Positions 1 to 64,000 of a stretch of 64,000 nt of DNA are shown piece by piece (positions within the stretch are counted from its first letter, which is position 1; every line of letters starts with the position of its first letter). The notes under the pieces were generated by a model. It ran no database searches and was not told where the DNA came from. It saw only the letters and a program-made list of their open reading frames with translations. Source of the stretch: Massilia antarctica (GTDB lineage: Bacteria; Pseudomonadota; Gammaproteobacteria; Burkholderiales; Burkholderiaceae_D); assembly GCF_015689335.1 (NCBI RefSeq), contig NZ_CP065053.1, positions 2,976,001 to 3,040,000 of the forward strand, given 5' to 3'. A program made the position numbers and the translations under genes.

Positions 1-93
1 CCGCTTGCTGTAAGCGGGGTAGCCGACAGGGCGGCATGCGCCCCGGCGTGACAGGAACGGTGCGTGCCGCCTGTAACCGGGCAAAGAGGATAT

Positions 94-366
94 ATGGCTG
101 AAGTCGTGCTATCTGAACATAGCAATTTCCGGGGCCGCGAGAAGCATCTGTATGGTTCGGAGCCGAATTTGAGTGCGCCGGACAAGCATTTTTTCAATGA
201 CAGGGTATCGTCGTTCGTGGTGGTATCGGGACGCTGGAAGGTTTACCGCGACAGCAATTATCGCGGACCGGCCTCGTGTGTGTTCGGACCTGGCCGCTAT
301 ACCTGGGTCGAAGCGGCGGGTATCCCGAATGATTCCATCTCGTCCGTGCGACTGATGGCGGCCTGA
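94..366 (+). CDS. Beta/gamma-crystallin-like small protein
   Basis: A 90-residue protein. The pattern of aromatic and Gly residues (NFRGREKHLYG near the start, SNYRGPASCVFGPGRYTW in the second half, ending NDSISSVRL) matches the Greek-key motifs of the beta/gamma-crystallin family, and there is room for one domain of two motifs. No signal peptide is visible. The ATG at 94 is chosen over an in-frame GTG at 64 because an AAAGAGGA ribosome site sits just upstream. Bacterial members often bind Ca2+; binding here is not shown. The family call is fairly secure, the role unknown. Confidence 0.7.
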   Translation: MAEVVLSEHSNFRGREKHLYGSEPNLSAPDKHFFNDRVSSFVVVSGRWKVYRDSNYRGPASCVFGPGRYTWVEAAGIPNDSISSVRLMAA

Positions 367-477
367 CCGGGCCGCGATCCATGGCCAGCGCAATGTTCGG
401 CACTTGCATGCGTTTGTCATCAAGCTGTCACAAAAATATGCGAGGCTGGGCGCATCACAAAAACAAAAAAGGAGAAG

Positions 478-1278
478 ATGACCATGCTCAGCAACGTAGT
501 GAATCACCTCAACACCTATCGCGCCGCCCGGATCACGCATCGATCGCCGTACCGGGCCGAAATGGCCGACCTTCCCGCCACCTTGTATCCCTTCTGGAAG
601 CGCACGGCGCAGCACGAATTCAAAGGCATCCCCCAGGATGCCTTTTTTTTCGCCCGCGCCGCCGAAGGCTTGATGGCGTTTTTCGACTGCGTGCGCGACA
701 GCGGCATGCCGTGCGGCTTGCCGTCGATGGCGGCCGATTCGGTGTGGCACGCCTGGATGCGCCTCTCGCCCACCGGCCTGAATGCGTTTTGCCGCAAGCA
801 TTTCGGAACAGTCATCCCGCACGTGGAAGCGATCGACATGAAGGACGGCCTGCAGCGCGCGCTGGCCGTGTGCCTGGTGCGTGCGCGCAGGATCGAGCGC
901 ATGCCGGTGGCCGGGCCTAACTTGCCGCGCCTGTTCGCCTTGGACCGCATGCTGGCCATGCCGGGCGGTTGCGGCTACCTGCTGTTCAACGGCCAGGTGG
1001 CCTCGCTGGCGCTCGATCCGCGCGGGCGCGCGATCGGCGTGCCGGCGTATGTCCAGAGCCTGTCGCCGGAACTGTTGCTGGTTGCGGGCCTGATCAGCGA
1101 TGACGAGTACCGCCGCCACGCGCGCACGACCGGCGCGAGGGGAGGGCGCGGCAGCAGCGGCAGCGGCGACAGCGAGGGGGGCTGCGGCACCGGTGCTGAC
1201 ATGGGCGCTGACGTGGGCGCAAGCGACGGCGGGGGCGACGCCGGCTGCGGTGGGGGCTGCGGCGGGGGCGGCGACTGA
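478..1278 (+). CDS. GRDP-like protein with Gly/Cys-rich tail
   Basis: A 266-residue protein preceded by AAAGGAGAAG, so the start is well supported. The segment ADSVWHAWMRLSPTGLNAFC followed by RKHFGTVIPH resembles the 'WH...FC..fG..iPH' signature of bacterial glycine-rich-domain-containing (GRDP-like) proteins. Roughly the last 45 residues are low complexity, rich in Gly, Ser and Asp with spaced Cys (GCGGGCGGGGD), a tail often seen in that group. No signal peptide or membrane segment is evident. Function unknown; the family link rests on motif resemblance only. Confidence 0.6.
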   Translation: MTMLSNVVNHLNTYRAARITHRSPYRAEMADLPATLYPFWKRTAQHEFKGIPQDAFFFARAAEGLMAFFDCVRDSGMPCGLPSMAADSVWHAWMRLSPTGLNAFCRKHFGTVIPHVEAIDMKDGLQRALAVCLVRARRIERMPVAGPNLPRLFALDRMLAMPGGCGYLLFNGQVASLALDPRGRAIGVPAYVQSLSPELLLVAGLISDDEYRRHARTTGARGGRGSSGSGDSEGGCGTGADMGADVGASDGGGDAGCGGGCGGGGD

Positions 1279-1336
1279 TCCGCGCGGCGCCGGCGATCCG
1301 GGTGTCGCCAGCCGGGAAGGGCGCCGCGCCGCTGGG

Positions 1337-2188
1337 TTACGTCCCGGTGGCTACCGGGCGTGCCGGATCGGCGCACCATTCGCTCCACGAACCCGGATAC
1401 AGCGCGGCGCCGGGCAGCCCGGCCACTTCCAGCGCCAGCAGGTTGTGGCAGGCGGTCACGCCCGATCCGCACTGCATGATGGCGTCCTGCGGCTTACCCA
1501 CCAGCGGCGCCAGTTCGGCCTTGAGCTGGGCCGCATCCTTGAAGCGCCCGTCCGGCTCCAGGTTATCCTTGAAGAAGTGGTTTTTCGCGCCCGGAATATG
1601 GCCGCCGACCGGATCGATGGTCTCGTTCTCGCCGCGGAAGCGGTCGGCCGCGCGCGCGTCGATCACTACCCGCTTGCCGCCCTTGATGTTATCGAGGACG
1701 TCGGCCGCCGAGACGGTCGTCACCAGCGGCGCGCGTTCGGTGATGGTGCCGCTGCGTGGCGATTGCGGGGCCGTCGACAGCGCCAGTCCGGCCGCCTGCC
1801 ATGCAGCCAGGCCGCCGTCGAGCACCGCCACCGCCGGATGGCCGACCCAACGCAGCATCCACCACAGGCGCGCCGCGAACATGCCGCCGTGGGCGTCGTA
1901 GGCCACGACCTGGCTGTCGTCGTCGATGCCCCAGCTGCGCAGGGTCTCGACCAGGTCGGCGCGCACCGGCAGCGGATGGCGCCCTCGGAAAACGCCGTCG
2001 GCGCCGCGCTTGGCGCCGGACAGCTCGGTTTCGATATCGGCGAACAGGGCGTGCGGCAGATGGCCGGCGGCGTAGGCCTCGCGCCCGGCGGCCAGGTTCA
2101 TCAGGTCATGGCGGCAGTCGACGATGACCCACGATGGGTTGTCGATATGGCCGGCCAGGTCGGCTGCGGAGATCAGTGTCGTGTACAT
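1337..2188 (-). CDS. sseA: 3-mercaptopyruvate sulfurtransferase (rhodanese)
   Basis: A 283-residue protein with two rhodanese domains. The N-terminal domain (about 5-130) is non-catalytic. The C-terminal domain carries the loop CGSGVTA with the catalytic Cys at about residue 240. CGSGVTA is the form typical of 3-mercaptopyruvate sulfurtransferases, which move sulfur from mercaptopyruvate to thiol acceptors or cyanide. The start at MYTTLISAAD begins the first rhodanese strand; an in-frame upstream extension has no such support. The stop lies just past the convergent gene at 478-1278, and the two DMT exporter genes lie directly upstream on the same strand. Confidence 0.9.
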   Translation of the reverse strand: MYTTLISAADLAGHIDNPSWVIVDCRHDLMNLAAGREAYAAGHLPHALFADIETELSGAKRGADGVFRGRHPLPVRADLVETLRSWGIDDDSQVVAYDAHGGMFAARLWWMLRWVGHPAVAVLDGGLAAWQAAGLALSTAPQSPRSGTITERAPLVTTVSAADVLDNIKGGKRVVIDARAADRFRGENETIDPVGGHIPGAKNHFFKDNLEPDGRFKDAAQLKAELAPLVGKPQDAIMQCGSGVTACHNLLALEVAGLPGAALYPGSWSEWCADPARPVATGT

Positions 2189-2196
2189 GGGCGTCC

Positions 2197-3120
2197 TTAA
2201 AGTTCGCTTGCGATGGGATCGGTCTTGCTGACGGCGGTGCCGCGCGGCGTGCTTTGGGTATTGTAAAACGTCGCGGCGATGCCCGACACAAGAATCACCG
2301 CCATGCCGAGCCAAACGTACCAGCTGAAGCGGTCACCCCACAACAGCATGCCCCACAGGCTGGAAAAGACGATGCCGGTGTACTGCAGGTTGGCCACCAC
2401 CAGCACCTTGCCGATGCGGTAGGCGCGCGTCATGGCGATCTGCGCGAACAAGGCGGACACGCCAATGGCCAGCAGCAGGCCGGCGCTGTACAAGGTATGC
2501 GCCGTGAATAACGGCACGCCGGCGCCGCGCCCCTCCAGCAGGGTGCCGGCCAGGCCGGCGCTGGCGGTCATCGCCGAAAAATAAAACACCACGCGGAACT
2601 CCGGTTCGCCCAGCTGGCCCAGGCGCCGCACCTGCATGTAGGCCATCGCCGAGAGCACGCTCGAGAGCAAGCCGACGGCGCCGCCCAGCCACTGGTTGGC
2701 GGCGATGGCCGGCTGCAGCACCAGGGTGACGCCGACGAAGCTCATGATCACGGCCACGATCAGCGGCCACTCGACGTGGTCCTTGGCGTGCCACCAGCCG
2801 GCGCAGAACAGGAAGGCGGCGATCCAGATCGGCGCCATGTAATTGAGGGTGACGGCGGTAGCCAGCGGCAGTTTGCCGATCGCGAAAAACCACATCCACA
2901 GCGACACCACGCCCACGAAACTGCGCCACAGGTGATCCTTGACGAACACGGTGCGCAGGGTCAGTCCCTGGTGCTTGACCATGATGAGCAGCATGACGGT
3001 GCCGACCAGGCCCCGGTACATGACGATTTCGGACGTCGAATACACGCTTGACGCCAGTTTCACGGCCGCGCCCATGGCGGCGAAGGCGAAGCTGGCAAAT
3101 AACATCCACAGTGACGCCAT
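2197..3120 (-). CDS. EamA/DMT-family inner-membrane transporter
   Basis: A 307-residue very hydrophobic protein with about ten predicted helices in two EamA repeats. Family hallmarks are visible, such as MYRGLVGTVMLLIM in helix 2 and YMAPIWIAAFL after helix 4. DMT proteins of this type export metabolites or amino acids; the substrate cannot be read from sequence. It is a close paralog of the next gene (3138-4040): both share AAVKLASS.YS..EIV.YRG near the N-terminus and ANLQYTGIVFSSLWG near the C-terminus, so this is a tandem duplication. Eight bases separate its stop from the sseA start. Confidence 0.88.
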   Translation of the reverse strand: MASLWMLFASFAFAAMGAAVKLASSVYSTSEIVMYRGLVGTVMLLIMVKHQGLTLRTVFVKDHLWRSFVGVVSLWMWFFAIGKLPLATAVTLNYMAPIWIAAFLFCAGWWHAKDHVEWPLIVAVIMSFVGVTLVLQPAIAANQWLGGAVGLLSSVLSAMAYMQVRRLGQLGEPEFRVVFYFSAMTASAGLAGTLLEGRGAGVPLFTAHTLYSAGLLLAIGVSALFAQIAMTRAYRIGKVLVVANLQYTGIVFSSLWGMLLWGDRFSWYVWLGMAVILVSGIAATFYNTQSTPRGTAVSKTDPIASEL

Positions 3121-3137
3121 GGTTTCCCTAATTGTGT

Positions 3138-4040
3138 TCAGTCGCCGGTGCCGGCGGCGGCGCGTTTTTCAGTCACGGTATTGTAGAAAGTGGCGGCGAT
3201 GCTGGAAGCGAGGATCAGCGCCATGCCGAACCAGACATGCCAGTCGAAGACATCGTGCCAGATCAGGATGCCCCAGAGGCTGGAAAACACGATGCCGGTG
3301 TACTGCAGGTTGGCCACCACCAGCACCTTGCCGGTGCGCCAGGCGCGCGTGAGCGCCATCTGGGCGAACACGCCGGAGGCGCCGATGAACAGCAGCAGGG
3401 CGGCGCCGCGCGCCGAGTGCGCATGCCAGGCGGCGCTGTCGGGCGAGCCGCCCGGCAGCAGGCTGCCGGCCAGGCCGGCTGCGATGTTCACCGCCAAAAA
3501 ATAAAACACCACCCGGTATTCCGGTTCGCCGGCGCGGCTCAGGCGCCGCACCATGGTGTAGGCGATGGCGGCCAGCATGCCGGACACCAGCGCCATGAGC
3601 GCGCCGAACCACTGCTGCGCCTCGAAGGCCGGGCGCAGGGCCAGGATCACGCCGCCGAAACTGACGCCGATGGCCAGCAGCAGGGGCGGGGCGACGCGCT
3701 CCTTGCCCCGCCACCAGGCGAAGCCCATCAGCGCCACCGCGGTCCAGATGGGCGACATGTAATTGAGGGTGACGGCGGTGGCCAGCGGCAGCTTGGTGGC
3801 CGCGTAAAACCACATCCACAGCGACACCACGCCGATGGCGCCGCGCCACAGATGCCCGCCCAGATGTTCGGTGCGCAGCCTGCCGCCCTGGTGGCGTATG
3901 AAAAAATACAGGAGGATGATGCCGACCAGGCCGCGGTAGAACACGATTTCGGCCACCGAATACTCGCTCGAGGCCAGCTTCACGGCCGCGCCCATGAGCG
4001 AGAACAGGAAGCTCGCCAGCAGGATCCAGAGCGCGGCCAT
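3138..4040 (-). CDS. EamA/DMT-family inner-membrane transporter (tandem paralog)
   Basis: A 300-residue protein with about ten helices and two EamA repeats, the upstream copy of the tandem pair. It keeps FYRGLVGIILLYFFIRHQG in the first repeat and the conserved ANLQYTGIVFSSLWG near the end. It starts 10 bases after the stop of the Rieske oxygenase gene, so Rieske, DMT, DMT and sseA probably form one transcript. That context hints at export of a compound linked to the oxygenase, but this is only inference. Confidence 0.88.
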   Translation of the reverse strand: MAALWILLASFLFSLMGAAVKLASSEYSVAEIVFYRGLVGIILLYFFIRHQGGRLRTEHLGGHLWRGAIGVVSLWMWFYAATKLPLATAVTLNYMSPIWTAVALMGFAWWRGKERVAPPLLLAIGVSFGGVILALRPAFEAQQWFGALMALVSGMLAAIAYTMVRRLSRAGEPEYRVVFYFLAVNIAAGLAGSLLPGGSPDSAAWHAHSARGAALLLFIGASGVFAQMALTRAWRTGKVLVVANLQYTGIVFSSLWGILIWHDVFDWHVWFGMALILASSIAATFYNTVTEKRAAAGTGD

Positions 4041-4050
4041 CGGTCGGCGT

Positions 4051-5151
4051 CTACAGCGCCAGGCTGCTGCGGTACCACTCGTGGAAATGCTGCATGCCGT
4101 CTTCCATCGGTGACTGGTACGGTCCCACCTCGCTGACGCCGCGCGCCATCAGGATGCGGCGGCCGGCGTCCATGCGCATGGCGATTTCATCGTCTTCGAC
4201 GCAGGTTTCCATGTAGGCGGCGCGCTCGGCCTCGATGAAGTCGCGCTCGAACAGCACGATTTCTTCGGGATAGTAGAACTCGACCACGTTGCGCGTCTTT
4301 TGCGGGCCGTCCGGCCACAGGGTCGAGACGATCAGCACGTGCGGATACCATTCGACCATGATGTTCGGGTACAAGGTGAACCAGATCGCGCCCTTATCGG
4401 GCGGCACGCCGCCGCGGAACTTGAGCACCTGCTCCTGCCAGCGCTGGTAGATGGGCGAACCGGCCTTGCCCAGGCCGCGGTTCACGCCGACCGTCTGCAC
4501 GCTGTAATCGCGCCCGAATTCCCAGCTCAGGTCGTCGCAGCTGACAAAGCCGCCCAGCCCCGCGTGGAACGGCTCGACGTGGTAATCCTCCAGGTAGACT
4601 TCGATGAAAGTCTTCCAGTTGTAATTACAGGTCTGCACCTCGACATGGTCGAACATATAGCCCGAAAAATCGAAATCCCCGGTCACCGACAGGCCCGCCA
4701 GTTTTTCCATGACGTTGTAGCCGTTCTGCTCGAACAGCAAGCCATTCCACTCCTGGAGCGGCGTCTTGGACAGGTTCAGGCACGGCGTTTCCGGGAAGTG
4801 CGGCGCACCGATCAGCTCACCCTTGAGGTCGTAGGTCCAGCGGTGCAGCGGACAGACGATATTGTTCGCATTGCCGCGTCCGTTGAACATCAGGGCCTGG
4901 CGGTGGCGGCACACATTCGACAGGACCTCGATCCCGTTTGCGTTGCGCACCAGCATGCGGCCCTCATTCTCGGAAGCGAGCGTGGCAAAGTCTCCCGTTT
5001 CGGGCACCATCAGCGTATGGCCGACATAGCGCGGGCCATGCTGGAACAATTGCTGCATTTCGCGCTGTAACAGCGCTTCATCAAAGTAAGCATCTACCGG
5101 AAGCTGCGCGCATGAGCGCGCCAGCTTGGCGTGGGTAGCCAGATCGGACAT
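4051..5151 (-). CDS. Rieske ring-hydroxylating oxygenase, alpha-type subunit
   Basis: A 366-residue protein. The Rieske [2Fe-2S] site is C81-x-H83-x16-C100-x2-H103 (CRH...CPLH). The mononuclear iron site of the C-terminal SRPBCC domain is visible as EDYHVEPFH (H191 and H196, with D189 beside them). The family uses electrons from a reductase to hydroxylate or demethylate aromatic or quaternary-ammonium substrates. No reductase or beta subunit is encoded next to it, so the partner must lie elsewhere. The start is the first Met of a typical N-terminus. Substrate unknown. Confidence 0.88.
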   Translation of the reverse strand: MSDLATHAKLARSCAQLPVDAYFDEALLQREMQQLFQHGPRYVGHTLMVPETGDFATLASENEGRMLVRNANGIEVLSNVCRHRQALMFNGRGNANNIVCPLHRWTYDLKGELIGAPHFPETPCLNLSKTPLQEWNGLLFEQNGYNVMEKLAGLSVTGDFDFSGYMFDHVEVQTCNYNWKTFIEVYLEDYHVEPFHAGLGGFVSCDDLSWEFGRDYSVQTVGVNRGLGKAGSPIYQRWQEQVLKFRGGVPPDKGAIWFTLYPNIMVEWYPHVLIVSTLWPDGPQKTRNVVEFYYPEEIVLFERDFIEAERAAYMETCVEDDEIAMRMDAGRRILMARGVSEVGPYQSPMEDGMQHFHEWYRSSLAL

Positions 5152-5465
5152 CCCAACCCCCCTTTTATATGTGCATCAGCCAAAGAAGAGAAAGAATCCA
5201 AAGACCAGTATTTTTAAGTGCGGAATACGGTATTTCGGACAGAACCGGAGATTATAGCGCGGAACGGGCTCTGCCGTCTTGGTCTGGCACGGGAATGTGG
5301 TGTGGGCGGATGTAAATGTTGAGGGAAAAACATGGTTTTCATCGATCCAGCCTCAATGCGATAAAATGCCAAATCGCCACCCGTCAGGATGGATTGTTCT
5401 AGAATAAGCGATTAGACTGGCCCGCCGCGCACAAGTTGCATGCCGCGGACTCACATAAAGTAACT
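5152..5465. other. Divergent intergenic region (Rieske gene / xseB operon)
   Basis: About 314 bases between divergently read genes. It must hold both promoters. It is more AT-rich than its surroundings around 5330-5420 (for example GCGATAAAATGCC and TTCTAGAATAAGCG), but I see no hexamer pair good enough to call. No RNA gene or repeat is visible. Confidence 0.6.
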
Positions 5466-5726
5466 ATGGCAAAGAAATTAATAGCGGAAAGCGCGGCTGC
5501 GCCGGAGTCGTTCGAACAGGCCATGGCCGAACTGGCGCAGCTGGTCACGCAGATGGAAGCCGGCCAGTTGCCGCTGGAGGCATCGGTGGCGGCGTACGCG
5601 CGCGGCTCGGAGCTGGTGCGCTATTGCGCCGCGCAGCTTGAAAAAGTCGAGTCCCAGGTCAAGGTGCTCGAAGGCGACATGCTCAAGCCCTTCGCGGCCG
5701 ATGGCGCCGGCGAGGGCATGCAATGA
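5466..5726 (+). CDS. xseB: Exodeoxyribonuclease VII small subunit
   Basis: An 86-residue protein with the XseB core: FEQAMAELAQLVTQMEAGQL, then LEASVAAYARGSELVRYC and a coiled C-terminal part ending in VKVLEGD. XseB packs in several copies on XseA to form the single-strand-specific exonuclease VII; xseA is not in this window. ATG at 5466 (MAKKLIAES) is preferred over an in-frame ATG at 5436 that would add ten residues. It overlaps ispA by four bases (ATGA), so the two are translationally coupled. Confidence 0.93.
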   Translation: MAKKLIAESAAAPESFEQAMAELAQLVTQMEAGQLPLEASVAAYARGSELVRYCAAQLEKVESQVKVLEGDMLKPFAADGAGEGMQ

Positions 5727-6613
5727 GCGGCGCCTTCGACGACTGGATGAAAACCGTGCAGGCGCGGGTGGAACAGGCGCTGGACGCCTTGCTGCCGGCG
5801 GCCGATGCGATTCCGCACAAGCTGCACGACGCGATGCGCTACACGGTGCTCGGCGGCGGCAAGCGGGTACGCCCGCTGCTGGTGTTCGCGGCCGGCGCGC
5901 TGTCCGGCGCCGATGCGCGCACCCTGGAGCGCGCCGCCGCCGCCGTCGAAATGATCCACGCCTATTCGCTGGTCCACGACGACATGCCGTGCATGGACGA
6001 CGACGATCTGCGGCGCGGCAAACCGACCGTGCACGTGGCCTACGACGAAGCGACCGCGCTGCTGGTGGGCGACGCGCTGCAATCGCAAGCCTTCCTGGTG
6101 CTGGCCGAAGGGCTGGACATCCCGCCGGCGCGCCAGGTCGCCATGCTGCGTTTGCTCGCGCACGCGGCCGGGTCAAGCGGCATGTGCGGCGGCCAGGCGA
6201 TCGATCTGGACAGCGTCGGCATCAGCCTCACCCTGGAGCAGCTCGAACAGATGCACCAGCTCAAAACCGGCGCCTTGCTGCGCGCCTCGGTGGTGCTGGG
6301 CGCGCTGGCTGGCGGTGATGTGAGCGACGCGCAGATGACGGCGCTCGATACGTACGCCAAAGCGATCGGGCTGGCCTTCCAGGTGGTCGACGACGTGCTC
6401 GATGCGACCGCCGATTCGGCCACCCTTGGCAAGACCGCGGGCAAGGACGCGGCGGCCAACAAGCCGACCTATGTATCGATTTTGGGCCTGGAACCATCCA
6501 GGGTCTTGGCAGAAAAATTGCGGAACGATGCGCATGACGCGCTCGCGCCGTTTGGTGACAAAGCAGATCGGCTGCGCCAGTTGGCGGACCTGATCGTGCA
6601 GCGGAAAGCGTAA
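5723..6613 (+). CDS. ispA: (2E,6E)-farnesyl diphosphate synthase
   Basis: A 296-residue all-alpha prenyltransferase. The first Asp-rich motif is in HDDMPCMDDDDLRRGKPTVH and the second in FQVVDDVLD. GGGKRVRPLL near the N-terminus binds diphosphate. It condenses IPP with DMAPP and then GPP to give FPP, the precursor of ubiquinone and undecaprenyl chains. It lies between xseB (4-base overlap) and dxs (adjacent), the classical proteobacterial isoprenoid operon, which also supplies the pathway feeding ubiA further along this window. Confidence 0.95.
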   Translation: MSGAFDDWMKTVQARVEQALDALLPAADAIPHKLHDAMRYTVLGGGKRVRPLLVFAAGALSGADARTLERAAAAVEMIHAYSLVHDDMPCMDDDDLRRGKPTVHVAYDEATALLVGDALQSQAFLVLAEGLDIPPARQVAMLRLLAHAAGSSGMCGGQAIDLDSVGISLTLEQLEQMHQLKTGALLRASVVLGALAGGDVSDAQMTALDTYAKAIGLAFQVVDDVLDATADSATLGKTAGKDAAANKPTYVSILGLEPSRVLAEKLRNDAHDALAPFGDKADRLRQLADLIVQRKA

Positions 6614-8482
6614 ATGAACTTGCTAGAGACAATCAACGAACCGGCCGAACTGCGCAAGCTGGCGCGCGCCCAACTGACGCCCCTGGCGCACGAGTTGCGC
6701 CACTTCCTGCTCGATTCCGTGTCCAAGACCGGCGGCCACCTCTCGTCCAACCTGGGCACGGTGGAGCTGACGATTGCGCTGCACTATGTGTTCAACACGC
6801 CGTATGACCGCATCGTGTGGGATGTGGGCCACCAGACCTACTCGCACAAGATCCTCACGGGCCGGCGCGAGCAGATGCACAGCCTGCGCCAGCTGAACGG
6901 CATTTCGGGCTTCCCGCGGCGCGACGAAAGCGAATACGACACCTTCGGCACGGCGCACTCGTCGACCTCGATTTCGGCCGCGCTGGGCATGGCGCAGGCG
7001 GCCAAGATCAAGGGCGAGTCGCGCCATGCGATCGCTGTCATCGGCGACGGTTCCATGACCGCCGGGATGGCCTTCGAGGCGCTCAACAACGCCGGCGTAC
7101 AGGAAGACATCAACCTGCTGGTGGTCTTGAACGACAACGACATGTCGATCTCGCCGCCGGTGGGCGCGCTCAATCGCTACCTGGCGCGCCTGATGTCGGG
7201 ACAGTTCTACGCGGCCGCCAAGAACGTCGGCAAGTCGGTGCTGCCCGGTCCCGTGCTGGAACTGGCCAAGCGCTTCGAGGAACACGCCAAGGGCATGGTG
7301 GTCCCGGCCACGATGTTCGAGGAATTCGGCTTCAACTACATCGGCCCGATCGACGGTCATGACCTGGATTCGCTGATCCCTACCCTGGAAAACATCAAGA
7401 AGCTCAAGGGTCCGCAATTTTTGCACGTGGTGACCAAAAAAGGGCAGGGCTACAAGCTGGCCGAAGCCGATCCGGTGCTGTACCACGGGCCGGGCAAGTT
7501 CAATCCGACCGAAGGCATCCTGCCGGCCAAGGCGGGCAAGACCACTTACACGGAAGTGTTCGGCAACTGGCTGTGCGACATGGCCGCTGCCGACAAGCGC
7601 CTGGTCGGCATCACGCCGGCCATGCGCGAAGGCTCAGGCATGGTGGCCTTTGAAGAGCAGTTCCCGGACCGCTATTTCGACGTCGGCATCGCCGAGCAGC
7701 ATTCGGTGACCTTCGCCGGCGGCCTGGCGACCGAAGGCCTGAAACCCGTGGTGGCGATCTACTCGACCTTTTTGCAGCGCGCCTACGACCAGCTGATTCA
7801 CGACGTGGCGCTGCAAAACCTGGACGTGCTGTTCGCGCTCGACCGCGCGGGTCTGGTGGGCGCCGACGGCGCCACCCACGCCGGCAACTACGACATCGCT
7901 TACCTGCGCTGCATTCCGAACATGGTCGTCATGGCCGCGTCGGACGAAAACGAATGCCGCCGGATGCTGACCACCGGCTACCAGTACAAGGGGCCGGCGG
8001 CGGTACGTTATCCGCGCGGTGCCGGCATTGGCGCGGTCATCGAAAAAGAACTGACAACGCTCCCGATCGGCAAGGGCGAGATCAAACGCGAAGGCAAGAG
8101 CGTGGCGATCCTGGCCTTCGGCTCGATGGTGGCGCGCAGCGTCGTCGCCGGCGAGGAGCTGGATGCGACGGTGGCCAATATGCGCTTCATCAAGCCGCTC
8201 GACGTGGAGCTGGTCAAGCGCCTGGCGCAGGAGCACGACTACCTGGTGACGGTGGAAGAGGGCGCCGTCATGGGCGGCGCCGGTTCGGCGGTGGCCGAGG
8301 CGCTGGCGGCCGAAGGCATCCTCAAACCCCTGCTGATCCTCGGCCTGCCCGACAAATTCATCGACCATGGCGACCCGGCGGCCTTGCTGGCCAGCGTGGG
8401 ACTCGATGCCAAGGGAATCGCCGCGTCGATCCGCCAGCGGTTTGGTGCAGCGGAGCCGCGCCTGGTGGTCAACAACACCTGA
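6614..8482 (+). CDS. dxs: 1-deoxy-D-xylulose-5-phosphate synthase
   Basis: A 622-residue thiamine-diphosphate enzyme of full family length. The TPP motif is [20 protein letters not shown] through NDNDMSIS. The transketolase pyrimidine domain ([18 protein letters not shown]) and the C-terminal domain follow. It joins pyruvate and glyceraldehyde 3-phosphate to DXP, the first step of the MEP pathway. The ATG follows the ispA TAA directly. A strong hairpin at 8522-8547 ends the operon. Confidence 0.97.
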
Positions 8483-8521
8483 CACGCCTCGCAAGAAACG
8501 CCGCGCGACGCCGCCAACGAC

Positions 8522-8547
8522 CAACGCCAACCTTCGGGTTGGCGTTG
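8522..8547 (+). terminator. Hairpin terminator after dxs
   Basis: A perfect 11-bp stem (CAACGCCAACC / GGTTGGCGTTG) closed by the extra-stable TTCG tetraloop, 40 bases after the dxs stop. The tail is only weakly T-rich (TCGTTTCG), so termination may be imperfect or Rho-assisted. It marks the end of xseB-ispA-dxs. Confidence 0.8.
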
Positions 8548-8696
8548 TCGTTTCGGGCGCGCATGCTAACCAGGCGTCGATCGCTCGTCCTATTTGTCCG
8601 ATCCACGAAACAATCTGTTTCATTCGCAGCTATATATCCAACAAGTTAAACGATTTACTCTTCTCTCACGCAATTCAATTTATGACGAGAGACGAT

Positions 8697-9518
8697 ATGA
8701 CAAGCAATACCAAGCTCACATGGAAGCATTTCCCCGCAGGCCAGAACGGTTTTTTCCGCGCGCCGGTGCTGCTGCAAGGCCCGACTGAAGCGCTGCTGAT
8801 CGATGGCGGCTTCACGCTCTCCGACGGCAAGGCCGTGGCCGACGCCATCGCCGCCGGCGGCAAGCCGCTCAAGGCGGTCTACGTCAGCCAGAGCGACCCG
8901 GATTACTATTTCAGCCTGGGCGCGGTACGCAGCGCATTTCCCGAGGTGCCGGTGCTTGCCGCACATGCCACGGTCGCCGCGATCCACGCCAACGTTCAAA
9001 AGAAGCTCGATGTCTGGGGGCCGCAACTGAAGGCCGACGGCCCGCAAACCCTGGCCGATGTGGTGCTGCCCGCCGCATCGGATGCGTCCACCTTGAGTAT
9101 CGACGGCGAAACCATCGAGATTGTGAATGCGGAAGGGATGAGCAACCGGCGTTACTTGTGGGTGCCTTCGCTGGAAGCCATTTTCGGCGGCGTGCTGGTG
9201 TTCTCCGGCGTGCACGTCTGGACGGCCGATACCGCCACCCCCGAACTGCGCGCGGCCTGGGTGAAAAACCTGGACGCGATGGCGGCGCGCCAGCCGCGCA
9301 TCGTGGTGCCGGGCCATGGCACGGTCGATGCGCCAGCCGATGCATCGGCCATCGCCTATACGCGCGGCTACCTGCTGGCGTTCGAGGAAGAAGCCGCAAA
9401 GGCCGCTGACAGCGCCGCCCTGATCGCCGCCATGAAGCTGCGCTACCCCGACGCCGGCATGGAAGTGGCCCTCACCACCGGCGCCAAGGTGGTGCTTGGC
9501 GAAATGAAGTGGGGTTGA
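8697..9518 (+). CDS. MBL-fold protein with degenerate metal site
   Basis: A 273-residue metallo-beta-lactamase-fold protein, starting at the second of two nearby in-frame ATGs (8682 and 8697). The fold is shown by LLIDGGF (about 34-39), then VYVSQSDPDYYF, and VPGHGT near 205-209. Normal members have S/T-H-x-H-x-D-H at the second position; here residues 64-70 read SQSDPDY, so the three histidines are replaced and only the Asp (D69) remains. The later motif H207 is kept. Either it binds metal differently or it is not a hydrolase. The NTF2-like gene starts 2 bases after its stop, so the pair is an operon. Confidence 0.72.
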   Translation: MTSNTKLTWKHFPAGQNGFFRAPVLLQGPTEALLIDGGFTLSDGKAVADAIAAGGKPLKAVYVSQSDPDYYFSLGAVRSAFPEVPVLAAHATVAAIHANVQKKLDVWGPQLKADGPQTLADVVLPAASDASTLSIDGETIEIVNAEGMSNRRYLWVPSLEAIFGGVLVFSGVHVWTADTATPELRAAWVKNLDAMAARQPRIVVPGHGTVDAPADASAIAYTRGYLLAFEEEAAKAADSAALIAAMKLRYPDAGMEVALTTGAKVVLGEMKWG

Positions 9519-9520
9519 TC

Positions 9521-9913
9521 ATGCGTTCCAACCTGGAGCTACTGCGTTCGACCTACGAAGGCCAGTCCGGCGAGAACGCGACGCGCCTGCTGGACTTGCT
9601 GGCAGCGGACGCCGAATGGGTCGAAGCGGCCGGTTTTCCGTACGCCGGCACCTTCCGCGGTCCCGACGCCATCGTGGCCAATGTGTTCAGGCGGCTTGCC
9701 ACCGAGTGGATCGGCTATCGCGCCGAGGCGGACAGCTTTCTCGAACAGGGCGAGCAGATCGTGGCCTTCGGCTCCTACTCGGGCACGTACAAGGAAACCG
9801 GACGCGCCATGCGGGCCGCCTTTGCCCATCACTACACTTTCAGGGATGGCAAGATCGCGCACATGGTGCAGTACGTCGACAGTTACACGGTGCGCCAGGC
9901 GATGCAGCCCTGA
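9521..9913 (+). CDS. NTF2-like (SnoaL-type) protein
   Basis: A 130-residue single-domain protein with the SnoaL/NTF2 cone-fold pattern: N-terminal helix LLRSTYEG, DAEWVEAAGFPYAGTFRGPD, the strand FGSYSGTYKETGRAM, and the closing strand GKIAHMVQYVDSYTV. Members act as isomerases, cyclases or ligand binders, and the fold alone does not reveal a substrate. It starts 2 bases after the MBL-fold gene and is presumably cotranscribed. The ATG at 9521 is preferred over a GTG four codons earlier that lies inside the upstream gene. Confidence 0.75.
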   Translation: MRSNLELLRSTYEGQSGENATRLLDLLAADAEWVEAAGFPYAGTFRGPDAIVANVFRRLATEWIGYRAEADSFLEQGEQIVAFGSYSGTYKETGRAMRAAFAHHYTFRDGKIAHMVQYVDSYTVRQAMQP

Positions 9914-9940
9914 TGCATTCGTCCGCGCGGGTTCGGGTCT

Positions 9941-10549
9941 TCATCCGAAGACCTGGGCGATGCGCGCGCGCAGCACCGGCACCAGCTCCTGCTCGAACCA
10001 GGGATTACGCTGCAGCCAGGGCGTATTGCGCGGCGAGGGATGCGGCAGCGGGAAATACCCCGGTGCCACATCGCGCCACGCCTGGACGGTGGCGGTCAGC
10101 GAGGCCTTGCGGCGCGCGCCCAGAAAATGGCGCTGGGCGTGCGCGCCAATCAGCAAGGTCAATTCGATATCCGGCAATTTGGCCAGCAACTGGTCCAGCC
10201 AGAGGTCGGCGCATTCGGTGCGCGGCGGCAGATCGCCACCGTTGCCCCGGCCCGGGTAGCAGTATCCCATCGGGATGATGGCGAAGCGCCCGGGATCGTA
10301 GAAGGCATTCGCATCCACGCCCATCCACTCGCGCAACCGCGTGCCGCTGGCGTCATCCCACGGGATGCCGGAGGCGTGCACGCGCGCGCCCGGCGCCTGC
10401 CCGACGATCAGCACGCGCGCACCTTCGCCTACCTGCACGATGGGGCGCGGGCCTTTGGGCAGATGCGCTTCGCAGGCGCGGCATGCGCGCACGTCGGCCA
10501 GCAGGCTCTCCAGATTTGCATAGCGCTTGAGTACCGCGCTGTCAGTCAT
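9941..10549 (-). CDS. Uracil-DNA glycosylase superfamily protein
   Basis: A 202-residue protein of the UDG superfamily. Motif 1 is VGQAPGARVHASG followed by IPWDDASG, then IIPMGYCYPG, and the C-terminal motif is HPSPRNTPWLQRN. Cysteines in the N-terminal CRACEAHL segment resemble those of Fe-S UDGs but are too few for a complete 4-Cys cluster. Expected role: removal of uracil or other damaged bases. The start at 10549 (MTDSAVLKRY) overlaps the end of the DUF488 gene by eight bases; an alternative in-frame ATG at 10600 lies deeper inside that gene. Confidence 0.8.
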   Translation of the reverse strand: MTDSAVLKRYANLESLLADVRACRACEAHLPKGPRPIVQVGEGARVLIVGQAPGARVHASGIPWDDASGTRLREWMGVDANAFYDPGRFAIIPMGYCYPGRGNGGDLPPRTECADLWLDQLLAKLPDIELTLLIGAHAQRHFLGARRKASLTATVQAWRDVAPGYFPLPHPSPRNTPWLQRNPWFEQELVPVLRARIAQVFG

Positions 10550-11108
10550 CGGCTGGGCCGGCGGGCGGTGCCGGGTAGGTGATGCGTTCGCCGTCGACAT
10601 GGGCGAACGGCGTCAGGACATGCGGGCGGCGTCCTTTGGGACCGATGATATGTTCGACGCCAATGTGGCGTACCAGCAGCGCGTCGCCGACCATCGAGCG
10701 GTGGCAGCGCCACGGAACGGCTTCTGCGCACATCAGGACACAGCGCTGCGTTTGCGCGAGCTCGCACAATGCGTCCATGCCGTCGGCGAATTCGGGTGAC
10801 TGCATGTGGTCGGCGTAGCCGCGGAACGAGGCATTGCGCCAGCCGGTGTTGGACGAATCCTTTGCTGCGTGACGCAAGCCGCCCAGGGCCTGCAGGTAGC
10901 GGTAATCGATGCCCGCGGCGGCGAGGGAATGGGGCAACGCATCCTGGTTGAACTGGGGATTGTGGCGCGAGCGCGGCACGGTGCGCACATCGACCACGCA
11001 GCCGATCCGGTTGCTCGCAAGCAGATCCAGAAACGCCTCCAGCGGCCGGTTGGAATGGCCGATCGTACAAACGAGTACCTCGGGCGGGATGTTTGCGGGC
11101 TTTTCCAC
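10542..11108 (-). CDS. DUF488 family protein
   Basis: A DUF488 protein. The core begins VCTIGHSNRPLEAFLDLL and continues with VDVRTVPRSRHNPQFN, YRYLQALGG and the Cys pair around LMCAEAVPWRCHR. The function of the family is not established. The proposed start is a GTG at 11108 (VEKPANIPPEV). The frame stays open to an ATG at 11258, but that extension is Arg/Pro-rich and does not look coded. The gene overlaps the UDG gene by eight bases, so the two are likely coexpressed, and a nucleic-acid-related role is plausible. Confidence 0.75.
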   Translation of the reverse strand: MEKPANIPPEVLVCTIGHSNRPLEAFLDLLASNRIGCVVDVRTVPRSRHNPQFNQDALPHSLAAAGIDYRYLQALGGLRHAAKDSSNTGWRNASFRGYADHMQSPEFADGMDALCELAQTQRCVLMCAEAVPWRCHRSMVGDALLVRHIGVEHIIGPKGRRPHVLTPFAHVDGERITYPAPPAGPADD

Positions 11109-12136
11109 GAGTGAGCAAGAAGGGGCGAGGGCTGGCCGGACAGTCGTCCAAGGCGCGATCCCATGATAGCACTGCCTTTGCGGTGCACGCTTGGCTCGCC
11201 GCCGCACCCGTATCCGGACCCGCGTGGGCGCGACAAGTGCAGCCGGCGGCGCAAACATGGCGAAAACCGGCCAGATCGGATGAAAGCGTTTTCAGACGGG
11301 GGGGGAGGACACAGGCCGGCTCCGGCGCACGGGTTTGCGATGGATTGACAATCGATCGCTCGGCGAGCGCCGGGTGGCATGTGCGTATTTTCAATATTTA
11401 ACAATTCGATGCAGATCCGCGCGCGTTTTTTGCTTTCCTCAGCCGCAAATTAATTACCTAATTATAATTTTTATGTCGCAGTGGTTTACCCTATTCTCAT
11501 AGAGAAAAACCGGCTGCGGATTGGCATGCGTCGCAAATTTTCCACACTAATCCCATCGCGCGGGCCGGCCTGTCATCGATTTTCCATGCTCGTCGGGTAT
11601 TTATAGCAATGTCCCCATTCAGTCTTGACGTTTAACCTTTCCTTACGATATCGTTCCGTCAATACGAGGGCGGCAGCGGGAATGCCGCCTGCGCATTTGA
11701 CGGTCGGCCAAGCGCACCATGCCGCCCGTCAGACTCGCTGAAACGATCGAATGGCCAAAAACACGACAATTTGTCGTTTTTTTTGAAAATCGGTTGGAAA
11801 CGTTTTCACAGCTGTAAACCAGCCTGATTCTCACCCCGAATTCAGGTTCTCGACTTCCGTGCATGCCGTGACTTTCCTTTGGGCATTGGAAAGGCCGGCT
11901 GTCGGAAAGGGCGGGCAATCTTGCCGCCCGGCGAACACGCGCCGTTGCCCATGCAGCGGCCCTGGTCGCAACGTGCCCCGAGCGTGGCCGCCCGCCACGC
12001 TCCACCGCACGGGTAGGCATTGGCGCAGTGCGTGCGGTTCCCGCGCGTGGTGGGCCGGGCCTACGTCCAAAACGACCGTTCTTCGGATACCTACGCTTTT
12101 TTGTCAGCTTCGCCGCTCACAACGAATGGAATAACT
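11109..12136. other. Long non-coding leader region
   Basis: About 1 kb without a convincing gene between the divergent DUF488 gene and the 12-21 kb cluster. Base composition is patchy: 11380-11480 and 11620-11640 are clearly AT-rich, in a high-GC background. It contains TTGACG at about 11624 (a possible -35 box with no clear -10), a short palindrome CGACAATTTGTCG followed by a run of eight T at about 11764-11784, and a LacI-type palindrome at 11795-11808. The promoter of the downstream cluster is presumably here. Confidence 0.6.
11795..11808. promoter_or_regulatory. LacI-family-type operator upstream of the 12-21 kb cluster
   Basis: TGGAAACGTTTTCA, a 14-base near-palindrome centred on CG. 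It differs at one position from the perfect LacI-type site TGAAAACGTTTTCA and at two positions from each of the paired sites at 47545-47579. It lies about 330 bases before the first cluster gene, far for a simple repressor site unless the promoter is also far upstream. Functional status is inferred from the pattern only. Confidence 0.4.
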
Positions 12137-14047
12137 ATGCCTCTCGATCATATAAATACGCCTCTCTCCGCCAGCGACACCGCCGAATCCAACACCCCTC
12201 AGGAAGCCGCCGGCATGCCCGACGTGGTGGTTGGATTCGCCTGTCCACCCGATGTCTGCGCCAGCCTGCTGATGCAGCGTTCGGTCGCCAACGCGATTCA
12301 CCCTGAACTTGTGGAAGCGGGCAAGATCCGCAAACAGTCGGCCTACAAGCGCTTCCAGAATCTCGACGCCAAGGACCGGTATCGGGACGAACTGATGAGC
12401 AAACTCGTGGCCAGCTGGACGGCCACCCACGGCGCGCAAGCGGCACAAACGGCGCGCCTCATGTTCATCCGGCTGGCATCCGAGCTGAAAAAGAACGGCG
12501 CCGTTATTTTCGGTTCGCTCGTCAACAGCACCGAGTTCCGCAAGCTGGTCGATGAATACACCCGCGTCCTGCACCAGCAGGGCAGCCAGAGTCTGATCCA
12601 CTCGTACATGAACCTCGGGCATAACCCTGAATTCCTGAGCAATCCCGATATCAACGGGGCGTTTCTGCATCCGCTTCTGGTGGCGATGATCTCTTACCAG
12701 ATGGGCGGCCCGGTGCGTATCGTCGATGCGCGCGGCAAGGATGCGGAACCGATTTCCGTGCTGGCGCTCGATAACATGCTGCACATCGATAACACGCCAT
12801 TCAATGAAGAATACAAGATCATCCTGACTTGGGAACGCGGCACCACTGCGGGTCCCAAAGGCCAGAATTTCGTCTTCATTCCCGGTTCCCAGCACGGCGC
12901 CCGCAATTGCTTCGTGAATGAGCAAGGCGCGGCCTGGTCGAGCGAAAATGCCAGTATTTTCATTACCGAAGATAAGATCCAGCAAGCCTTCGACGTTCAA
13001 TTTGCCGAATTTGGAAGCGCTTCACCCGTGGTGGTCGAAGCCGCCCATCCAGACAAGCCATTAACGTCCGTATTCGCCGCCGGCGCCATCGTGCATCACC
13101 GCTACCGGACCGAAGTCGGCGAGCCGCGCAGCTGCCTGATCCTGGCGTTCCACCGCGCCGACGACAATCCGGGCCAGTTCGTCGATGCCAAATACCTGGC
13201 CGATATGGTCCAGGACGACGCGCTCAATCGCCTGCTGATGGGTTTTCACGGCAAAAATACCGAGGCCGCCTATATCGAGGCGCTGGTCGAGCGTGCCGAC
13301 CGCCTGTTCGATAAACTCATCGACCTCGATTCGCAAAAAGATGGCGCTGAAATGCTCGATCAGGGCCGGCTGGCCCTGTCGCCGCAGGAAGTCGTGGATT
13401 GGAAAAAAACCTGCACCCTGGCGCCGACGGTGGCCATGCTCAAGGACCGGGCCAAGCTGGTCACGGTTGACCAGACCTTGCCGCATCAGCAATTCGTGGA
13501 CTTGATCGAACGGCTGATGATCTTCGATAAGCACTGCCCGCTGGACCTGATCCTGTATGAAGACAATCACGAGGAAATCAGGAAATGGACCCGCAACCAG
13601 ATCCGCGAAATGCAGCTCGGCCGCTTGAAAACGCGTCTGAACGCATGGACCGCCACCATCGGCCAGCCAACCCAGGCCGACCTGCTCGATCCGGCCCAGC
13701 TGCGGGCGCTGGCGATGGAAGTATCGGCTTGCGCCACGCAGTCGATGACGAGCGGGGCGCCTGCGGTGCTCGGGCCGACCGAACGCATCTCCGCCTACGA
13801 CGCTTATCGCTCGCTGGCGCAGTTCCTGGTCGATATTGGCGAGTCGATCGTGCGCTGCGAAAACAGCCAGCATTTTCTCTCGACCTGCCTGTTCGTGTTC
13901 TGGGCCACGGATACGCTCGATATCGTGCAAGGGAAAACCAACCCGGTGGTACACGCGGCCGGGGCCAAACTGCTGGCCAATTACATCGCCACGGCCATTT
14001 TGCTTGAAATGCAAAAGCAAAAATCCGGGTTGCCGTCGGCCGCCTGA
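12137..14047 (+). CDS. Large putative Fe(II)/2OG-oxygenase-like protein, copy 1
   Basis: A 636-residue protein I cannot assign to a named family. The central region looks like a double-stranded-beta-helix oxygenase: H216-x-D218 in MLHIDNTPF, then a GPKGQNFVFIPGSQHG stretch, then H320-H321 in IVHHRYRT and R331 in GEPRSC ten residues after H321, the usual spacing of the 2-oxoglutarate-binding Arg. The N-terminal 100 residues and the C-terminal ~280 residues (helical, for example DLIERLMIFDKHCPLDLILY) are unlike ordinary PhyH or TauD enzymes. No signal peptide. The ATG at 12137 is chosen because the sequence before it (TGGAATAACT) matches that of the paralog. First gene of a five-gene same-strand block. 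Confidence 0.6.
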   Translation: MPLDHINTPLSASDTAESNTPQEAAGMPDVVVGFACPPDVCASLLMQRSVANAIHPELVEAGKIRKQSAYKRFQNLDAKDRYRDELMSKLVASWTATHGAQAAQTARLMFIRLASELKKNGAVIFGSLVNSTEFRKLVDEYTRVLHQQGSQSLIHSYMNLGHNPEFLSNPDINGAFLHPLLVAMISYQMGGPVRIVDARGKDAEPISVLALDNMLHIDNTPFNEEYKIILTWERGTTAGPKGQNFVFIPGSQHGARNCFVNEQGAAWSSENASIFITEDKIQQAFDVQFAEFGSASPVVVEAAHPDKPLTSVFAAGAIVHHRYRTEVGEPRSCLILAFHRADDNPGQFVDAKYLADMVQDDALNRLLMGFHGKNTEAAYIEALVERADRLFDKLIDLDSQKDGAEMLDQGRLALSPQEVVDWKKTCTLAPTVAMLKDRAKLVTVDQTLPHQQFVDLIERLMIFDKHCPLDLILYEDNHEEIRKWTRNQIREMQLGRLKTRLNAWTATIGQPTQADLLDPAQLRALAMEVSACATQSMTSGAPAVLGPTERISAYDAYRSLAQFLVDIGESIVRCENSQHFLSTCLFVFWATDTLDIVQGKTNPVVHAAGAKLLANYIATAILLEMQKQKSGLPSAA

Positions 14048-14065
14048 TCCACCATTAATGCTCTC

Positions 14066-14086
14066 GGCCTGCGGTGGACGCAGGCC
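14066..14086 (+). promoter_or_regulatory. Intercistronic hairpin between the two paralogs
   Basis: A perfect 8-bp stem, GGCCTGCG / CGCAGGCC, with a 5-base loop (GTGGA), in the 53-base gap between copies 1 and 2. No T-run follows, so it is more likely an RNA-stability or processing element than a terminator. Confidence 0.5.
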
Positions 14087-14100
14087 TGACTGGAATGACT

Positions 14101-15942
14101 ATGCCCCATGCAGATCAAATACAACAAGCGCCTCCTGACATCACTGTCGGTTTTTCCTGCACCGCCGAGGAACGCGATAGCCTCCTGAAAGTGCGGGCCG
14201 GCGCCCAGGCAATCCATCCGGAGCTGGTCGAAGCGGGCAAGGTGCGCAAGCTCTCCGCCTATAAACGCTTCTGGAACCTCGACACAAAGCAGCAGTTTCG
14301 CGAACAGCTGGTCGAGACCCTGGTGGCCGAGTGGCGCACAACCCATGGCCCGGAAAAAGCCGAGACGGCGCGGCTGCTGTTTGTCCGGCTTACGTCGGAA
14401 CTCGACCAGCGCGGTGCCGTGATTTTCGGATCGCTGATCGATAACGAAGCGTTTCGCGGGCTGGTCGACGAGTACACGCGAATTAACAATAGCCTGGGCA
14501 GCCAAAGCTGGATTCATTCGTATATCAACCTCGGCAATCACCTCGACTTCCTGGGCAATCCCGCCTTCAGCGGCGCCTTTCTGCACCCGCTGCTGGTGGC
14601 CATGGTGTCCTGCCAGATCGGCGGTCCGCTGCGCATCGTCGATGCGCGCGGCAAGGATGCCGAGCCGATTTCGGTGCTGGCGCAGGATAATATGCTGCAC
14701 ATCGATAACACGCCATTCAACGATGAATACAAGGTCATCCTGACCTGGGAACGCGGCCAGGCATCGGGGCCGAAGGGACAGAATTTCGTCATCATCCCGG
14801 GCACGCACCAGGGCCTGCGCAATTGCTTCGTGAATGAACAGGGCGAAGCCTGGTCCACGGAAAACGCCAGCGTGTTTACTTCGGACCAGAAGATCGAACA
14901 GGCCTTCGATATTCAAAGCAAGGTCTTCGGCCATCCATCGGCGGCGGTGGTCGAGATCAAGCACGAAAACAAGCCGCTGACCACGGTCTTCGCCTCCGGT
15001 TCGCTGGTGCATCACCGCTACCGGACCGAAGGCGGACGCCCGCGCAGCTGCCTGACGGTGTGCTTCCGCGGCGTGGACAATCCCGGCCAGTTCGTCGATA
15101 CCAAGCACCTGGGCGATATCGTCGAGGACCACGCCCTGAACCGTTTTCTGTTCGGCTTTCACGACAAGAATTCGGGCGCGGATTTTATCGCGGCATTCGC
15201 CGACCGCGCGGATGAGATTTTCGAGAAACTGAAGGATCTGTCCTTGCAATGGAACGGCGCCGAGATCGTCGACCAGCGCACGCGCGAACTGTCCGGACCG
15301 GAACTGGAAACATGGAAAGCGCTCTGCACGCGCGCACCGACAGTCGAAACCTTGAAGGCCAGGGAGAATCTGTTCAAGGTCGACGAGTGCCTGGCGCTCC
15401 CGCAGTTCATGGACTTGATCGAAAAGCTGATGATCTTCGACAAGCACGGTCCGCTCGATCTGATCCTGTACGAAGACAGTCACGAAGAAATCAGGAAGTG
15501 GGCCCGCAACCAGATCCGGGAAATGAAGTTCGACAGCCTGAAAAAGCGCCTGGCGACGTGGTCGCATCTGGTGTACCAGCCGGCCAGGGAAGATGCGCTG
15601 GCGCCGCTCGCCTTGAAGGTACTGGCCGAGGAAGTGGCGGGCTATGCGCTTCGGTCCATGCAAGGCGACGAGAAAGCGGTGCTCGGCGAAAGCGAAAAAA
15701 TCTCCGCGCGCGATGCCTACCGCTCGCTCTGGCAATTGCTGCTCGATTTGGGTGAAGCCATCCTGCGCTGCGAAACCAATCAGGATTTTCTGTCGACTTC
15801 CCTGTTCATTTTCTGGGCGGTCGATACGCTCGACATTCTCCAGCAACACGCGCACAAGGCAGTGCAGGCGGCCGGCGTGAAGCTGCTGGCGAACTATATC
15901 GCGACCACCATCCTCGTTGAAATGCAGCGCAACGCGAAGTAA
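14101..15942 (+). CDS. Large putative Fe(II)/2OG-oxygenase-like protein, copy 2
   Basis: A 613-residue paralog of the preceding gene, roughly 60% identical by eye along its whole length. All candidate catalytic residues are kept: H200-x-D202 (MLHIDNTPF), H304-H305 (LVHHRYRT) and R315 (RPRSC). The spacing between HxD and the distal His is the same as in copy 1. The sequence before the ATG (TGGAATGACT) also matches copy 1, which fixes both starts. Divergence is strongest in the N-terminal 25 residues and in the C-terminal half (RRLATWSHL-type region). The two may act on different substrates or form a heterodimer. Function unknown. Confidence 0.6.
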   Translation: MPHADQIQQAPPDITVGFSCTAEERDSLLKVRAGAQAIHPELVEAGKVRKLSAYKRFWNLDTKQQFREQLVETLVAEWRTTHGPEKAETARLLFVRLTSELDQRGAVIFGSLIDNEAFRGLVDEYTRINNSLGSQSWIHSYINLGNHLDFLGNPAFSGAFLHPLLVAMVSCQIGGPLRIVDARGKDAEPISVLAQDNMLHIDNTPFNDEYKVILTWERGQASGPKGQNFVIIPGTHQGLRNCFVNEQGEAWSTENASVFTSDQKIEQAFDIQSKVFGHPSAAVVEIKHENKPLTTVFASGSLVHHRYRTEGGRPRSCLTVCFRGVDNPGQFVDTKHLGDIVEDHALNRFLFGFHDKNSGADFIAAFADRADEIFEKLKDLSLQWNGAEIVDQRTRELSGPELETWKALCTRAPTVETLKARENLFKVDECLALPQFMDLIEKLMIFDKHGPLDLILYEDSHEEIRKWARNQIREMKFDSLKKRLATWSHLVYQPAREDALAPLALKVLAEEVAGYALRSMQGDEKAVLGESEKISARDAYRSLWQLLLDLGEAILRCETNQDFLSTSLFIFWAVDTLDILQQHAHKAVQAAGVKLLANYIATTILVEMQRNAK

Positions 15943-15962
15943 CGATGCCAGGCCTGGAACGG

Positions 15963-15991
15963 TAGCGCGGGCGGCCGCTCCGCCGGCGCTA
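15963..15991 (+). promoter_or_regulatory. Intercistronic hairpin before the ATP-grasp gene
   Basis: TAGCGC pairs with GCGCTA (6 bp). After one G-G mismatch, GGCGG pairs with CCGCC (5 bp) around a CCGCT loop. It lies 20 bases after the stop of copy 2, and the following 30 bases are fairly T-rich but without a clean run. It may attenuate transcription into the ligase and exporter genes, or stabilise the upstream mRNA. Confidence 0.45.
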
Positions 15992-16053
15992 ACGTTCGTT
16001 CGCTTGCATTCATTTTGTCCAGAAAAAGTCACAGATAAAAAAGGCAGTCGATA

Positions 16054-17298
16054 GTGAAATCTGAAAAACCTCATGTCGTGGTAATCAACGGCTGGTCCGA
16101 AGCGTGGTCGGATGGCCGCCATTCCGTCGATTCGGTGATCGACAACACCCGCTTCGATGCGAGCTATATCGTCGATCAGAACGGGTACAAGGGTTTGACG
16201 CGCGCAACGCAAGAGAGCGGCCGGGTGCGCGTGGTGGACGACATCCAGTCGCTCGGGGAACTGGAGGCCGCGTTTTCCGCACTGGCGCAGCAATTCGGCC
16301 CGGTGTTCCGCCTGATCGCCGTCAGCGAATGGGATATCCTGAGCGCGGCCACGCTGCGCGAGAAATTCGGTATCGAGGGCCTCCATACGCGCCAGGCGCT
16401 GGCGGTGCGCGACAAGGTCGCGATGAAAACCGTTGTCGGCGCCGCGGGATTCAATATTCCCGCCTATCAGGGCTGTTCCAGTGTCGAGGAACTGCGTCAA
16501 TTCGTCGGCCGCCACGGCTACCCGGTGGTGCTCAAACCGCGCAGCCTGATGGGCGGCAGGGGAGTGAAGATCATCGCCAGCAAGGCCCAGCTGGACGCCG
16601 AACAGCACGGGTACGACTTCCACGATCAGGAATGCGAAGTCTTTCACCAGGGGACCAGTTTTCACGTCGATGGACTTCTGCAGAACGGACAGCTGGTGTA
16701 TGCGATCGCTTTCCGCAACAACCGTCCGCCGATTTCCTTTTCCCGCGGCCAGCCGCTCGGCGCCATTTCCCTGCCGGCCGCGAAGCTGAAAGATAAACTC
16801 GTCGCGTTTTCCGTGGCAGTGGCCCGCAGCCTGGAGTTATTCGATAACCATTTCCATCTGGAGTTGATTCTCGATGAAAGCGACGAGCATGCGGAACCGG
16901 TATTCATCGAGGTCGGCGCGAGGGTCGGCGGTGCCGATATTCCGGCGTCGATTGAAATGCTCACCGGGGTCGATCCGATTCTTCAGCAGATCCGCGTCGA
17001 GCTGCAACAGGCGCCGCTGCCGCTGCTGGCCGATGGCGGGCAATCGGCCGCGTACCTGATGATTCCCTTCCCGCGCGCGCTTCCCTGCCGCATTCTCACG
17101 ATCGCCGCTCTGCCGCCCGCGCGCTGCCCCACCTTGGTCAAGTCGTTTCGCCGCCAGGCGGGCGACATCCTGGATGGAAAAGGCGGCTTCAGGAAGATTC
17201 CGGCGCGCTTCCTGATGCTCGGGAATTACGAGGATGTGAAACGCGATTTCGAGCACCTCGACAAGGTGCCGACCTTCGATTCGGTCGCGGTGTCTTGA
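16054..17298 (+). CDS. ATP-grasp carboxylate-amine ligase-like protein
   Basis: A 414-residue ATP-grasp protein. An N-terminal Rossmann-like domain (PHVVVINGWSEA) precedes the ATP-grasp core: YPVVLKPRSLMGGRGVKII binds ATP, HLELILD and FIEVGARVGGADIP carry the metal ligands, and the C-terminal domain ends near residue 400. The arrangement is that of free-standing amino-acid ligases (BacD or L-amino-acid ligase type), which join a carboxylate to an amine via an acyl phosphate. The start is GTG, with AAGG ten bases upstream. It stands between the oxygenase-like pair and the ABC exporter, as in small peptide or amino-acid antimetabolite pathways; the substrate is unknown. Confidence 0.78.
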   Translation: MKSEKPHVVVINGWSEAWSDGRHSVDSVIDNTRFDASYIVDQNGYKGLTRATQESGRVRVVDDIQSLGELEAAFSALAQQFGPVFRLIAVSEWDILSAATLREKFGIEGLHTRQALAVRDKVAMKTVVGAAGFNIPAYQGCSSVEELRQFVGRHGYPVVLKPRSLMGGRGVKIIASKAQLDAEQHGYDFHDQECEVFHQGTSFHVDGLLQNGQLVYAIAFRNNRPPISFSRGQPLGAISLPAAKLKDKLVAFSVAVARSLELFDNHFHLELILDESDEHAEPVFIEVGARVGGADIPASIEMLTGVDPILQQIRVELQQAPLPLLADGGQSAAYLMIPFPRALPCRILTIAALPPARCPTLVKSFRRQAGDILDGKGGFRKIPARFLMLGNYEDVKRDFEHLDKVPTFDSVAVS

Positions 17299-17341
17299 TG
17301 ATCCGATTTCTTATCCTAACGACAGTCAGGCTGGTGAAGTC

Positions 17342-19072
17342 ATGACAGCAGTGAAAGCGACGCCCTTTTCGCTCGTGAGACAACGCGTGGTCCGGCGCTG
17401 GGCGGTCTACGGTTGCGGCTTTTTGGCCATCCTGTTGGCCAACCTGTGCGAAAGCCTGATACCGAAATTTATCCAATGGACGCTCGATCTCCTGCTCGGG
17501 CAGGAAAGCGGCGCTTTCTGGAAGCCGACAGCGGCGACGGCCGACAAACCCCACACCCTGATCCTGCTGGCGCTGGCATTGCTCCTGGTTGTGATATGCA
17601 GCCTGCTGTTCAAATTTTCCTGGCGCATGATCCTGTTCAAGGAAACGCATCTGGTCGGGCATGAATTAAAAAAGGATTTGTGGGCGTCCTCCCTGTCGAT
17701 GCCTTTGTCGGGGAAGGACGGTTTGCGTTTCGGCGACCTGATGAACCGCATCAGCAACGACTGGAACCGGGCCAGGATCATTCACGGCTACACCGTGGCG
17801 AACAGCGTCGATTATGTCGTGCTGGTGGCGATGTCGCTGGTGTACATGGTGAATATCCATGCGAAGTTATGCTTGATCCTTATGAGCCCGCTGCTGCTGC
17901 TTCCCATCATTAGCGTCGAATTGGGCCGGCTGCAGCAAGCGCGCTTTTTGACTGCCCAGGAAACCCTGTCGCGGCTGTACGAAACCATCGCGCATTCGAT
18001 CAAGTCGGTCAGGCTGCAAAGGGCGACGGCGACCGAGCCGTTCTGGCTGCACAAGCTCGATCAGTCGGCGCGCGCCTACGCCGAACAAAACTATCGCTGC
18101 CTGAAGGTCGGTGACCTGAATGTGGCGATGTCCTTCCTGCCGTATTTCGTGTCGCTGGTTATCCTGTTCAGTTATGGGATCGTGCTGGTCAGGGATGGCG
18201 ACATCAGTATCGGCGCCTACATCTCGCTGCATGTGTACATGATGGTGATCCATGACGTGATATCCGATTTCGGTTCGCTGCTGGCGGAGTGGCGGATGGG
18301 CTTTACCAGTTACCGCCGCCTGTTCGATGTGTTGCACTCTCCCGGCCAGGCGCCTCCAGCGCTGCCGCACGCGCCGCAGCGGGATGCGGGTGCGCGGCCG
18401 GCCATTGAAGTCGAGCAGCTGACCTTCGGCTATGCCGGATCGGCGCCGCTGGTTCGCGCACTGAGTTTCGATGTCAGCGCCGGCCAGAAAATTGCTGTCA
18501 TCGGCCGGGTCGGTACCGGCAAGACCACTCTCGCCACCTTGCTCGCCGGCGGCATGGACGAATACAGCGGCACCATCCGGATCAATGGGCGCGACCTCAA
18601 GGATGCTTCGCGCAGCTGGCTCGATTCGCAGATTACGCTGGTGCATCAGAAAAGCCTCGTCCTCGGCCGCAGTATCCGTGTCAATCTCGATCCGCTTGAG
18701 CAGTTTTCAGACGAGGTGCTGATCGACAGCCTCAAAGTGGTCGAGCTGTGGGATGAAATCGCCGGGCTGTCGAAGGGATTGAGCGAAGCGCTTGGCGAGG
18801 GGGGAGGAAAGCTCTCCGGCGGACAAAGGCAACGGCTTTGCCTGGCCCGGGCGATTATTCGCGACACGCCAGTCATCATCCTCGATGACTGCCTCGGCGC
18901 CATCGATCCCACGACGGAGAAAATCATCGTCGAGCGTCTCTGGAACATTTGGACCGACAAGATCGTCATTTTTATTACCCATCGGGCTGCCGACCTGGAT
19001 TTTTGCGATGGCGTTCTGCAGCTCGATGCACCGGTGTCGCCTGCTTTATCACTGAAGAACCGCGCCGAATGA
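17342..19072 (+). CDS. ABC exporter half-transporter with degenerate Walker B
   Basis: A 576-residue fused permease-ATPase. Six membrane helices lie within residues ~18-300 and the nucleotide-binding domain in ~355-570. Walker A is GRVGTGKTT (K394) and the signature is a canonical LSGGQRQR (from 491). Walker B is VIILDDCLGAID, so the catalytic Glu is replaced by Asp (D516). The H-loop His is present (H547). This is the pattern of the degenerate-site subunit in heterodimeric exporters of the TM287/288 type. It shares a four-base ATGA overlap with the next gene, its probable partner. Confidence 0.88.
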   Translation: MTAVKATPFSLVRQRVVRRWAVYGCGFLAILLANLCESLIPKFIQWTLDLLLGQESGAFWKPTAATADKPHTLILLALALLLVVICSLLFKFSWRMILFKETHLVGHELKKDLWASSLSMPLSGKDGLRFGDLMNRISNDWNRARIIHGYTVANSVDYVVLVAMSLVYMVNIHAKLCLILMSPLLLLPIISVELGRLQQARFLTAQETLSRLYETIAHSIKSVRLQRATATEPFWLHKLDQSARAYAEQNYRCLKVGDLNVAMSFLPYFVSLVILFSYGIVLVRDGDISIGAYISLHVYMMVIHDVISDFGSLLAEWRMGFTSYRRLFDVLHSPGQAPPALPHAPQRDAGARPAIEVEQLTFGYAGSAPLVRALSFDVSAGQKIAVIGRVGTGKTTLATLLAGGMDEYSGTIRINGRDLKDASRSWLDSQITLVHQKSLVLGRSIRVNLDPLEQFSDEVLIDSLKVVELWDEIAGLSKGLSEALGEGGGKLSGGQRQRLCLARAIIRDTPVIILDDCLGAIDPTTEKIIVERLWNIWTDKIVIFITHRAADLDFCDGVLQLDAPVSPALSLKNRAE

Positions 19073-20850
19073 AAAATACATCGTCACCCATCGACTACCT
19101 GAAAACGAGTGTGTTCCTGCTCGTTACCTACAACACGAAAAAAGCCAGGTTTGCCCTGTCGATATTCCTGCTGATGCTGTCGGGCGGCGTGGTGCTGCTG
19201 TCCTCGCAGCTCACGGGCAGCCTGGTCGAGCACCTGGCCGCCAAAGGCACGCAAAACCCCTGGACCAATTTCGTGGCGCCGATCCTGGTGCTGGAAATTC
19301 TTAATCTGGTCTTCTTATACTACGGAAAATCCACGGGAACCTTTGTTGCCAACGACATTACGCTCAATATCCGCCTCGCCTTGTTCAAGAAATTTTCCCG
19401 GCTGCCGATGAAGTATTTCGACCAGGTGTCGATCGGCGAATTGCTCACCCGCTCGACCAGCGAAGTGTCCGGGCTCGAAGCGTTTTTGACCTTGTCGATG
19501 CCGCGGGTGCTGATCTCCTTGATTGTCGTGCTGCTGATCCTGGCGTTCATGCTGTTTACCGATGTCTATTTCGGTTCGCTGATTTTGCTGTCCAGCCTTC
19601 CGGCCGTGGTATTCGTGTTCCTTGTGATCGGCCGCATCCGGGATTCCTTGCGCGCTTACAAAGCCCATCTGGCCGGGCTGAACGGACAATTCGCGGAATA
19701 TCTGCAAATCCTGCCGTTGATGAAAGTCGATGTCTTTTCACGCTACAGCGAAAAAATGATCGGTGCATCGTCGGAAGAGCTGCTGGCGAAAGCCATCTTC
19801 ATGATCAAGATTAATTCGCTGGCCCGCTCATTCGCCAATCTGCTCTGCTATTTCCCAACCTTCATGGTGCTGTTCGTCGGCGGCTATTTCACCCTCAGCC
19901 AACAGCTTTCCCTGGGTTTGCTGGTGACCTTCCTGCGATTCAGCGAACGGCTGCGTCGCCCCGTTGCCATCCTGCTTACCGAATTGCAGACACTCCAGGA
20001 CGCATCCGTCACGGTCGAGAGGCTCAGCGCCTTGATGAGCGCCGACGAAGAGACGCAGGCCTTGCCCGAGCCGGCCGGGCCGCTAAGGCGGCTCGACGGC
20101 AACGTGGTTTTCGACCGCGTGTGGCTCGCCTATCAGCCCGGCAAACCGGTCTTGAAGGGCTTGAGTTTTTCGGTACCGCGTGGCAGTTCGGTGGGGCTGG
20201 TGGGACGCACCGGTTCGGGAAAAACCACGACGATTTCGCTGATCAGCCATTTGTACACCATCATGCAAGGGGATATCACGATCGATGGGCAGCCGCTGGA
20301 GCGTTGGAACCGCTCGCATTTGCGCCAGCAAATCGGCGTGGTCAATCAAAACCCGGTCTTCATACGCGGAACCTTGCGCGACAACCTGAATATGAGCCTC
20401 AGCGAGGGCCTGGATAAAGCCAGGGACGACCGCGCGCTTCTTGACGCCTGCAAGCTCACCGGCCTGCACGACCTGATGGAAAAATCGTCGCGCGATCTGG
20501 ATAGTCCGATCCATGACAATGGGGGCAATCTGAGCGCGGGCGAATGCCAGCTGCTCGCCATCACGCGCGTGCTGCTGCGCGATCCGGCGATTTTGATACT
20601 CGACGAAGCCAGCGCGCATACGGATTCGCTGACGGAGGACCGGGTGGAGTTCGCCCTGGCGCAGTTGAAACATGGCCGCACCTCGTTCACGGTCGCTCAT
20701 CGCCTCAACTCCGTGGTCGCCTGCGACAAGATCCTGGTGTTCGCCGATGGCAGGGTGGTGGAAGAGGGTACCCACGACGATCTGCTGGCGCGCAAGGGCG
20801 AGTATTTCACCCTGTATCGCCAGCATGGGGAGACCGCGGAGCTATCCTAA
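19069..20850 (+). CDS. ABC exporter half-transporter with degenerate signature motif
   Basis: A 593-residue fused permease-ATPase with six helices in residues ~12-300. Walker A is GRTGSGKTTT (K385), Walker B is canonical LILDEASAHTD (catalytic E513), and the H-loop His is H544. The signature motif is LSAGE (488-492) instead of LSGGQ. Paired with the preceding protein, this gives one consensus ATP site (this Walker A/B plus the partner's LSGGQ) and one degenerate site. Start MKNTSSPIDY overlaps the upstream stop. It probably exports the product of the cluster; the 3' end overlaps the convergent gene by nine bases. Confidence 0.88.
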   Translation: MKNTSSPIDYLKTSVFLLVTYNTKKARFALSIFLLMLSGGVVLLSSQLTGSLVEHLAAKGTQNPWTNFVAPILVLEILNLVFLYYGKSTGTFVANDITLNIRLALFKKFSRLPMKYFDQVSIGELLTRSTSEVSGLEAFLTLSMPRVLISLIVVLLILAFMLFTDVYFGSLILLSSLPAVVFVFLVIGRIRDSLRAYKAHLAGLNGQFAEYLQILPLMKVDVFSRYSEKMIGASSEELLAKAIFMIKINSLARSFANLLCYFPTFMVLFVGGYFTLSQQLSLGLLVTFLRFSERLRRPVAILLTELQTLQDASVTVERLSALMSADEETQALPEPAGPLRRLDGNVVFDRVWLAYQPGKPVLKGLSFSVPRGSSVGLVGRTGSGKTTTISLISHLYTIMQGDITIDGQPLERWNRSHLRQQIGVVNQNPVFIRGTLRDNLNMSLSEGLDKARDDRALLDACKLTGLHDLMEKSSRDLDSPIHDNGGNLSAGECQLLAITRVLLRDPAILILDEASAHTDSLTEDRVEFALAQLKHGRTSFTVAHRLNSVVACDKILVFADGRVVEEGTHDDLLARKGEYFTLYRQHGETAELS

Positions 20851-21774
20851 GTCGATATCGACGATGGAAGGCAGCGCTTCGAGCGCGAGATAATCGACCT
20901 GCGCGATCGACGCGCGCCAATTGTCCAGGTGCAACGCCAGCAAGGGCCGCAATGCATCCCTGAACGCGGCGCGGTTTTCATCGGTGATGAATGGCGCGGC
21001 CAGCCTGTCGTCGAGCAGGAACGATTCCGCCCATGTCGCTTGCGGCGCTTGGCTTCCCAGATCGGCGGGGAAGGCGCTTCCCGCATCGCATATCTGCCGG
21101 GTCAGGCCGAGCCACAACAGTATCTGGGCGCGCCAGTGCGGATCGTCAATCGCAAAGATCGAATCGACCCAACCCTTGATGTCACGCGGATGGAGATACT
21201 TCAGGCAGAAAAACAGCGATGCCGACAGGTCGCTGCAGACATCCCACCAACCCCACGTCTCATGAGGACTGGCTGGCGGGCCATTGAACACATGGTCGAG
21301 GATCAGCCGGCCATCGCGCCAGCGCGACGGTCCCATGATGACCTGTCCCAGCGTCTGCAATACCTCGCCATAGGTCCAATCGTGGATGCGGACCGGGTAA
21401 TGGATAAAGAATGCTGTCGCCAGCATCTCGATGGTCTTATGGTCCGAAGGCGCTTGCTTTATCGCGATCAGCCGGGGAAGCAGGTAAGCGAACCAGTCAT
21501 CCCATTCGTCCATATGGCCGAAGCTTGATGTCCCGCTGGCGATTTCCCACAGTGCCTCCGTGATCTGGCTATCGGAGAGCTGGTCGACGGTCGTGGTACG
21601 GAGGTCGCCGAACATCTTGCGGTCGTAACCCATGAACCACGCTTCACCCATGACCACCGATGGCTTGGGCGCCGCCTGTTGCATGCGCGCGAGCGCTTGC
21701 GGGTCAGGTCCCGTGCCGGGCCGCCACGTCAAGCCCGGGCCAGGCGCCGGCTCGCGCTTGGCGCGCTTGCCCAC
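20842..21774 (-). CDS. Hypothetical protein
   Basis: A 310-residue soluble protein with no signal peptide or membrane segment, rich in Trp and acidic residues in the middle (WDDWFAYLLPRLIAIKQ, ETWGWWDVCSDLSASLFFCL). I recognise no family. It looks mostly helical. The GTG start at 21774 directly follows the DUF5329 TAA and has no ribosome site; an ATG at residue 31 (MQQAAPKPSV) is possible. Its 3' end overlaps the second ABC gene in convergent orientation, leaving no room for a terminator between them. Confidence 0.65.
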   Translation of the reverse strand: MGKRAKREPAPGPGLTWRPGTGPDPQALARMQQAAPKPSVVMGEAWFMGYDRKMFGDLRTTTVDQLSDSQITEALWEIASGTSSFGHMDEWDDWFAYLLPRLIAIKQAPSDHKTIEMLATAFFIHYPVRIHDWTYGEVLQTLGQVIMGPSRWRDGRLILDHVFNGPPASPHETWGWWDVCSDLSASLFFCLKYLHPRDIKGWVDSIFAIDDPHWRAQILLWLGLTRQICDAGSAFPADLGSQAPQATWAESFLLDDRLAAPFITDENRAAFRDALRPLLALHLDNWRASIAQVDYLALEALPSIVDIDLG

Positions 21775-22137
21775 TTACTTGCGCACTCGTGCCAGTTGGG
21801 CCTTGAGCCAGTCGGCGCTGTTGACCACCGCCGTGCCGGGACAGCGCATCTGGTATGGGTCGCCGCTCATGCTGCTGCCGGTCGCGCCACGTTCGATGAA
21901 GCTCTCGGTATTGGTCAGCAGATTTTTCTTGTCGAGATAGTCGTACTTCTTTTGCAGATGCGCGCGCGCCGCCTTCGCATCGTGCCAAGTGCCGTTGCGG
22001 TTGAACTGGCACTGCGATTTTTCGACCGCGTCGAGCAGACGCGTGACTTCGGTGCGGGTGGCGTCGGGCGTGGCGGCGAATGCACTGCCGGCGCTCCACA
22101 GGGTTGCGCTCAATGTGGCGATCAGTATCTTTTTCAT
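21775..22137 (-). CDS. DUF5329 family exported protein
   Basis: A 120-residue protein with a clear signal peptide (MKKILIATLSATLWSAGSAF, cleavage after AFA). The mature part has the DUF5329 pattern: LLDAVEKSQCQFNRNG, AARAHLQKKYDYL, ESFIERGATGSSMSGDPYQM, and two Cys that could form a disulfide. Periplasmic and of unknown function. It starts five bases after the adenosyltransferase stop and is probably cotranscribed with it. Confidence 0.8.
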   Translation of the reverse strand: MKKILIATLSATLWSAGSAFAATPDATRTEVTRLLDAVEKSQCQFNRNGTWHDAKAARAHLQKKYDYLDKKNLLTNTESFIERGATGSSMSGDPYQMRCPGTAVVNSADWLKAQLARVRK

Positions 22138-22142
22138 GGAGC

Positions 22143-22697
22143 TTATCCTCGCTTGCGCTCATGCTGCCACAGCACGTCGCTGCCGCCAGCGAAGCGGTTC
22201 AACACGCGCGAGAGCACGAACATCAGGTCCGACAAGCGGTTCACGTACTGGCGCGGATGCTCGTTGATGGTCTCGGTTTTGCCAAGCGTGACGATGCTGC
22301 GCTCCGCGCGCCGGCACACCGTGCGGCACACGTGCGCAATCGACGCCGCGCGCGAGCCGGCCGGCAGGATGAAGTCCTTCAGCGGCGGCAGGTCGGCATT
22401 GTATTTTTCGAGCAGGTCGTCCAGCCGCGCCACGTGCTCGTCGGTGATCAGGGTGTAGCCGGGGATGCAGATTTCGCCGCCCAGGTCGAACAGGTCGTGC
22501 TGGATCGAGACCAGCTCTTCGCGCAGCTCGGCCGGCATGTCTTCGCACAGCAGCAGGCCGACGAAGGAATTGAGTTCGTCGACTTCGCCCAGCGTGTGCA
22601 CGCGCACGCTGTCTTTTTCGGTGCGGCTGCCGTCACCCAAGCCGGTGGTGCCATTGTCGCCGGTGCGGGTGGCGATTTTTGAAAGTCGGTTGCCCAT
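22143..22697 (-). CDS. Cob(I)yrinic acid a,c-diamide adenosyltransferase, PduO type
   Basis: A 184-residue PduO/MMAB-type corrinoid adenosyltransferase. The ATP-binding N-terminus reads KIATRTGDNGTTGLGDGS, followed by GEVDELNSFVGLL and, toward the end, the helix with CRTVCRRAERSIV and NRLSDLMFVLSRVLN. It transfers the 5'-deoxyadenosyl group of ATP to cob(I)alamin to give coenzyme B12. No B12-dependent enzyme lies in the window. It is divergent from glcD. Confidence 0.93.
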   Translation of the reverse strand: MGNRLSKIATRTGDNGTTGLGDGSRTEKDSVRVHTLGEVDELNSFVGLLLCEDMPAELREELVSIQHDLFDLGGEICIPGYTLITDEHVARLDDLLEKYNADLPPLKDFILPAGSRAASIAHVCRTVCRRAERSIVTLGKTETINEHPRQYVNRLSDLMFVLSRVLNRFAGGSDVLWQHERKRG

Positions 22698-22770
22698 GAT
22701 TGTTTTCCGGTAGCTGAATCATAATCAGGCAGGATACGACAAAAGCGGCGATAACGCATACAATCGATGC

Positions 22771-24252
22771 ATGTCCGCCTCCCTTCCCATCGATCCCGAA
22801 CGCCGGCAGCAGGTCGCCCAGGCGCTGCTGGCGGTGCTGCCGGCGCGCTGCGTGCTGTCCGACCCCGAGGACACCCGCCCGTACGAGTGCGACGGCCTGG
22901 CCGCCTACCGCCAGTTGCCCATGATCGTCACCTTGCCCGATAACGAAGAGCAGGTGCTGGCCATCCTCAACGTTTGCCGCGAACTGAAGGTGCCGATCGT
23001 GCCGCGCGGCGCCGGCACCGGCTTGTCGGGTGGAGCGCTGCCGATGGCCGACGGCGTGGTGCTGTCGACCGCGCGCATGAACCGCATCGTGCGCATGGAG
23101 CCTTATGCGCGCCTGGCTGTGGTGCAGCCGGGCGTGCGCAACCTGGCCATTTCCGACGCGGCCGCGCCGCATGGCCTGTACTATGCGCCGGATCCATCCT
23201 CGCAGATCGCCTGCACCATCGCCGGCAATGTGGCCGAAAATTCGGGAGGCGTGCATTGCCTCAAATACGGACTGACCGTGCATAACGTGCTGCGCGTGCG
23301 CGTGGCGACCATCGATGGCGACATCATCGAACTTGGGGGCGAGGCGCTCGATGCGCCGGGCCTCGACCTGCTGGCCGTGTTCATCGGCTCCGAGGGCATG
23401 CTGGGCATCGTTACCGAAGTGACGGTCCGGCTCATTCCCAAGCCGGCCACCGCGCGCGTGATCATGGCCTCGTTCGACAGTGTCGTCACCGGCGGCAACG
23501 CGGTGGCCAGGGTGATCGCCGCCGGCATCATTCCGGCCGGGCTGGAGATGATGGACCAGACCTCCTCGCGCATGGTCGAACCGTTCGTCCATGCCGGCTA
23601 CGACACCGAGGCCGCAGCGATCCTGCTGTGTGAAGCCGACGGCACCCAGCTGGAAGTGGACGAGGAAATCGAACGCATGTCGGCGGTGCTGCAAGCTGCC
23701 GGCGCGAGCGCCATTGCCGTGTCGCAGAGCGAGGCCGAACGCCTGCGTTTCTGGTCGGGCCGCAAGAACGCGTTTCCCGCAGCGGGCCGCATCTCGCCCG
23801 ACTACTACTGCATGGACGGTACCATCCCGCGCAAGAACCTGGCGCAGGTGCTGACCGGGATCGCGCAGATGGAAGCGACCTACGGCCTGCGCTGCGCCAA
23901 CGTGTTTCACGCCGGCGACGGCAACCTGCATCCGCTGATCCTGTTCGACGCCAACCAGCCGGGCCAATTCGATCGCGCCGAAGCCTTCGGCGCGGCCATC
24001 CTGGCGCTGTGCGTGGAAGTGGGCGGAACCATCACCGGCGAGCATGGCGTGGGCATGGAAAAAATCAATTCGATGTGCGTGCAGTTCACGCGCGCCGAAC
24101 TCGATGCCTTTTTCGCCGTCAAGCGCGCCTTCGATGCGCCGCAGCTGCTCAATCCCGACAAGGCCATCCCCACCTTGAACCGCTGCGCCGAATTTGGCAA
24201 GATGCGGATCAGCGGTGGCGTACTGCCTTTCGCCGGCCTGCCGCGTTTCTGA
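22771..24252 (+). CDS. glcD: Glycolate oxidase FAD-linked subunit
   Basis: A 493-residue FAD-binding PCMH oxidase. The FAD motif is VPRGAGTGLSGGALPM, then SSQIACTIAGNVAENSGGVH, and the C-terminal domain holds NVFHAGDGNLHPLI and the TGEHGVGMEK metal/substrate motif. With GlcE and GlcF it forms membrane-associated glycolate dehydrogenase, oxidising glycolate to glyoxylate and passing electrons to quinone. The glcE start follows after one base. Confidence 0.95.
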   Translation: MSASLPIDPERRQQVAQALLAVLPARCVLSDPEDTRPYECDGLAAYRQLPMIVTLPDNEEQVLAILNVCRELKVPIVPRGAGTGLSGGALPMADGVVLSTARMNRIVRMEPYARLAVVQPGVRNLAISDAAAPHGLYYAPDPSSQIACTIAGNVAENSGGVHCLKYGLTVHNVLRVRVATIDGDIIELGGEALDAPGLDLLAVFIGSEGMLGIVTEVTVRLIPKPATARVIMASFDSVVTGGNAVARVIAAGIIPAGLEMMDQTSSRMVEPFVHAGYDTEAAAILLCEADGTQLEVDEEIERMSAVLQAAGASAIAVSQSEAERLRFWSGRKNAFPAAGRISPDYYCMDGTIPRKNLAQVLTGIAQMEATYGLRCANVFHAGDGNLHPLILFDANQPGQFDRAEAFGAAILALCVEVGGTITGEHGVGMEKINSMCVQFTRAELDAFFAVKRAFDAPQLLNPDKAIPTLNRCAEFGKMRISGGVLPFAGLPRF

Positions 24253-24253
24253 C

Positions 24254-25321
24254 ATGGGAGACAATGTGCAGCAGATCGAACATTTCAGGGAACAGGTGCT
24301 GGCAGCGGCAAGGGATGGCCGCACCCTGCGCATACGCGGCGGCGGCAGCAAGGACTGGTACGGCCAGGCCACCGACGGCGATATCCTCGACACGCGCGCT
24401 TTCAGCGGCATCGTCGACTACGAGCCGACGGAACTGGTCATCACCGCGCGCTGCGGCACGCCGCTGGCCGAGATCGAGGCGGCGCTGGCGGAGCATAAGC
24501 AGATGCTGGCATTCGAGCCGCCGCACTTCGGCGCGGGCGCCACCATCGGCGGCGTGGTCGCCAGCGGCCTGTCCGGCCCGCGCCGCGCCACAAGCGGCGC
24601 CTTGCGCGACTTCGTGCTCGGCGCGGTCCTCATGGACGGCAAGGGAGACGTGCTTACCTTCGGCGGCCAGGTCATGAAGAACGTGGCCGGCTACGACGTA
24701 TCGCGCCTGCTGGCCGGTTCCATGGGCACCTTGGGGCTGATGCTGCAGCATTCCATCAAGGTGCTGCCGCGCGCATTGTGCGACACCACCTTGCGCTTTG
24801 CGATAAATGAAATCGAGGCGCTGCGGTGCCTGAACGAGTGGGCCGGCCTGCCGCTGCCCATCTCGGCCAGTTGCTGGCACGCCGGCGTGCTCACGGTGCG
24901 CCTGTCGGGCGCACAGGCGGCGGTCGTTGCCGCCGCGCGCACCCTGGGCGGGCAGCCGGTCGGCGACGGCGATGCCTTCTGGGCCGCGCTGCGCGAGCAG
25001 CGGCATGCGTTTTTCGATGGAGAGGGCAGCCTGTGGCGGCTGTCGGTGCCGTCGACCACGGGCGCCATCATCTTGCGCGGTGCGCAGCTGATCGAGTGGG
25101 GCGGCGCGCAGCGCTGGCTCAAGGTCGATGCCGATGCGGCGATGGCGCGCAATATCCGGCGCGCGGTGACGGCGGTGGGCGGCCACGCGACCCTGTTCCG
25201 GGGCGGCGACAAGAGCGTCGGCGTGTTCCAGCCGCTGGCGCCTGGCGTGGCCAGGATTCATCAACGCCTGAAGGCGGCCTTCGATCCGTCGCAGGTCTTC
25301 AATCCCGGACGGATGTACTGA
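24254..25321 (+). CDS. glcE: Glycolate oxidase subunit GlcE
   Basis: A 355-residue second FAD-binding subunit. It opens MGDNVQQIEHFREQVL; LRIRGGGSKDWYG and HFGAGATIGGVVASGLSGPR form the FAD-binding part, and it ends DPSQVFNPGRMY, the usual end of this subunit. The start chosen is the ATG one base after the glcD stop; an earlier in-frame start would lie within glcD. It overlaps glcF by one base (TGATG). Confidence 0.93.
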   Translation: MGDNVQQIEHFREQVLAAARDGRTLRIRGGGSKDWYGQATDGDILDTRAFSGIVDYEPTELVITARCGTPLAEIEAALAEHKQMLAFEPPHFGAGATIGGVVASGLSGPRRATSGALRDFVLGAVLMDGKGDVLTFGGQVMKNVAGYDVSRLLAGSMGTLGLMLQHSIKVLPRALCDTTLRFAINEIEALRCLNEWAGLPLPISASCWHAGVLTVRLSGAQAAVVAAARTLGGQPVGDGDAFWAALREQRHAFFDGEGSLWRLSVPSTTGAIILRGAQLIEWGGAQRWLKVDADAAMARNIRRAVTAVGGHATLFRGGDKSVGVFQPLAPGVARIHQRLKAAFDPSQVFNPGRMY

Positions 25322-26547
25322 TGCAAACGAACCTCGCCGATTTCATCAAGGGTACGCCTGACGGCGACGAAGCCGAAGCGATCCTGCGCGCCTGCGTGCA
25401 CTGCGGCTTCTGCACCGCCACTTGTCCCACTTACCGGTTGCTGGGCGATGAACTCGACGGCCCGCGCGGACGCATCTATCTGATCAAGCAGGTGCTCGAA
25501 GGGGCGCCGGTCACCGTCAAGACCCAGACTCACCTGGACCGCTGCCTCACGTGCCGCAACTGCGAGACGACCTGCCCGTCGGGGGTGCGCTATGGACGGC
25601 TGGCGGACATTGGCCGCAGGGTGGTGGAAGAGCGCGTCCAGCGTCCGCTCGGTGAACGCATCAAGCGCGCGGTGCTCAAGGAGGTGTTGCCGCGCGCGTG
25701 GATCTTCCGGCCGGCGTTCAGGGCGGGCCAGCTGTTTCGGCCGCTGCTCGCGCCGGCGCTGCAGGACAAGCTGCCCAAGACGCGCGGTGCCGGCCACTGG
25801 CCGGCGCGGGAACATGCGCGCAAGATGCTGGTGCTGCAAGGCTGCGTGCAAAGCACCATGGCGCCCGATATCAACGCCGCCACGGCGCGCGTGCTCGATG
25901 CCTTTGGCGTGCAGCTGCTGGCCGCGCCCAAGGCCGGCTGCTGCGGCGCGCTGCGCTACCACCTGAACGACCAGGAAGGCGGCCTCAATGACATGCGCCG
26001 CAATGTCGACGCCTGGTGGCCGCTGGTCGAACGCGGGCAGGTCGAGGCGATCGTGATGACGGCGTCGGGCTGCGGCGTCACGGTCAAGGAATACGGGCAC
26101 CTGCTTGCGCACGACAGCGCCTACGCCGCCAAGGCCGCGCGCATTGCGATGCTCACGCGCGACCTGAGCGAAATCATGCTGCAGTTCGAGGCCGAACTGG
26201 GAGCGAAGCTGAAGGGGAAAGTGGCGAAGCGGGTGGCGTTTCATCCGCCTTGCACCCTGCAGCACGGACAGCAGATCCGCGGCAAGGTGGAAGGGGTATT
26301 GCGTGCTGCCGGCGTCGATGTGACATTGTGCGCCGACAGCCATTTGTGCTGCGGTTCGGCCGGCACCTATTCGGTGCTGCAGCCTGCGCTGGCGACTGAA
26401 CTACGGGACCGCAAGCTGGCCAGTTTGCAGGCCACGAACCCGGAGGTGATCGTGTCGGCCAATATCGGCTGCCAGACCCACCTTCAGTCGGGCACGGCAA
26501 CGCCGGTGGCGCACTGGATCGAGTTGATCGACCAGGCGCTGGCCTGA
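25321..26547 (+). CDS. glcF: Glycolate oxidase iron-sulfur subunit
   Basis: A 408-residue protein. Two ferredoxin-type motifs, CVHCGFCTATCP and CLTCRNCETTCP, each bind a [4Fe-4S] cluster. Two CCG-type Cys-rich domains follow (KAGCCGAL and SHLCCGSAGT). It conducts electrons from the GlcDE flavins to the quinone pool. Last gene of glcDEF; the next gene is convergent with a 2-base gap. Confidence 0.95.
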   Translation: MQTNLADFIKGTPDGDEAEAILRACVHCGFCTATCPTYRLLGDELDGPRGRIYLIKQVLEGAPVTVKTQTHLDRCLTCRNCETTCPSGVRYGRLADIGRRVVEERVQRPLGERIKRAVLKEVLPRAWIFRPAFRAGQLFRPLLAPALQDKLPKTRGAGHWPAREHARKMLVLQGCVQSTMAPDINAATARVLDAFGVQLLAAPKAGCCGALRYHLNDQEGGLNDMRRNVDAWWPLVERGQVEAIVMTASGCGVTVKEYGHLLAHDSAYAAKAARIAMLTRDLSEIMLQFEAELGAKLKGKVAKRVAFHPPCTLQHGQQIRGKVEGVLRAAGVDVTLCADSHLCCGSAGTYSVLQPALATELRDRKLASLQATNPEVIVSANIGCQTHLQSGTATPVAHWIELIDQALA

Positions 26548-26549
26548 GA

Positions 26550-26771
26550 TTACGCGGCCAGCTTTGCTTTTTCCTCTGCGCTCAGGCGCTTGCCGGTGAC
26601 GACGATGGTGGTCATATCGGCCTTGGTCTCGGCGTCGGCCTTGGCGGCAGCGGCCGGCGAGGTCGGTGCGGCGCTGCGAGCGCGCGGTGCTTGAGCAGAG
26701 GCGAGGGCGGTGACAAAGGTCAGTGCGACTGCGGCGATGACGACGGCTTCCATGTTCTTCACGATGTTCAT
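26550..26771 (-). CDS. Small exported protein
   Basis: A 73-residue protein. Residues 1-27 look like a signal peptide (EAVVIAAVALTFVTALASAQ, cut after ASA). The mature part is short, Ala/Lys-rich and charged, with ITVVTGK-like TTIVVTGKRLSAEEKAKLAA at the end. No family recognised. The GATCCTTT before the start is the reverse complement of a good AAAGGATC ribosome site. The 250 bases upstream, to the gpx stop, are AT-rich (26800-26910) and hold the presumed promoter and a CATTCA/TGAATG inverted pair. Confidence 0.6.
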   Translation of the reverse strand: MNIVKNMEAVVIAAVALTFVTALASAQAPRARSAAPTSPAAAAKADAETKADMTTIVVTGKRLSAEEKAKLAA

Positions 26772-27021
26772 ATCGATCCTTTTTCAATGTGTTTGTGTGG
26801 TATGTACACATTATGCGGCATCGCAACATATAACACTAATTTCAAATTCTGATACTTGTCATTCACGATTTGAATGATAAAAGCATATTATTTGATAAAG
26901 GTTATTTGGTTTGTGAATGCAGAAGCTGCCGCCGTTGCTGCCATGGGCAGAACCGGCGGTAGTGAGGACAAGGATGGGATGCGGAGGAAGCGGGTAGTGC
27001 GCGCCGCGTGAAAAACAGCGT

Positions 27022-27507
27022 TTATTGAGCGAGCAGTTTTTCGATATCGGCCACCAGTTCTTCCGGCTTGGTCGCCGGCGCGTAGCGTTTGTACACCTTG
27101 CCGTCTTTCCCGATCAGGAACTTGGTGAAGTTCCACTTGATCCGCTCGGTCCCCAGCAAACCGGGCGCCGCCTTCTTCAAGTGCTGGAACAGCGGATGCG
27201 CGTTCTCGCCGTTGACATCGATCTTGGCAAACAGGGGAAACGTCACGCCGTAGTTCTTTTCGCAGAACGCGCCGATCTCGCTCTCGCTGCCCGGTTCCTG
27301 TCCGCCGAATTGATTGCACGGAAAACCCAGCACCGCCACGCCCTTGTCGTGGAACTGCTGGTATACGACTTCAAGGCCTTTATACTGCTTCGTAAAGCCG
27401 CACTCGCTGGCGGTGTTCACGACCAGCACCACCTGGCCCTTGTACATGGCCAGGTCCACCGGCGTGCCCGACAGATCGGCCGCCTTGAAATCGAGCGCGC
27501 CCGTCAC
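27022..27507 (-). CDS. Glutathione peroxidase family (Cys type)
   Basis: A 161-residue thiol peroxidase. The active-site loop is VVNTASECGFTKQYKGLE (C36 as peroxidatic Cys, not Sec), followed by FPCNQFGGQEPGS (Gln of the tetrad, resolving Cys nearby) and KWNFTKFLIGKDG (Trp and Asn). It reduces H2O2 and organic peroxides in the cytoplasm, probably with thioredoxin, as most bacterial members do. A GTG start overlaps the pilU stop by four bases (GTGA), so it is coupled to pilT-pilU. Confidence 0.92.
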   Translation of the reverse strand: MTGALDFKAADLSGTPVDLAMYKGQVVLVVNTASECGFTKQYKGLEVVYQQFHDKGVAVLGFPCNQFGGQEPGSESEIGAFCEKNYGVTFPLFAKIDVNGENAHPLFQHLKKAAPGLLGTERIKWNFTKFLIGKDGKVYKRYAPATKPEELVADIEKLLAQ

Positions 27508-28640
27508 ACGATGCCCAGATGCTCGGTACCGTGCGAGAGGTCGCGGTTCTTCGCTTCCTTGCCGTTCAACTTGATGTTCAGGCGCAGGTCATTGACCGAG
27601 TCGGCGTTGCGCAGCGCGTCTTCGTAGGTGATCTTGTCGGCTTCGTGCAGGTCGAACAGCGCCTGGTCGAAAGTCTGCATGCCCAGCTCGCGCGACTTCT
27701 TCATGATCTCCTTGATCTCGTGCACGTCGCCCTTGAAGATCAGGTCCGAAATGAGCGGGGAATTGAGCATGATTTCAATCGCCACGCAGCGGCCCTTGGA
27801 TTCCTTCATCGGAATCAGGCGCTGCGACACCATGCCTTTCAAGTTCAGCGACAAGTCCATCAGCAGCTGCTGGCGGCGCTCTTCGGGGAAGAAGTTGATG
27901 ATGCGGTCGAGCGCCTGGTTGGCGCTGTTGGCGTGCAGGGTGGCCATGCACAGGTGACCGGTTTCGGCGAAGGCGATCGCGTGTTCCATCGTTTCGCGGT
28001 CGCGGATCTCGCCGATCTGGATCACGTCCGGCGCCTGGCGCAGCGAGTTTTTCAGCGCGATTTCGAACGACTCGGTGTCGACGCCCACTTCGCGCTGCGT
28101 GATCACGCAGTTCTTGTGCGGGTGAACGTATTCGACCGGGTCTTCGATCGTGATGATATGCCCGTAGCTGTTTTCGTTGCGGTGCCCGACCATGGCGGCC
28201 AGGGTCGTCGATTTACCCGAACCGGTCGCACCGACCATGATCACCAGGCCACGCTTGGTCATCACGATGTCTTTCAGGACGTCCGGCAGGCCCAGGTCGT
28301 CCAGGCGCGGAATGGCGGTGGTGATGGTACGCAGGACCATGCCGACAGAACTCATCTGGATGAAGGCCGAGACCCGGAAGCGTCCCAGGTCGCCCGGGCT
28401 GATCGCGAAGTTCGCTTCCTTGGTCAGCTCGAAGCCGGCGGTCTGCTTGTCGTTCATGATCGCACGCGCCAAATCGGCGGTGTGCGATGGCGTGAGCGGC
28501 TGGGCCGATACGGGGGTGATCTTGCCGTCGATCTTGATCGCCGGCGGAAAGCCGGCGGTGATGAACAAGTCCGAGCCGTTCTTGCTGGTCATCAGACGCA
28601 GCAGATCGAACATGAATTTTGAGGCCTGGTCGCGTTCCAT
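27504..28640 (-). CDS. pilU: Type IV pilus accessory ATPase PilU
   Basis: A 378-residue PilT-family hexameric ATPase of PilU length. It opens FMFDLLRLMTSKNGSDLFIT; Walker A is GATGSGKSTT, the Asp box is IITIEDPVEYVH, Walker B is DVIQIGEIRD, and the His box is GHLCMATLHAN. The region after EIMLN reads SPLISDLIFKG, without the AIRNLIRE motif of PilT, which marks it as PilU. PilU assists PilT during retraction against load. It lies 15 bases after pilT. Confidence 0.95.
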   Translation of the reverse strand: MERDQASKFMFDLLRLMTSKNGSDLFITAGFPPAIKIDGKITPVSAQPLTPSHTADLARAIMNDKQTAGFELTKEANFAISPGDLGRFRVSAFIQMSSVGMVLRTITTAIPRLDDLGLPDVLKDIVMTKRGLVIMVGATGSGKSTTLAAMVGHRNENSYGHIITIEDPVEYVHPHKNCVITQREVGVDTESFEIALKNSLRQAPDVIQIGEIRDRETMEHAIAFAETGHLCMATLHANSANQALDRIINFFPEERRQQLLMDLSLNLKGMVSQRLIPMKESKGRCVAIEIMLNSPLISDLIFKGDVHEIKEIMKKSRELGMQTFDQALFDLHEADKITYEDALRNADSVNDLRLNIKLNGKEAKNRDLSHGTEHLGIV

Positions 28641-28655
28641 TAAATATCCTAAAAA

Positions 28656-29699
28656 TTAGCCGGGGAAGTTTTCCGGCGTTTTGGCAGCCGAACGCGCAGC
28701 AGCGCCGGAGATGACGTTGCGGCGAACCAGATCGGTCAGGTTCTGGTCCAGGGTCTGCATGCCGACCGAACTGCCGGTCTGGATCGCGGAGTACATCTGC
28801 GCGATCTTCGCTTCGCGAATCAGGTTGCGGATCGCCGGGGTGCCGATCATGATTTCGTGCGCGGCGATACGGCCGGAGCCATCTTTCGTCTTGAGCAGGG
28901 TCTGCGAAATGACGGCCTGCAGCGATTCGGACAGCATCGCGCGGACCATCTCTTTTTCCTCGGACGGGAACACGTCGACGATACGGTCGATGGTCTTCGC
29001 GGCCGAGGAGGTGTGCAGGGTGCCGAACACAAGGTGGCCCGTTTCCGCGGCCGACAAGGCCAGGCGGATGGTTTCCAGGTCGCGCAGCTCGCCCACCAAA
29101 ATGCAGTCCGGGTCTTCGCGCAGCGCCGACCGCAGCGCGTTGTTGAACGAGAGCGTGTGCGGGCCGACTTCGCGCTGGTTGATCAGGCACTTCTTCGAGT
29201 CGTGCACGAATTCGATCGGGTCTTCGATGGTCAGGATGTGGCCATACTCGTTTTCGTTGAGGTGGTTGACCATCGCCGCCAGGGTGGTCGACTTGCCGGA
29301 GCCGGTCGGGCCGGTGACCAGCACCAGGCCGCGCGGACGCATCGCCAGTTCGGCGAAAATGCGCGGGGCGTTCAAGTCTTCCAGGCTCAGGATCTTCGAT
29401 GGAATGGTCCGCAGTACCGCCGATGCGCCGCGCTCCTGATTGAAGGCGTTGACGCGAAAGCGCGCCAGGCCCGGAATCGCAAACGAGAAATCGCATTCGA
29501 GCATTTCTTCGTATTGCTTGCGCTGGCCGTCATTCATGATGTCATAGATCATGCCGTGCACGTCCTTGTGCTCCAGCGGCGGCAGATTGATGCGGCGAAC
29601 GTCGCCGTGCACGCGTATCATCGGCGGCAAGCCGGATGAGAGGTGCAAATCGGACGCCTTGTTCTTGACGGAGAATGCGAGTAATTCGGAGATGTCCAT
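28656..29699 (-). CDS. pilT: Type IV pilus retraction ATPase PilT
   Basis: A 347-residue protein. Walker A is GPTGSGKSTT, Asp box ILTIEDPIEFVH, Walker B DCILVGELRD, His box GHLVFGTLHTS. The PilT-specific C-terminal motif AIRNLIRE is present, so this is the retraction motor that depolymerises type IV pili for twitching and DNA uptake. First gene of pilT-pilU-gpx; it diverges from yggS across about 85 bases. Confidence 0.97.
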   Translation of the reverse strand: MDISELLAFSVKNKASDLHLSSGLPPMIRVHGDVRRINLPPLEHKDVHGMIYDIMNDGQRKQYEEMLECDFSFAIPGLARFRVNAFNQERGASAVLRTIPSKILSLEDLNAPRIFAELAMRPRGLVLVTGPTGSGKSTTLAAMVNHLNENEYGHILTIEDPIEFVHDSKKCLINQREVGPHTLSFNNALRSALREDPDCILVGELRDLETIRLALSAAETGHLVFGTLHTSSAAKTIDRIVDVFPSEEKEMVRAMLSESLQAVISQTLLKTKDGSGRIAAHEIMIGTPAIRNLIREAKIAQMYSAIQTGSSVGMQTLDQNLTDLVRRNVISGAAARSAAKTPENFPG

Positions 29700-29789
29700 T
29701 TATAATCCCTGTGCCGTGAATGGGCGCATGCCGATAATGTGTGCGTTTCGCAACTACCGACTGCATTGAATTGCCCGCCGAAAATGATT

Positions 29790-30491
29790 ATGTCCACAAT
29801 CGTCCAGAACTTGCAAGCTGTCGATGCGAGTATTGTTGCTGCGGCCGACGCCGCAGGCCGCTCCCGTAAGGACGTGCAATTGCTCGCCGTTTCCAAGACT
29901 TTTCCTGCCGAGGCCGTACTGGAAGCCGCTGCCGCCGGGCAGTATGCGTTCGGAGAGAATTACTTGCAAGAAGCATTGGATAAAATTGCCGCGGTTTCGC
30001 ACGCGCTGCCCGGCGCGCCGATGGAATGGCACTTCATCGGCCCCATACAGAGCAACAAGACGCGCCCGATCGCGGCCGGCTTCGCTTGGGTGCACACCGT
30101 CGAACGGCTCAAGATAGCGCAGCGTTTATCGGAACAACGCCCGCCGCAACTGGGGCCGCTGAATATTTGTCTACAAGTAAACATCAGTGGTGAGGCTAGC
30201 AAGAGTGGTGTCACGCCGGAAGCATTACCCGAATTAGCGCGCGCAGTGGCGCAACTGCCACACTTGCGCCTGCGCGGGCTGATGGCGATCCCGGAAGCGC
30301 AGGCTCGGGTCGACATGCAGCGCGCCGCGTTTCGCCAGTTGCGGGTGCTGTACGACCGGCTGCGCGCGGACGGGCTGGCGCTCGATACGCTGTCGATGGG
30401 CATGTCGGCCGACCTGGGCGCGGCGATTGCGGAAGGCGCGACCATCGTGCGGGTGGGCAGTGCGATTTTTGGTTCGCGGCACTACGAATAA
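29790..30491 (+). CDS. yggS: PLP homeostasis protein (YggS family)
   Basis: A 233-residue YggS/PROSC protein. The PLP Lys is in LLAVSKTFPAEAV, with GENYLQEALDKI, WHFIGPIQSNKTR and SMGMSADLGAAI following, all hallmark motifs. It holds and delivers pyridoxal phosphate and has no known catalytic turnover. ATG at 29790 (MSTIVQNL) is preferred; an in-frame ATG lies two codons upstream. It stands upstream of proC, the usual arrangement in proteobacteria. Confidence 0.93.
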   Translation: MSTIVQNLQAVDASIVAAADAAGRSRKDVQLLAVSKTFPAEAVLEAAAAGQYAFGENYLQEALDKIAAVSHALPGAPMEWHFIGPIQSNKTRPIAAGFAWVHTVERLKIAQRLSEQRPPQLGPLNICLQVNISGEASKSGVTPEALPELARAVAQLPHLRLRGLMAIPEAQARVDMQRAAFRQLRVLYDRLRADGLALDTLSMGMSADLGAAIAEGATIVRVGSAIFGSRHYE

Positions 30492-30514
30492 AGACAATAC
30501 TAATCAAGGTGGCT

Positions 30515-31330
30515 ATGAAAATTGCGTTTATCGGTGGTGGGAACATGGCGTCGGCGCTGATCGCCGGCCTGGCGGGCAAGCTGGCCGCGGGTGCGGATAT
30601 TCACGTGGTCGATCCGAATGCCGATGCGCTGGCGCGGCTCAAGGCGCAGTATGGCGTGAGCGCCAGCGGCGCGATCGATGGCGCGCTGGGCGCGTGCGAT
30701 GCGATCGTGCTGGCGGTTAAACCGCAGCAGATGCGCGAGGTGGCGGCGGCGCTGCTGCCGCATTTGACGGGCGCGCCGCTGATTTTGTCGATTGCGGCCG
30801 GCATCCGGGCGGCGGATTTGTCGCGCTGGCTCGGTGGTTACGGCGCGATTGTGCGCACCATGCCGAATACGCCGGCGCTGATCGGGCTTGGCATCACCGG
30901 CATGGTGGCCATGGCCGGCGTGAGCGCGGCGCAGAAGGCGGCGGCGGATGGCATCATGAAGGCCGTCGGCCAGACCGTGTGGCTCGATGGCGAGGACATG
31001 ATCGATCCGGTGACGGCGGTGTCGGGCAGCGGGCCGGCATATGTGTTCTATTTTATCGAGGCGATGCAGCAGGCGGCCGAGGAGCTGGGCTTGTCGGCGC
31101 AGCAGGGCAAGCAGCTGGCCCTGGCCACGTTCACGGGGGCGGCGCAACTGGCGGCGCAGTCGGATGAAGCGGTGTCGGTGCTCAGGGAGCGCGTCACGTC
31201 CAAGGGCGGCACGACCTATGCGGCCTTGCGCAGCATGGAGGACAGTGGCGTGAAGGAGAAGGTGGTTGCCGCGATCAAGGCCGCCGCGGCGCGGGGCAAG
31301 GAGTTGGGCGATGAATTGGGGGCTGGGTAA
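30515..31330 (+). CDS. proC: Pyrroline-5-carboxylate reductase
   Basis: A 271-residue protein. The NAD(P)-binding motif is IAFIGGGNMASALIAGL, and the C-terminal domain has the family signature from VSGSGPAYVFYFIEAM to SKGGTTYAALRSM. It catalyses the last step of proline synthesis. ATG at 30515 is chosen because AAGGTGG lies six bases before it; an in-frame GTG at 30509 lies within that ribosome site. Confidence 0.95.
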   Translation: MKIAFIGGGNMASALIAGLAGKLAAGADIHVVDPNADALARLKAQYGVSASGAIDGALGACDAIVLAVKPQQMREVAAALLPHLTGAPLILSIAAGIRAADLSRWLGGYGAIVRTMPNTPALIGLGITGMVAMAGVSAAQKAAADGIMKAVGQTVWLDGEDMIDPVTAVSGSGPAYVFYFIEAMQQAAEELGLSAQQGKQLALATFTGAAQLAAQSDEAVSVLRERVTSKGGTTYAALRSMEDSGVKEKVVAAIKAAAARGKELGDELGAG

Positions 31331-31504
31331 TCGTCGTTTGCGCCATACCCGCTTCGTCGTTCCCATCACGACCCAATTTCCACTTTCCGTGAAGGCGACC
31401 GTTTCGGGGGAAGTTCTCAACGCTTCTGGAACCGGGCCACAGCGGGATCCGGTGCAAGCCCCGGGCGGCGAAGCAGCTGCCTGATCCCGACGCTTGCCGA
31501 ACAG

Positions 31505-31531
31505 GGGCCCGTGCGCGCAAGCGCCGGGCCC
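31505..31531. terminator. Candidate bidirectional hairpin between convergent genes
   Basis: GGGCCCG pairs with CGGGCCC across a 13-base loop that contains a smaller GCGC pairing. It lies in the 235-base gap between proC and the convergent repeat-protein gene, 35 bases before the stop of the latter. CTTGCTGT follows on the plus strand, so no strong T-run supports it. Confidence 0.4.
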
Positions 31532-31565
31532 TTGCTGTCTGCGCAGGCAGGACCAGCGCCTGCCG

Positions 31566-32459
31566 CTAGGCGGCGGGCTGGTTGATGACGAGGTAAGTGG
31601 CGTACAGCTGGGAACTGGACGAGTCGGTATAGACCAGGCACAACCGGGTGTCGGTGGCGGCCAGCGCGGGGACCGAGGTCCCCTGGCCAAGAATTTGCTG
31701 GGCGGGAGTCCAACCGGTGCCGTCGGGGAAGGTGCTGACCCACAATTGCGAACTGTTGGAATCGGAATACACCATGTACAGACAGTCCTGGAAGCAGGCC
31801 AGCGCCGGAATGGACGTGCCTTGTCCATCGATGGTTTGTGCGTCGCTCCAGTTCACCCCGTCAGTCGACGTGGTCCAGTACAACTGCGAGCTGTCGGAAC
31901 TGGAGTACACCATGTACAGTGTGTCGCCCATGGCGGCCAGCGCCGGTACCGACGTATACTGGTTGGGGATTTGCACCGCCGGTGTCCAGTTGATACCATC
32001 GGGCGACGTACTGGCCCAGAGCTGAGAGCTGTTCGAATCGGAGTACACCATGCACAGCGTTTCCCCGAGTGCCGCGAGCGCCGGGATCGACGTTTGTTGT
32101 CCGATCTGATTTGCTTGAGTCCAGTTGGTGCCGTCCAGGGACTGCGTCTGATACAGCTGCGGAAAGTCGTCGCCGAATCCGGCATACATCATGCACAGGG
32201 TGTCGCCCAGCAGGGCCAGCGCCGGCACATTCGTCTGCTGGCCGATTTCCGTGGCCTGTGACCAGCTGATCGTGTCTGTCGACAGCGTGGTCCAGATCTG
32301 CCCGTCACCGTTGGAGTCGCTGTAAGCCATGCAAAAGCCGCCTTGCGGCGCCGCCGACAGCGCGGGAATCGAGGTTGATTGGCCCGGGATGGCGACCGGA
32401 TTGGCAAACAGGATGACATTATTGGTGCTGCGTTGGGGGATTTTTTCAGGCTTGTTCAT
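31566..32459 (-). CDS. Six-repeat beta-propeller-like protein
   Basis: A 297-residue protein made almost entirely of six repeats of 45-47 residues (about 27-73, 74-120, 121-165, 166-211, 212-257, 258-297). The consensus is GQ.TSIPALAALGDTLCMVY, then SDSNSSQLW..TS.DG.NW and a short link to the next repeat. The SxDGxxW element resembles Asp-box or sialidase-type propeller blades, so a six-bladed propeller is likely, with carbohydrate or ligand binding possible. No signal peptide, transmembrane segment or catalytic motif is visible. GGAG before the ATG supports the start. It lies 90 bases after the gene at 32550-33611 and is probably cotranscribed. Confidence 0.72.
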   Translation of the reverse strand: MNKPEKIPQRSTNNVILFANPVAIPGQSTSIPALSAAPQGGFCMAYSDSNGDGQIWTTLSTDTISWSQATEIGQQTNVPALALLGDTLCMMYAGFGDDFPQLYQTQSLDGTNWTQANQIGQQTSIPALAALGETLCMVYSDSNSSQLWASTSPDGINWTPAVQIPNQYTSVPALAAMGDTLYMVYSSSDSSQLYWTTSTDGVNWSDAQTIDGQGTSIPALACFQDCLYMVYSDSNSSQLWVSTFPDGTGWTPAQQILGQGTSVPALAATDTRLCLVYTDSSSSQLYATYLVINQPAA

Positions 32460-32549
32460 GGCGATTCTCCGGTGGGTTGTGACACAGTGGTGCTACGCGG
32501 GTGCGCCAGCTGGCGCGTGGCCCTTGCAGAGGCCAATTCGTGGTCGACT

Positions 32550-33611
32550 TCATGACTGGGAAAGCGGGACCGGCTCGCATCCTGGCGCGCCCCACACCAC
32601 TAGCGAAAAATCCTGGCGCGTGGGGGTCAGCTGCGACAGGGGCAGCACGTTGCGGTCGCTCGCATACACGGTCACCGTGTCGGCCGAGGTAATGGCCAGC
32701 CCCTTGCCCCAACGAAAACTGCTATTCATATAGGTTTCCGCAAGCGCCCACAGGATCAGGATGATCGCATTGGCCAGCGGCGCTTGGTTGTTGAGCATGT
32801 AGCTCAGCAAGTCGGTCAGCGACTGGCTCACGCCCGGCACCGGCATGATGCGATGACCCACTCTGGACAAGGGCAAGCCGGCCGCCAGGTCGATGCTGTA
32901 CAGGCACATGAGGTTGTTGCTGCCGTCGTCATCGGCGTTCAGGGTGAACATGAAAATGCGGCCATCGGTCTGGGTGACCAGCGCCAGGCCGGCACCGGAC
33001 TCGGCAAACGTGCTTGTGTGATAGACCGGGTCGAACAGAATCTGTCCGTATTGCAGGGTGTCGCTGCGGGAGCGGTACAGGGTCAGGCTGTTTCCGTTGA
33101 CGCCAGCGACGATGTAGCGCCCGCCGGGCCCCGCTTCCTTGGTCATGCCCACGCCGTTGATGCCTTCGGTGCGTGCGATGCTGCCCAGAACTTGCATCGG
33201 TTCGTTGCGCAGAGTCGCTTGCAGGTCGCAAATCTGGATCACGGACTGGTCACCGCTGGTGTCGGTCGGCTGGATGCCCATGGCCATGAAACTGCCGCAG
33301 GCCTGGGACGAGCAGGGATGGCACCAGTTTTGCTCATCGGTGTCGTAGGTGGCGGCGACCGTGCCCTCGGCGCCAGCACCGAGCCGGTCGGCGATCAGGT
33401 ATTTGCCGCAGGTCGCCCCGGGTTCCAGGTCGGTGTGGGTGAAAATGAGCTTGTTGGCGTAGGCGGCAATGCCCTTGAAGTGCGAGCGCACCATGCCGTC
33501 AGGGCAGGTGGGATCGACCGGGCAGGCGTAATAGTTGCGCGTGGCGGCATCGGGAACGGCATGGAAGGCAGCCAGCACATCATGCATTTCGAGATTGGAT
33601 GGGATGGTCAT
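32550..33611 (-). CDS. Hypothetical protein, partner of the repeat protein
   Basis: A 353-residue protein with a good AGGAGA ribosome site before ATG 33611. It has Cys-rich spots (YYACPVDPTCPDG, WCHPCSSQACGSF) and several beta-rich segments with regularly spaced 'GRYIVAGVNGNSLTLYRSRS'-type strands, suggesting a propeller-like or all-beta body. A hydrophobic stretch, ANAIILILWALAETYM, lies near residue 290. No signal peptide and no family recognised. Together with the downstream six-repeat protein it may form a secreted or surface pair, but export is not indicated. Confidence 0.6.
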   Translation of the reverse strand: MTIPSNLEMHDVLAAFHAVPDAATRNYYACPVDPTCPDGMVRSHFKGIAAYANKLIFTHTDLEPGATCGKYLIADRLGAGAEGTVAATYDTDEQNWCHPCSSQACGSFMAMGIQPTDTSGDQSVIQICDLQATLRNEPMQVLGSIARTEGINGVGMTKEAGPGGRYIVAGVNGNSLTLYRSRSDTLQYGQILFDPVYHTSTFAESGAGLALVTQTDGRIFMFTLNADDDGSNNLMCLYSIDLAAGLPLSRVGHRIMPVPGVSQSLTDLLSYMLNNQAPLANAIILILWALAETYMNSSFRWGKGLAITSADTVTVYASDRNVLPLSQLTPTRQDFSLVVWGAPGCEPVPLSQS

Positions 33612-33704
33612 GCTGTTCTCCTGGTGGTGGGCGTTGGGTCGTCGGTCTTGAGTGGATGTATCCAGTCTGGCAGTCTCGTGGCTGCGCGATAAGTATCTTT
33701 TACG

Positions 33705-34006
33705 TTACAGCCGGCCTCGGTGCGGTAGTTGGCCGGCGCCGTCCACATGCTGACGCAAGCCCGCACAGATCTCGCTCGCCAGGTGGGCTTGCAGGGCGAT
33801 CGACCAAGGTTCGCAGATGTCGAATTGACGCGGCCATACGATGCTGGTGGGCGCGCTATCGAGCAGCCGGGCCACGACCCGCGTCTGCGGGCCCTCCAGC
33901 CGCAGGCTGCCTTCGATGGCGTGGCTGGCGTGGCGCGGGATGCCTGGCACAGCGGGACGTGGCCAAACATGCTGAACAGTTGGTGCAGCAGTTGTTCGTG
34001 CAGGCC
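33705..34006 (-). pseudogene. Remnant of a TPR/cyclase-associated regulator
   Basis: Two reading frames joined near 33950 resemble the N-terminal region of the CadC/adenylate-cyclase-linked TPR regulators. One frame gives GLHEQLLHQLFSMFGHVPL (compare GL.eEll..L....gl.V). The other gives AIEGSLRLEGPQTRVVARLL, then DSAPTSIVWPRQFD and IALQAHLASEIC (compare the family pattern 'EGSVR..g.rvRV.AqLiDa..g.hlWaerfD....'). Neither frame continues into a full protein, and there is no DNA-binding or TPR part. I read it as a frameshifted, truncated remnant. Confidence 0.5.
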
Positions 34007-34751
34007 GCGCGTCAATGCTTGACGCCCAGTGCGTTTCCGGCCTGGCCCTGCAACTGTTACTTGGCCTGGCGGGTCGGGCAAGCGTTCCCTGGTCGGGGCC
34101 GGTCTGCTGCCGTAACTGCTGCGCCGCTGCGCCAATGGCGCAGCGGCGTCAGTCTCGATCCGGGCGACACGACGGGCAGCGATGGGTTTACCGCCCTGGC
34201 CAGCGTGCTGCTGGACTGGGACATGGGAGCGGCGCGCGCGTTTCCAGACGCCAGCGCCCATGGCTTGGGCGTGCGTCTGCTACACGGGGGGGCACGGAAG
34301 TGGTGGGCAATATCGGCACCACGTCATCCCGGATTTGGTCCATGTCACCGTGCGCGATACGTAGATTCGCGATACTCTCGATCAGGCATCATTCGAGGCC
34401 GGTGACAGGTTTGACGGATGCTATTGTTCTGACTCGCATAAACAATTGCGGCCTGTTCCACACAACATTGTGCCTTGAGGGAAAGGTATTTGCGTCGATC
34501 ACGTGAATGACAGCGAGAAGCGCTTGCTCAACATATTATTGATGGTGGTACATATGGAGGATGCGGGCAAGCGCGTGGGCGTCGATCCGCAAGTTGCCAA
34601 CGTCCCTGCTCTGCGACAGGCTGCGTCGCCGGGCACGACCCGGACTTGCCTGACGCGGGCGCTGCGGGATCGGCCGCTTTTTCGCCAATAGCCATGTCAC
34701 ACGTATCCGGGTCGCGGCAAGCCGATTCGGGCAATGCCGGAGACGAGGAGG
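34007..34751. other. Non-coding stretch, probably decayed DNA
   Basis: No credible gene. Short plus-strand segments around 34140-34300 look protein-like in alternating frames (SLDPGDTTGSDGFTALASVL, then after a shift GTEVVGNIGTTSS), which suggests old coding sequence broken by frameshifts. GC drops near 34400-34520. No terminator or repeat is evident. Confidence 0.45.
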
Positions 34752-35048
34752 CTATTTTTTACGCACCAGCCCCATCACACTGCGCGCCGCCTTGATCAGC
34801 GACAGGCCAATTGTCAGCACCGGCAGTACCTTGCCCGACTTGGCCACCACCAGTCCGATCACGGTACTGGCAATCCCCAGCGGCAGCTTCATCCCGCCGC
34901 CGCCAAACAGTTTGCCAATCCCGCCCGCCGGATGACTCAAGGGCGTCATCAGCGCGCCAATCTCGCGCGCGGCATCGCGGCGCTGCATCGAACACTGCAC
35001 AATCAGCGCTTCGCGCCGTTCGGCCAGCGACAGCTTGTCGTTACTCAT
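34752..35048 (-). CDS. YqjK-like small protein
   Basis: A 98-residue protein. The start MSNDKLSLAERREALI is preferred over a Met five codons earlier. The N-terminal half is a charged helix (REALIVQCSMQRRDAAREIG) and the C-terminal half has two hydrophobic stretches (LGIASTVIGLVVAKSG, VLPVLTIGLSLIKAAR). It sits where yqjK sits behind yqjD and yqjE in enterobacteria, and the N-terminus resembles YqjK. It overlaps the preceding gene by eight bases. Function unknown. Confidence 0.7.
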   Translation of the reverse strand: MSNDKLSLAERREALIVQCSMQRRDAAREIGALMTPLSHPAGGIGKLFGGGGMKLPLGIASTVIGLVVAKSGKVLPVLTIGLSLIKAARSVMGLVRKK

Positions 35049-35418
35049 CGGCGTGCCCCGCATTCCTGATGAAATTGACGTCCTTGTTCAATTCAGCCAC
35101 GGTCGCTCCCAGCAGACGCGGACGCGCGTCGAAACTGCGCTTGACCTGCATCGCGATCGCGCCGCCGGCCACGCCGAACAGGACCGCCATGGCGCCGATG
35201 GCTTGTAGCCGGTAGCTATCCCAGAAGATCACCACCACCAGTAGCACCACCAGCAAGGCGGTGATGCCGAACAGGATCAGCGACGCCAGCGCAAGGACGA
35301 CATACCCAAGAAAGCGTTGCAGCTCCTCCTGCACCTCGACCGCGGCCAGTTCCAGCCGCGTTTGCACCATGGCGACCAGGGTCGCCCCGATCCGCCCCAC
35401 CGATTCGGCGATCGCCAT
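35041..35418 (-). CDS. Phage-holin-family membrane protein (YqjE/DUF1469 type)
   Basis: A 125-residue protein. The start MAIAESVGRIGATL is chosen because it lies just past the stop side of the DUF883 gene (upstream on this strand), with a short overlap-like spacing. The helix VQTRLELAAVEVQEELQR is followed by two membrane helices (VVLALASLILFGITALLVVL and AIGAMAVLFGVAGGAIAM), the YqjE layout. Despite the name, the family is not a lysis holin; it is linked to stationary phase and stress in E. coli. Confidence 0.82.
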   Translation of the reverse strand: MAIAESVGRIGATLVAMVQTRLELAAVEVQEELQRFLGYVVLALASLILFGITALLVVLLVVVIFWDSYRLQAIGAMAVLFGVAGGAIAMQVKRSFDARPRLLGATVAELNKDVNFIRNAGHADE

Positions 35419-35423
35419 ATGCC

Positions 35424-35744
35424 TTACCTGCGCGAAATGAGCATGCCGATGATGCAGCCGGCCGCAGCGCCGATCCCGACCGCTTTCCACGGGTTTTCCT
35501 GCACGTATTCGTCAGTCGCCTTGGCGGCGACCTTGGTCTTTTGGACCACGGCTTCTTCCAGGCGAATCAGGTCCGCCTTGGCGCTCGACAGGGTGCGCTC
35601 GAACTTGGCCTTGGCTGCCTGCAGTTCTTCGCCGGTCAACTGGCTGCCGTGGCGCAGCCACTGTTCGGCATCCTGGATCACGGATTTCAAGTCGTTCACC
35701 AACTGGTCGCGCGCGCCTGGTTTGGTTGGAATGGATTCGATCAT
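35424..35744 (-). CDS. DUF883 family protein (ElaB/YqjD type)
   Basis: A 106-residue protein. Residues 10-75 form a long amphipathic helix (LVNDLKSVIQDAEQWLR ... KFERTLSSAKADLIRLEEAV). The C-terminus is a Gly-rich anchor, NPWKAVGIGAAAGCIIGML, ending in RR. E. coli YqjD and ElaB use this tail to sit in the inner membrane and bind stationary-phase ribosomes through the N-terminus. It is first in the three-gene set, with five bases to the YqjE-like gene. The 106 bases upstream separate it from ubiA. Confidence 0.88.
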   Translation of the reverse strand: MIESIPTKPGARDQLVNDLKSVIQDAEQWLRHGSQLTGEELQAAKAKFERTLSSAKADLIRLEEAVVQKTKVAAKATDEYVQENPWKAVGIGAAAGCIIGMLISRR

Positions 35745-35850
35745 GGTTTGTTACCTCGTAAGTGAATGGATGGGAAAGCCCGGTGGTCCGAACGGTCGAT
35801 GTCGAATTTGCGCGCTGGCAATATTGACTTTCCGTGTTATCGGAACAACA

Positions 35851-36705
35851 TCAGCTGAACGCGTAGTCTAACGCCACGCCGGCAAAAAGGGCCGCACCCA
35901 ACCAATTGTTGTGGCGAAAAGCTGCAAAACAAGCCATGCGCTCGCGTTCACGAATCAAAGTGTAGTGATAAAGCGCCACCGCGGCGGCCGCGGCCACGCC
36001 ACCCACGAACCAGCCGCGCAAGCCTTCGAGCCAGCCGCACACGAGGATGATGGCCAGGGCGGCGCCGTAGCACAGCATGACGGCGGCCACGTCGAAGCGT
36101 CCGAAGGTGATGGCCGAGGTGCGGATGCCGATCCGGATGTCGTCGTCGCGGTCGACCATGGCGTATTCGGTGTCGTAGGCGATGGCCCAGAACACATTGG
36201 CCAGCAGCAGCCACCAAGCCACGGCCGGCACCTGGTTCTGCACGGCGGCAAAACCCATCGGGATGCCGAAGCCGAAGGCGATGCCCAGGTAGGCTTGGGG
36301 AATGGCGAAAAAGCGCTTGAAGTAGGGATAGCTGCCGGCGATGATGACGGCCGCCACCGAGAGCTGCTTGGTCAGGGTATTGAGCGGCAGGATCAGCAGG
36401 AAGGAAATCAAGGACAGGGTGGCGGCGACGGCCAGCGCTTCCCAGCTCTTGATGCGCCCGCTGGTGAGGGGACGTTCGGCGGTGCGCTTGACGTGCTTGT
36501 CGAAGTCGCGGTCGGCGTAATCGTTGATGGCGCAGCCGGCCGAGCGCATCAGGATGGTGCCGAGGGTGAAGATGACGACGACGGCGGGGGCGGGCCTGCC
36601 CTGCGCGGCGATCCACAGGGCGATCAGGGTGGGCCAGAGCAGCAGCAGGATGCCGATCGGCTTGTCCAGCCGGATCAGGCGGAAGTACAGCGACAACTTG
36701 TTCAT
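35851..36705 (-). CDS. ubiA: 4-hydroxybenzoate octaprenyltransferase
   Basis: A 284-residue integral membrane prenyltransferase with about eight helices. Both Asp-rich motifs are visible: [15 protein letters not shown] and the second around [12 protein letters not shown]. The N-terminus ([21 protein letters not shown]) is typical. It attaches the polyprenyl tail to 4-hydroxybenzoate in ubiquinone synthesis, using chains derived from the IspA product. Confidence 0.95.
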
Positions 36706-36809
36706 GGTCGGATCGCTGGCGCGACTGTCGTGGGCATGGCTTGGATTTTACTGTGTTTGCAGGGAAACGTGAACGCCGCGTTGCGAAGGCAAGCCGCGCA
36801 CGGCCTCGC

Positions 36810-38834
36810 TCAGCGAACCGGTCGGTCCTGCCGCGCCAACAGCGCGGTCAGCGTGGCCACCAGTTCCGTCACGATATACGGCTTTGCCACATGCGCCTGA
36901 AAACCGGCATCGAACGCCCTCTGGCGATCCTGGGTGCTGGCGAATGCGGTCAGGGCGACTGCCGGCAAGGTGTCGCCCGCAAAGCCACGCCGCCGTATTT
37001 CGCCGATCAGCTGGTAGCCATCCATCTGCGGCATGCCGATATCGCTCACGACCATGTCGAGCGTCTCGCTCCCGAGCAAATCAAGCGCCAGGAGCGCCGA
37101 TGGTGCCGTGAGCACGTGCGCGCCATGTGCGCTGAGCACGTCCTTCACCAACTCGCGCGTATCGGCGGCGTCTTCCACGAGCAGAATGCGGCGCTGTGCA
37201 AGCATGCGCGATTGCGCCGTCGGCATCGCCGCCATCGCCGGGTGCTGGCGGGCAGGCCCCGTGCCGTCTCCCGCGCAGGCAACGGGAAAGCGTAGCGTAA
37301 AGCTGGTGCCAAGCCCGCGCCCCGGACTTGTCACCGCAATGGTCCCCGAATGCAGTTCGGCGAGCTGTTTCGCAATCGACAGGCCGATGCCCAGGCCGCC
37401 ATGGCGGCGCGTGCTCGAGGCGTCTTCCTGGCCGAATTTGTCGAACACATACGGCAGGAATTCGGCAGCGATGCCGCACCCGCTGTCTTCGATGACGATC
37501 TGCACCAGACTGTGCGAGACGAGCGACGCGCGCACCTGAACCGTGCCTCCTTCCGGCGTGAACGTGATTGCATTGCTCAGGATATTGTAGAGCACCTGCT
37601 GGAGTCGGTGCACGTCGCCCGCGATCGCCGCCGCGCCGACGGCATATTGCGTGACCAGCTTGAGCTGCTTGGCGTCGGTCATCGCCCGCACCGAATCGGT
37701 GGCCGCGCGCAGCAGGCCGGCCACCGCGATGTTGTGCAGCTCCAGAGTGAGCTTGCCGGTGACGATCGAGGACACATCGAGCAGATCCTCGATCAGCTTG
37801 GCCTGCAGTTTGGCGTTGCGTTCGATAATATTGAGCGAGTGCTGCAGGTCGGGCGCATCGCGGTGCTGAATGCGCAGAAGTTGAGTATGACCGATGACCG
37901 CGGTGAGCGGCGTGCGCAGCTCATGCGAGAGCAGGGCAAGGAACTCGTCCTTGAGGCGCCCCAGGCGCTCGGCATTCTGGCGCCCCGCACGTTCAGTTTC
38001 GATGGCATGCACGACGTCGGAGACATCGCGCGCGGAGATCGAGGTACCGATAAACGCATGGTCCTTATCCTGCACCCGTGCCAGCGACACTTCCAGGTGC
38101 AGCGTTTGCGCATCGATGACGGTGCTCATTTTCGCTGTCAATGGCGATGCGCCGGCATGGAGTCGCGCCAGTAGCGCATCGAGCATGGCTGACCAAAACG
38201 GCAGCTCGGAAGCCGGCTGGTTGTGGCGCGGGCGACACTGGAACAGCCGCTCCGCCCCGGTGCTCCAATACAGGACGTTATCGCGCGGGCCGAGCGAGAA
38301 AATCGCATCCGACGAGTGCTGCAGCAAACTGGCCAGGTAATGCTCCGAAATCACCGATTGACGATAGGCGACGTTATCGACCGCTTTGGGTGCCGCCAGC
38401 CGGACGTTGGCGCGGTCCAGGGTGGTGCGCAGGCGCGAGCGCTGGCGGCTTGCCTGCACTGCGCGCGTCAACTTCTCGCCCAGGCGCGGATCGCCCAGCG
38501 CCACCAGGGACCAGTTCGGACCGAGCATGGGCACATACCGCAATTCGGTTTGTACCGCCTCGAACTGTTCCCTCGCAGGTACGAAGAGAATCTGTCCGAC
38601 CGGCCAGACAGTGCGAATCCGACGGGCGATCGAGGCAGCATTGCCGACGCCCGGCCCGACGAGAGCGACGGACGGCTCGCGGTCCTGGCCGATCAGTTCC
38701 AGGATGCACTCGACGGCGCCGGCCGGCGCAGCCAGGACGGCGTCGAGTTGCTGCTCCTTGAGCGGCTGCGCGAGCGCGCCATCGATGTCCGCGTGCGGGT
38801 CCGGGACGATGAGCAGGAGGAGTTTATAGTTCAC
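36810..38834 (-). CDS. Hybrid sensor histidine kinase / response regulator
   Basis: A 674-residue protein. Residues 1-150 form a divergent receiver-like N-domain (MNYKLLLLIVPDPHADIDGA). A PAS domain follows (~163-280, SEHYLASLLQHSSDAIFSLG), then HisKA with H304 in LLSHELRTPL, the HATPase domain (DSGCGIAAEFLPYVFDKFG, GGLGIGLSIAKQLAE), and a C-terminal receiver with the phospho-Asp in VVSDIGMPQMDGYQ. No membrane helix, so it senses a cytoplasmic signal. GTG start, seven bases after the acyl-CoA dehydrogenase stop, with which it is probably coupled. Its output partner is unknown. Confidence 0.9.
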   Translation of the reverse strand: MNYKLLLLIVPDPHADIDGALAQPLKEQQLDAVLAAPAGAVECILELIGQDREPSVALVGPGVGNAASIARRIRTVWPVGQILFVPAREQFEAVQTELRYVPMLGPNWSLVALGDPRLGEKLTRAVQASRQRSRLRTTLDRANVRLAAPKAVDNVAYRQSVISEHYLASLLQHSSDAIFSLGPRDNVLYWSTGAERLFQCRPRHNQPASELPFWSAMLDALLARLHAGASPLTAKMSTVIDAQTLHLEVSLARVQDKDHAFIGTSISARDVSDVVHAIETERAGRQNAERLGRLKDEFLALLSHELRTPLTAVIGHTQLLRIQHRDAPDLQHSLNIIERNAKLQAKLIEDLLDVSSIVTGKLTLELHNIAVAGLLRAATDSVRAMTDAKQLKLVTQYAVGAAAIAGDVHRLQQVLYNILSNAITFTPEGGTVQVRASLVSHSLVQIVIEDSGCGIAAEFLPYVFDKFGQEDASSTRRHGGLGIGLSIAKQLAELHSGTIAVTSPGRGLGTSFTLRFPVACAGDGTGPARQHPAMAAMPTAQSRMLAQRRILLVEDAADTRELVKDVLSAHGAHVLTAPSALLALDLLGSETLDMVVSDIGMPQMDGYQLIGEIRRRGFAGDTLPAVALTAFASTQDRQRAFDAGFQAHVAKPYIVTELVATLTALLARQDRPVR

Positions 38835-38841
38835 GGCGCGC

Positions 38842-39999
38842 TTACAGTAACGGCAAGCCCAGCAAAGAGCGCCCGGCCCAGATTTTCAGCATATCGGTCG
38901 TGGGTGACATCACATGGCCGGCGCGTGCATCGCGTAGCATCTGGCTCACCCGGCTGTTCTCGCGGTAGGCGATGCCGCCGCAAATCGTCATCGCTTCATT
39001 GGTGACCGCCACGGCGGTCTCGGCGGCATCGGCCTTGCAGGACAAAATGAAGGGGAGCGCGTCCGGGTCGCCGCGGTCGCCGCGCTCTCCGGCTGCGTAC
39101 AGCAGTTGCCGTGTTTTTTCGATGGACCTCCACATGTCGGCGTACTTCATCTGCAACGGCTCTACGTGGCGCAACGAGTCGCCGGTATGGTTGTAGCGCC
39201 GCGTGCGCATATGCTCGCCAACGGCCTCGAGTGCGGATTGCGCGATGCCGAGGTAACTGCCCGCCATTGCCATGAGAAAGTAGGGCGCGATGACTTCAAA
39301 TACGTACCAGATCTGGTCGCCAGTGTCGCCCAACAGATTGGTGAGCGGCACACGCGCATCCGTCAGGCGCATGCCGCGCGACGAGTTTCCGCGCATGCCG
39401 AAGCCATGCCAAGGTTCAAGCCATTCGACCCCGACTGCGTCGCTGTCGACGATCAGGCAGCTCAAGTCGCCAATTTCGCCGGAATCCGGACTCAGTGCCG
39501 AGATCACGTAGGAGTCGGCGCGCCCGCCGTTGGTGACGAACTGCTTGGTTCCATTGACCAGGAACTGGCCGCCGGCGAGGGTGATCAAGGTGTCGGACAG
39601 ATAGAAATTGGCGCCGGTCCCGGTTTCGGACAGGGCCAGGGTGGTGATATGCTCCCCGCGCGCAATCTTGCTCAGGTAATGTTCGGATTGGTAGGATGTC
39701 GCCTTGGCGGCGATCACGGCCGTCCCCACGCAATGCATGCCGAAGCACAGCGCGGACGACGGGCAGGCCTTGCCCAGCGTTTCGGTCAGCACCGCCAGCG
39801 CGAGCAGGCCCTGGCCATGGCCGCCGAGTTGTTCCGGCACTTGCAACCCCATCAGCCCGGCCTTCGACAGCGCGGCCATCGAACGGGCAGGCCAGGCGGC
39901 CTCTCTGTCGACCTCGGAAGCGAAAGGAGCGATCTCGCTGGCGACAGTCGCCGCAGTATCTTTCAGGCTGAGAAGTTTGGTCGCAAACATGGTGAGCAT
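38842..39999 (-). CDS. Acyl-CoA dehydrogenase family protein
   Basis: A 385-residue flavoenzyme. FAD/substrate motifs are LALSETGTGANF and QFVTNGGRADSYVIS. The C-terminal helix region has ICGGIAYREN, where the Glu is at the usual catalytic position, and ends in RDARAGHVMSPTTDMLKIWA. It removes two hydrogens from an acyl-CoA or related thioester and passes electrons to ETF. The ATG at 39999 has AGGAC nine bases before it. Downstream the sensor kinase gene follows after seven bases. Substrate class cannot be fixed. Confidence 0.88.
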   Translation of the reverse strand: MLTMFATKLLSLKDTAATVASEIAPFASEVDREAAWPARSMAALSKAGLMGLQVPEQLGGHGQGLLALAVLTETLGKACPSSALCFGMHCVGTAVIAAKATSYQSEHYLSKIARGEHITTLALSETGTGANFYLSDTLITLAGGQFLVNGTKQFVTNGGRADSYVISALSPDSGEIGDLSCLIVDSDAVGVEWLEPWHGFGMRGNSSRGMRLTDARVPLTNLLGDTGDQIWYVFEVIAPYFLMAMAGSYLGIAQSALEAVGEHMRTRRYNHTGDSLRHVEPLQMKYADMWRSIEKTRQLLYAAGERGDRGDPDALPFILSCKADAAETAVAVTNEAMTICGGIAYRENSRVSQMLRDARAGHVMSPTTDMLKIWAGRSLLGLPLL

Positions 40000-40357
40000 C
40001 CAGTCCTGTCGAAAAAAGCGAGTTCGGCGGCAGATCCGGGGAGATCGCGCCAGATGCGCTGTGTCACTTAGGTAACACGATTGTAGCGTTTTCGCTATCG
40101 GAGCATATTTCCAATGGATGCAATCGAAGCGGTCCGGGACGGACCTCGTTTGTGCCGCCTCGTGGGGTGGGCGCGCGACCTTGCCAAGCCCGCCGCAGGC
40201 ATGCTGGCGCCCTCCTTAGCGCGGGCGCGCAACGAACAGGGTGGGGGCGGTGCCGGGCGAATCGGTCAGGGCTGGCGTTCCCGCGCAGGGCGCGATGGCC
40301 AGGCGTTCCCCGACCCCGGCCTTGGCGGCCCAGGCGTGCCGGTCATCGTGCCCCGGC
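40000..40357. other. Intergenic region between oxyR and acyl-CoA dehydrogenase gene
   Basis: 358 bases without a convincing gene; it should hold the promoter of the acyl-CoA dehydrogenase operon near 40000-40110, which is AT-richer than the rest. At 40270-40290 there is a short match (CGTTCCCGCGCAGG) to the inverted repeat at 42666-42744, possibly a degraded copy. Confidence 0.5.
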
Positions 40358-41314
40358 TTACATCTCCCGATCGGGCACGACCCCGTCGGGCACGAACATG
40401 TCGACACCAGGCAGCTCGCAGGCGGCAACCGCCTCGCACACCGCGTCGATCGCGGCGCGGCGGGTAAAACTCTTGCGCCAGACGATGACCACGCGGCGCT
40501 CCGGCACCGGCGCTTCGAACGGCACGAAGGCCAGCATGTTGCTGCGCGAATGCATGTCGGGTACAGAGGCGCGCGGCAGCACGGTCAGGCCGATGCCGCT
40601 GGCAACCATGTGGCGGATCGTTTCCAGCGACGAACCTTCAAAGGTGCGCTGCATGCCGTTGCCGGGCGACGAAAAGCGCGCCATTTCCGGACACACTTCC
40701 AGCACCTGGTCGCGGAAGCAGTGACCGTTGCCCAATAACAACATCGTTTCGGATTTCAAATCCTGGGCCGAAATGGCGCTGCGCTTGGCCCACGGATGGT
40801 TTTGCGGCACGGCCACGACGAACGGTTCGTCGTACAGGGTTTGCATGGACATGCCATGTTCCGGCAGCGGCAGCGCCATGATGGCCGCGTCCAGTTCGCC
40901 CTGGCGCAGCAATTCGAGCAGGCGCACGGTGAAGTTTTCCTGCAAGATCAGCGGCATCTGCGGCACCCGCTCGATGATGTTCTTCACCAGCGGCGGCAGC
41001 AGGTAGGGGCCGATGGTATAGATCACGCCCAGGCGCAGGGGGCCGGCCAGCGGGTCCTTGTTCTGCTTGGCGAGTTCCTTGATGGCGGCGGTCTGTTCGA
41101 GCACTCTTTCAGCCTGCGCGATGATCTGCGCCCCGAGCGGGGTGACGGAAATTTCCGCTCCGCCGCGCTCGAACAGCACCACGCCGAGCTCGTCTTCGAG
41201 CTTCTTGATGGCGACCGACAAGGTCGGTTGGGCGACGTAACACGCTTCGGCGGCATGCCCGAAATGTCTCGCACGCGCGACGGCAACGATATATTTCAGT
41301 TCAGTCAGGGTCAT
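40358..41314 (-). CDS. oxyR: Hydrogen-peroxide-sensing LysR regulator OxyR
   Basis: A 318-residue LysR regulator. The N-terminal HTH reads MTLTELKYIVAVARARHFGH. The redox pair lies in NGHCFRDQVLEVC: C199 and C208, the same numbers and spacing as E. coli OxyR, joined by an NGHCxRD signature. H2O2 oxidises the pair and turns on catalase, peroxidase and related genes. The start MTLTELKYI fits other OxyR proteins; the in-frame upstream extension does not. It diverges from a PilT/PilU-family gene. Confidence 0.94.
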   Translation of the reverse strand: MTLTELKYIVAVARARHFGHAAEACYVAQPTLSVAIKKLEDELGVVLFERGGAEISVTPLGAQIIAQAERVLEQTAAIKELAKQNKDPLAGPLRLGVIYTIGPYLLPPLVKNIIERVPQMPLILQENFTVRLLELLRQGELDAAIMALPLPEHGMSMQTLYDEPFVVAVPQNHPWAKRSAISAQDLKSETMLLLGNGHCFRDQVLEVCPEMARFSSPGNGMQRTFEGSSLETIRHMVASGIGLTVLPRASVPDMHSRSNMLAFVPFEAPVPERRVVIVWRKSFTRRAAIDAVCEAVAACELPGVDMFVPDGVVPDREM

Positions 41315-41467
41315 AAAGATCGGTGCAGGAAGAGGACGGGCGCGGCGCGGCCGTCGTGACACGATGTTGCTGGTGAGTCAGCAAAGAAATTATATTCTAC
41401 CGGAATGCAGTCGATATAATTGGGCCGCAGGCGGATTTTCGACCTGCCGATCACTTGAAAGGCGAGC

Positions 41468-42640
41468 ATGTCCACCACTTTTGGCCCTCTGGAAGCGCAG
41501 GCCTACATCCATAAATTACTGACCGTGATGCACCATCAGGGCGGTTCCGACCTGTTCATCTCGGCTGATTTTCCTCCGAGCATGAAGTATCAGGGTTCCA
41601 TGAAACCGATGAGTCAGCAAAAGCTGACCGGCGAAGTCACGCGCGCGCTGGCCCTGTCGTTGATGAACGACAAGCAACGCAATGAGTTCGAGAAGGAAAT
41701 GGAATGTAATTTTGCAATTTCGTTACCGAATGTGTGTCGTTTTCGCGTCAATGTGTACGTGCAGCAACAGTGCGTGGCGATGGTGGTGCGCACGATTGCC
41801 TCCGAAATCCCGAATTTCGAGAAGCTCGACCTGCCGGAAGTGCTGAAAGAGGTCGTGATGACCAAGCGCGGCCTGGTACTGGTGGTGGGCGGCACGGGGT
41901 CGGGCAAGTCGACCACCCTGGCGGCGATGATCGATTACCGCAACGCCAATTCGGCGGGCCACATCATCACGGTGGAAGACCCGGTCGAGTACGTCCACAG
42001 GAACAAGAACTGCCTGATCACCCACCGCGAAGTGGGCGTGGACACGCATTCGTGGCACGCGGCGCTGAAAAACACGCTGCGCCAGGCGCCGGACGTGATC
42101 CTGATCGGCGAGATCCGCGATACCGAGACGATGGAGCACGCGATCGCGTTCGCCGAAACGGGCCACCTGTGCCTGGGCACCCTGCACGCGAACAACTCGA
42201 ACCAGACCATGGACCGGATCATCAACTTCTTCCCCGAAGAGCGGCGCAACCAGCTGCTGATGGACTTGTCGTCGAACCTGCGCGCGATCGTCTCGCAGCG
42301 GCTGGTGCGCACGGAAGACGGCAAGGGGCGCAAGGCGGCCATCGAGATTTTGCTTAATACGGCAACGATCAGCGAGATGATCCTGAAGGGGAATTTCCAG
42401 TCGATCAAGGAGATCATGCACAAGTCGCGCGAGCTGGGCATGTGCACCTTCGACCAGGCGCTGTACGAGTTATACAACCGCGGCCAGATCGGCTACGACG
42501 AAGCGATCCGCAACGCCGATTCGGCCAACGGCTTGCGCCTGCAGATCAAACTGCGGGGCGACCGCAAGGAACCCGGCACCGCTACCGCATCGCGCTCGAA
42601 TGATCTGTCGATGGCGGTGGACGAGGAAGAAGAAGAGTAA
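41468..42640 (+). CDS. PilT/PilU-family ATPase, third copy in window
   Basis: A 390-residue protein. Walker A GGTGSGKSTT, Asp box IITVEDPVEYVH, Walker B DVILIGEIRD, His box GHLCLGTLHAN. The post-EILLN region reads TATISEMILKG, without AIRNLIRE, so it is nearer PilU than PilT. It differs from the PilU at 27504-28640 in the N-terminus and in an acidic C-terminal tail (DEEEEE). AAGGCGAG before the ATG supports the start. It stands alone, with no other pilus gene nearby, and is probably an accessory retraction ATPase. Confidence 0.9.
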   Translation: MSTTFGPLEAQAYIHKLLTVMHHQGGSDLFISADFPPSMKYQGSMKPMSQQKLTGEVTRALALSLMNDKQRNEFEKEMECNFAISLPNVCRFRVNVYVQQQCVAMVVRTIASEIPNFEKLDLPEVLKEVVMTKRGLVLVVGGTGSGKSTTLAAMIDYRNANSAGHIITVEDPVEYVHRNKNCLITHREVGVDTHSWHAALKNTLRQAPDVILIGEIRDTETMEHAIAFAETGHLCLGTLHANNSNQTMDRIINFFPEERRNQLLMDLSSNLRAIVSQRLVRTEDGKGRKAAIEILLNTATISEMILKGNFQSIKEIMHKSRELGMCTFDQALYELYNRGQIGYDEAIRNADSANGLRLQIKLRGDRKEPGTATASRSNDLSMAVDEEEEE

Positions 42641-42665
42641 CCCCCCGCCGTTCCCGCCGCTACAT

Positions 42666-42744
42666 CGTCGTTCCCGCGCAGGCGGGAACCCAAGTTTTTT
42701 CGGCTTAGCAACGGGCTTGGGTTCCCGCCTGCGCGGGAACGACG
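42666..42744. repeat. Perfect 29-bp inverted repeat (REP/dRS3-like)
   Basis: Two 29-base arms at 42666-42694 and 42716-42744 are exact reverse complements, separated by 21 bases that begin with six T. Each arm contains its own smaller palindrome, TTCCCGCGCAGGCGGGAA, similar to the Neisseria dRS3 pattern and to REP-like units common in Burkholderiales. It lies in the gap between the PilU-like gene and rfaE2. It can fold into a strong hairpin and may also end the upstream transcript. Confidence 0.85.
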
Positions 42745-42781
42745 GAGGTAGCGAAATTGGTTAATACAGTACTTTGATCCC

Positions 42782-43255
42782 ATGCCCGACTTCGAAAACA
42801 AACTCTGCACCCGCCTTGACCTCGCCGCCCGCGTCGCCGCCCTGCCCAAACCGGTCGTGCTGACCAACGGCGTGTTCGACATCCTGCACCGCGGCCACGT
42901 GACCTACCTCGCGCAAGCGCGCGCCCTGGGCGCCTCGCTGGTGGTGGCCGCCAACACCGACGCCTCGGTCAAACGCCTCGGAAAAGGCGACGACCGTCCG
43001 CTCAACACCGCCGCCGACCGCATGGCCGTGCTGGCCGCGCTCGAATCGGTCAGCCTGGTGGTCGACTTCGACGAAGACACCGCCCTCGAAGTGGTCCTCG
43101 AAGCGCGCCCCGACATCTACGCCAAGGGCGGCGACTACGACATGCAGGCCATCCCAGAAGGCCAGGCCGTGCTGGCCTACGGCGGCCAGGCCGTCGCCAT
43201 CGATTTCGAACACGACCGCTCGACCACCAAGCTGCTCTCTAAAATCCGCACATAA
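42782..43255 (+). CDS. rfaE2: D-glycero-beta-D-manno-heptose 1-phosphate adenylyltransferase
   Basis: A 157-residue free-standing nucleotidyltransferase corresponding to the C-terminal half of HldE. The nucleotide site is VVLTNGVFDILHRGHVTYL (HxGH motif) and the C-terminal part ends DFEHDRSTTKLLSKI. It activates heptose 1-phosphate to ADP-heptose for lipopolysaccharide inner core. The kinase half (RfaE1) is not in this window. Two genes of other types follow on the same strand. Confidence 0.93.
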   Translation: MPDFENKLCTRLDLAARVAALPKPVVLTNGVFDILHRGHVTYLAQARALGASLVVAANTDASVKRLGKGDDRPLNTAADRMAVLAALESVSLVVDFDEDTALEVVLEARPDIYAKGGDYDMQAIPEGQAVLAYGGQAVAIDFEHDRSTTKLLSKIRT

Positions 43256-43265
43256 GGAACCTGCC

Positions 43266-44312
43266 ATGGGTGGAAACGCCATGAAATACGTCGGCGTCAC
43301 CCGCCAGTCGGCCGCCGATTACGCCGCCATCACCGCCGCCGTGATCGACAAGCTGCGCGCGCTGTTCCCGGCGATTCGCTGCCAGCCGATCCTCGCCTAC
43401 GGCCGCAAGGAGACCTTCGGCGATAGCGACATCCTGATCGAATCGACCCACCTGCCGCCCGACTGGATCGAGCAGGTCAAAGCCGTTTTCGCGCCGCAAG
43501 ACCTGATCGTCAACGGCGACGTGGTCTCCTTCGATTTCCGCGCGATGCAGATCGACCTGATCACCACCCCGGCGGATGAAATGGAATTCGCCGCGTCGTA
43601 CTACGCATTCAACGACCTTGGCAACCTGATGGGCCGGATCGCCCACAAGATGGGCCTCAAGTACGGCCATGACGGTCTGTGGAAACTCCTGCGCGACAAC
43701 GACCAGGTGTTCGCCGAGATCCTCATCACGCGCGACGTCGCCAAAACGTTCGCCCTGCTCGGCTACGACCACGCGCGCTACCTGCAAGGCTTCGAGACCC
43801 TCGACGACGTGTTCGAATTCGCCGCCTCGACCCCGTACTTTCACCGCCAGATCTACCTGCTCGACAACCGCAACGCCGCCAGCCGCGTGCGCGACGCCAA
43901 GCGGCCGTCGTACACCGCGTTCCTGGCGTGGATAGCGGACAAGCCGGAACTGGACCGCTATACCTGGTCGGCCTGGGACGGCGGGCGCAGCTCGCCCGAG
44001 CGCGATGCCGAACGGGCCGACTGGGAACGGCGCATCTTCAACGACATCTTCCTTGAGGCGCGTCCGCAGTACCTCAAGGCGATCGAGGAGCACGACACCC
44101 ACAAGCGCGCCAAACTGGTATGGAATGGCACGCTCGTCGCCGCGCACACCGGCTACCAGGGCCGCGAACTGGGCGAGTTCATGGCCGCCTGCCGCGCCAG
44201 TTTCATGAACGCGCCGCACGATGCGGCGCTGTCGTTCGAGCAGTGGGTGCTCACCCTCACGCCCGACGGCGTGATCGACCAGGTCCGCGCTTTTCAAAAG
44301 GTCTGGTCATGA
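43266..44312 (+). CDS. Nucleotidyltransferase-like protein
   Basis: A 348-residue protein. AAGGAA six bases before ATG 43266 supports the start. The N-terminal third resembles a pol-beta-type nucleotidyltransferase: YGRKETFGDSDILIE (G..D.D) and, about 40 residues on, DVVSFDFRAMQIDLIT with the third acidic residue. The rest is helical (DLGNLMGRIAHKMGLKYGHD) and not assigned. It may add nucleotides to RNA or a protein, like AMPylators or small NTases. It lies between rfaE2 and a secreted protein and overlaps the latter by four bases. Family call tentative. Confidence 0.55.
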   Translation: MGGNAMKYVGVTRQSAADYAAITAAVIDKLRALFPAIRCQPILAYGRKETFGDSDILIESTHLPPDWIEQVKAVFAPQDLIVNGDVVSFDFRAMQIDLITTPADEMEFAASYYAFNDLGNLMGRIAHKMGLKYGHDGLWKLLRDNDQVFAEILITRDVAKTFALLGYDHARYLQGFETLDDVFEFAASTPYFHRQIYLLDNRNAASRVRDAKRPSYTAFLAWIADKPELDRYTWSAWDGGRSSPERDAERADWERRIFNDIFLEARPQYLKAIEEHDTHKRAKLVWNGTLVAAHTGYQGRELGEFMAACRASFMNAPHDAALSFEQWVLTLTPDGVIDQVRAFQKVWS

Positions 44313-44830
44313 AACGACAGAAGATCCTTCTCGCCGGACTGTTCGCCGCCTTCGTTTCCACCGTTGTCGCGGCGCAGGAGAATCCCGGGCTCGAGGCTGG
44401 CCTGATCGGCGCCATGAAATATGACCGGAATTCGAACCAGCGCGCAGGCAGCTCCGGAGAAGCGATCCGGGCCTACATGAAAGCGGGCTACGTCAATCCG
44501 CGTCCGAACGGGCGCGCCGATTACACCGACTACTACCTTCTCAATCAAGCGGCCACCTTTCTGGGGCACCCGCTGGTGGTGATCGAAGAGGAATACATGA
44601 CCCGCTATGTCGGCTGTTGCGTCAGCGAGGGGCTCGGCGTGACGGTCAAGGTGGTCACCAACACGGCAGCGCTGAAAAAATTCGCGACGCTCAACCGCTG
44701 CCGGCTGGAAGAAAATGTCGATCCTGGCGCCGAACTGCGGTCATTCAGCATCAGGAACACCTTGCCGAAAGCACGTTGTGCGACCTTGAGTTGCCGCGAA
44801 CGCGACGCGCAAAGCTACATCAAGGATTGA
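44309..44830 (+). CDS. Exported protein of unknown function
   Basis: A 173-residue protein with a signal peptide (KILLAGLFAAFVSTVVAAQ, cut after VAA). The mature part contains six Cys (GCCVSEGLG, NRCRLEEN, RCATLSCRE) likely to form disulfides, and begins PGLEAGLIGAMKYDRNSN. No family recognised. The ATG overlaps the upstream stop (ATGA), so it is translated together with the nucleotidyltransferase-like gene, an unusual pairing of a cytoplasmic enzyme and a periplasmic protein. Confidence 0.65.
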   Translation: MKRQKILLAGLFAAFVSTVVAAQENPGLEAGLIGAMKYDRNSNQRAGSSGEAIRAYMKAGYVNPRPNGRADYTDYYLLNQAATFLGHPLVVIEEEYMTRYVGCCVSEGLGVTVKVVTNTAALKKFATLNRCRLEENVDPGAELRSFSIRNTLPKARCATLSCRERDAQSYIKD

Positions 44831-44888
44831 ACGGTCAGGCATGTGGAACCCGACGCAGCGCCGCCTGCCCCGGGCCATGCGCGACCGC

Positions 44889-45902
44889 CTAAGTCAGCCG
44901 CCGCACCGATTCCCGCACCACCAGGCTCAATGCCGGCAATGGCACCTTCACCTCGTGATGCCCGATCATCCCCAGCATCATGGTGCCGATACACGAACCG
45001 ACGTCGTACAGCGGTTGGCGCACGGTGGTCAGGGGCGGGGTGGTGTACATCGAACTATGCAGGTCGTCGAAGCCGATGATCGACACGTCTTCCGGCACGC
45101 GGATGCTGCGCCGGTACAGCGCCAGGCGCGCGCCGTAGGCACTTAAATCGTTGGCCGCGAAGATGGCGGAAAAACGCGCCCCCGACCCGAGCAGCTGGTT
45201 GACCGCCTGCAATCCGCCCGACTCCTGGAAATCGCCCGCCACGATCAGCTCCGGATCGGGCTCGATGCGGTGGCGCGCCAGGGTGTCGCGGTAGCCGGCC
45301 AGGCGCGCGTGCGCATCTTCCTGGTCGTCAGAGCCGCGAATGAACGCGATGCGCCGGTGCCCCTGTTCGATCAGCAATTCCATGGCCTCGCAGGCGGCGC
45401 CGTAATTGTCGAGGACAAAACCGAAGACACGTTCGCCTTCCAGCTTGCGCCCGAACGCCACGATCGGCACGCGCTGCGAAAAATCGAGGATCTGGGTGTC
45501 GCTCATGTTCCCGGTCAGGATCACCACGCCATCCACCCTTCGTCCGATCAGCAGTTCGACCCGCTCGGCTTCTTCAAGCGCGTGCCAGTGTCCGCTCATG
45601 ATCAAGAGCGCATAGCCGGCCGCCTTGACCGCATCCTCGATGCCGACCATGGCGTCGTTGAAGTAGCCGCTCACCAGGGACTGGGTCAGCACGCCGATGG
45701 TGCGCGTGCTGCCCATTTTCAGGCCCTGCGCCACCAGGTTCGGCTTGTAGTTCAGGCGTTCGATGGCGTCTTCGATGCTGCGCCGCTTGGCGTCCGACAC
45801 CCTGGCGGTGCCGTTCATGAAGCGCGATGCGGTGGCCGGCGAGACGCCGGCGGCATGCGCGACCTGGTGCAGGGTGACGGGGCCGATGTCGTTGTTCTTC
45901 AT
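44889..45902 (-). CDS. LacI-family transcriptional regulator
   Basis: A 337-residue LacI regulator. The HTH is VTLHQVAHAAGVSPATASRF, with hinge helix KPNLVAQGLKMG, then a periplasmic-binding-type core (IGVLTQSLVSGYFNDAMVGI, AIFAANDLSAYG, VSIIGFDDLHSSMYTTPPLT). It probably represses the glucan locus and is released by a sugar effector. The ATG overlaps the halogenase stop by four bases (ATGA), so both are one transcript divergent from the TonB receptor. Candidate operators are at 47436-47448, 47545-47558 and 47566-47579. Confidence 0.93.
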   Translation of the reverse strand: MKNNDIGPVTLHQVAHAAGVSPATASRFMNGTARVSDAKRRSIEDAIERLNYKPNLVAQGLKMGSTRTIGVLTQSLVSGYFNDAMVGIEDAVKAAGYALLIMSGHWHALEEAERVELLIGRRVDGVVILTGNMSDTQILDFSQRVPIVAFGRKLEGERVFGFVLDNYGAACEAMELLIEQGHRRIAFIRGSDDQEDAHARLAGYRDTLARHRIEPDPELIVAGDFQESGGLQAVNQLLGSGARFSAIFAANDLSAYGARLALYRRSIRVPEDVSIIGFDDLHSSMYTTPPLTTVRQPLYDVGSCIGTMMLGMIGHHEVKVPLPALSLVVRESVRRLT

Positions 45903-47449
45903 CGGCGCTCGCACAAGTGCTCCACCAGCGCGCGGTGCGGCGGCAGGTCGGCCAGCGCGTGCCCGGCCAGTTTGGCGATCATCGCAAATTCGGCGGCCGC
46001 CTCGTCGCGCCGCGCCGGATGGCAGGCGCTCGGATGCAGGCCGGTGGCGAACTCCATCCCGTACAGCACGTACTGCCAGCTCGACGTCGGATACATCTCG
46101 ACGTCGGCCACGAAGTCGAGCCGGTGCGGGGGCCGGCAGCGCCACATGGCCAGCTTGTCGCGCAGCGACGCGGGAATCGAACGCGGATCGGTATTGTCGG
46201 TCCAGAAGGCGGAATCGGTGCGCTGGGAGAGGCAGTAGTGCAGCTTGATGAAGTCGACCACGCGCTCGTAGCGCTCGCGCATCAGGCGGTTGAACTGGGC
46301 CGCCACCGGCGCGCTGTCGCCGTTGAACGGGAACAGGTGGCCGATCAGGTACGCCGCCGTTTCGATCAGGCCAATGCCGGACGATTCGAGCGGCTCCAGG
46401 AAGCCGCCCGACAGTCCGACCGCCACGCAGTTTTTGATCCACTGCACGTCGCGGTAGCCGATATTGAGTTTCAGCTGGCGCGGCGTGAGACTGTCCGCGG
46501 CCGCGCCGATGTACTGGCGCAGCACCTGTTCGGCGCGTTCGTCGCTCGTGTGGCGGCTTGAATACACGTAGCCGATCCCGCGCCGCTGCTGCAGGCCGAT
46601 GTCCCAGGTCCATCCGGCTTCGTGCGCGGTGGAGATGGTGTACGAGGGGATCGGGGTGTCGGCGGCGGGGTATGGCACCTGCATGGCCAGCGCGCGGTCG
46701 ACGAACAGCACGTCGTCGATCTTGCGGAACGGTGAGCCGAGCGCTTCGCCGATCAGCGTGGCCCGAAAACCGCTGCAGTCGACGTACAGGTCCGCGTTCA
46801 GCGCGCCCTGTTCGCGCGTGTGCACGCAGGCGATCGCGCCGTCGGCATCGAGTTCGACCCGGTCCACGAGGGCCTGCACGTGGCGCACGCCGAGCGAGCG
46901 GCCATGCTCGGCCAGCAGGGCGGCGAAGCGTCCGGCGTCGAAGTGGTAGGCGTAGTTCATCGGCCCGGCGTAGTCGGCGTCGGCCAGGCGCTTGGGACCG
47001 TGCGCGGCATCGGCCACCCGTTTTTGCATGGTCGCCGCTGCGGCAAAGGGGATACCGGCGCCGGCGGTGCCCTGCAGCCAGTGCGGCAGCAGTTCCGGCC
47101 CGCCCTGGCGCTGGCTCGGCTGGCTGAATGGATGGAAGTAGTGGTCGGCGCCGGGCGCGCCTGCCGGGCGCACCCAATGGTTGAAGCGCACTCCCTGCTT
47201 GAAGGTGGCCTGGCATTCGCGTACGAAGCGCGCTTCGTCGATACCGATCGCCGCCAGGGTCGAACGGATCGAGGGAAACGTCCCTTCGCCGACGCCGATG
47301 ATGCCGATCTCGGGCGATTCGACCAGAGTAATACTGACGCCGCCCGCGCCCGCGCCTGCGCCGGCCCCCAGGGTGCGCGCCAGGTAGCAGGCGGTAAGCC
47401 AGCCGGCCGTGCCGCCGCCGACGATCAACACATTATGAAACGCTTTCAT
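45899..47449 (-). CDS. Flavin-dependent tryptophan-halogenase family protein
   Basis: A 516-residue flavoprotein. The FAD motif is VLIVGGGTAGWLTACYLAR; IIGVGEGTFPSI and ATFKQGVRFNHW hold the position of the catalytic Lys; SGGFLEPLESSGIGLIETAA matches the FAD/chloride region. The halogenase W-x-W-x-I-P motif appears as GWTWDIGLQQR, so the Pro is Gly. Such proteins are common beside TonB receptors in carbohydrate loci, where their substrate is unknown. AAAAAGGGGCAATTC before the start gives a ribosome site. Overlaps the LacI gene. Confidence 0.9.
   Translation of the reverse strand: MKAFHNVLIVGGGTAGWLTACYLARTLGAGAGAGAGGVSITLVESPEIGIIGVGEGTFPSIRSTLAAIGIDEARFVRECQATFKQGVRFNHWVRPAGAPGADHYFHPFSQPSQRQGGPELLPHWLQGTAGAGIPFAAAATMQKRVADAAHGPKRLADADYAGPMNYAYHFDAGRFAALLAEHGRSLGVRHVQALVDRVELDADGAIACVHTREQGALNADLYVDCSGFRATLIGEALGSPFRKIDDVLFVDRALAMQVPYPAADTPIPSYTISTAHEAGWTWDIGLQQRRGIGYVYSSRHTSDERAEQVLRQYIGAAADSLTPRQLKLNIGYRDVQWIKNCVAVGLSGGFLEPLESSGIGLIETAAYLIGHLFPFNGDSAPVAAQFNRLMRERYERVVDFIKLHYCLSQRTDSAFWTDNTDPRSIPASLRDKLAMWRCRPPHRLDFVADVEMYPTSSWQYVLYGMEFATGLHPSACHPARRDEAAAEFAMIAKLAGHALADLPPHRALVEHLCERR
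47436..47448. promoter_or_regulatory. Possible third LacI-type site at the halogenase start
   Basis: TGAAACGCTTTCA, two-fold symmetric except at the central three bases, overlaps the start codon of the halogenase gene. It would sit at a roadblock position and could allow looping with the pair at 47545-47579. Because the bases also encode the protein's N-terminus (MKAFH), the match may be chance. Confidence 0.35.
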
Positions 47450-47544
47450 GAATTGCCCCTTTTTGTGGCCGTGTGTGGCGAATATGACAAATCCGGTCGG
47501 ACCATAATATTTCGTTTGACTTTGGAATGCACCGAAATGTACCA

Positions 47545-47558
47545 TGAAATCGTTTTCA
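47545..47558. promoter_or_regulatory. LacI-type operator 1
   Basis: TGAAATCGTTTTCA, a near-perfect 14-base palindrome centred on CG, the usual layout of LacI/CcpA/CebR-family sites. It lies between the divergent halogenase-lacI and TonB-receptor genes. Confidence 0.65.
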
Positions 47559-47565
47559 CGTAATA

Positions 47566-47579
47566 TGAAAACGTTTTCT
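47566..47579. promoter_or_regulatory. LacI-type operator 2
   Basis: TGAAAACGTTTTCT with the perfect palindromic core GAAAACGTTTTC. It is centred 21 bases, two helical turns, from operator 1, so two dimers could bind on one face of the helix. It ends 53 bases before the TonB-receptor start and is likely to overlap that promoter. Confidence 0.7.
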
Positions 47580-47632
47580 CGCCCAGCCACGTCATGAACA
47601 ACAAAAATCGGTCAATTCCGAATGGAGACTGC

Positions 47633-50050
47633 ATGAAACCTACCGCCACCCAGGCGTTTCGCCGCGCTCGCGCCCCAATCCAACTTGCCATCCTGACCTT
47701 GCTCGCGGGTATCAGCGCGGCGCACGCCCAGGATGTGGCGCAAGCCCCGGCAGCACCTGCGGTCAGCAAGAGCGTCGCCAGCGCCGACTCGAACGTGATT
47801 CCCGAAGTCGTCGTCACCGCGACCAAGCGTTCGACCCCGCTGCAAAAAACCCCGATCGCGATCACCGCCATCAACGCCGCTTCGCTGCAGGACAACCATG
47901 TCCAGACCATCCAGGACGTGGTCAACTTGGTGCCGGGCTTCCAGGCCACCGGCCAGGGCGACCACGGCGTGATCACCATGACCCTGCGCGGCATCGGCAA
48001 TGACAGCGCCAAGACCGAATACGCCGATCCGGAAGTGGCCACCTTCGTCGACGGCATCTACTCGCCGCGTCCGGAAGGCGCCACCTCGCTGCTGTTCGAC
48101 TTGGAAGCGATCGAAGTGCTGCGCGGCCCGCAGGGCACACTGTGGGGACGCAACTCCACCGTCGGCGCGGTCAACATGCAGACCACCAAGCCGGTCATCG
48201 GCGAACGCTCGGGCAGTTTCGAAGCCGGCATGGGCGACTACAAGCGCCTCGGTACGCGCGGCGCGGTCAACATCCCGCTGAGCGACACCGCGGCCCTGCG
48301 CGTCTCCGCCGTGCACGAGCAGCACGAAGGCTACATCGATTACCAGAAGCTGCCGGCCATCCCATTGGCCGACCAGCGCGCCGCCTTCAAGGCCGGCGGC
48401 GGCAAGGATGCCGATTTCCGTCCGATCAATCCAAACCTGTTCGTCGCCGGCGGCCCGAAATACGGCGCCCAGGACCAGACCGCGGTGCGCCTGTCGCTGT
48501 TGTGGAACATCGCGCCTTCGCTCAAGTGGAACGTCTCCTACGAAAAATTCGCCGACCGCGGCACCCCGAGCATGAACTTGCTCCAGAACCCGCGCGCCGG
48601 CACCGACCTGTGGTCGACCCTGGCCGACGTGGCCCCGTCCCTCAAGCGCGATACCGATGCGATCCGCTCGCGCCTGGAATACACGATCAACGATTCGATG
48701 GCGCTGCACTACATCGCCGGCGTATCGCGTTTTTCCGGTTCGTCCACCTTCGACCAGGACGGCGGCGCCGCCGTACCGACCAGCTTTGCCACTGGCGCGA
48801 CCTACCAGGCCAACAACACGGTCTCGTCGAACTACAAGAACCATAGCCACGAACTGGAACTGCAGTCGCTCGGCAAGCACGATATCGACTGGCAGCTCGG
48901 CCTGTACTACGCGGCTGAAAAAAATGACATCCGCTTCGACATCCCGATCTTCAACGGCACCCAGGAAGGCACCGTCGGCTGGCAGGGTTCCTTCATCCAG
49001 CCGAAGGAAACCGTCGCATCGAGCGCCGCCTTCGGCCAGGCCACCTGGAACGCCAGCGAGAGCCTGCACGTGACCGGCGGCCTGCGCTACACCAAGGACA
49101 AGCGCACCAACGTCGGCGGCAACGGCTACACCTGGAACTACGACAAGGACGTGGCCCAGGTGCCGCTGTCCACATCGATCGATCCGCGCATTCCTGGCCA
49201 GGGTTACAGCCCTGGCGTACCATCGAACGATGGCGTCTACCACGGCAGCAAGGTCACCGGCCTGGTGCGCGTGAACTATGAGCTGGACCGCAGCAACATG
49301 GTCTACGCCAGCGTCGCCACCGGCTACAAGTCGGGCGGCCTGCAGGATGGCGGCCGTCCGTACGGCGCCGAAACCCTGACCAACTACGAAATCGGCAGCA
49401 AGAGCACCTTCTTCGGCGGCACGGTCAAGATGAACAATGCGCTGTACTACTCGAACTTCAAGGACTTCCAGTTCAGCGCCCCGATCACCAATCCGGACGG
49501 CACCCGCGGCCTGGCCACCAACAACGCCGAAGGCGCCAAGGTGTCTGGCGTGGAGTCGGAAATCGCGGCCAAGATCACGCGCGACGACAAGCTGCAACTG
49601 ACCCTGGCCTACACCCGCGCCAAGCTGGGTAAGTTGGTCGGCGGCACCAACGATTACAGCTTGCCGAAGTGCGCCATCCCGGGCATCAGCACCTGCCTGG
49701 ACGTGACCGGCAACACCATGCCGCACGCGCCGAAGTTCTCGCTGCAGCTGCAGTACCAGCACAACTTCGAACTGGCCGGCGGCGCCACCCTGGTGCCGCG
49801 CATCTCGACCCACTACGAAACCGCGTCCTGGCTGAGCGTTTTCAACCTGGGCGAGGGCGACCGCCAGAAGGCGTATGTACGCACCGACCTTGGCCTGCGC
49901 TACACGGCCAACAAGTGGTGGGTCGATGCCTTCGTGCGCAACGTGGCCGACAAAAACATCAAGACCAGCGCCGGCAATTCCTTCGGCCCGTACATGGCGC
50001 AGTACCTGCCGCCGCGTACCGTCGGCTTTAACACCGGCGTCGACTTCTAA
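47633..50050 (+). CDS. TonB-dependent outer-membrane receptor
   Basis: An 805-residue receptor. A signal peptide (PIQLAILTLLAGISAAHA) precedes a plug domain with VPEVVVTATKRSTPLQ-like entry (here IPEVVVTATKR), VQTIQDVVNLVPGFQATG and EVLRGPQGTLWGRNSTVGAV. The 22-stranded barrel follows and ends in Phe (FNTGVDF). It should import oligosaccharides released from beta-glucan. ATG at 47633 is chosen because GGAGA precedes it; an in-frame ATG lies 13 codons upstream. It is the first gene of the catabolic operon, controlled by the paired palindromes just before it. Confidence 0.94.
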   Translation: MKPTATQAFRRARAPIQLAILTLLAGISAAHAQDVAQAPAAPAVSKSVASADSNVIPEVVVTATKRSTPLQKTPIAITAINAASLQDNHVQTIQDVVNLVPGFQATGQGDHGVITMTLRGIGNDSAKTEYADPEVATFVDGIYSPRPEGATSLLFDLEAIEVLRGPQGTLWGRNSTVGAVNMQTTKPVIGERSGSFEAGMGDYKRLGTRGAVNIPLSDTAALRVSAVHEQHEGYIDYQKLPAIPLADQRAAFKAGGGKDADFRPINPNLFVAGGPKYGAQDQTAVRLSLLWNIAPSLKWNVSYEKFADRGTPSMNLLQNPRAGTDLWSTLADVAPSLKRDTDAIRSRLEYTINDSMALHYIAGVSRFSGSSTFDQDGGAAVPTSFATGATYQANNTVSSNYKNHSHELELQSLGKHDIDWQLGLYYAAEKNDIRFDIPIFNGTQEGTVGWQGSFIQPKETVASSAAFGQATWNASESLHVTGGLRYTKDKRTNVGGNGYTWNYDKDVAQVPLSTSIDPRIPGQGYSPGVPSNDGVYHGSKVTGLVRVNYELDRSNMVYASVATGYKSGGLQDGGRPYGAETLTNYEIGSKSTFFGGTVKMNNALYYSNFKDFQFSAPITNPDGTRGLATNNAEGAKVSGVESEIAAKITRDDKLQLTLAYTRAKLGKLVGGTNDYSLPKCAIPGISTCLDVTGNTMPHAPKFSLQLQYQHNFELAGGATLVPRISTHYETASWLSVFNLGEGDRQKAYVRTDLGLRYTANKWWVDAFVRNVADKNIKTSAGNSFGPYMAQYLPPRTVGFNTGVDF

Positions 50051-50063
50051 GTAGCGCCAACCC

Positions 50064-50087
50064 GTCCGCTTCCCGCGGGAAGCGGAC
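50064..50087. promoter_or_regulatory. 24-base perfect palindrome after the receptor gene
   Basis: A 10-bp stem, GTCCGCTTCC / GGAAGCGGAC, with a CGCG loop, 14 bases after the receptor stop. A second, looser hairpin (GCGCGGCG / CGCCGCGC, 50092-50119) follows. There is no T-run. Such structures between a highly expressed receptor and its enzymes commonly protect upstream mRNA and lower expression downstream. Confidence 0.6.
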
Positions 50088-50154
50088 CGCGGCGCGGCGT
50101 GCCTGCAAGGGCGCCGCGCGTCCCGTCATTGCCCCACCGATATCGAGCTCTACA

Positions 50155-51477
50155 ATGAACCAATCCAATCACTACCCTACCGACTTTACGTGGGGAGTCG
50201 CGACCAGCGCTTTCCAGATCGAGGGCGGCGCTAGCGCTGATGGCAAGGGGCCGTCGATCTGGGACACCTTCTGCCTGAACCCGAACAACATCAAGGACAA
50301 GAGCGACGGCACCGTCGCCTGCGACCATTACAACCGCTATCGCGAAGACGTCGGCCTGATTTCCTCGCTGGGCGTGGACGCCTACCGCTTCTCGATGGCC
50401 TGGGCGCGGGTCCAGCCGAGCGGCAAGGGCGCCTGGAACGAGGCCGGCTTCGGTTTCTACGACCGCCTGCTCGACGAACTGGCGGCGAAAGAGATCAAGG
50501 CGCACCTGACCCTGTATCACTGGGACCTGCCGCAAGGCTTGCAGGACGACGGCGGCTGGCTCAATCGCGACACCGCGCATCGCTTCGCCGACTACGCGCA
50601 CGAAGTGGCGCGCCGTTTCGGCAACCGCATCGCGGCCATCGCCACCCACAACGAGCCATGGTGCAGCGCCAACCTCGGTTACGGCAATGCGCAGTTCGCG
50701 CCCGGCGTGGCGGACGCCAAACAGGCGATCCAGGTTTCGCACCACCTGCTGCTCTCGCACGGCCTGGCGATGGCGTCGATGCGCGCCGCCGCCAGCTCGG
50801 CCCAGCTGGGCATTGTGCTGAACCAGTGGACGGCCGATCCGGCCACCGATTCCGAGGCTGACCGCGCCATGGCGGAACTGGAGTACGCGCGTTCGGTGCA
50901 GTGGTTCATGGACCCGATCTTCAAGGGCCGCTATCCGGAACTGGCGCTGCGCGCGCATGGCGAGAACGCGCCGGTGGTGCACGACGGCGACCTGGCCGCC
51001 ATCGCCCAGCCGATCGACTTCCTCGGCGTGAATTACTACTTCCGTTCCTTCTGCAGCGCCGAAACACCGCCGCGCACGCCGCCCGGCAAGCTCGGTTTCA
51101 CCGACATGGGCTGGGAGATTTACCCGCAGGGCTTGACCGAACTGCTGGTCAAACTCAATGCCGAATACATGCTGCCGCCGGTGTACATCACCGAAAACGG
51201 CATGGCCAATCCGGATTCGGTCAGCGACGGCAAGGTGGCCGACCCGGAACGCATCGCCTATGTGCAGATGCACCTGGACGCGCTCAAGGCGGCCATGGAG
51301 CAGGGCGTCGACGTGCGCGGCTACTTCCTCTGGAGTTTGCTCGACAACTTCGAATGGAACTCCGGCTACGCCAAGCGCTTCGGCATCGTCCACGTCGATT
51401 ACGAGACGCAGGAGCGTACGCTCAAGGACAGCGCCATCTGGTACCGCGATTTCCTGTCCGCCCAGCGCCAGCGCTGA
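50155..51477 (+). CDS. GH1 beta-glucosidase
   Basis: A 440-residue glycoside hydrolase family 1 enzyme. It opens with [15 protein letters not shown]. The acid/base Glu is E167 in ATHNEPW (usual form T[FLM]NEP; here His precedes Asn) and the nucleophile E347 in [23 protein letters not shown] near the end lines the -1/+1 sites. No signal peptide, so it hydrolyses cellobiose or cellodextrins in the cytoplasm. It feeds glucose to the glucokinase encoded next (26-base gap). Confidence 0.95.
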
Positions 51478-51503
51478 TCGACTGTTCTTCCACTGGAGGC
51501 AAC

Positions 51504-52574
51504 ATGGTTTATGATTCCTATGCCGATGGCGCGCGCCTGCTGGCCGACATCGGCGGCACCAACGCGCGCTTCGCGCTCGAACACGGCGCCGGGCGGGTGG
51601 GCGACGTGCACACCTTGGCCTGCGCCGACTACGCGTACTTCGACGACGCGGTACGCGCCTATTTAAACAGGCTGCCGGCGCGGCGCGTGCGCCACGCGGT
51701 GATCGCGATCGCCAATCCGGTCGACGGCGACGCCGTCAAGATGACCAATCACCACTGGGCGTTTTCGATCGCCGCCTCGCGCCAGGCGCTTGGCCTCGAC
51801 ACCCTGCTGGTGGTGAATGACTTCGCCGCGCTGGCGATGGCGCTGCCGGCCCTGGGACCATCGGACCTGGACCAGATCGGCGGCGGAAAGGCCGTCGCCA
51901 GCGGCGTGATCGGCCTGGTGGGCGCCGGCACGGGCCTTGGCGTGGCAGGCCTGGTGCCGGTCGACGGGCGCTGGGTGGCGGTGCAGAGCGAAGGCGGCCA
52001 CGTCGCCTTTTCGCCGTTCGACGAACGCGAAGTGGCGGTCCTGCAGCATTGCTGGCAGCGTTACGAGCACGTCTCGGCCGAGCGCATCGTCTCCGGACCG
52101 GGCATCGTGCTCATTCGCGAAGCGCTGGCCGCCCGGTCCGGCCTGCAAGTCGACGCAAGCCTGTCCACGGCGGACATCGTCGAACGCGGCCTGGCCGGCA
52201 GCGATCCGCTATGCCGTGAAACGCTGGACTGCTTTTCGGGTATGCTGGGCACCGTCGCGGCCAACCTGGCGGTCACCTTGTCCGCGCGCGGCGGCCTGTA
52301 TATTGGCGGCGGTGTGGTGCCGCGCCTGGGCGCATATTTCGCCCAGTCGCCGTTCCGGGCGCGCTTCGAGAACAAGGGACGCTTTTCCGCCTTCACCGCG
52401 CGCATTCCGACCCTGGTGATCACGGCGTCGTATCCGGCCATGCTGGGCGCGGCGGCGATCTTGTCGGAGCACCTGGCCGACCTGGCGCCAATCGGTGCCG
52501 GCTCGCGCGCCGTGGCGCCGGCGTCCCTGCCGCTGCCTCCTCTTGAAATGGAAAACGATCATGCACGCTTCTAA
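51504..52574 (+). CDS. glk: Glucokinase
   Basis: A 356-residue Glk-family kinase. ATP motif [15 protein letters not shown], then [20 protein letters not shown] with glucose-contacting residues, and [15 protein letters not shown]. It phosphorylates the glucose released by the GH1 enzyme. ATG at 51504 follows TGGAGGC. The last ~25 residues ([17 protein letters not shown]) extend past the usual Glk end and overlap the MFS gene by 14 bases, so translation is coupled. Confidence 0.93.
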
Positions 52575-53895
52575 GCCGTCCGTCTCGCCCCTGCTGTGGG
52601 TGCCGACCGGTTACTTCACCATGGCGCTCGGGTACGTGATGCTGACCTCCGTCACCGCCATCATGTTCAAGAATCTGGGCATGGACAACGGCAAGGCGGC
52701 CGAGTATTCGAGCCTGCTGATCTTCGCCTACACGGCCAAGCCGCTGTTCGCTCCCTTCGTCGAAATGTACCGCACCAAGAAATTCTTCGTGCTGTGCGCG
52801 CAGACCCTGATCGGTCTCGGTTTCGTCGGCATCGCGCTGGCCATGGCGCTGCCGAACTACATGCCGATCCTGATGGCGCTGTTCTGGGGCCTGTCCTTCG
52901 TCGGCGCGACCCAGGACATCGCCAGCGACGGCGTGTACGTCACCTCGCTCGATTCGCGCGCGCAGTCGCTGTATTGCGGGATCCAGAGCCTGAGCTGGAA
53001 TGTCGGTCCGATCGTCGCCTCCGGCGGCATGGTGTACCTGAGCGGCTGGCTGCACGTGAACATGTTCCATCACGACGCCGCCGTGTTCGGCCCGGAGTGG
53101 ATCGACGCCTGGCGCATCATCTTCTTCCTGGTGGGCGGACTGACCGTGCTGATGGCGCTCTGGCATGCGCGCTTCATGCCCGACGGCGCGCGCGCCGAAA
53201 ACACGCCGGCCAATGTCAAGGCGGCCGGCCGCATCCTGATGGATTCCTTCGTCACCCTGTTCCAGAAGCGCGGCATATGGCGCATGATCGCGTTTGCGTT
53301 CCTGTTCCGCCTCAGTATCGGCTTCCTTGAAAAAATCGGTCCCTTCTTCATGGTCGATCCGGCCGGCAAGGGTGGATTGGGGCTGACCAACGAGAAGCTG
53401 GGCGTCATCTACGGCACCTACGGCTTGGCCGCGGTGCTGCTCGGGTCCCTGCTCGGCGGCTGGTACGTGGCCAAGAACGGCTTGAAGTCGACCTTGTTCG
53501 TGCTGTGCTGCGCGGTCAATATCCCGAACGTGACGTTCCTGATCATGGCCATCTACCTGCCATCGAGCCTGTATCTGATCACGGCCGGCGTGATGATCGA
53601 GAAGTTCTTCTTCGGTTTCGGCGCGGTCGGTTTCATGATCTACCTGATGCAGCAGCTCGCGCCGGGCAAGTACACCACCACCCACTACGCCTTCGGCACC
53701 GGCATCATGGGCCTGTGCGGCCTGGTGACGGGCGCAATCAGCGGCCACCTGCAAGTGTCGATGGGCTACGTCAGCTACTTCATCTTTGTGATGGTCGCTA
53801 CCATCCCGTCGTTCATCGCCACCTGGTTCGCGCCGTTCTACATCGATGAAGCGGCCGGCGACGATGCGAACGCCACGCAGGCGGTAGCGGCATGA
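52561..53895 (+). CDS. MFS (AmpG/PAT-like) sugar permease
   Basis: A 444-residue protein with about twelve helices. The motif [12 protein letters not shown] after helix 4 and the overall layout resemble the AmpG/PAT branch of MFS. In glucan loci these proteins carry cellobiose or other oligosaccharides over the inner membrane. ATG at 52561 ([10 protein letters not shown]) lies inside the glk 3' end; a further in-frame start upstream would be buried in glk. It overlaps the GH9 gene by four bases. Confidence 0.88.
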
Positions 53896-55622
53896 GGCGC
53901 GCGCCGGCCTGCCTGTTCCCGCTCCTGCTGGCGGCCGGCGCCCACGCCGGCGCCGCACCCGCCCTTGGGGAAATCCGGGTCAACCAGCTCGGCTTCCTGC
54001 CGCAGGCGCACAAGGTGGCCGTGCTGCCGGCCGGCGCCGCCGGCGAGGTCGAGGTGATCGACGCCGCCAGCGGCGCGGTCGCCTGGCGTGGGCGCGCCGG
54101 TCCCGCCGCGGCCTGGCGCGAGTCGGGCGAAACGGTCATGCTGGCCGATTTTTCGGCCTTGACGCGGCCAGGCGCATACCGCATCCGCGCCGCCGGCGCC
54201 GCGCCCTCCGCGCCGTTCGGCGTGCGGGCCGGCGCGTACGCGGACCTGAACCGCGCCGCGCTCAAGGCGTTTTACTTCAACCGCGCCGGCATCGCGCTCG
54301 ATCCTGCCCACGCCGGCGTGTATGCGCGCGCGGCCGGGCATCCCGACACGCACGTGCTGGTGCACGCGTCGGCCGCATCGAAGGCGCGCCCGGAAGGCAC
54401 CGTCATTTCCAGTCCCAAGGGCTGGTACGACGCTGGCGACTACAACAAGTACATCGTCAATTCGGGGATTTCGACCTACACCTTGCTGGCCGCGTTCGAG
54501 CATTTTCCCGACTATTTCGCACGCCAGCGCAACGGCATTCCGGAAAGCGGCAATGCGCTGCCGGACATCCTCGACGAGGCGCTGTGGAACCTGGAATGGA
54601 TGCTGTCCATGCAGGACCCGAATGACGGCGGGGTGTACAACAAGCTGACCAACCAGAACTTCGACGGCATGGTCATGCCGGACAAAGCCAGCGGCACGCC
54701 GCGCTACGTGGTGCAAAAGGGGACCGCCGCGGCGCTCGATTTCGCCGCCACCATGGCGACCGCCAGCCGGATCATGAAGGCGTACGAGCAGCAGCGCCCC
54801 GGCCTGTCGGCCCGCATGCTGGCCGCGGCCGAAGCGGCGTGGGAATGGGCGCGCGTCAACCCCGCCGTGGTATTTCGCAATCCGCCCGGCGTGGTGACCG
54901 GCGAATACGGCGATGCGGTTTTCGACGATGAATTCGCGTGGGCCGCGGCCGAACTGTATATCAGCAGCGGCAAGGACAGCTACTACGCGGCGATGAAGCC
55001 GGCCGCCGTGACGGCCACCGTGCCGGAATGGGCCGATGTGCGCGGCCTGGCCTGGATCTCGCTCGCGCACCACCGCAAGAGTCTCAGTGCGGTGGCCGAC
55101 CAGCGCCTGATCGCGGAGCGCATCGACGGCCTGGCGGCGGCGCTGGCCACCACATGGCGCGCCTCGGCTTACGGCGTGCCGATGCAGGGGACCGATTTCG
55201 TCTGGGGCAGCAATGCGGTAGCGCTGAACCAGTCGATGATGCTGCTGCAGGCGTACCGTCTGAATGGCAAGCGCGATTACCTCGACGCGGCGCAGGCGGG
55301 CCTCGATTATGTGTTGGGGCGTAACGCTACCGGGAATTCCTTCGTGACCGGCTTCGGTGCGCGCAGGGTGCTGCATCCGCACCACCGGCCTTCGGTGGCC
55401 GACCAGGTGGCCGCGCCCGTGCCGGGCTTTCTGGTTGGCGGGCCGCACGCGGGCCAGCAGGACAAGGGCGACTGCAAGGCGCCATATCCGTCGGCGCTGC
55501 CGGCGCTGTCGTATCTCGACGACGACTGCAGCTACGCCAGCAACGAGGTGGCGATCAACTGGAATGCGCCGCTGGTGTATGTGTCGGCGGCGCTCGACGT
55601 GCTGGGGGGAGCCGCGCCTTGA
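53892..55622 (+). CDS. GH9 endoglucanase/exoglucanase, secreted
   Basis: A 576-residue enzyme. After a signal peptide (LFPLLLAAGAHAGA) comes the Ig-like CelD_N domain (EIRVNQLGFLPQAHKVAVL, ~25-115), then the (alpha/alpha)6 GH9 domain. Catalytic acids: D180 and D183 in GWYDAGDYNKYIVN and general acid E552 in SYASNEVAINWNAPLVY; HHRPS is the usual GH9 His motif. It cuts beta-1,4-glucan outside the inner membrane. It overlaps both neighbours by four bases, so the catabolic operon is tightly coupled. Confidence 0.95.
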   Translation: MRRAPACLFPLLLAAGAHAGAAPALGEIRVNQLGFLPQAHKVAVLPAGAAGEVEVIDAASGAVAWRGRAGPAAAWRESGETVMLADFSALTRPGAYRIRAAGAAPSAPFGVRAGAYADLNRAALKAFYFNRAGIALDPAHAGVYARAAGHPDTHVLVHASAASKARPEGTVISSPKGWYDAGDYNKYIVNSGISTYTLLAAFEHFPDYFARQRNGIPESGNALPDILDEALWNLEWMLSMQDPNDGGVYNKLTNQNFDGMVMPDKASGTPRYVVQKGTAAALDFAATMATASRIMKAYEQQRPGLSARMLAAAEAAWEWARVNPAVVFRNPPGVVTGEYGDAVFDDEFAWAAAELYISSGKDSYYAAMKPAAVTATVPEWADVRGLAWISLAHHRKSLSAVADQRLIAERIDGLAAALATTWRASAYGVPMQGTDFVWGSNAVALNQSMMLLQAYRLNGKRDYLDAAQAGLDYVLGRNATGNSFVTGFGARRVLHPHHRPSVADQVAAPVPGFLVGGPHAGQQDKGDCKAPYPSALPALSYLDDDCSYASNEVAINWNAPLVYVSAALDVLGGAAP

Positions 55623-56107
55623 GACGGGAAGATCCCTACCTGCTGCTGGCGATGCTGGTGCGCCAGGAGCAGCTGCTCCAGTTCGAATTTTTCAACAGCG
55701 ACATCGCGCTGGAGATCGGCCTGCGGCTGGTGCGGGCGGCGCGCGAGGCGCGCCAGGCGATCACGGTGGATATCACCCGGCATGGACAGCGTCTGTTCTA
55801 TCACGCCATGAGCGGAACGCCAGCGGACCACGCGCACTGGATCTGGCGCAAGAGTAACCTGGTCAAGCGCACCGGGCACAGCTCCCTGCATGTGCATACG
55901 CAGGTGTCGCTGGGCGGGGGCGCTATCCACGCCATTGCCACGCTCGACCCGCGCGAATTCGCGGCGCTGGGCGGCGCGTTTCCGCTGACGGTACGCGGCA
56001 GCGGCGTGACCGGCACCATCACCGTGGCCGGGCTGCCGGGCGCCGACGATCACGCGCTGGTGGTGCGCGTGCTGAAGGACTATCTCAAGATCGGCGAGAC
56101 CTTGTAG
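55619..56107 (+). CDS. UPF0303/HbpS-like protein
   Basis: A 162-residue protein. It resembles the UPF0303 (YBR137W/HbpS-like) family: EQLLQFEFFNSDIALEIG, then AITVDITRHGQRLFYHAM, TPADHAHWIWRKSNLVKR and GGAFPLTVRGSGVTGTITV. Members bind haem or small ligands, and their role in sugar loci is not known. The TTG start overlaps the GH9 stop (TTGA). A Met at residue 12 is the alternative. Last gene of the operon; a tandem repeat and a hairpin follow. Confidence 0.78.
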   Translation: MRREDPYLLLAMLVRQEQLLQFEFFNSDIALEIGLRLVRAAREARQAITVDITRHGQRLFYHAMSGTPADHAHWIWRKSNLVKRTGHSSLHVHTQVSLGGGAIHAIATLDPREFAALGGAFPLTVRGSGVTGTITVAGLPGADDHALVVRVLKDYLKIGETL

Positions 56108-56132
56108 CGCAGCGGGTATTTGATAATACTGC

Positions 56133-56201
56133 CGCAGACCGCAGACCGCAGACCGCAGACCGCAGACCGCAGACCGCAGACCGCAGACCGCAGACCGCAG
56201 A
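56133..56201. repeat. 7-bp tandem repeat (about 10 copies)
   Basis: CGCAGAC is repeated head to tail without error for 69 bases, just downstream of the glucan operon. It is a simple VNTR-type array that can expand or contract by slippage. It does not lie in a supported gene. The unit is too short, and lacks spacers, for a CRISPR. Confidence 0.95.
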
Positions 56202-56203
56202 GT

Positions 56204-56231
56204 CGTCGTCCCCGCCTTCGCGGGGACGACG
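56204..56231. terminator. 12-bp hairpin at the end of the glucan operon
   Basis: CGTCGTCCCCGC pairs perfectly with GCGGGGACGACG around a CTTC loop. It resembles the arm palindromes of the repeat at 42666-42744 (TTCCCGC...GCGGGAA), a possible member of the same REP-like class. It may end both the glucan operon and the convergent oxidoreductase transcript, though no T-run is present. Confidence 0.55.
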
Positions 56232-56314
56232 GGGGGCTTCGCGGGGAGTCGTTTCTACCAGTGGCAGGAACGACGGCTATTCGGGCTGGGGTTCAAGGCA
56301 GATCGGCGGTCTCG

Positions 56315-57379
56315 CTACTCAAACGTCACACTGCGCTGCTGCGCGTGGCTTTGCATGGCCATGCGGATGATCTTGATCACCGCCAGGCCTTCGCGCGCCG
56401 TCACCGGCAGGCTTTTGCCATGGACGATGGCGTCGCACACGCGCCGATAGTATTCCTGGTAGCAGCCGGGCAGCGATTGCGCCTTGCCGGTCACCGTCAG
56501 CCCACCCTTCACGAAACTGATTTGCGCGTGCTGCGACTCCGCTTCCACCCCCCAGCCATGCGCGCAGGGACGCGCGCCGCGCATCAGCGCCGCTTCCTGC
56601 GGGTCCATCCCATGCTTGACGAAACTGCCGGTGTCGCCATGCACGATGAAGCGCGGCCCGGCCTGCAGCACCAGCGAGGACGCGTGCAGGATCACGCGGC
56701 GCGCGCCGTAGCGCATGGTCAAATGAAAATAGTCGTCGGCGGCGTCGCTGCCGCTGTCCGTGCTGCGCTGCACGCCCATGTCGCAGTTGACGCAATCCGG
56801 ATTGCCGAACAAGACCAGCGCCTGGTCGATCAGGTGCGCGCCCAGGTCGTACAGGATGCCGGACCCCGGCAAATCCTGTTCGCGCCAGCGTCCGCGCACG
56901 GTGGGGCGGTAGCGGTCGAAATGGGCTTCATAGGTGTTGATCGGCCCGAGCAGGCCCGCTTCGATGGTCTGGCGCAGGGTCAGAAAATCGCTGTCCCAGC
57001 GCCGGTTGTGGAATACGCTCAGGTGCAGCTGCCGCTGTTCGGCCAGCGCGATCAGGTCGGCGCCTTCGTCGACCGTGATGGTGAACGGTTTTTCCACCAC
57101 CACGTGCTTGCCGGCCAGCAGCGCCTGCCTGGCCAACGGCGCATGGCTCGTGTTGGCGGTGGCGACCACCACCAAGTCGACCTCGCCGGAATCGATCAGG
57201 GCTGCCGGGTCGGCCACCACCCGCACCTCCGGAAAGTCGCGCAACACGCGCTCGCCCTGGCTGGAGCAGACCCGGGTCAGGCGCAAGCCCGGCACCGATG
57301 CAATCAGCGGCGCCTGGAAAGTGGCACCGGAAAAGCCGTAGCCGATCAGCCCGACCCGAACTTCGCGCGGCGTCTCCAT
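56315..57379 (-). CDS. Gfo/Idh/MocA-family oxidoreductase
   Basis: A 354-residue protein. The NAD(P)-binding domain starts VRVGLIGYGFSGATFQAP, EKPF motif GKHVVVEKPFTITV, and the C-terminal alpha/beta domain has DLGAHLIDQALVLFG with the substrate-site Asp and His. These enzymes oxidise or reduce sugars, inositols or similar ring compounds. It starts directly after the S8 peptidase gene stop (adjacent), though a functional link is not evident. The convergent sugar locus makes a sugar substrate plausible. Confidence 0.9.
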   Translation of the reverse strand: METPREVRVGLIGYGFSGATFQAPLIASVPGLRLTRVCSSQGERVLRDFPEVRVVADPAALIDSGEVDLVVVATANTSHAPLARQALLAGKHVVVEKPFTITVDEGADLIALAEQRQLHLSVFHNRRWDSDFLTLRQTIEAGLLGPINTYEAHFDRYRPTVRGRWREQDLPGSGILYDLGAHLIDQALVLFGNPDCVNCDMGVQRSTDSGSDAADDYFHLTMRYGARRVILHASSLVLQAGPRFIVHGDTGSFVKHGMDPQEAALMRGARPCAHGWGVEAESQHAQISFVKGGLTVTGKAQSLPGCYQEYYRRVCDAIVHGKSLPVTAREGLAVIKIIRMAMQSHAQQRSVTFE

Positions 57380-58864
57380 CTACGCTTGCTGCCAGGCGGC
57401 GAAGGCGTCGACCAGGCCGGCCCCGGTGGCGCCGTCGATGCCCGGTCCGGCCAGGATACCCTTGCCTTCCGGGTCGCTGGCCGGGCTGGCCGAGCCGTCG
57501 CGCACGTCGATCGCGGTGCGCACCAGCAAGGCCTTGATCTCGGCTGGTGTGAGCTTGGGATTCTTCTGCAGCAGCAGGGCGCACACGGCCGCGATTTGCG
57601 GCGCCGAGGCCGAGGTGCCGCTGAACACGGCCCAGCCGTCGCCGGCGGTGGTGCCGTCATGCGCGGCGTTGCCGGTATCGATCTCGGCACCGGGCGGGAC
57701 CGGCAGCATGATGTAGTCGGCGTTCGGCAGCATGCCGACCAGGCCGCACACATCGGGCACGTGACGGCCGGAATAGATGCCGCTGGTAAAAGCCGACGCG
57801 TAGTCGGAGGCTTTCATGGCGCCATTTTCCGCCACGAAGGTGCCGCCGACGCACAGCACTTCCGGCATCGAGGCCGGGAAGGCATAGTGGCCGTTTCCGG
57901 CGGAAAACACCACCACGATGCCGCTGGCAATCGCCGCCTGGATTTCCGCTTCCAGCGGTTTCAAGCCGTTCGGCAATTCTTTTAGTTCGGATACGCCGTC
58001 GTCGTCGCGCAAGTCGTAGCACATGCTCACCGTGATCACGTGCGGCTTGTGCTTGAGCGCTTCCTGGAAGCCTTCGAGAATGCTGGCGCCGCCGTTCGGG
58101 TCGGCATCGTTGCCCAGCTTGACGCCGATGAAGGTTACTTTCGGCGCCACCGCGAACACGTTGGCCGACTCGCCCGTGCCGTGGCTGCCCGGATCGGTGC
58201 GGCGGTTGGTGGCCGAGGGCGCCAGCACGATCGAGGACGTGAAGCCGTTGCGCGTGAAGAAGGGATGCGAATGGTCGAAGCCGGTATCGATCATGGCCAC
58301 CCGGATGCCTTCGCCGTGGTGGCGTTCCTTATGGATATGGGTCGCGTTGAGCTTGGCCGGCACATCCTTGAGCACGTCGAGGTGGTAATAGCCGACCGCC
58401 GGCGGGCGCGCGCTGACCCCCGAGTCGGCCAGGTAGATGTGGGGCCACTGGATATAGGCGTCGTCGATCAGCGCGGACAGGGCGGGATCGGGATGCCAGG
58501 GGGCACCCTTGGCCGGATAAAACACGCGGTCGCTCGCATAGCCTTGCTTCTGGCTCAGGTTGAACGGGGTCAGGCGCGTGCCGAAGGTTTCCTCGAACTG
58601 GGCGACCGTGCCGCGCACCGAGACCGTCATGCGCCCGCGTCCGGACACGGTGAAGCCGCGCTGGCGCAGCGCCTCGATGGCCGTTTCCATCTCGCCCGGG
58701 GCCGGCTCGAAGCTGAGAATGCTGCGCGAGGACAGGCGCGCCGCCAGCTTGGTCGGGCCGGCGCTGGCGCGGCCCTTGAAGGTGACGGCGATGCGCAGCT
58801 GGGCGTCGGGCGGCGCAGACTCGTTCAGGGCAGGGCGGGGCTGGCTGGGTTTGAAAGGCTGCAT
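57380..58864 (-). CDS. S8 family serine peptidase with propeptide
   Basis: A 494-residue subtilase. The N-terminal ~140 residues look like a propeptide of the S53/kumamolisin-like fold (ALRQRGFTVSGRGRMTVSV ... FEETFGTRL). The catalytic triad is D193 (AMIDTGFDHSHPFF), H228 (GSHGTGESANVF) and S418 (SGTSASAPQIA), with oxyanion Asn in SAGNG. No signal peptide is visible, unlike most subtilases, so it may be cytoplasmic or leave by another route. It lies nine bases after a small gene encoding a propeptide-like protein. Confidence 0.9.
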   Translation of the reverse strand: MQPFKPSQPRPALNESAPPDAQLRIAVTFKGRASAGPTKLAARLSSRSILSFEPAPGEMETAIEALRQRGFTVSGRGRMTVSVRGTVAQFEETFGTRLTPFNLSQKQGYASDRVFYPAKGAPWHPDPALSALIDDAYIQWPHIYLADSGVSARPPAVGYYHLDVLKDVPAKLNATHIHKERHHGEGIRVAMIDTGFDHSHPFFTRNGFTSSIVLAPSATNRRTDPGSHGTGESANVFAVAPKVTFIGVKLGNDADPNGGASILEGFQEALKHKPHVITVSMCYDLRDDDGVSELKELPNGLKPLEAEIQAAIASGIVVVFSAGNGHYAFPASMPEVLCVGGTFVAENGAMKASDYASAFTSGIYSGRHVPDVCGLVGMLPNADYIMLPVPPGAEIDTGNAAHDGTTAGDGWAVFSGTSASAPQIAAVCALLLQKNPKLTPAEIKALLVRTAIDVRDGSASPASDPEGKGILAGPGIDGATGAGLVDAFAAWQQA

Positions 58865-58873
58865 GGATTCCCC

Positions 58874-59173
58874 CTAGGTAAGTTGGCTGGTCGCCACGTG
58901 GCGCGGGGCGATGGTAATCAGGCTGACGGCGTGTTGCAGATCCGCCGGAATGGCGAGTGCCGGTGTGGATGTTACATCGGAAGCGAAGCCGGCTCTTACA
59001 TTTGGAATTGGTCCGAATAAATTTTCTGCCTCGGCCAGGGAGGTTTCCGCCGAGATGGTCGCCATGCCGCAGGCGGTCACGCGCAGGCCGTGCGCCTCAA
59101 GCAAGGCGCACAGGGCGGGGTCGTCGATGCGATCGCGGGAGGGATCGCGCAGCACGAGCTGGAGCTTGATCAT
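58874..59173 (-). CDS. Propeptide-like small protein upstream of the S8 peptidase
   Basis: A 99-residue protein directly upstream of the peptidase gene. Residues 20-60 (ALLEAHGLRVTACGMATISA, AEAENLFGP) align with the propeptide segment of the neighbouring protease (ALRQRGFTVSGRGRMTVSV, FEETFGTRL) in hydrophobic pattern and spacing. It may be a free-standing inhibitor or folding helper acting on the protease. No signal peptide. The upstream GGGATC-type region has no clear promoter. Function inferred. Confidence 0.6.
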   Translation of the reverse strand: MIKLQLVLRDPSRDRIDDPALCALLEAHGLRVTACGMATISAETSLAEAENLFGPIPNVRAGFASDVTSTPALAIPADLQHAVSLITIAPRHVATSQLT

Positions 59174-59260
59174 GACGGTGCGGACGGAGGGACCTTGATG
59201 TCATGATAGTAAGGCTTTGCGGAAATCTTTGCCGGACAGATGCTATCGTGCGCGCCCGCC

Positions 59261-59731
59261 TCAAGCCCCGCCGGCGTAGCCGTTCTGGCGCCACGCTTCA
59301 AACACCACCACCGCCACCGTGTTCGACAGATTCAGGCTGCGGTTGTCGGGGCGCATCGGCAGGCGGATGCGTTGTGCTTCGGGAAAAGATTCGCGCAGTG
59401 CTTGTGCCAGGCCGCGCGTTTCGGCGCCGAACACGAAGACGTCGCCGGGCAAGAACCTGGCGTCGGCGAACGGCGACGAGCCGTGCGTGGTCAGCGCGAA
59501 CATGCGCGCCGGGTCGGGCCGGCATGCGTCGAGGTAGGCTTCCCAGTTCTTGTGGACCTGCATGGTGGCGTAATCGTGGTAGTCGAGTCCGGCTCGCTTC
59601 ATCTTTGCATCGTCGAGCGGGAAACCGAGCGGCTCGATCAGGTGCAGCTGGGCGCCCGTGTTGGCGCACAGGCGGATGATATTGCCGGTGTTCGGCGGGA
59701 TTTCGGGTTCTACCAGTACGACGTGGAACAA
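59261..59731 (-). CDS. trmL: tRNA (cytidine/uridine-2'-O-)-methyltransferase TrmL
   Basis: A 156-residue SPOUT methyltransferase. VVLVEPEIPPNTGNIIRLC, VFGAETRGL and LPMRPDNRSLNLSNTVAVVV are the knot-forming motifs. It methylates the 2'-O of the wobble base 34 in tRNA-Leu species. The start is a TTG, with AAGGAGA six bases before it and no alternative in frame near that position. It lies 20 bases after comF. Confidence 0.92.
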   Translation of the reverse strand: MFHVVLVEPEIPPNTGNIIRLCANTGAQLHLIEPLGFPLDDAKMKRAGLDYHDYATMQVHKNWEAYLDACRPDPARMFALTTHGSSPFADARFLPGDVFVFGAETRGLAQALRESFPEAQRIRLPMRPDNRSLNLSNTVAVVVFEAWRQNGYAGGA

Positions 59732-59751
59732 GTCATTCTCCTTTTGTAAAG

Positions 59752-60516
59752 TCAGGGCGGCGGCGTGCGCGCAAACACCAGGTTGCTCACGCGCGCGGCG
59801 CCGAAGCGCTTGAGGGTGGCCGCCAGCGCATTCAAGGTGTGGCCGCTGGTCATGACATCGTCGACCACGCCGATGTGGCGTCCGCGCACCCGCGCCAGCA
59901 TGTCGGGCGCCACCAAAAATGCGTGGCGCATGTTTTTCTTGCGTTCTTGCGCCGTCGCGCCCGATTGCGCCGGCGTGTCGATCCGGCGCAAGGCCAGCCG
60001 CGGGTGCAGGGCGATGCCCAGCAGCGCCGACAGCGGCCGGGCGATTTCGAGCGCCTGGTTGTAGCCGCGCTCGCTCAGCCGCGCCGGGCCCAGCGGAACC
60101 GGACACAGCAGCTCCGGCAAGGCGAAGCCTGGTGTGGCCAGCACCGCCTCGCGCAGGGCACGCGCGCACCAGGGCGCCAGCGCGAGGGCGCCGCCGAACT
60201 TGAGCCGCAGCACCAGCTGGTCGAGCGGACTGGCGTAGCCGCCCGCGGCCACGGTGGCGTCGTAGGCGGGGGCGTCGGCCAGGCAGGCGCCGCAGCGCAT
60301 GCCCGTGTCGGCGGCGCCTAGCGGATTGGCGCAGCAGCGGCAGCGCGCGCCGCGAGCGGTCAGGAACTGTTGCGTGCAAGCCTGGCATACGGGCGATCCG
60401 GACGCGCCGGTGCCGCCCGCGCACAGCGCACATGCCGACGGCAGCAGTGCATCGGCCAGGCCGCCCAGCGCACTGGCGACCCTGGGTCCGAGCCGCGCCT
60501 GCGCCCGGCCGCTCAT
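59752..60516 (-). CDS. ComF family protein
   Basis: A 254-residue protein. Two CxxC-type zinc-finger pairs near the N-terminus (CALCAGG, CQAC, CRCC, CGAC) and a phosphoribosyltransferase-like domain with VVDDVMTSGHTL. It is required for DNA uptake in naturally competent species, which fits the PilT/PilU set nearby. ATG at 60516 overlaps the stop of a small gene (ATGA). Confidence 0.88.
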   Translation of the reverse strand: MSGRAQARLGPRVASALGGLADALLPSACALCAGGTGASGSPVCQACTQQFLTARGARCRCCANPLGAADTGMRCGACLADAPAYDATVAAGGYASPLDQLVLRLKFGGALALAPWCARALREAVLATPGFALPELLCPVPLGPARLSERGYNQALEIARPLSALLGIALHPRLALRRIDTPAQSGATAQERKKNMRHAFLVAPDMLARVRGRHIGVVDDVMTSGHTLNALAATLKRFGAARVSNLVFARTPPP

Positions 60517-60707
60517 CGCACCTGGCCCTGGCGGTAGCGCAGCGCGGCCAACGCAAGCAGGGCCAGCCCGAGCATGGCCAGTGCCGCCACGGCCGCGATC
60601 AGCAGGCCGAGCACCACGATGCCGAACGCCAGGCCGCCAAAGGCGAGCACGGCCGCTGCCACGGCGGCACATGCCAGGAGCGCGAACGAGAGGAGAATAA
60701 ATGCCAT
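60513..60707 (-). CDS. Small hydrophobic membrane protein (tentative)
   Basis: A 64-residue protein that is nearly all hydrophobic, with two predicted helices (ILLSFALLACAAVAAAVLAF and LLIAAVAALAMLGLALLALA) and a basic tail RYRQGQVR. The stop overlaps the comF start by four bases, as expected of a coupled upstream gene. No ribosome site precedes the ATG, and a GC-rich shadow of this composition can arise by chance. Real status uncertain. Confidence 0.4.
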   Translation of the reverse strand: MAFILLSFALLACAAVAAAVLAFGGLAFGIVVLGLLIAAVAALAMLGLALLALAALRYRQGQVR

Positions 60708-60780
60708 GGCAGCAAACGAAAGGACGGCAAACGGTTACACTGCCCGCATTATCTCATCTCCACCGCTCATTTCACCGCCC

Positions 60781-61692
60781 ATGACTACTCCCGATACCCT
60801 GAGCGCGCCGATCGACCTGGCGCGCGTGCGTTCCCTGTTCTCGCGTCCGCAACGGATGGAACGGTCCGACTTCCTGCGGCGCGAGATCGCCGCCCGCATG
60901 CACGAGCGCCTGATGCTGGTCAAGGTGGCGCCCAAACGCGTGCTCGACGCCGGCTGTGGCAGCGGCGCCGACCTGGCCTTGTTGCAAAAAGATTATCCCG
61001 CCGCCCACATCGTCGGCCTCGATGCCGCGGCCGCCATGATCGAGGCGGCCAAAACGCCGGCCTCGGCCCTCAAGTCGCTCAACCAGATGCTCAGCCGCCT
61101 GTTGCCGGGCAAGGCCGGGGTCGACCTGCTGTGCGGCGATTTCGGCAGTTTGCCGTTCGGGGCGAACTCGGTCGACCTGGTGTGGTCCAACCTGGCCTTG
61201 CACTGGCATCCCCAGCCCGACCGCGTGTTCGCGGAATGGCGCCGGGTGCTGCGCCAGGATGGCTTGCTGATGTTTTCCAATTTCGGTCCGGATACCTTGC
61301 GCGAGCTGCGCAGCGCCTTCGCCGAGGCCGACGCGGCGCCGCACGTGCTGCCTTTTGTCGACATGCACGATTTCGGCGACCAGCTGGTGGCGGCCGGGTT
61401 TTCCACCCCGGTGATGGACATGGAAGTGATCACGGTCACCTACGACACGGCGCAGGCCCTGCTGGCCGACGCCCGCGCGCTGGGCGGCAATCCGCTGGCC
61501 ACGCGCGGACGCGGCCTGCTCGGACGCGCGGCCTGGCAGCGCATGCTGGCGGCGCTGGAACGGCAGCGCCGCGCCGACGGCAAACTGGGCTTGACCTTCG
61601 AGGTGATCTACGGCCACGCCTTCCGGCCGGCACCGAGGGTGACGGCCGCCGGCGAGGCGATCATCCGCTTCGAACCGCGCAAGGGGCGTTGA
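60781..61692 (+). CDS. bioC: Malonyl-ACP O-methyltransferase BioC
   Basis: A 303-residue SAM methyltransferase. It opens DLARVRSLFSRPQRMERSDF as other beta-proteobacterial BioC proteins do, motif I is VLDAGCGSGADLALL, and DLVWSNLALHWHPQPD is the conserved post-motif segment. It methylates malonyl-ACP to start pimeloyl-ACP for biotin. ATG at 60781 is preferred; an upstream in-frame start would lie in the divergent promoter. It diverges from comF. Confidence 0.92.
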   Translation: MTTPDTLSAPIDLARVRSLFSRPQRMERSDFLRREIAARMHERLMLVKVAPKRVLDAGCGSGADLALLQKDYPAAHIVGLDAAAAMIEAAKTPASALKSLNQMLSRLLPGKAGVDLLCGDFGSLPFGANSVDLVWSNLALHWHPQPDRVFAEWRRVLRQDGLLMFSNFGPDTLRELRSAFAEADAAPHVLPFVDMHDFGDQLVAAGFSTPVMDMEVITVTYDTAQALLADARALGGNPLATRGRGLLGRAAWQRMLAALERQRRADGKLGLTFEVIYGHAFRPAPRVTAAGEAIIRFEPRKGR

Positions 61693-61713
61693 CGACCTAC
61701 GCGCTTTTCGCCA

Positions 61714-61738
61714 CGGGCGGGCCGCGCCGGGCCGCCCG
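61714..61738 (+). terminator. GC-rich hairpin after bioC
   Basis: CGGGCGG pairs with CCGCCCG (7 bp) across an 11-base GC-rich loop, 20 bases after the bioC stop. No clear T-run follows (CTTGT), so it is a weak candidate. The remaining bases up to 62118 hold only the coxB promoter and leader. Confidence 0.4.
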
Positions 61739-61818
61739 CTTGTACCCGCCATGGTACAGAACGGCCGTGAAAGCGGGGCAAACAAGGGGGAGCTGACCCG
61801 TTACGGGAGGATTTTCCC

Positions 61819-61848
61819 TTGATGACGTTGGGCATACTTGAGTATAAT
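61819..61848 (+). promoter_or_regulatory. Sigma70-type promoter for coxB-ctaD
   Basis: TTGATG at 61819-61824 and a consensus TATAAT at 61843-61848, spaced 18 bases. It lies 270 bases before the coxB start, giving a long 5' leader that is AT-richer than its surroundings. No other gene on this strand lies between. Confidence 0.75.
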
Positions 61849-62118
61849 CAAGGACTAATTTTATCGGCTGTGTTGATTTCTCTTGGAAACACCAAGGAAT
61901 ATTCAGCGGTGCAGCAGTCGAAAGCGATAGCAAGTCAACGTTCATCAGTGTGCTTTGTTCACCTATGGCCGATGTCAGGGTTCCAGTCGGGTCCGCCGTG
62001 CCGTGAGCGCGCCGGGACGGTATGGGCCCTTTTTGTGCGATGGTTTCGGAGCGCCGGTATCCGATCAGGATGCTTCGGCGTAGAAAAATATTTTTATTTT
62101 TGGGTGGTTGGGGAAAAC

Positions 62119-63303
62119 ATGACATATGCAAAGCGACTTCAGGCCTTGATGTTCGGTCTGGCAATTTCGGCCAGCATCCCTGCGCTGGCTGCACCGGTGG
62201 AGGGACGCCCGGTTGAATACCAGCTGAACCTGCAAATGCCAGTGACGAAGATTGCGACGGAAATCAACGACCTGCACACCTGGATGATGATCGTCTGCAT
62301 GGTGATCTTCGTCGCGGTGTTCGGCGTGATGTTCTATTCGGTCTTCAAGCACCGCCGTTCGCTGGGCCACAAGCCAGCCACCTTCCACGAATCGACCGCT
62401 GTCGAGATCGCCTGGACCGTCGTGCCTTTCCTGATCGTCATCGTGATGGCGCTGCCGGCGACCAAGACCGTGGTGGCGATGAAAGACACCTCCAATGCCG
62501 ACATCACCATCAAGGCCACCGGCATGCAGTGGAAATGGGGCTACGATTACCTCAAGGGCGAGGGCGAAGGCATTTCCTTCCTGTCGAACCTGAAAACCCC
62601 GCGTTCGCAAGTCGGTTCGCCCGGCGTGGCGCCGACCGAAGCGCGCGGCGTCAACTACCTGATGGAAGTCGACAATGAAATCTACGTGCCGGTCAACAAG
62701 AAGATCCGCATCGTCCTGACCGCCAACGACGTCATCCACGCCTGGATGATCCCGGCCTTCGGCGTCAAGCAGGATGCGATTCCCGGTTTCGTGCGCGATA
62801 CCTGGTTCAAGGCCGAGCAGATCGGTACCTACCGCGGCCAGTGCGCCGAGCTGTGCGGTAAAGAACACGCCTTCATGCCGATCGTGGTCAATGTCGTCTC
62901 CGACGCCGACTACACCAAGTGGGTCGACGGCGAGAAAAAGAAAATGGCTGCCCTGGCCGACGATCCATCGAAAGTGTGGACCATCGACGAATTGAAAGTC
63001 AAAGGCGAAAAAGTCTACGCCACCAATTGCGTGGTCTGCCACCAGGCCAACGGCAAGGGTGTTCCTGGTGCGTTCGCCGCGCTGGACGGTTCGCCCGTGG
63101 TCAATGGCCCGAAAGCGGCCCAGATCCACACTCTGCTCAACGGCCAGAAGTCGGGCAAGTTCCCGACCGAAATGCCAGCCTGGAAACAATTGTCGGATTC
63201 TGATATTGCTGCGGTGATTACCTTCACCCGCAACAACTGGTCGAACAAGGCAACGGAAAATATCGTTCAACCAGCCGAAGTCCTGGCTGCACGTAACAAG
63301 TAA
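62119..63303 (+). CDS. coxB: Cytochrome c oxidase subunit II with fused cytochrome c domain
   Basis: A 394-residue protein. A signal peptide (QALMFGLAISASIPALAA) and two membrane helices (TWMMIVCMVIFVAVFGVMF, WTVVPFLIVIVMALPA) precede the CuA domain with C242-A-E-L-C246-x3-H250 (CAELCGKEH). The C-terminal domain carries C304-V-V-C307-H308, a covalent haem c site, so this is a caa3-type subunit II. It accepts electrons from cytochrome c and passes them to subunit I. ATG at 62119 is chosen because the signal peptide starts there; GGGG precedes it. ctaD follows after 13 bases. Confidence 0.95.
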   Translation: MTYAKRLQALMFGLAISASIPALAAPVEGRPVEYQLNLQMPVTKIATEINDLHTWMMIVCMVIFVAVFGVMFYSVFKHRRSLGHKPATFHESTAVEIAWTVVPFLIVIVMALPATKTVVAMKDTSNADITIKATGMQWKWGYDYLKGEGEGISFLSNLKTPRSQVGSPGVAPTEARGVNYLMEVDNEIYVPVNKKIRIVLTANDVIHAWMIPAFGVKQDAIPGFVRDTWFKAEQIGTYRGQCAELCGKEHAFMPIVVNVVSDADYTKWVDGEKKKMAALADDPSKVWTIDELKVKGEKVYATNCVVCHQANGKGVPGAFAALDGSPVVNGPKAAQIHTLLNGQKSGKFPTEMPAWKQLSDSDIAAVITFTRNNWSNKATENIVQPAEVLAARNK

Positions 63304-63316
63304 TCGGGAGTAAGTT

Positions 63317-64000
63317 ATGAGCACAAGCACACTAGATCACGCACACGGCCATGACCACGATCATAGCCACGATCACCCGACGGGCCTGACCCGCTGGCTG
63401 TTCGCCACCAACCACAAGGATATCGGTACCCTGTACCTGTGGTTCTCGCTCATCATGCTGCTGTCCGGCGGCGTGCTGGCGCTGATGATCCGTACCGAAC
63501 TGTTCAAGCCGGGCCTGCAATTCTTCCAGCCCGAGTTCTTCAACCAGCTGACCACGATGCACGGTCTGGTGATGGTGTTCGGCGCGATCATGCCGGCCTT
63601 CGTCGGCTACGCCAACTGGATGATCCCGCTGCAAGTGGGCGCCTCCGACATGGCCTTCGCACGGATGAACAACTTCTCGTTCTGGCTGCTGCCACCGGCG
63701 GCGATCCTGCTGGCGACCTCGTTCCTGGTGCCTGGCGGCGCGACCGCCGCCGGCTGGACCCTGTACGCTCCGCTGTCGACCCAGATGGGCCCCGGCATGG
63801 ACATGGCGATTTTCGCGATGCACCTGATGGGCGCCTCGTCGATCATGGGTTCGATCAACATCATCGTCACCATCCTGAACATGCGCGCTCCCGGCATGAC
63901 CCTGATGAAAATGCCGATGTTCTGCTGGACCTGGCTCATTACCGCCTACCTGCTGATCGCCGTGATGCCTGTGTTGGCTGGCGCGATCACCATGACCCTC
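63317..64000 (+). CDS. ctaD: Cytochrome c oxidase subunit I (cut by the window edge)
   Basis: The first 228 residues of an open frame that continues beyond the window. TNHKDIGTLYLWFSLIMLLS is helix I; TTMHGLVMVFGAIMPAFVGY holds the haem-a ligand His; NNFSFWLLPPAAILLATSF and MGASSIMGSINIIVTI are later helices. The N-terminus before helix I has an alternating His segment, HAHGHDHDHSHDH at residues 8-20, unusual for CtaD and possibly metal-binding. GGGAG before the ATG supports the start. Subunit I reduces O2 and pumps protons. Confidence 0.93.
   Translation, partial: MSTSTLDHAHGHDHDHSHDHPTGLTRWLFATNHKDIGTLYLWFSLIMLLSGGVLALMIRTELFKPGLQFFQPEFFNQLTTMHGLVMVFGAIMPAFVGYANWMIPLQVGASDMAFARMNNFSFWLLPPAAILLATSFLVPGGATAAGWTLYAPLSTQMGPGMDMAIFAMHLMGASSIMGSINIIVTILNMRAPGMTLMKMPMFCWTWLITAYLLIAVMPVLAGAITMTL

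What the first reader, a model, noticed from the sequence alone, without database searches (positions are those of the whole stretch)
12137..20850. Undescribed oxygenase / ATP-grasp / ABC-exporter cluster
Five same-strand genes: two large paralogs with candidate 2OG-oxygenase residues, one ATP-grasp ligase and a paired ABC exporter, all behind a long leader. Seen directly: the motifs, spacing, shared translation signals and overlaps. Established: free-standing ATP-grasp ligases joined to oxygenases and exporters are typical of small peptide or modified amino-acid metabolites. Inferred: this block makes and exports such a compound. There is no NRPS, PKS, carrier protein or precursor peptide, so the product would be a dipeptide-like or amino-acid-derived molecule. 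The oxygenase-like proteins are twice the usual length, and their terminal parts match nothing I know.
Basis: partly seen in the sequence, partly recalled or inferred. Interest (0 to 1): 0.85.

Follow-up and report, generated by a model that had tools for sequence, protein, structure and literature searches.

The report
Acquired oxygenase, ligase and exporter cluster
A horizontally acquired set of five genes looks built to make and export a small oxidised amino-acid-like molecule, and its two main enzymes belong to an unnamed oxygenase-like family that also occurs in chlamydia-like bacteria, Legionella relatives and mycobacteria.

The parts
12137..14047 (+). gene A: 636-aa Fe(II)/2OG-oxygenase-like protein, paralog of B; metal residues H216, D218, H320 and co-substrate R331 by alignment with B
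   Evidence: no Pfam/NCBIfam match at E<=1; ortholog P0003 73%
14101..15942 (+). gene B: 613-aa Fe(II)/2OG-oxygenase-like protein (start 14101; most calls used 14095, giving 615 aa)
14368..15183 (+). B residues about 92-363 (numbered from 14095): double-stranded-beta-helix oxygenase core
   Evidence: VIA-align ranges, commonly 92..363
15184..15942 (+). B residues 364-615: conserved helical C-terminal domain with no convincing fold match
16054..17298 (+). gene C: ATP-grasp ligase; closest solved relative by sequence is an L-amino acid ligase (4wd3)
17342..19072 (+). gene D: ABC exporter half (TMD+NBD), LSGGQ signature, Walker B ending LDD
19069..20850 (+). gene E: ABC exporter half (TMD+NBD), LSAGE signature, Walker B ending LDE
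11259..12136 (.). 878-bp divergent intergenic region upstream of A; no recognisable element above chance
9932..20728 (.). maximal island absent from congener G192; G148 keeps UDG-like DNA and lacks 11196-20850

Best explanation
The block is a horizontally acquired pathway for a small exported metabolite. SHOWN: five co-directional genes absent from four congeners with matching flanks; B has a predicted PhyH-like double-stranded beta-helix, and A and B carry an invariant HxD...H motif and an Arg 11 residues later; C is an ATP-grasp ligase nearest to L-amino-acid ligases; D and E have the sequence hallmarks of a heterodimeric exporter with one degenerate ATP site. INFERRED: A and B bind Fe(II) and 2-oxoglutarate and hydroxylate or otherwise oxidise an amino-acid-like substrate at two positions or in two steps; C activates a carboxylate as acyl phosphate and joins it to an amine, giving a dipeptide-like or amide product; D-E pumps it out. 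The retained Asp of HxD argues against a halogenase (family knowledge, recalled). The helical C-terminal domain probably shapes the substrate site or a partner interface. Elsewhere the same oxygenase occurs without the ligase, and in mycobacteria with an exporter, so oxidation and export may be the ancient part and the ligase a local addition.
For: Fold. Invariant residues 74 of 74 rows. Ligase; motifs RDK..M, KP, FHLE and E.GAR.GG invariant in 8 of 8 rows. Exporter motifs. Set conserved in a second organism: P0003, P0002, P0122 and P0140 all list 10748 as longest contig. Oxygenase-exporter adjacency in 3 of 3 mycobacterial genomes with a full-length member. A 31%-identical ligase in G016 sits near a glutamate mutase, a second ATP-grasp, a luciferase-like monooxygenase and a class II tRNA-synthetase-like gene, an amino-acid-metabolite setting. 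Island.
Against: No activity, metal or substrate was tested. In 12 of 13 fetched loci the oxygenase has no C, D or E homologue within the flank held (L003, L005 and L007 are cut by contig ends). Of the 13 genomes behind those loci 6 have an ATP-grasp match to C, the best being L. drozanskii at E 9e-20 and 28% over part of C, elsewhere in the genome. C has no match in the three mycobacterial loci. D is nearer to an Oligoflexus exporter (36%) than to the mycobacterial one (26%), so the exporter link may be convergent. The same-contig inference rests on an equal contig length, and E was not searched.
Confidence: 0.6

Rival explanations
1. A and B oxidise a cellular macromolecule or lipid, as the relatives without ligase and exporter may do, and C, D and E are a separate ligase-exporter unit that happens to share the island.
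For: 12 of 13 fetched relatives have no C, D or E homologue within the flank held; gaps of 53 and 111 bases separate A, B and C.
Against: Orthologs of A-D stay together, apparently on one contig, in a second organism at 63-73% identity, and oxygenase and exporter are neighbours in 3 of 3 mycobacterial genomes.
Confidence: 0.2
2. A and B are oxygenase-fold proteins without oxygenase activity, for example sensors or binding proteins.
For: Twice normal length, an extra helical domain with 34 invariant columns in 15 rows, and no sequence match to an oxygenase family.
Against: All predicted metal and 2OG residues are kept in 74 of 74 rows down to 39% identity; non-catalytic relatives commonly lose them (recalled).
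Confidence: 0.12
3. The island is an efflux and resistance unit: D-E expel a toxic compound and A, B and C modify it.
For: Rv0194, a fused exporter probably orthologous to the one beside the mycobacterial homologue, is described as a drug efflux transporter (passages of PMC7761784).
Against: No resistance or defence family stood out for A, B or C; two oxygenases plus a ligase fit synthesis better than detoxification (inference).
Confidence: 0.08

Closest known systems
PhyH-type Fe(II)/2OG oxygenases (EctD, KanJ, SnoN, GriE, proline hydroxylase H11)
   Different: Only 9-17% identity in the 50 VIA rows; A and B match no Pfam model at E<=1; extra N-terminal 90 and C-terminal 250 residues
L-amino acid ligases (4wd3, BacD, BL00235) and dapdiamide synthase DdaF
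   Same: ATP-grasp domain; 4wd3 E 1.3e-12 over C residues 56-351, DdaF model E 4.8e-8
   Different: Far below the curated cut-off (32 against 840 bits for DdaF); substrates cannot be assigned
Heterodimeric ABC exporters with one degenerate site; the fused mycobacterial exporter (Rv0194 type)
   Same: D and the N half: LSGGQ plus LDD; E and the C half: LSAG plus LDE; same order in all three mycobacterial loci
   Different: 26-30% identity; two genes here, one fused gene in mycobacteria
Rv0193c of M. tuberculosis (probable identity of P0119)
   Same: P0119: same family, 42% identity to B, same HxD and distal His
   Different: No C homologue in the three mycobacterial loci examined (M. tuberculosis itself was not fetched); no biochemical function in the passages seen of the 4 papers found

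Membership tests
Fe(II)/2OG oxygenase superfamily (structural) | double-stranded beta-helix core | tested here: met
Fe(II)/2OG oxygenase superfamily (structural) | HxD...H facial triad | tested here: met
   H202, D204, H306 in 74 of 74 aligned rows; superposition on the metal of a solved enzyme was not measured
Fe(II)/2OG oxygenase superfamily (structural) | Arg binding the 2OG carboxylate, about 11 residues after the distal His (spacing recalled) | tested here: met
   R317, 11 after H306, in 74 of 74 rows
Fe(II)/2OG oxygenase superfamily (structural) | iron- and 2OG-dependent turnover | not testable with these tools
   needs purified protein
Pfam/NCBIfam sequence families (for example PhyH PF05721) | match to a curated profile | tested here: not met
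   A and B: no family at E<=1. For the 74 members PhyH is not among the 25 Pfam families shown of 68; 25 of 37 NCBIfam families shown
ATP-grasp carboxylate-amine ligase | ATP-grasp domain with catalytic-looking motifs | tested here: met
   CPSase_L_D2 36.6 bits against cut-off 19.8; RDK, KP and E.GAR.GG invariant in 8 of 8 rows
L-amino acid ligase (dipeptide former) | joins two unprotected amino acids with ATP | not testable with these tools
   nearest solved chain 4wd3, E 1.3e-12; none of the 25 NCBIfam models shown of 35 reached its cut-off
Heterodimeric ABC exporter | two TMD-NBD halves, one composite site degenerate | tested here: met
   ABC_membrane and ABC_tran in both; D LDD, E LSAGE; pairing itself not testable here

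The most novel reading that the evidence does not exclude
A and B belong to an undescribed family of two-domain Fe(II)/2OG oxygenases that has spread by horizontal transfer through amoeba- and host-associated bacteria (Chlamydiota, Legionellales, Thiotrichales and slow-growing mycobacteria; lifestyle recalled). With its asymmetric ABC exporter it forms an oxygenase-exporter module that makes and secretes a small oxidised metabolite. The window holds its most elaborate version seen here, with a doubled oxygenase and an added amino-acid ligase, and the mycobacterial version explains the neighbours Rv0193c and Rv0194.
Probability: 0.3. Interest if true: 0.8.

Novelty: new variant of a known kind. 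Interest (0 to 1): 0.6.

Why it matters
It turns an unannotated protein family (229 hits in one capped search) into a testable enzyme prediction. The family reaches chlamydia-like bacteria, Legionella relatives and, very probably, the M. tuberculosis gene Rv0193c beside the Rv0194 exporter, whose natural substrate I believe is unknown (recalled, not searched). The window's five-gene version gives another organism in which substrate, ligation partner and exported product could be worked out together.

Full report
WHAT IS THERE. Five + strand genes lie at 12137-20850: A (12137-14047, 636 aa), B (14101-15942, 613 aa), C (16054-17298, GTG start, 414 aa), D (17342-19072, 576 aa) and E (19069-20850, 593 aa). 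Gaps are 53, 111, 43 and -4 bases. A and B share the start context TGGAATRACTATGCC, so 14101 is the likelier B start; most calls used 14095, and residue numbers of B below count from 14095. Pfam names the neighbours as ordinary genes: DXP synthase, a metallo-beta-lactamase-fold protein, a UDG-superfamily glycosylase and DUF488 on the left; DUF5329 and a cobalamin adenosyltransferase on the right, after an unassigned 310-aa protein. Ten proteins were scanned there, nine of them from the window; I did not scan the rest of the window for NRPS or PKS genes.

ISLAND. The right-flank 310-aa gene was found in 6 of 17 genomes of the genus sample: the window's own, four congeners at 65-89% and G231 at 37%. 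I compared the four congeners with window 5001-30000 by blastn. In G192 window 9931 joins 20729 with 6 bases between. In G148 UDG-like DNA is kept and window 11196-20850 is missing. In G159 and G181 window 8480 and about 20858 are separated by about 3.9 kb of DNA with no match at E<=1e-5. G231 and the 11 genomes without the gene were not examined. The block has 54-62% G+C against 62-69% in most of the flanks. B occurs in 1 of 392 genomes of the family sample, the window's own. So it looks like an acquired island in a variable spot.

LIGASE AND EXPORTER. C exceeds the Pfam cut-off for CPSase_L_D2 only. Its best solved relative is the L-amino acid ligase 4wd3 (E 1.3e-12), then BacD. Seven relatives at 28-68% keep RDK, KP, FHLE and E.GAR.GG. 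D and E are complete TMD-NBD halves. D has LSGGQ and LDD, E has LSAGE and LDE, the pattern of a heterodimeric exporter with one degenerate site (recalled).

IS THE SET CONSERVED? Orthologs P0003 (A, 73%), P0002 (B, 72%), P0122 (C, 68%) and P0140 (D, 63%) all list one contig of 10,748 bases. I infer that it is the same contig and could not fetch it; E was not searched. In a tree of 39 rows A groups with P0003 and B with P0002 (100/99 each), so the duplication predates the split. The foursome is 100/100. It joins 16 rows, of which those with names are Chlamydiota and Verrucomicrobiota, at 94/96, just under the tool's starred level; long branches were warned of elsewhere in the tree.

THE FAMILY ELSEWHERE. 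The genome scan gave 13 loci: three Chlamydiota and two verrucomicrobial MAGs, Legionella saoudiensis, L. rowbothamii and L. drozanskii, a Legionellaceae MAG, a Thiotrichales bacterium, two proteobacterial MAGs and Mycobacterium simulans. In 12 of 13 no C, D or E homologue lies in the flank held (up to 10 kb a side; L003, L005 and L007 are cut by contig ends). In a 140-genome sample around Legionella 5 had a member, all genomes of loci already known. So the family can act without this ligase and exporter beside it.

THE MYCOBACTERIAL LINK. Of 198 mycobacterial genomes 3 have full-length members; two more had short marginal matches at E 6e-4 and 1e-3. In 3 of 3 a fused exporter (1239 aa in M. 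simulans, others 89-92% identical) lies divergently beside the gene. In all three its N half has LSGGQ plus LDD and its C half LSAGQ plus LDE. D matches the N half (26%) and E the C half (30%) in M. simulans. C has no match in the three loci. In a 40-genome sample only the 2 genomes with the oxygenase have a close exporter ortholog (89-100%); in the rows listed the other 38 gave at best 47% over part of the protein (further rows not listed). This counts as one inherited event, and D is closer to other exporters (36%), so it supports rather than proves a functional link. Neighbours in M. simulans (molybdopterin oxidoreductase, TetR, LuxR, MFS, ILVD/EDD-type dehydratase) recall the M. tuberculosis Rv0189c-Rv0197c order (recalled).

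RV0193C. P0119 (615 aa, 1840 member sequences; 42% to B, 82% to M. simulans) is probably Rv0193c. Its residue 33 is Ala, matching the A33T variant at 226475 in PMC9173592 (passages). The upstream variant 226676 at -105 in PMC6435705 (passage) places the start so that 226475 is codon 33. One residue and the geometry are the whole test; M. tuberculosis itself was not fetched. PMC3087520 lists Rv0193c as a hypothetical protein in the horizontally acquired List B, genes of the common ancestor of M. tuberculosis, M. kansasii, M. marinum and M. ulcerans (passages). The PMC9173592 passage names it among genes in transposon-screen categories (survival in macrophages, growth in mouse spleen, or growth advantage on disruption) without saying which. 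PMC6435705 ties it to raised expression in lineage 1. Four papers in the library name it; in the passages seen none gives a biochemical function. Rv0194 is described as a single-gene exporter with two TMDs and two NBDs, implicated in drug efflux and raised in hypoxia (PMC7761784 passages).

CONCLUSION. The small-molecule reading is the best available, at about 0.6. That A and B are Fe(II)/2OG oxygenases I hold at about 0.85. The identity of the product cannot be told from sequence.

Noticed in passing
L004:9340-9834, L005:5957-6451, L006:9138-9788: In three loci (two labelled Chlamydiota, one Verrucomicrobia) a stand-alone APS-kinase-like gene lies divergently beside the oxygenase homologue (Pfam APS_kinase E about 1e-35 in all three); a possible alternative partner.
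   Followed up: partly
L004:11885-13012 and L005:8444-9586: The gene on the other side of the oxygenase in L004 and L005, with similar protein starts, is a 375-380 aa protein with no Pfam match at E<=0.001.
   Followed up: no
L058:3766-13598: Genome G016 of the same family has a gene group with two ATP-grasp ligases, glutamate mutase MutE, FMN reductase, luciferase-like monooxygenase, a class II tRNA-synthetase-like gene and a 500-aa protein without Pfam match: probably another amino-acid-derived metabolite pathway.
   Followed up: partly
window 8480-20858: The same chromosomal spot carries different content in four congeners (nothing, UDG-like DNA, or about 3.9 kb of other DNA), so it looks like an insertion hotspot.
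   Followed up: partly
window 20842-21774 (-): 310-aa flank gene with no Pfam match, found in 6 of 17 genus genomes.
   Followed up: no
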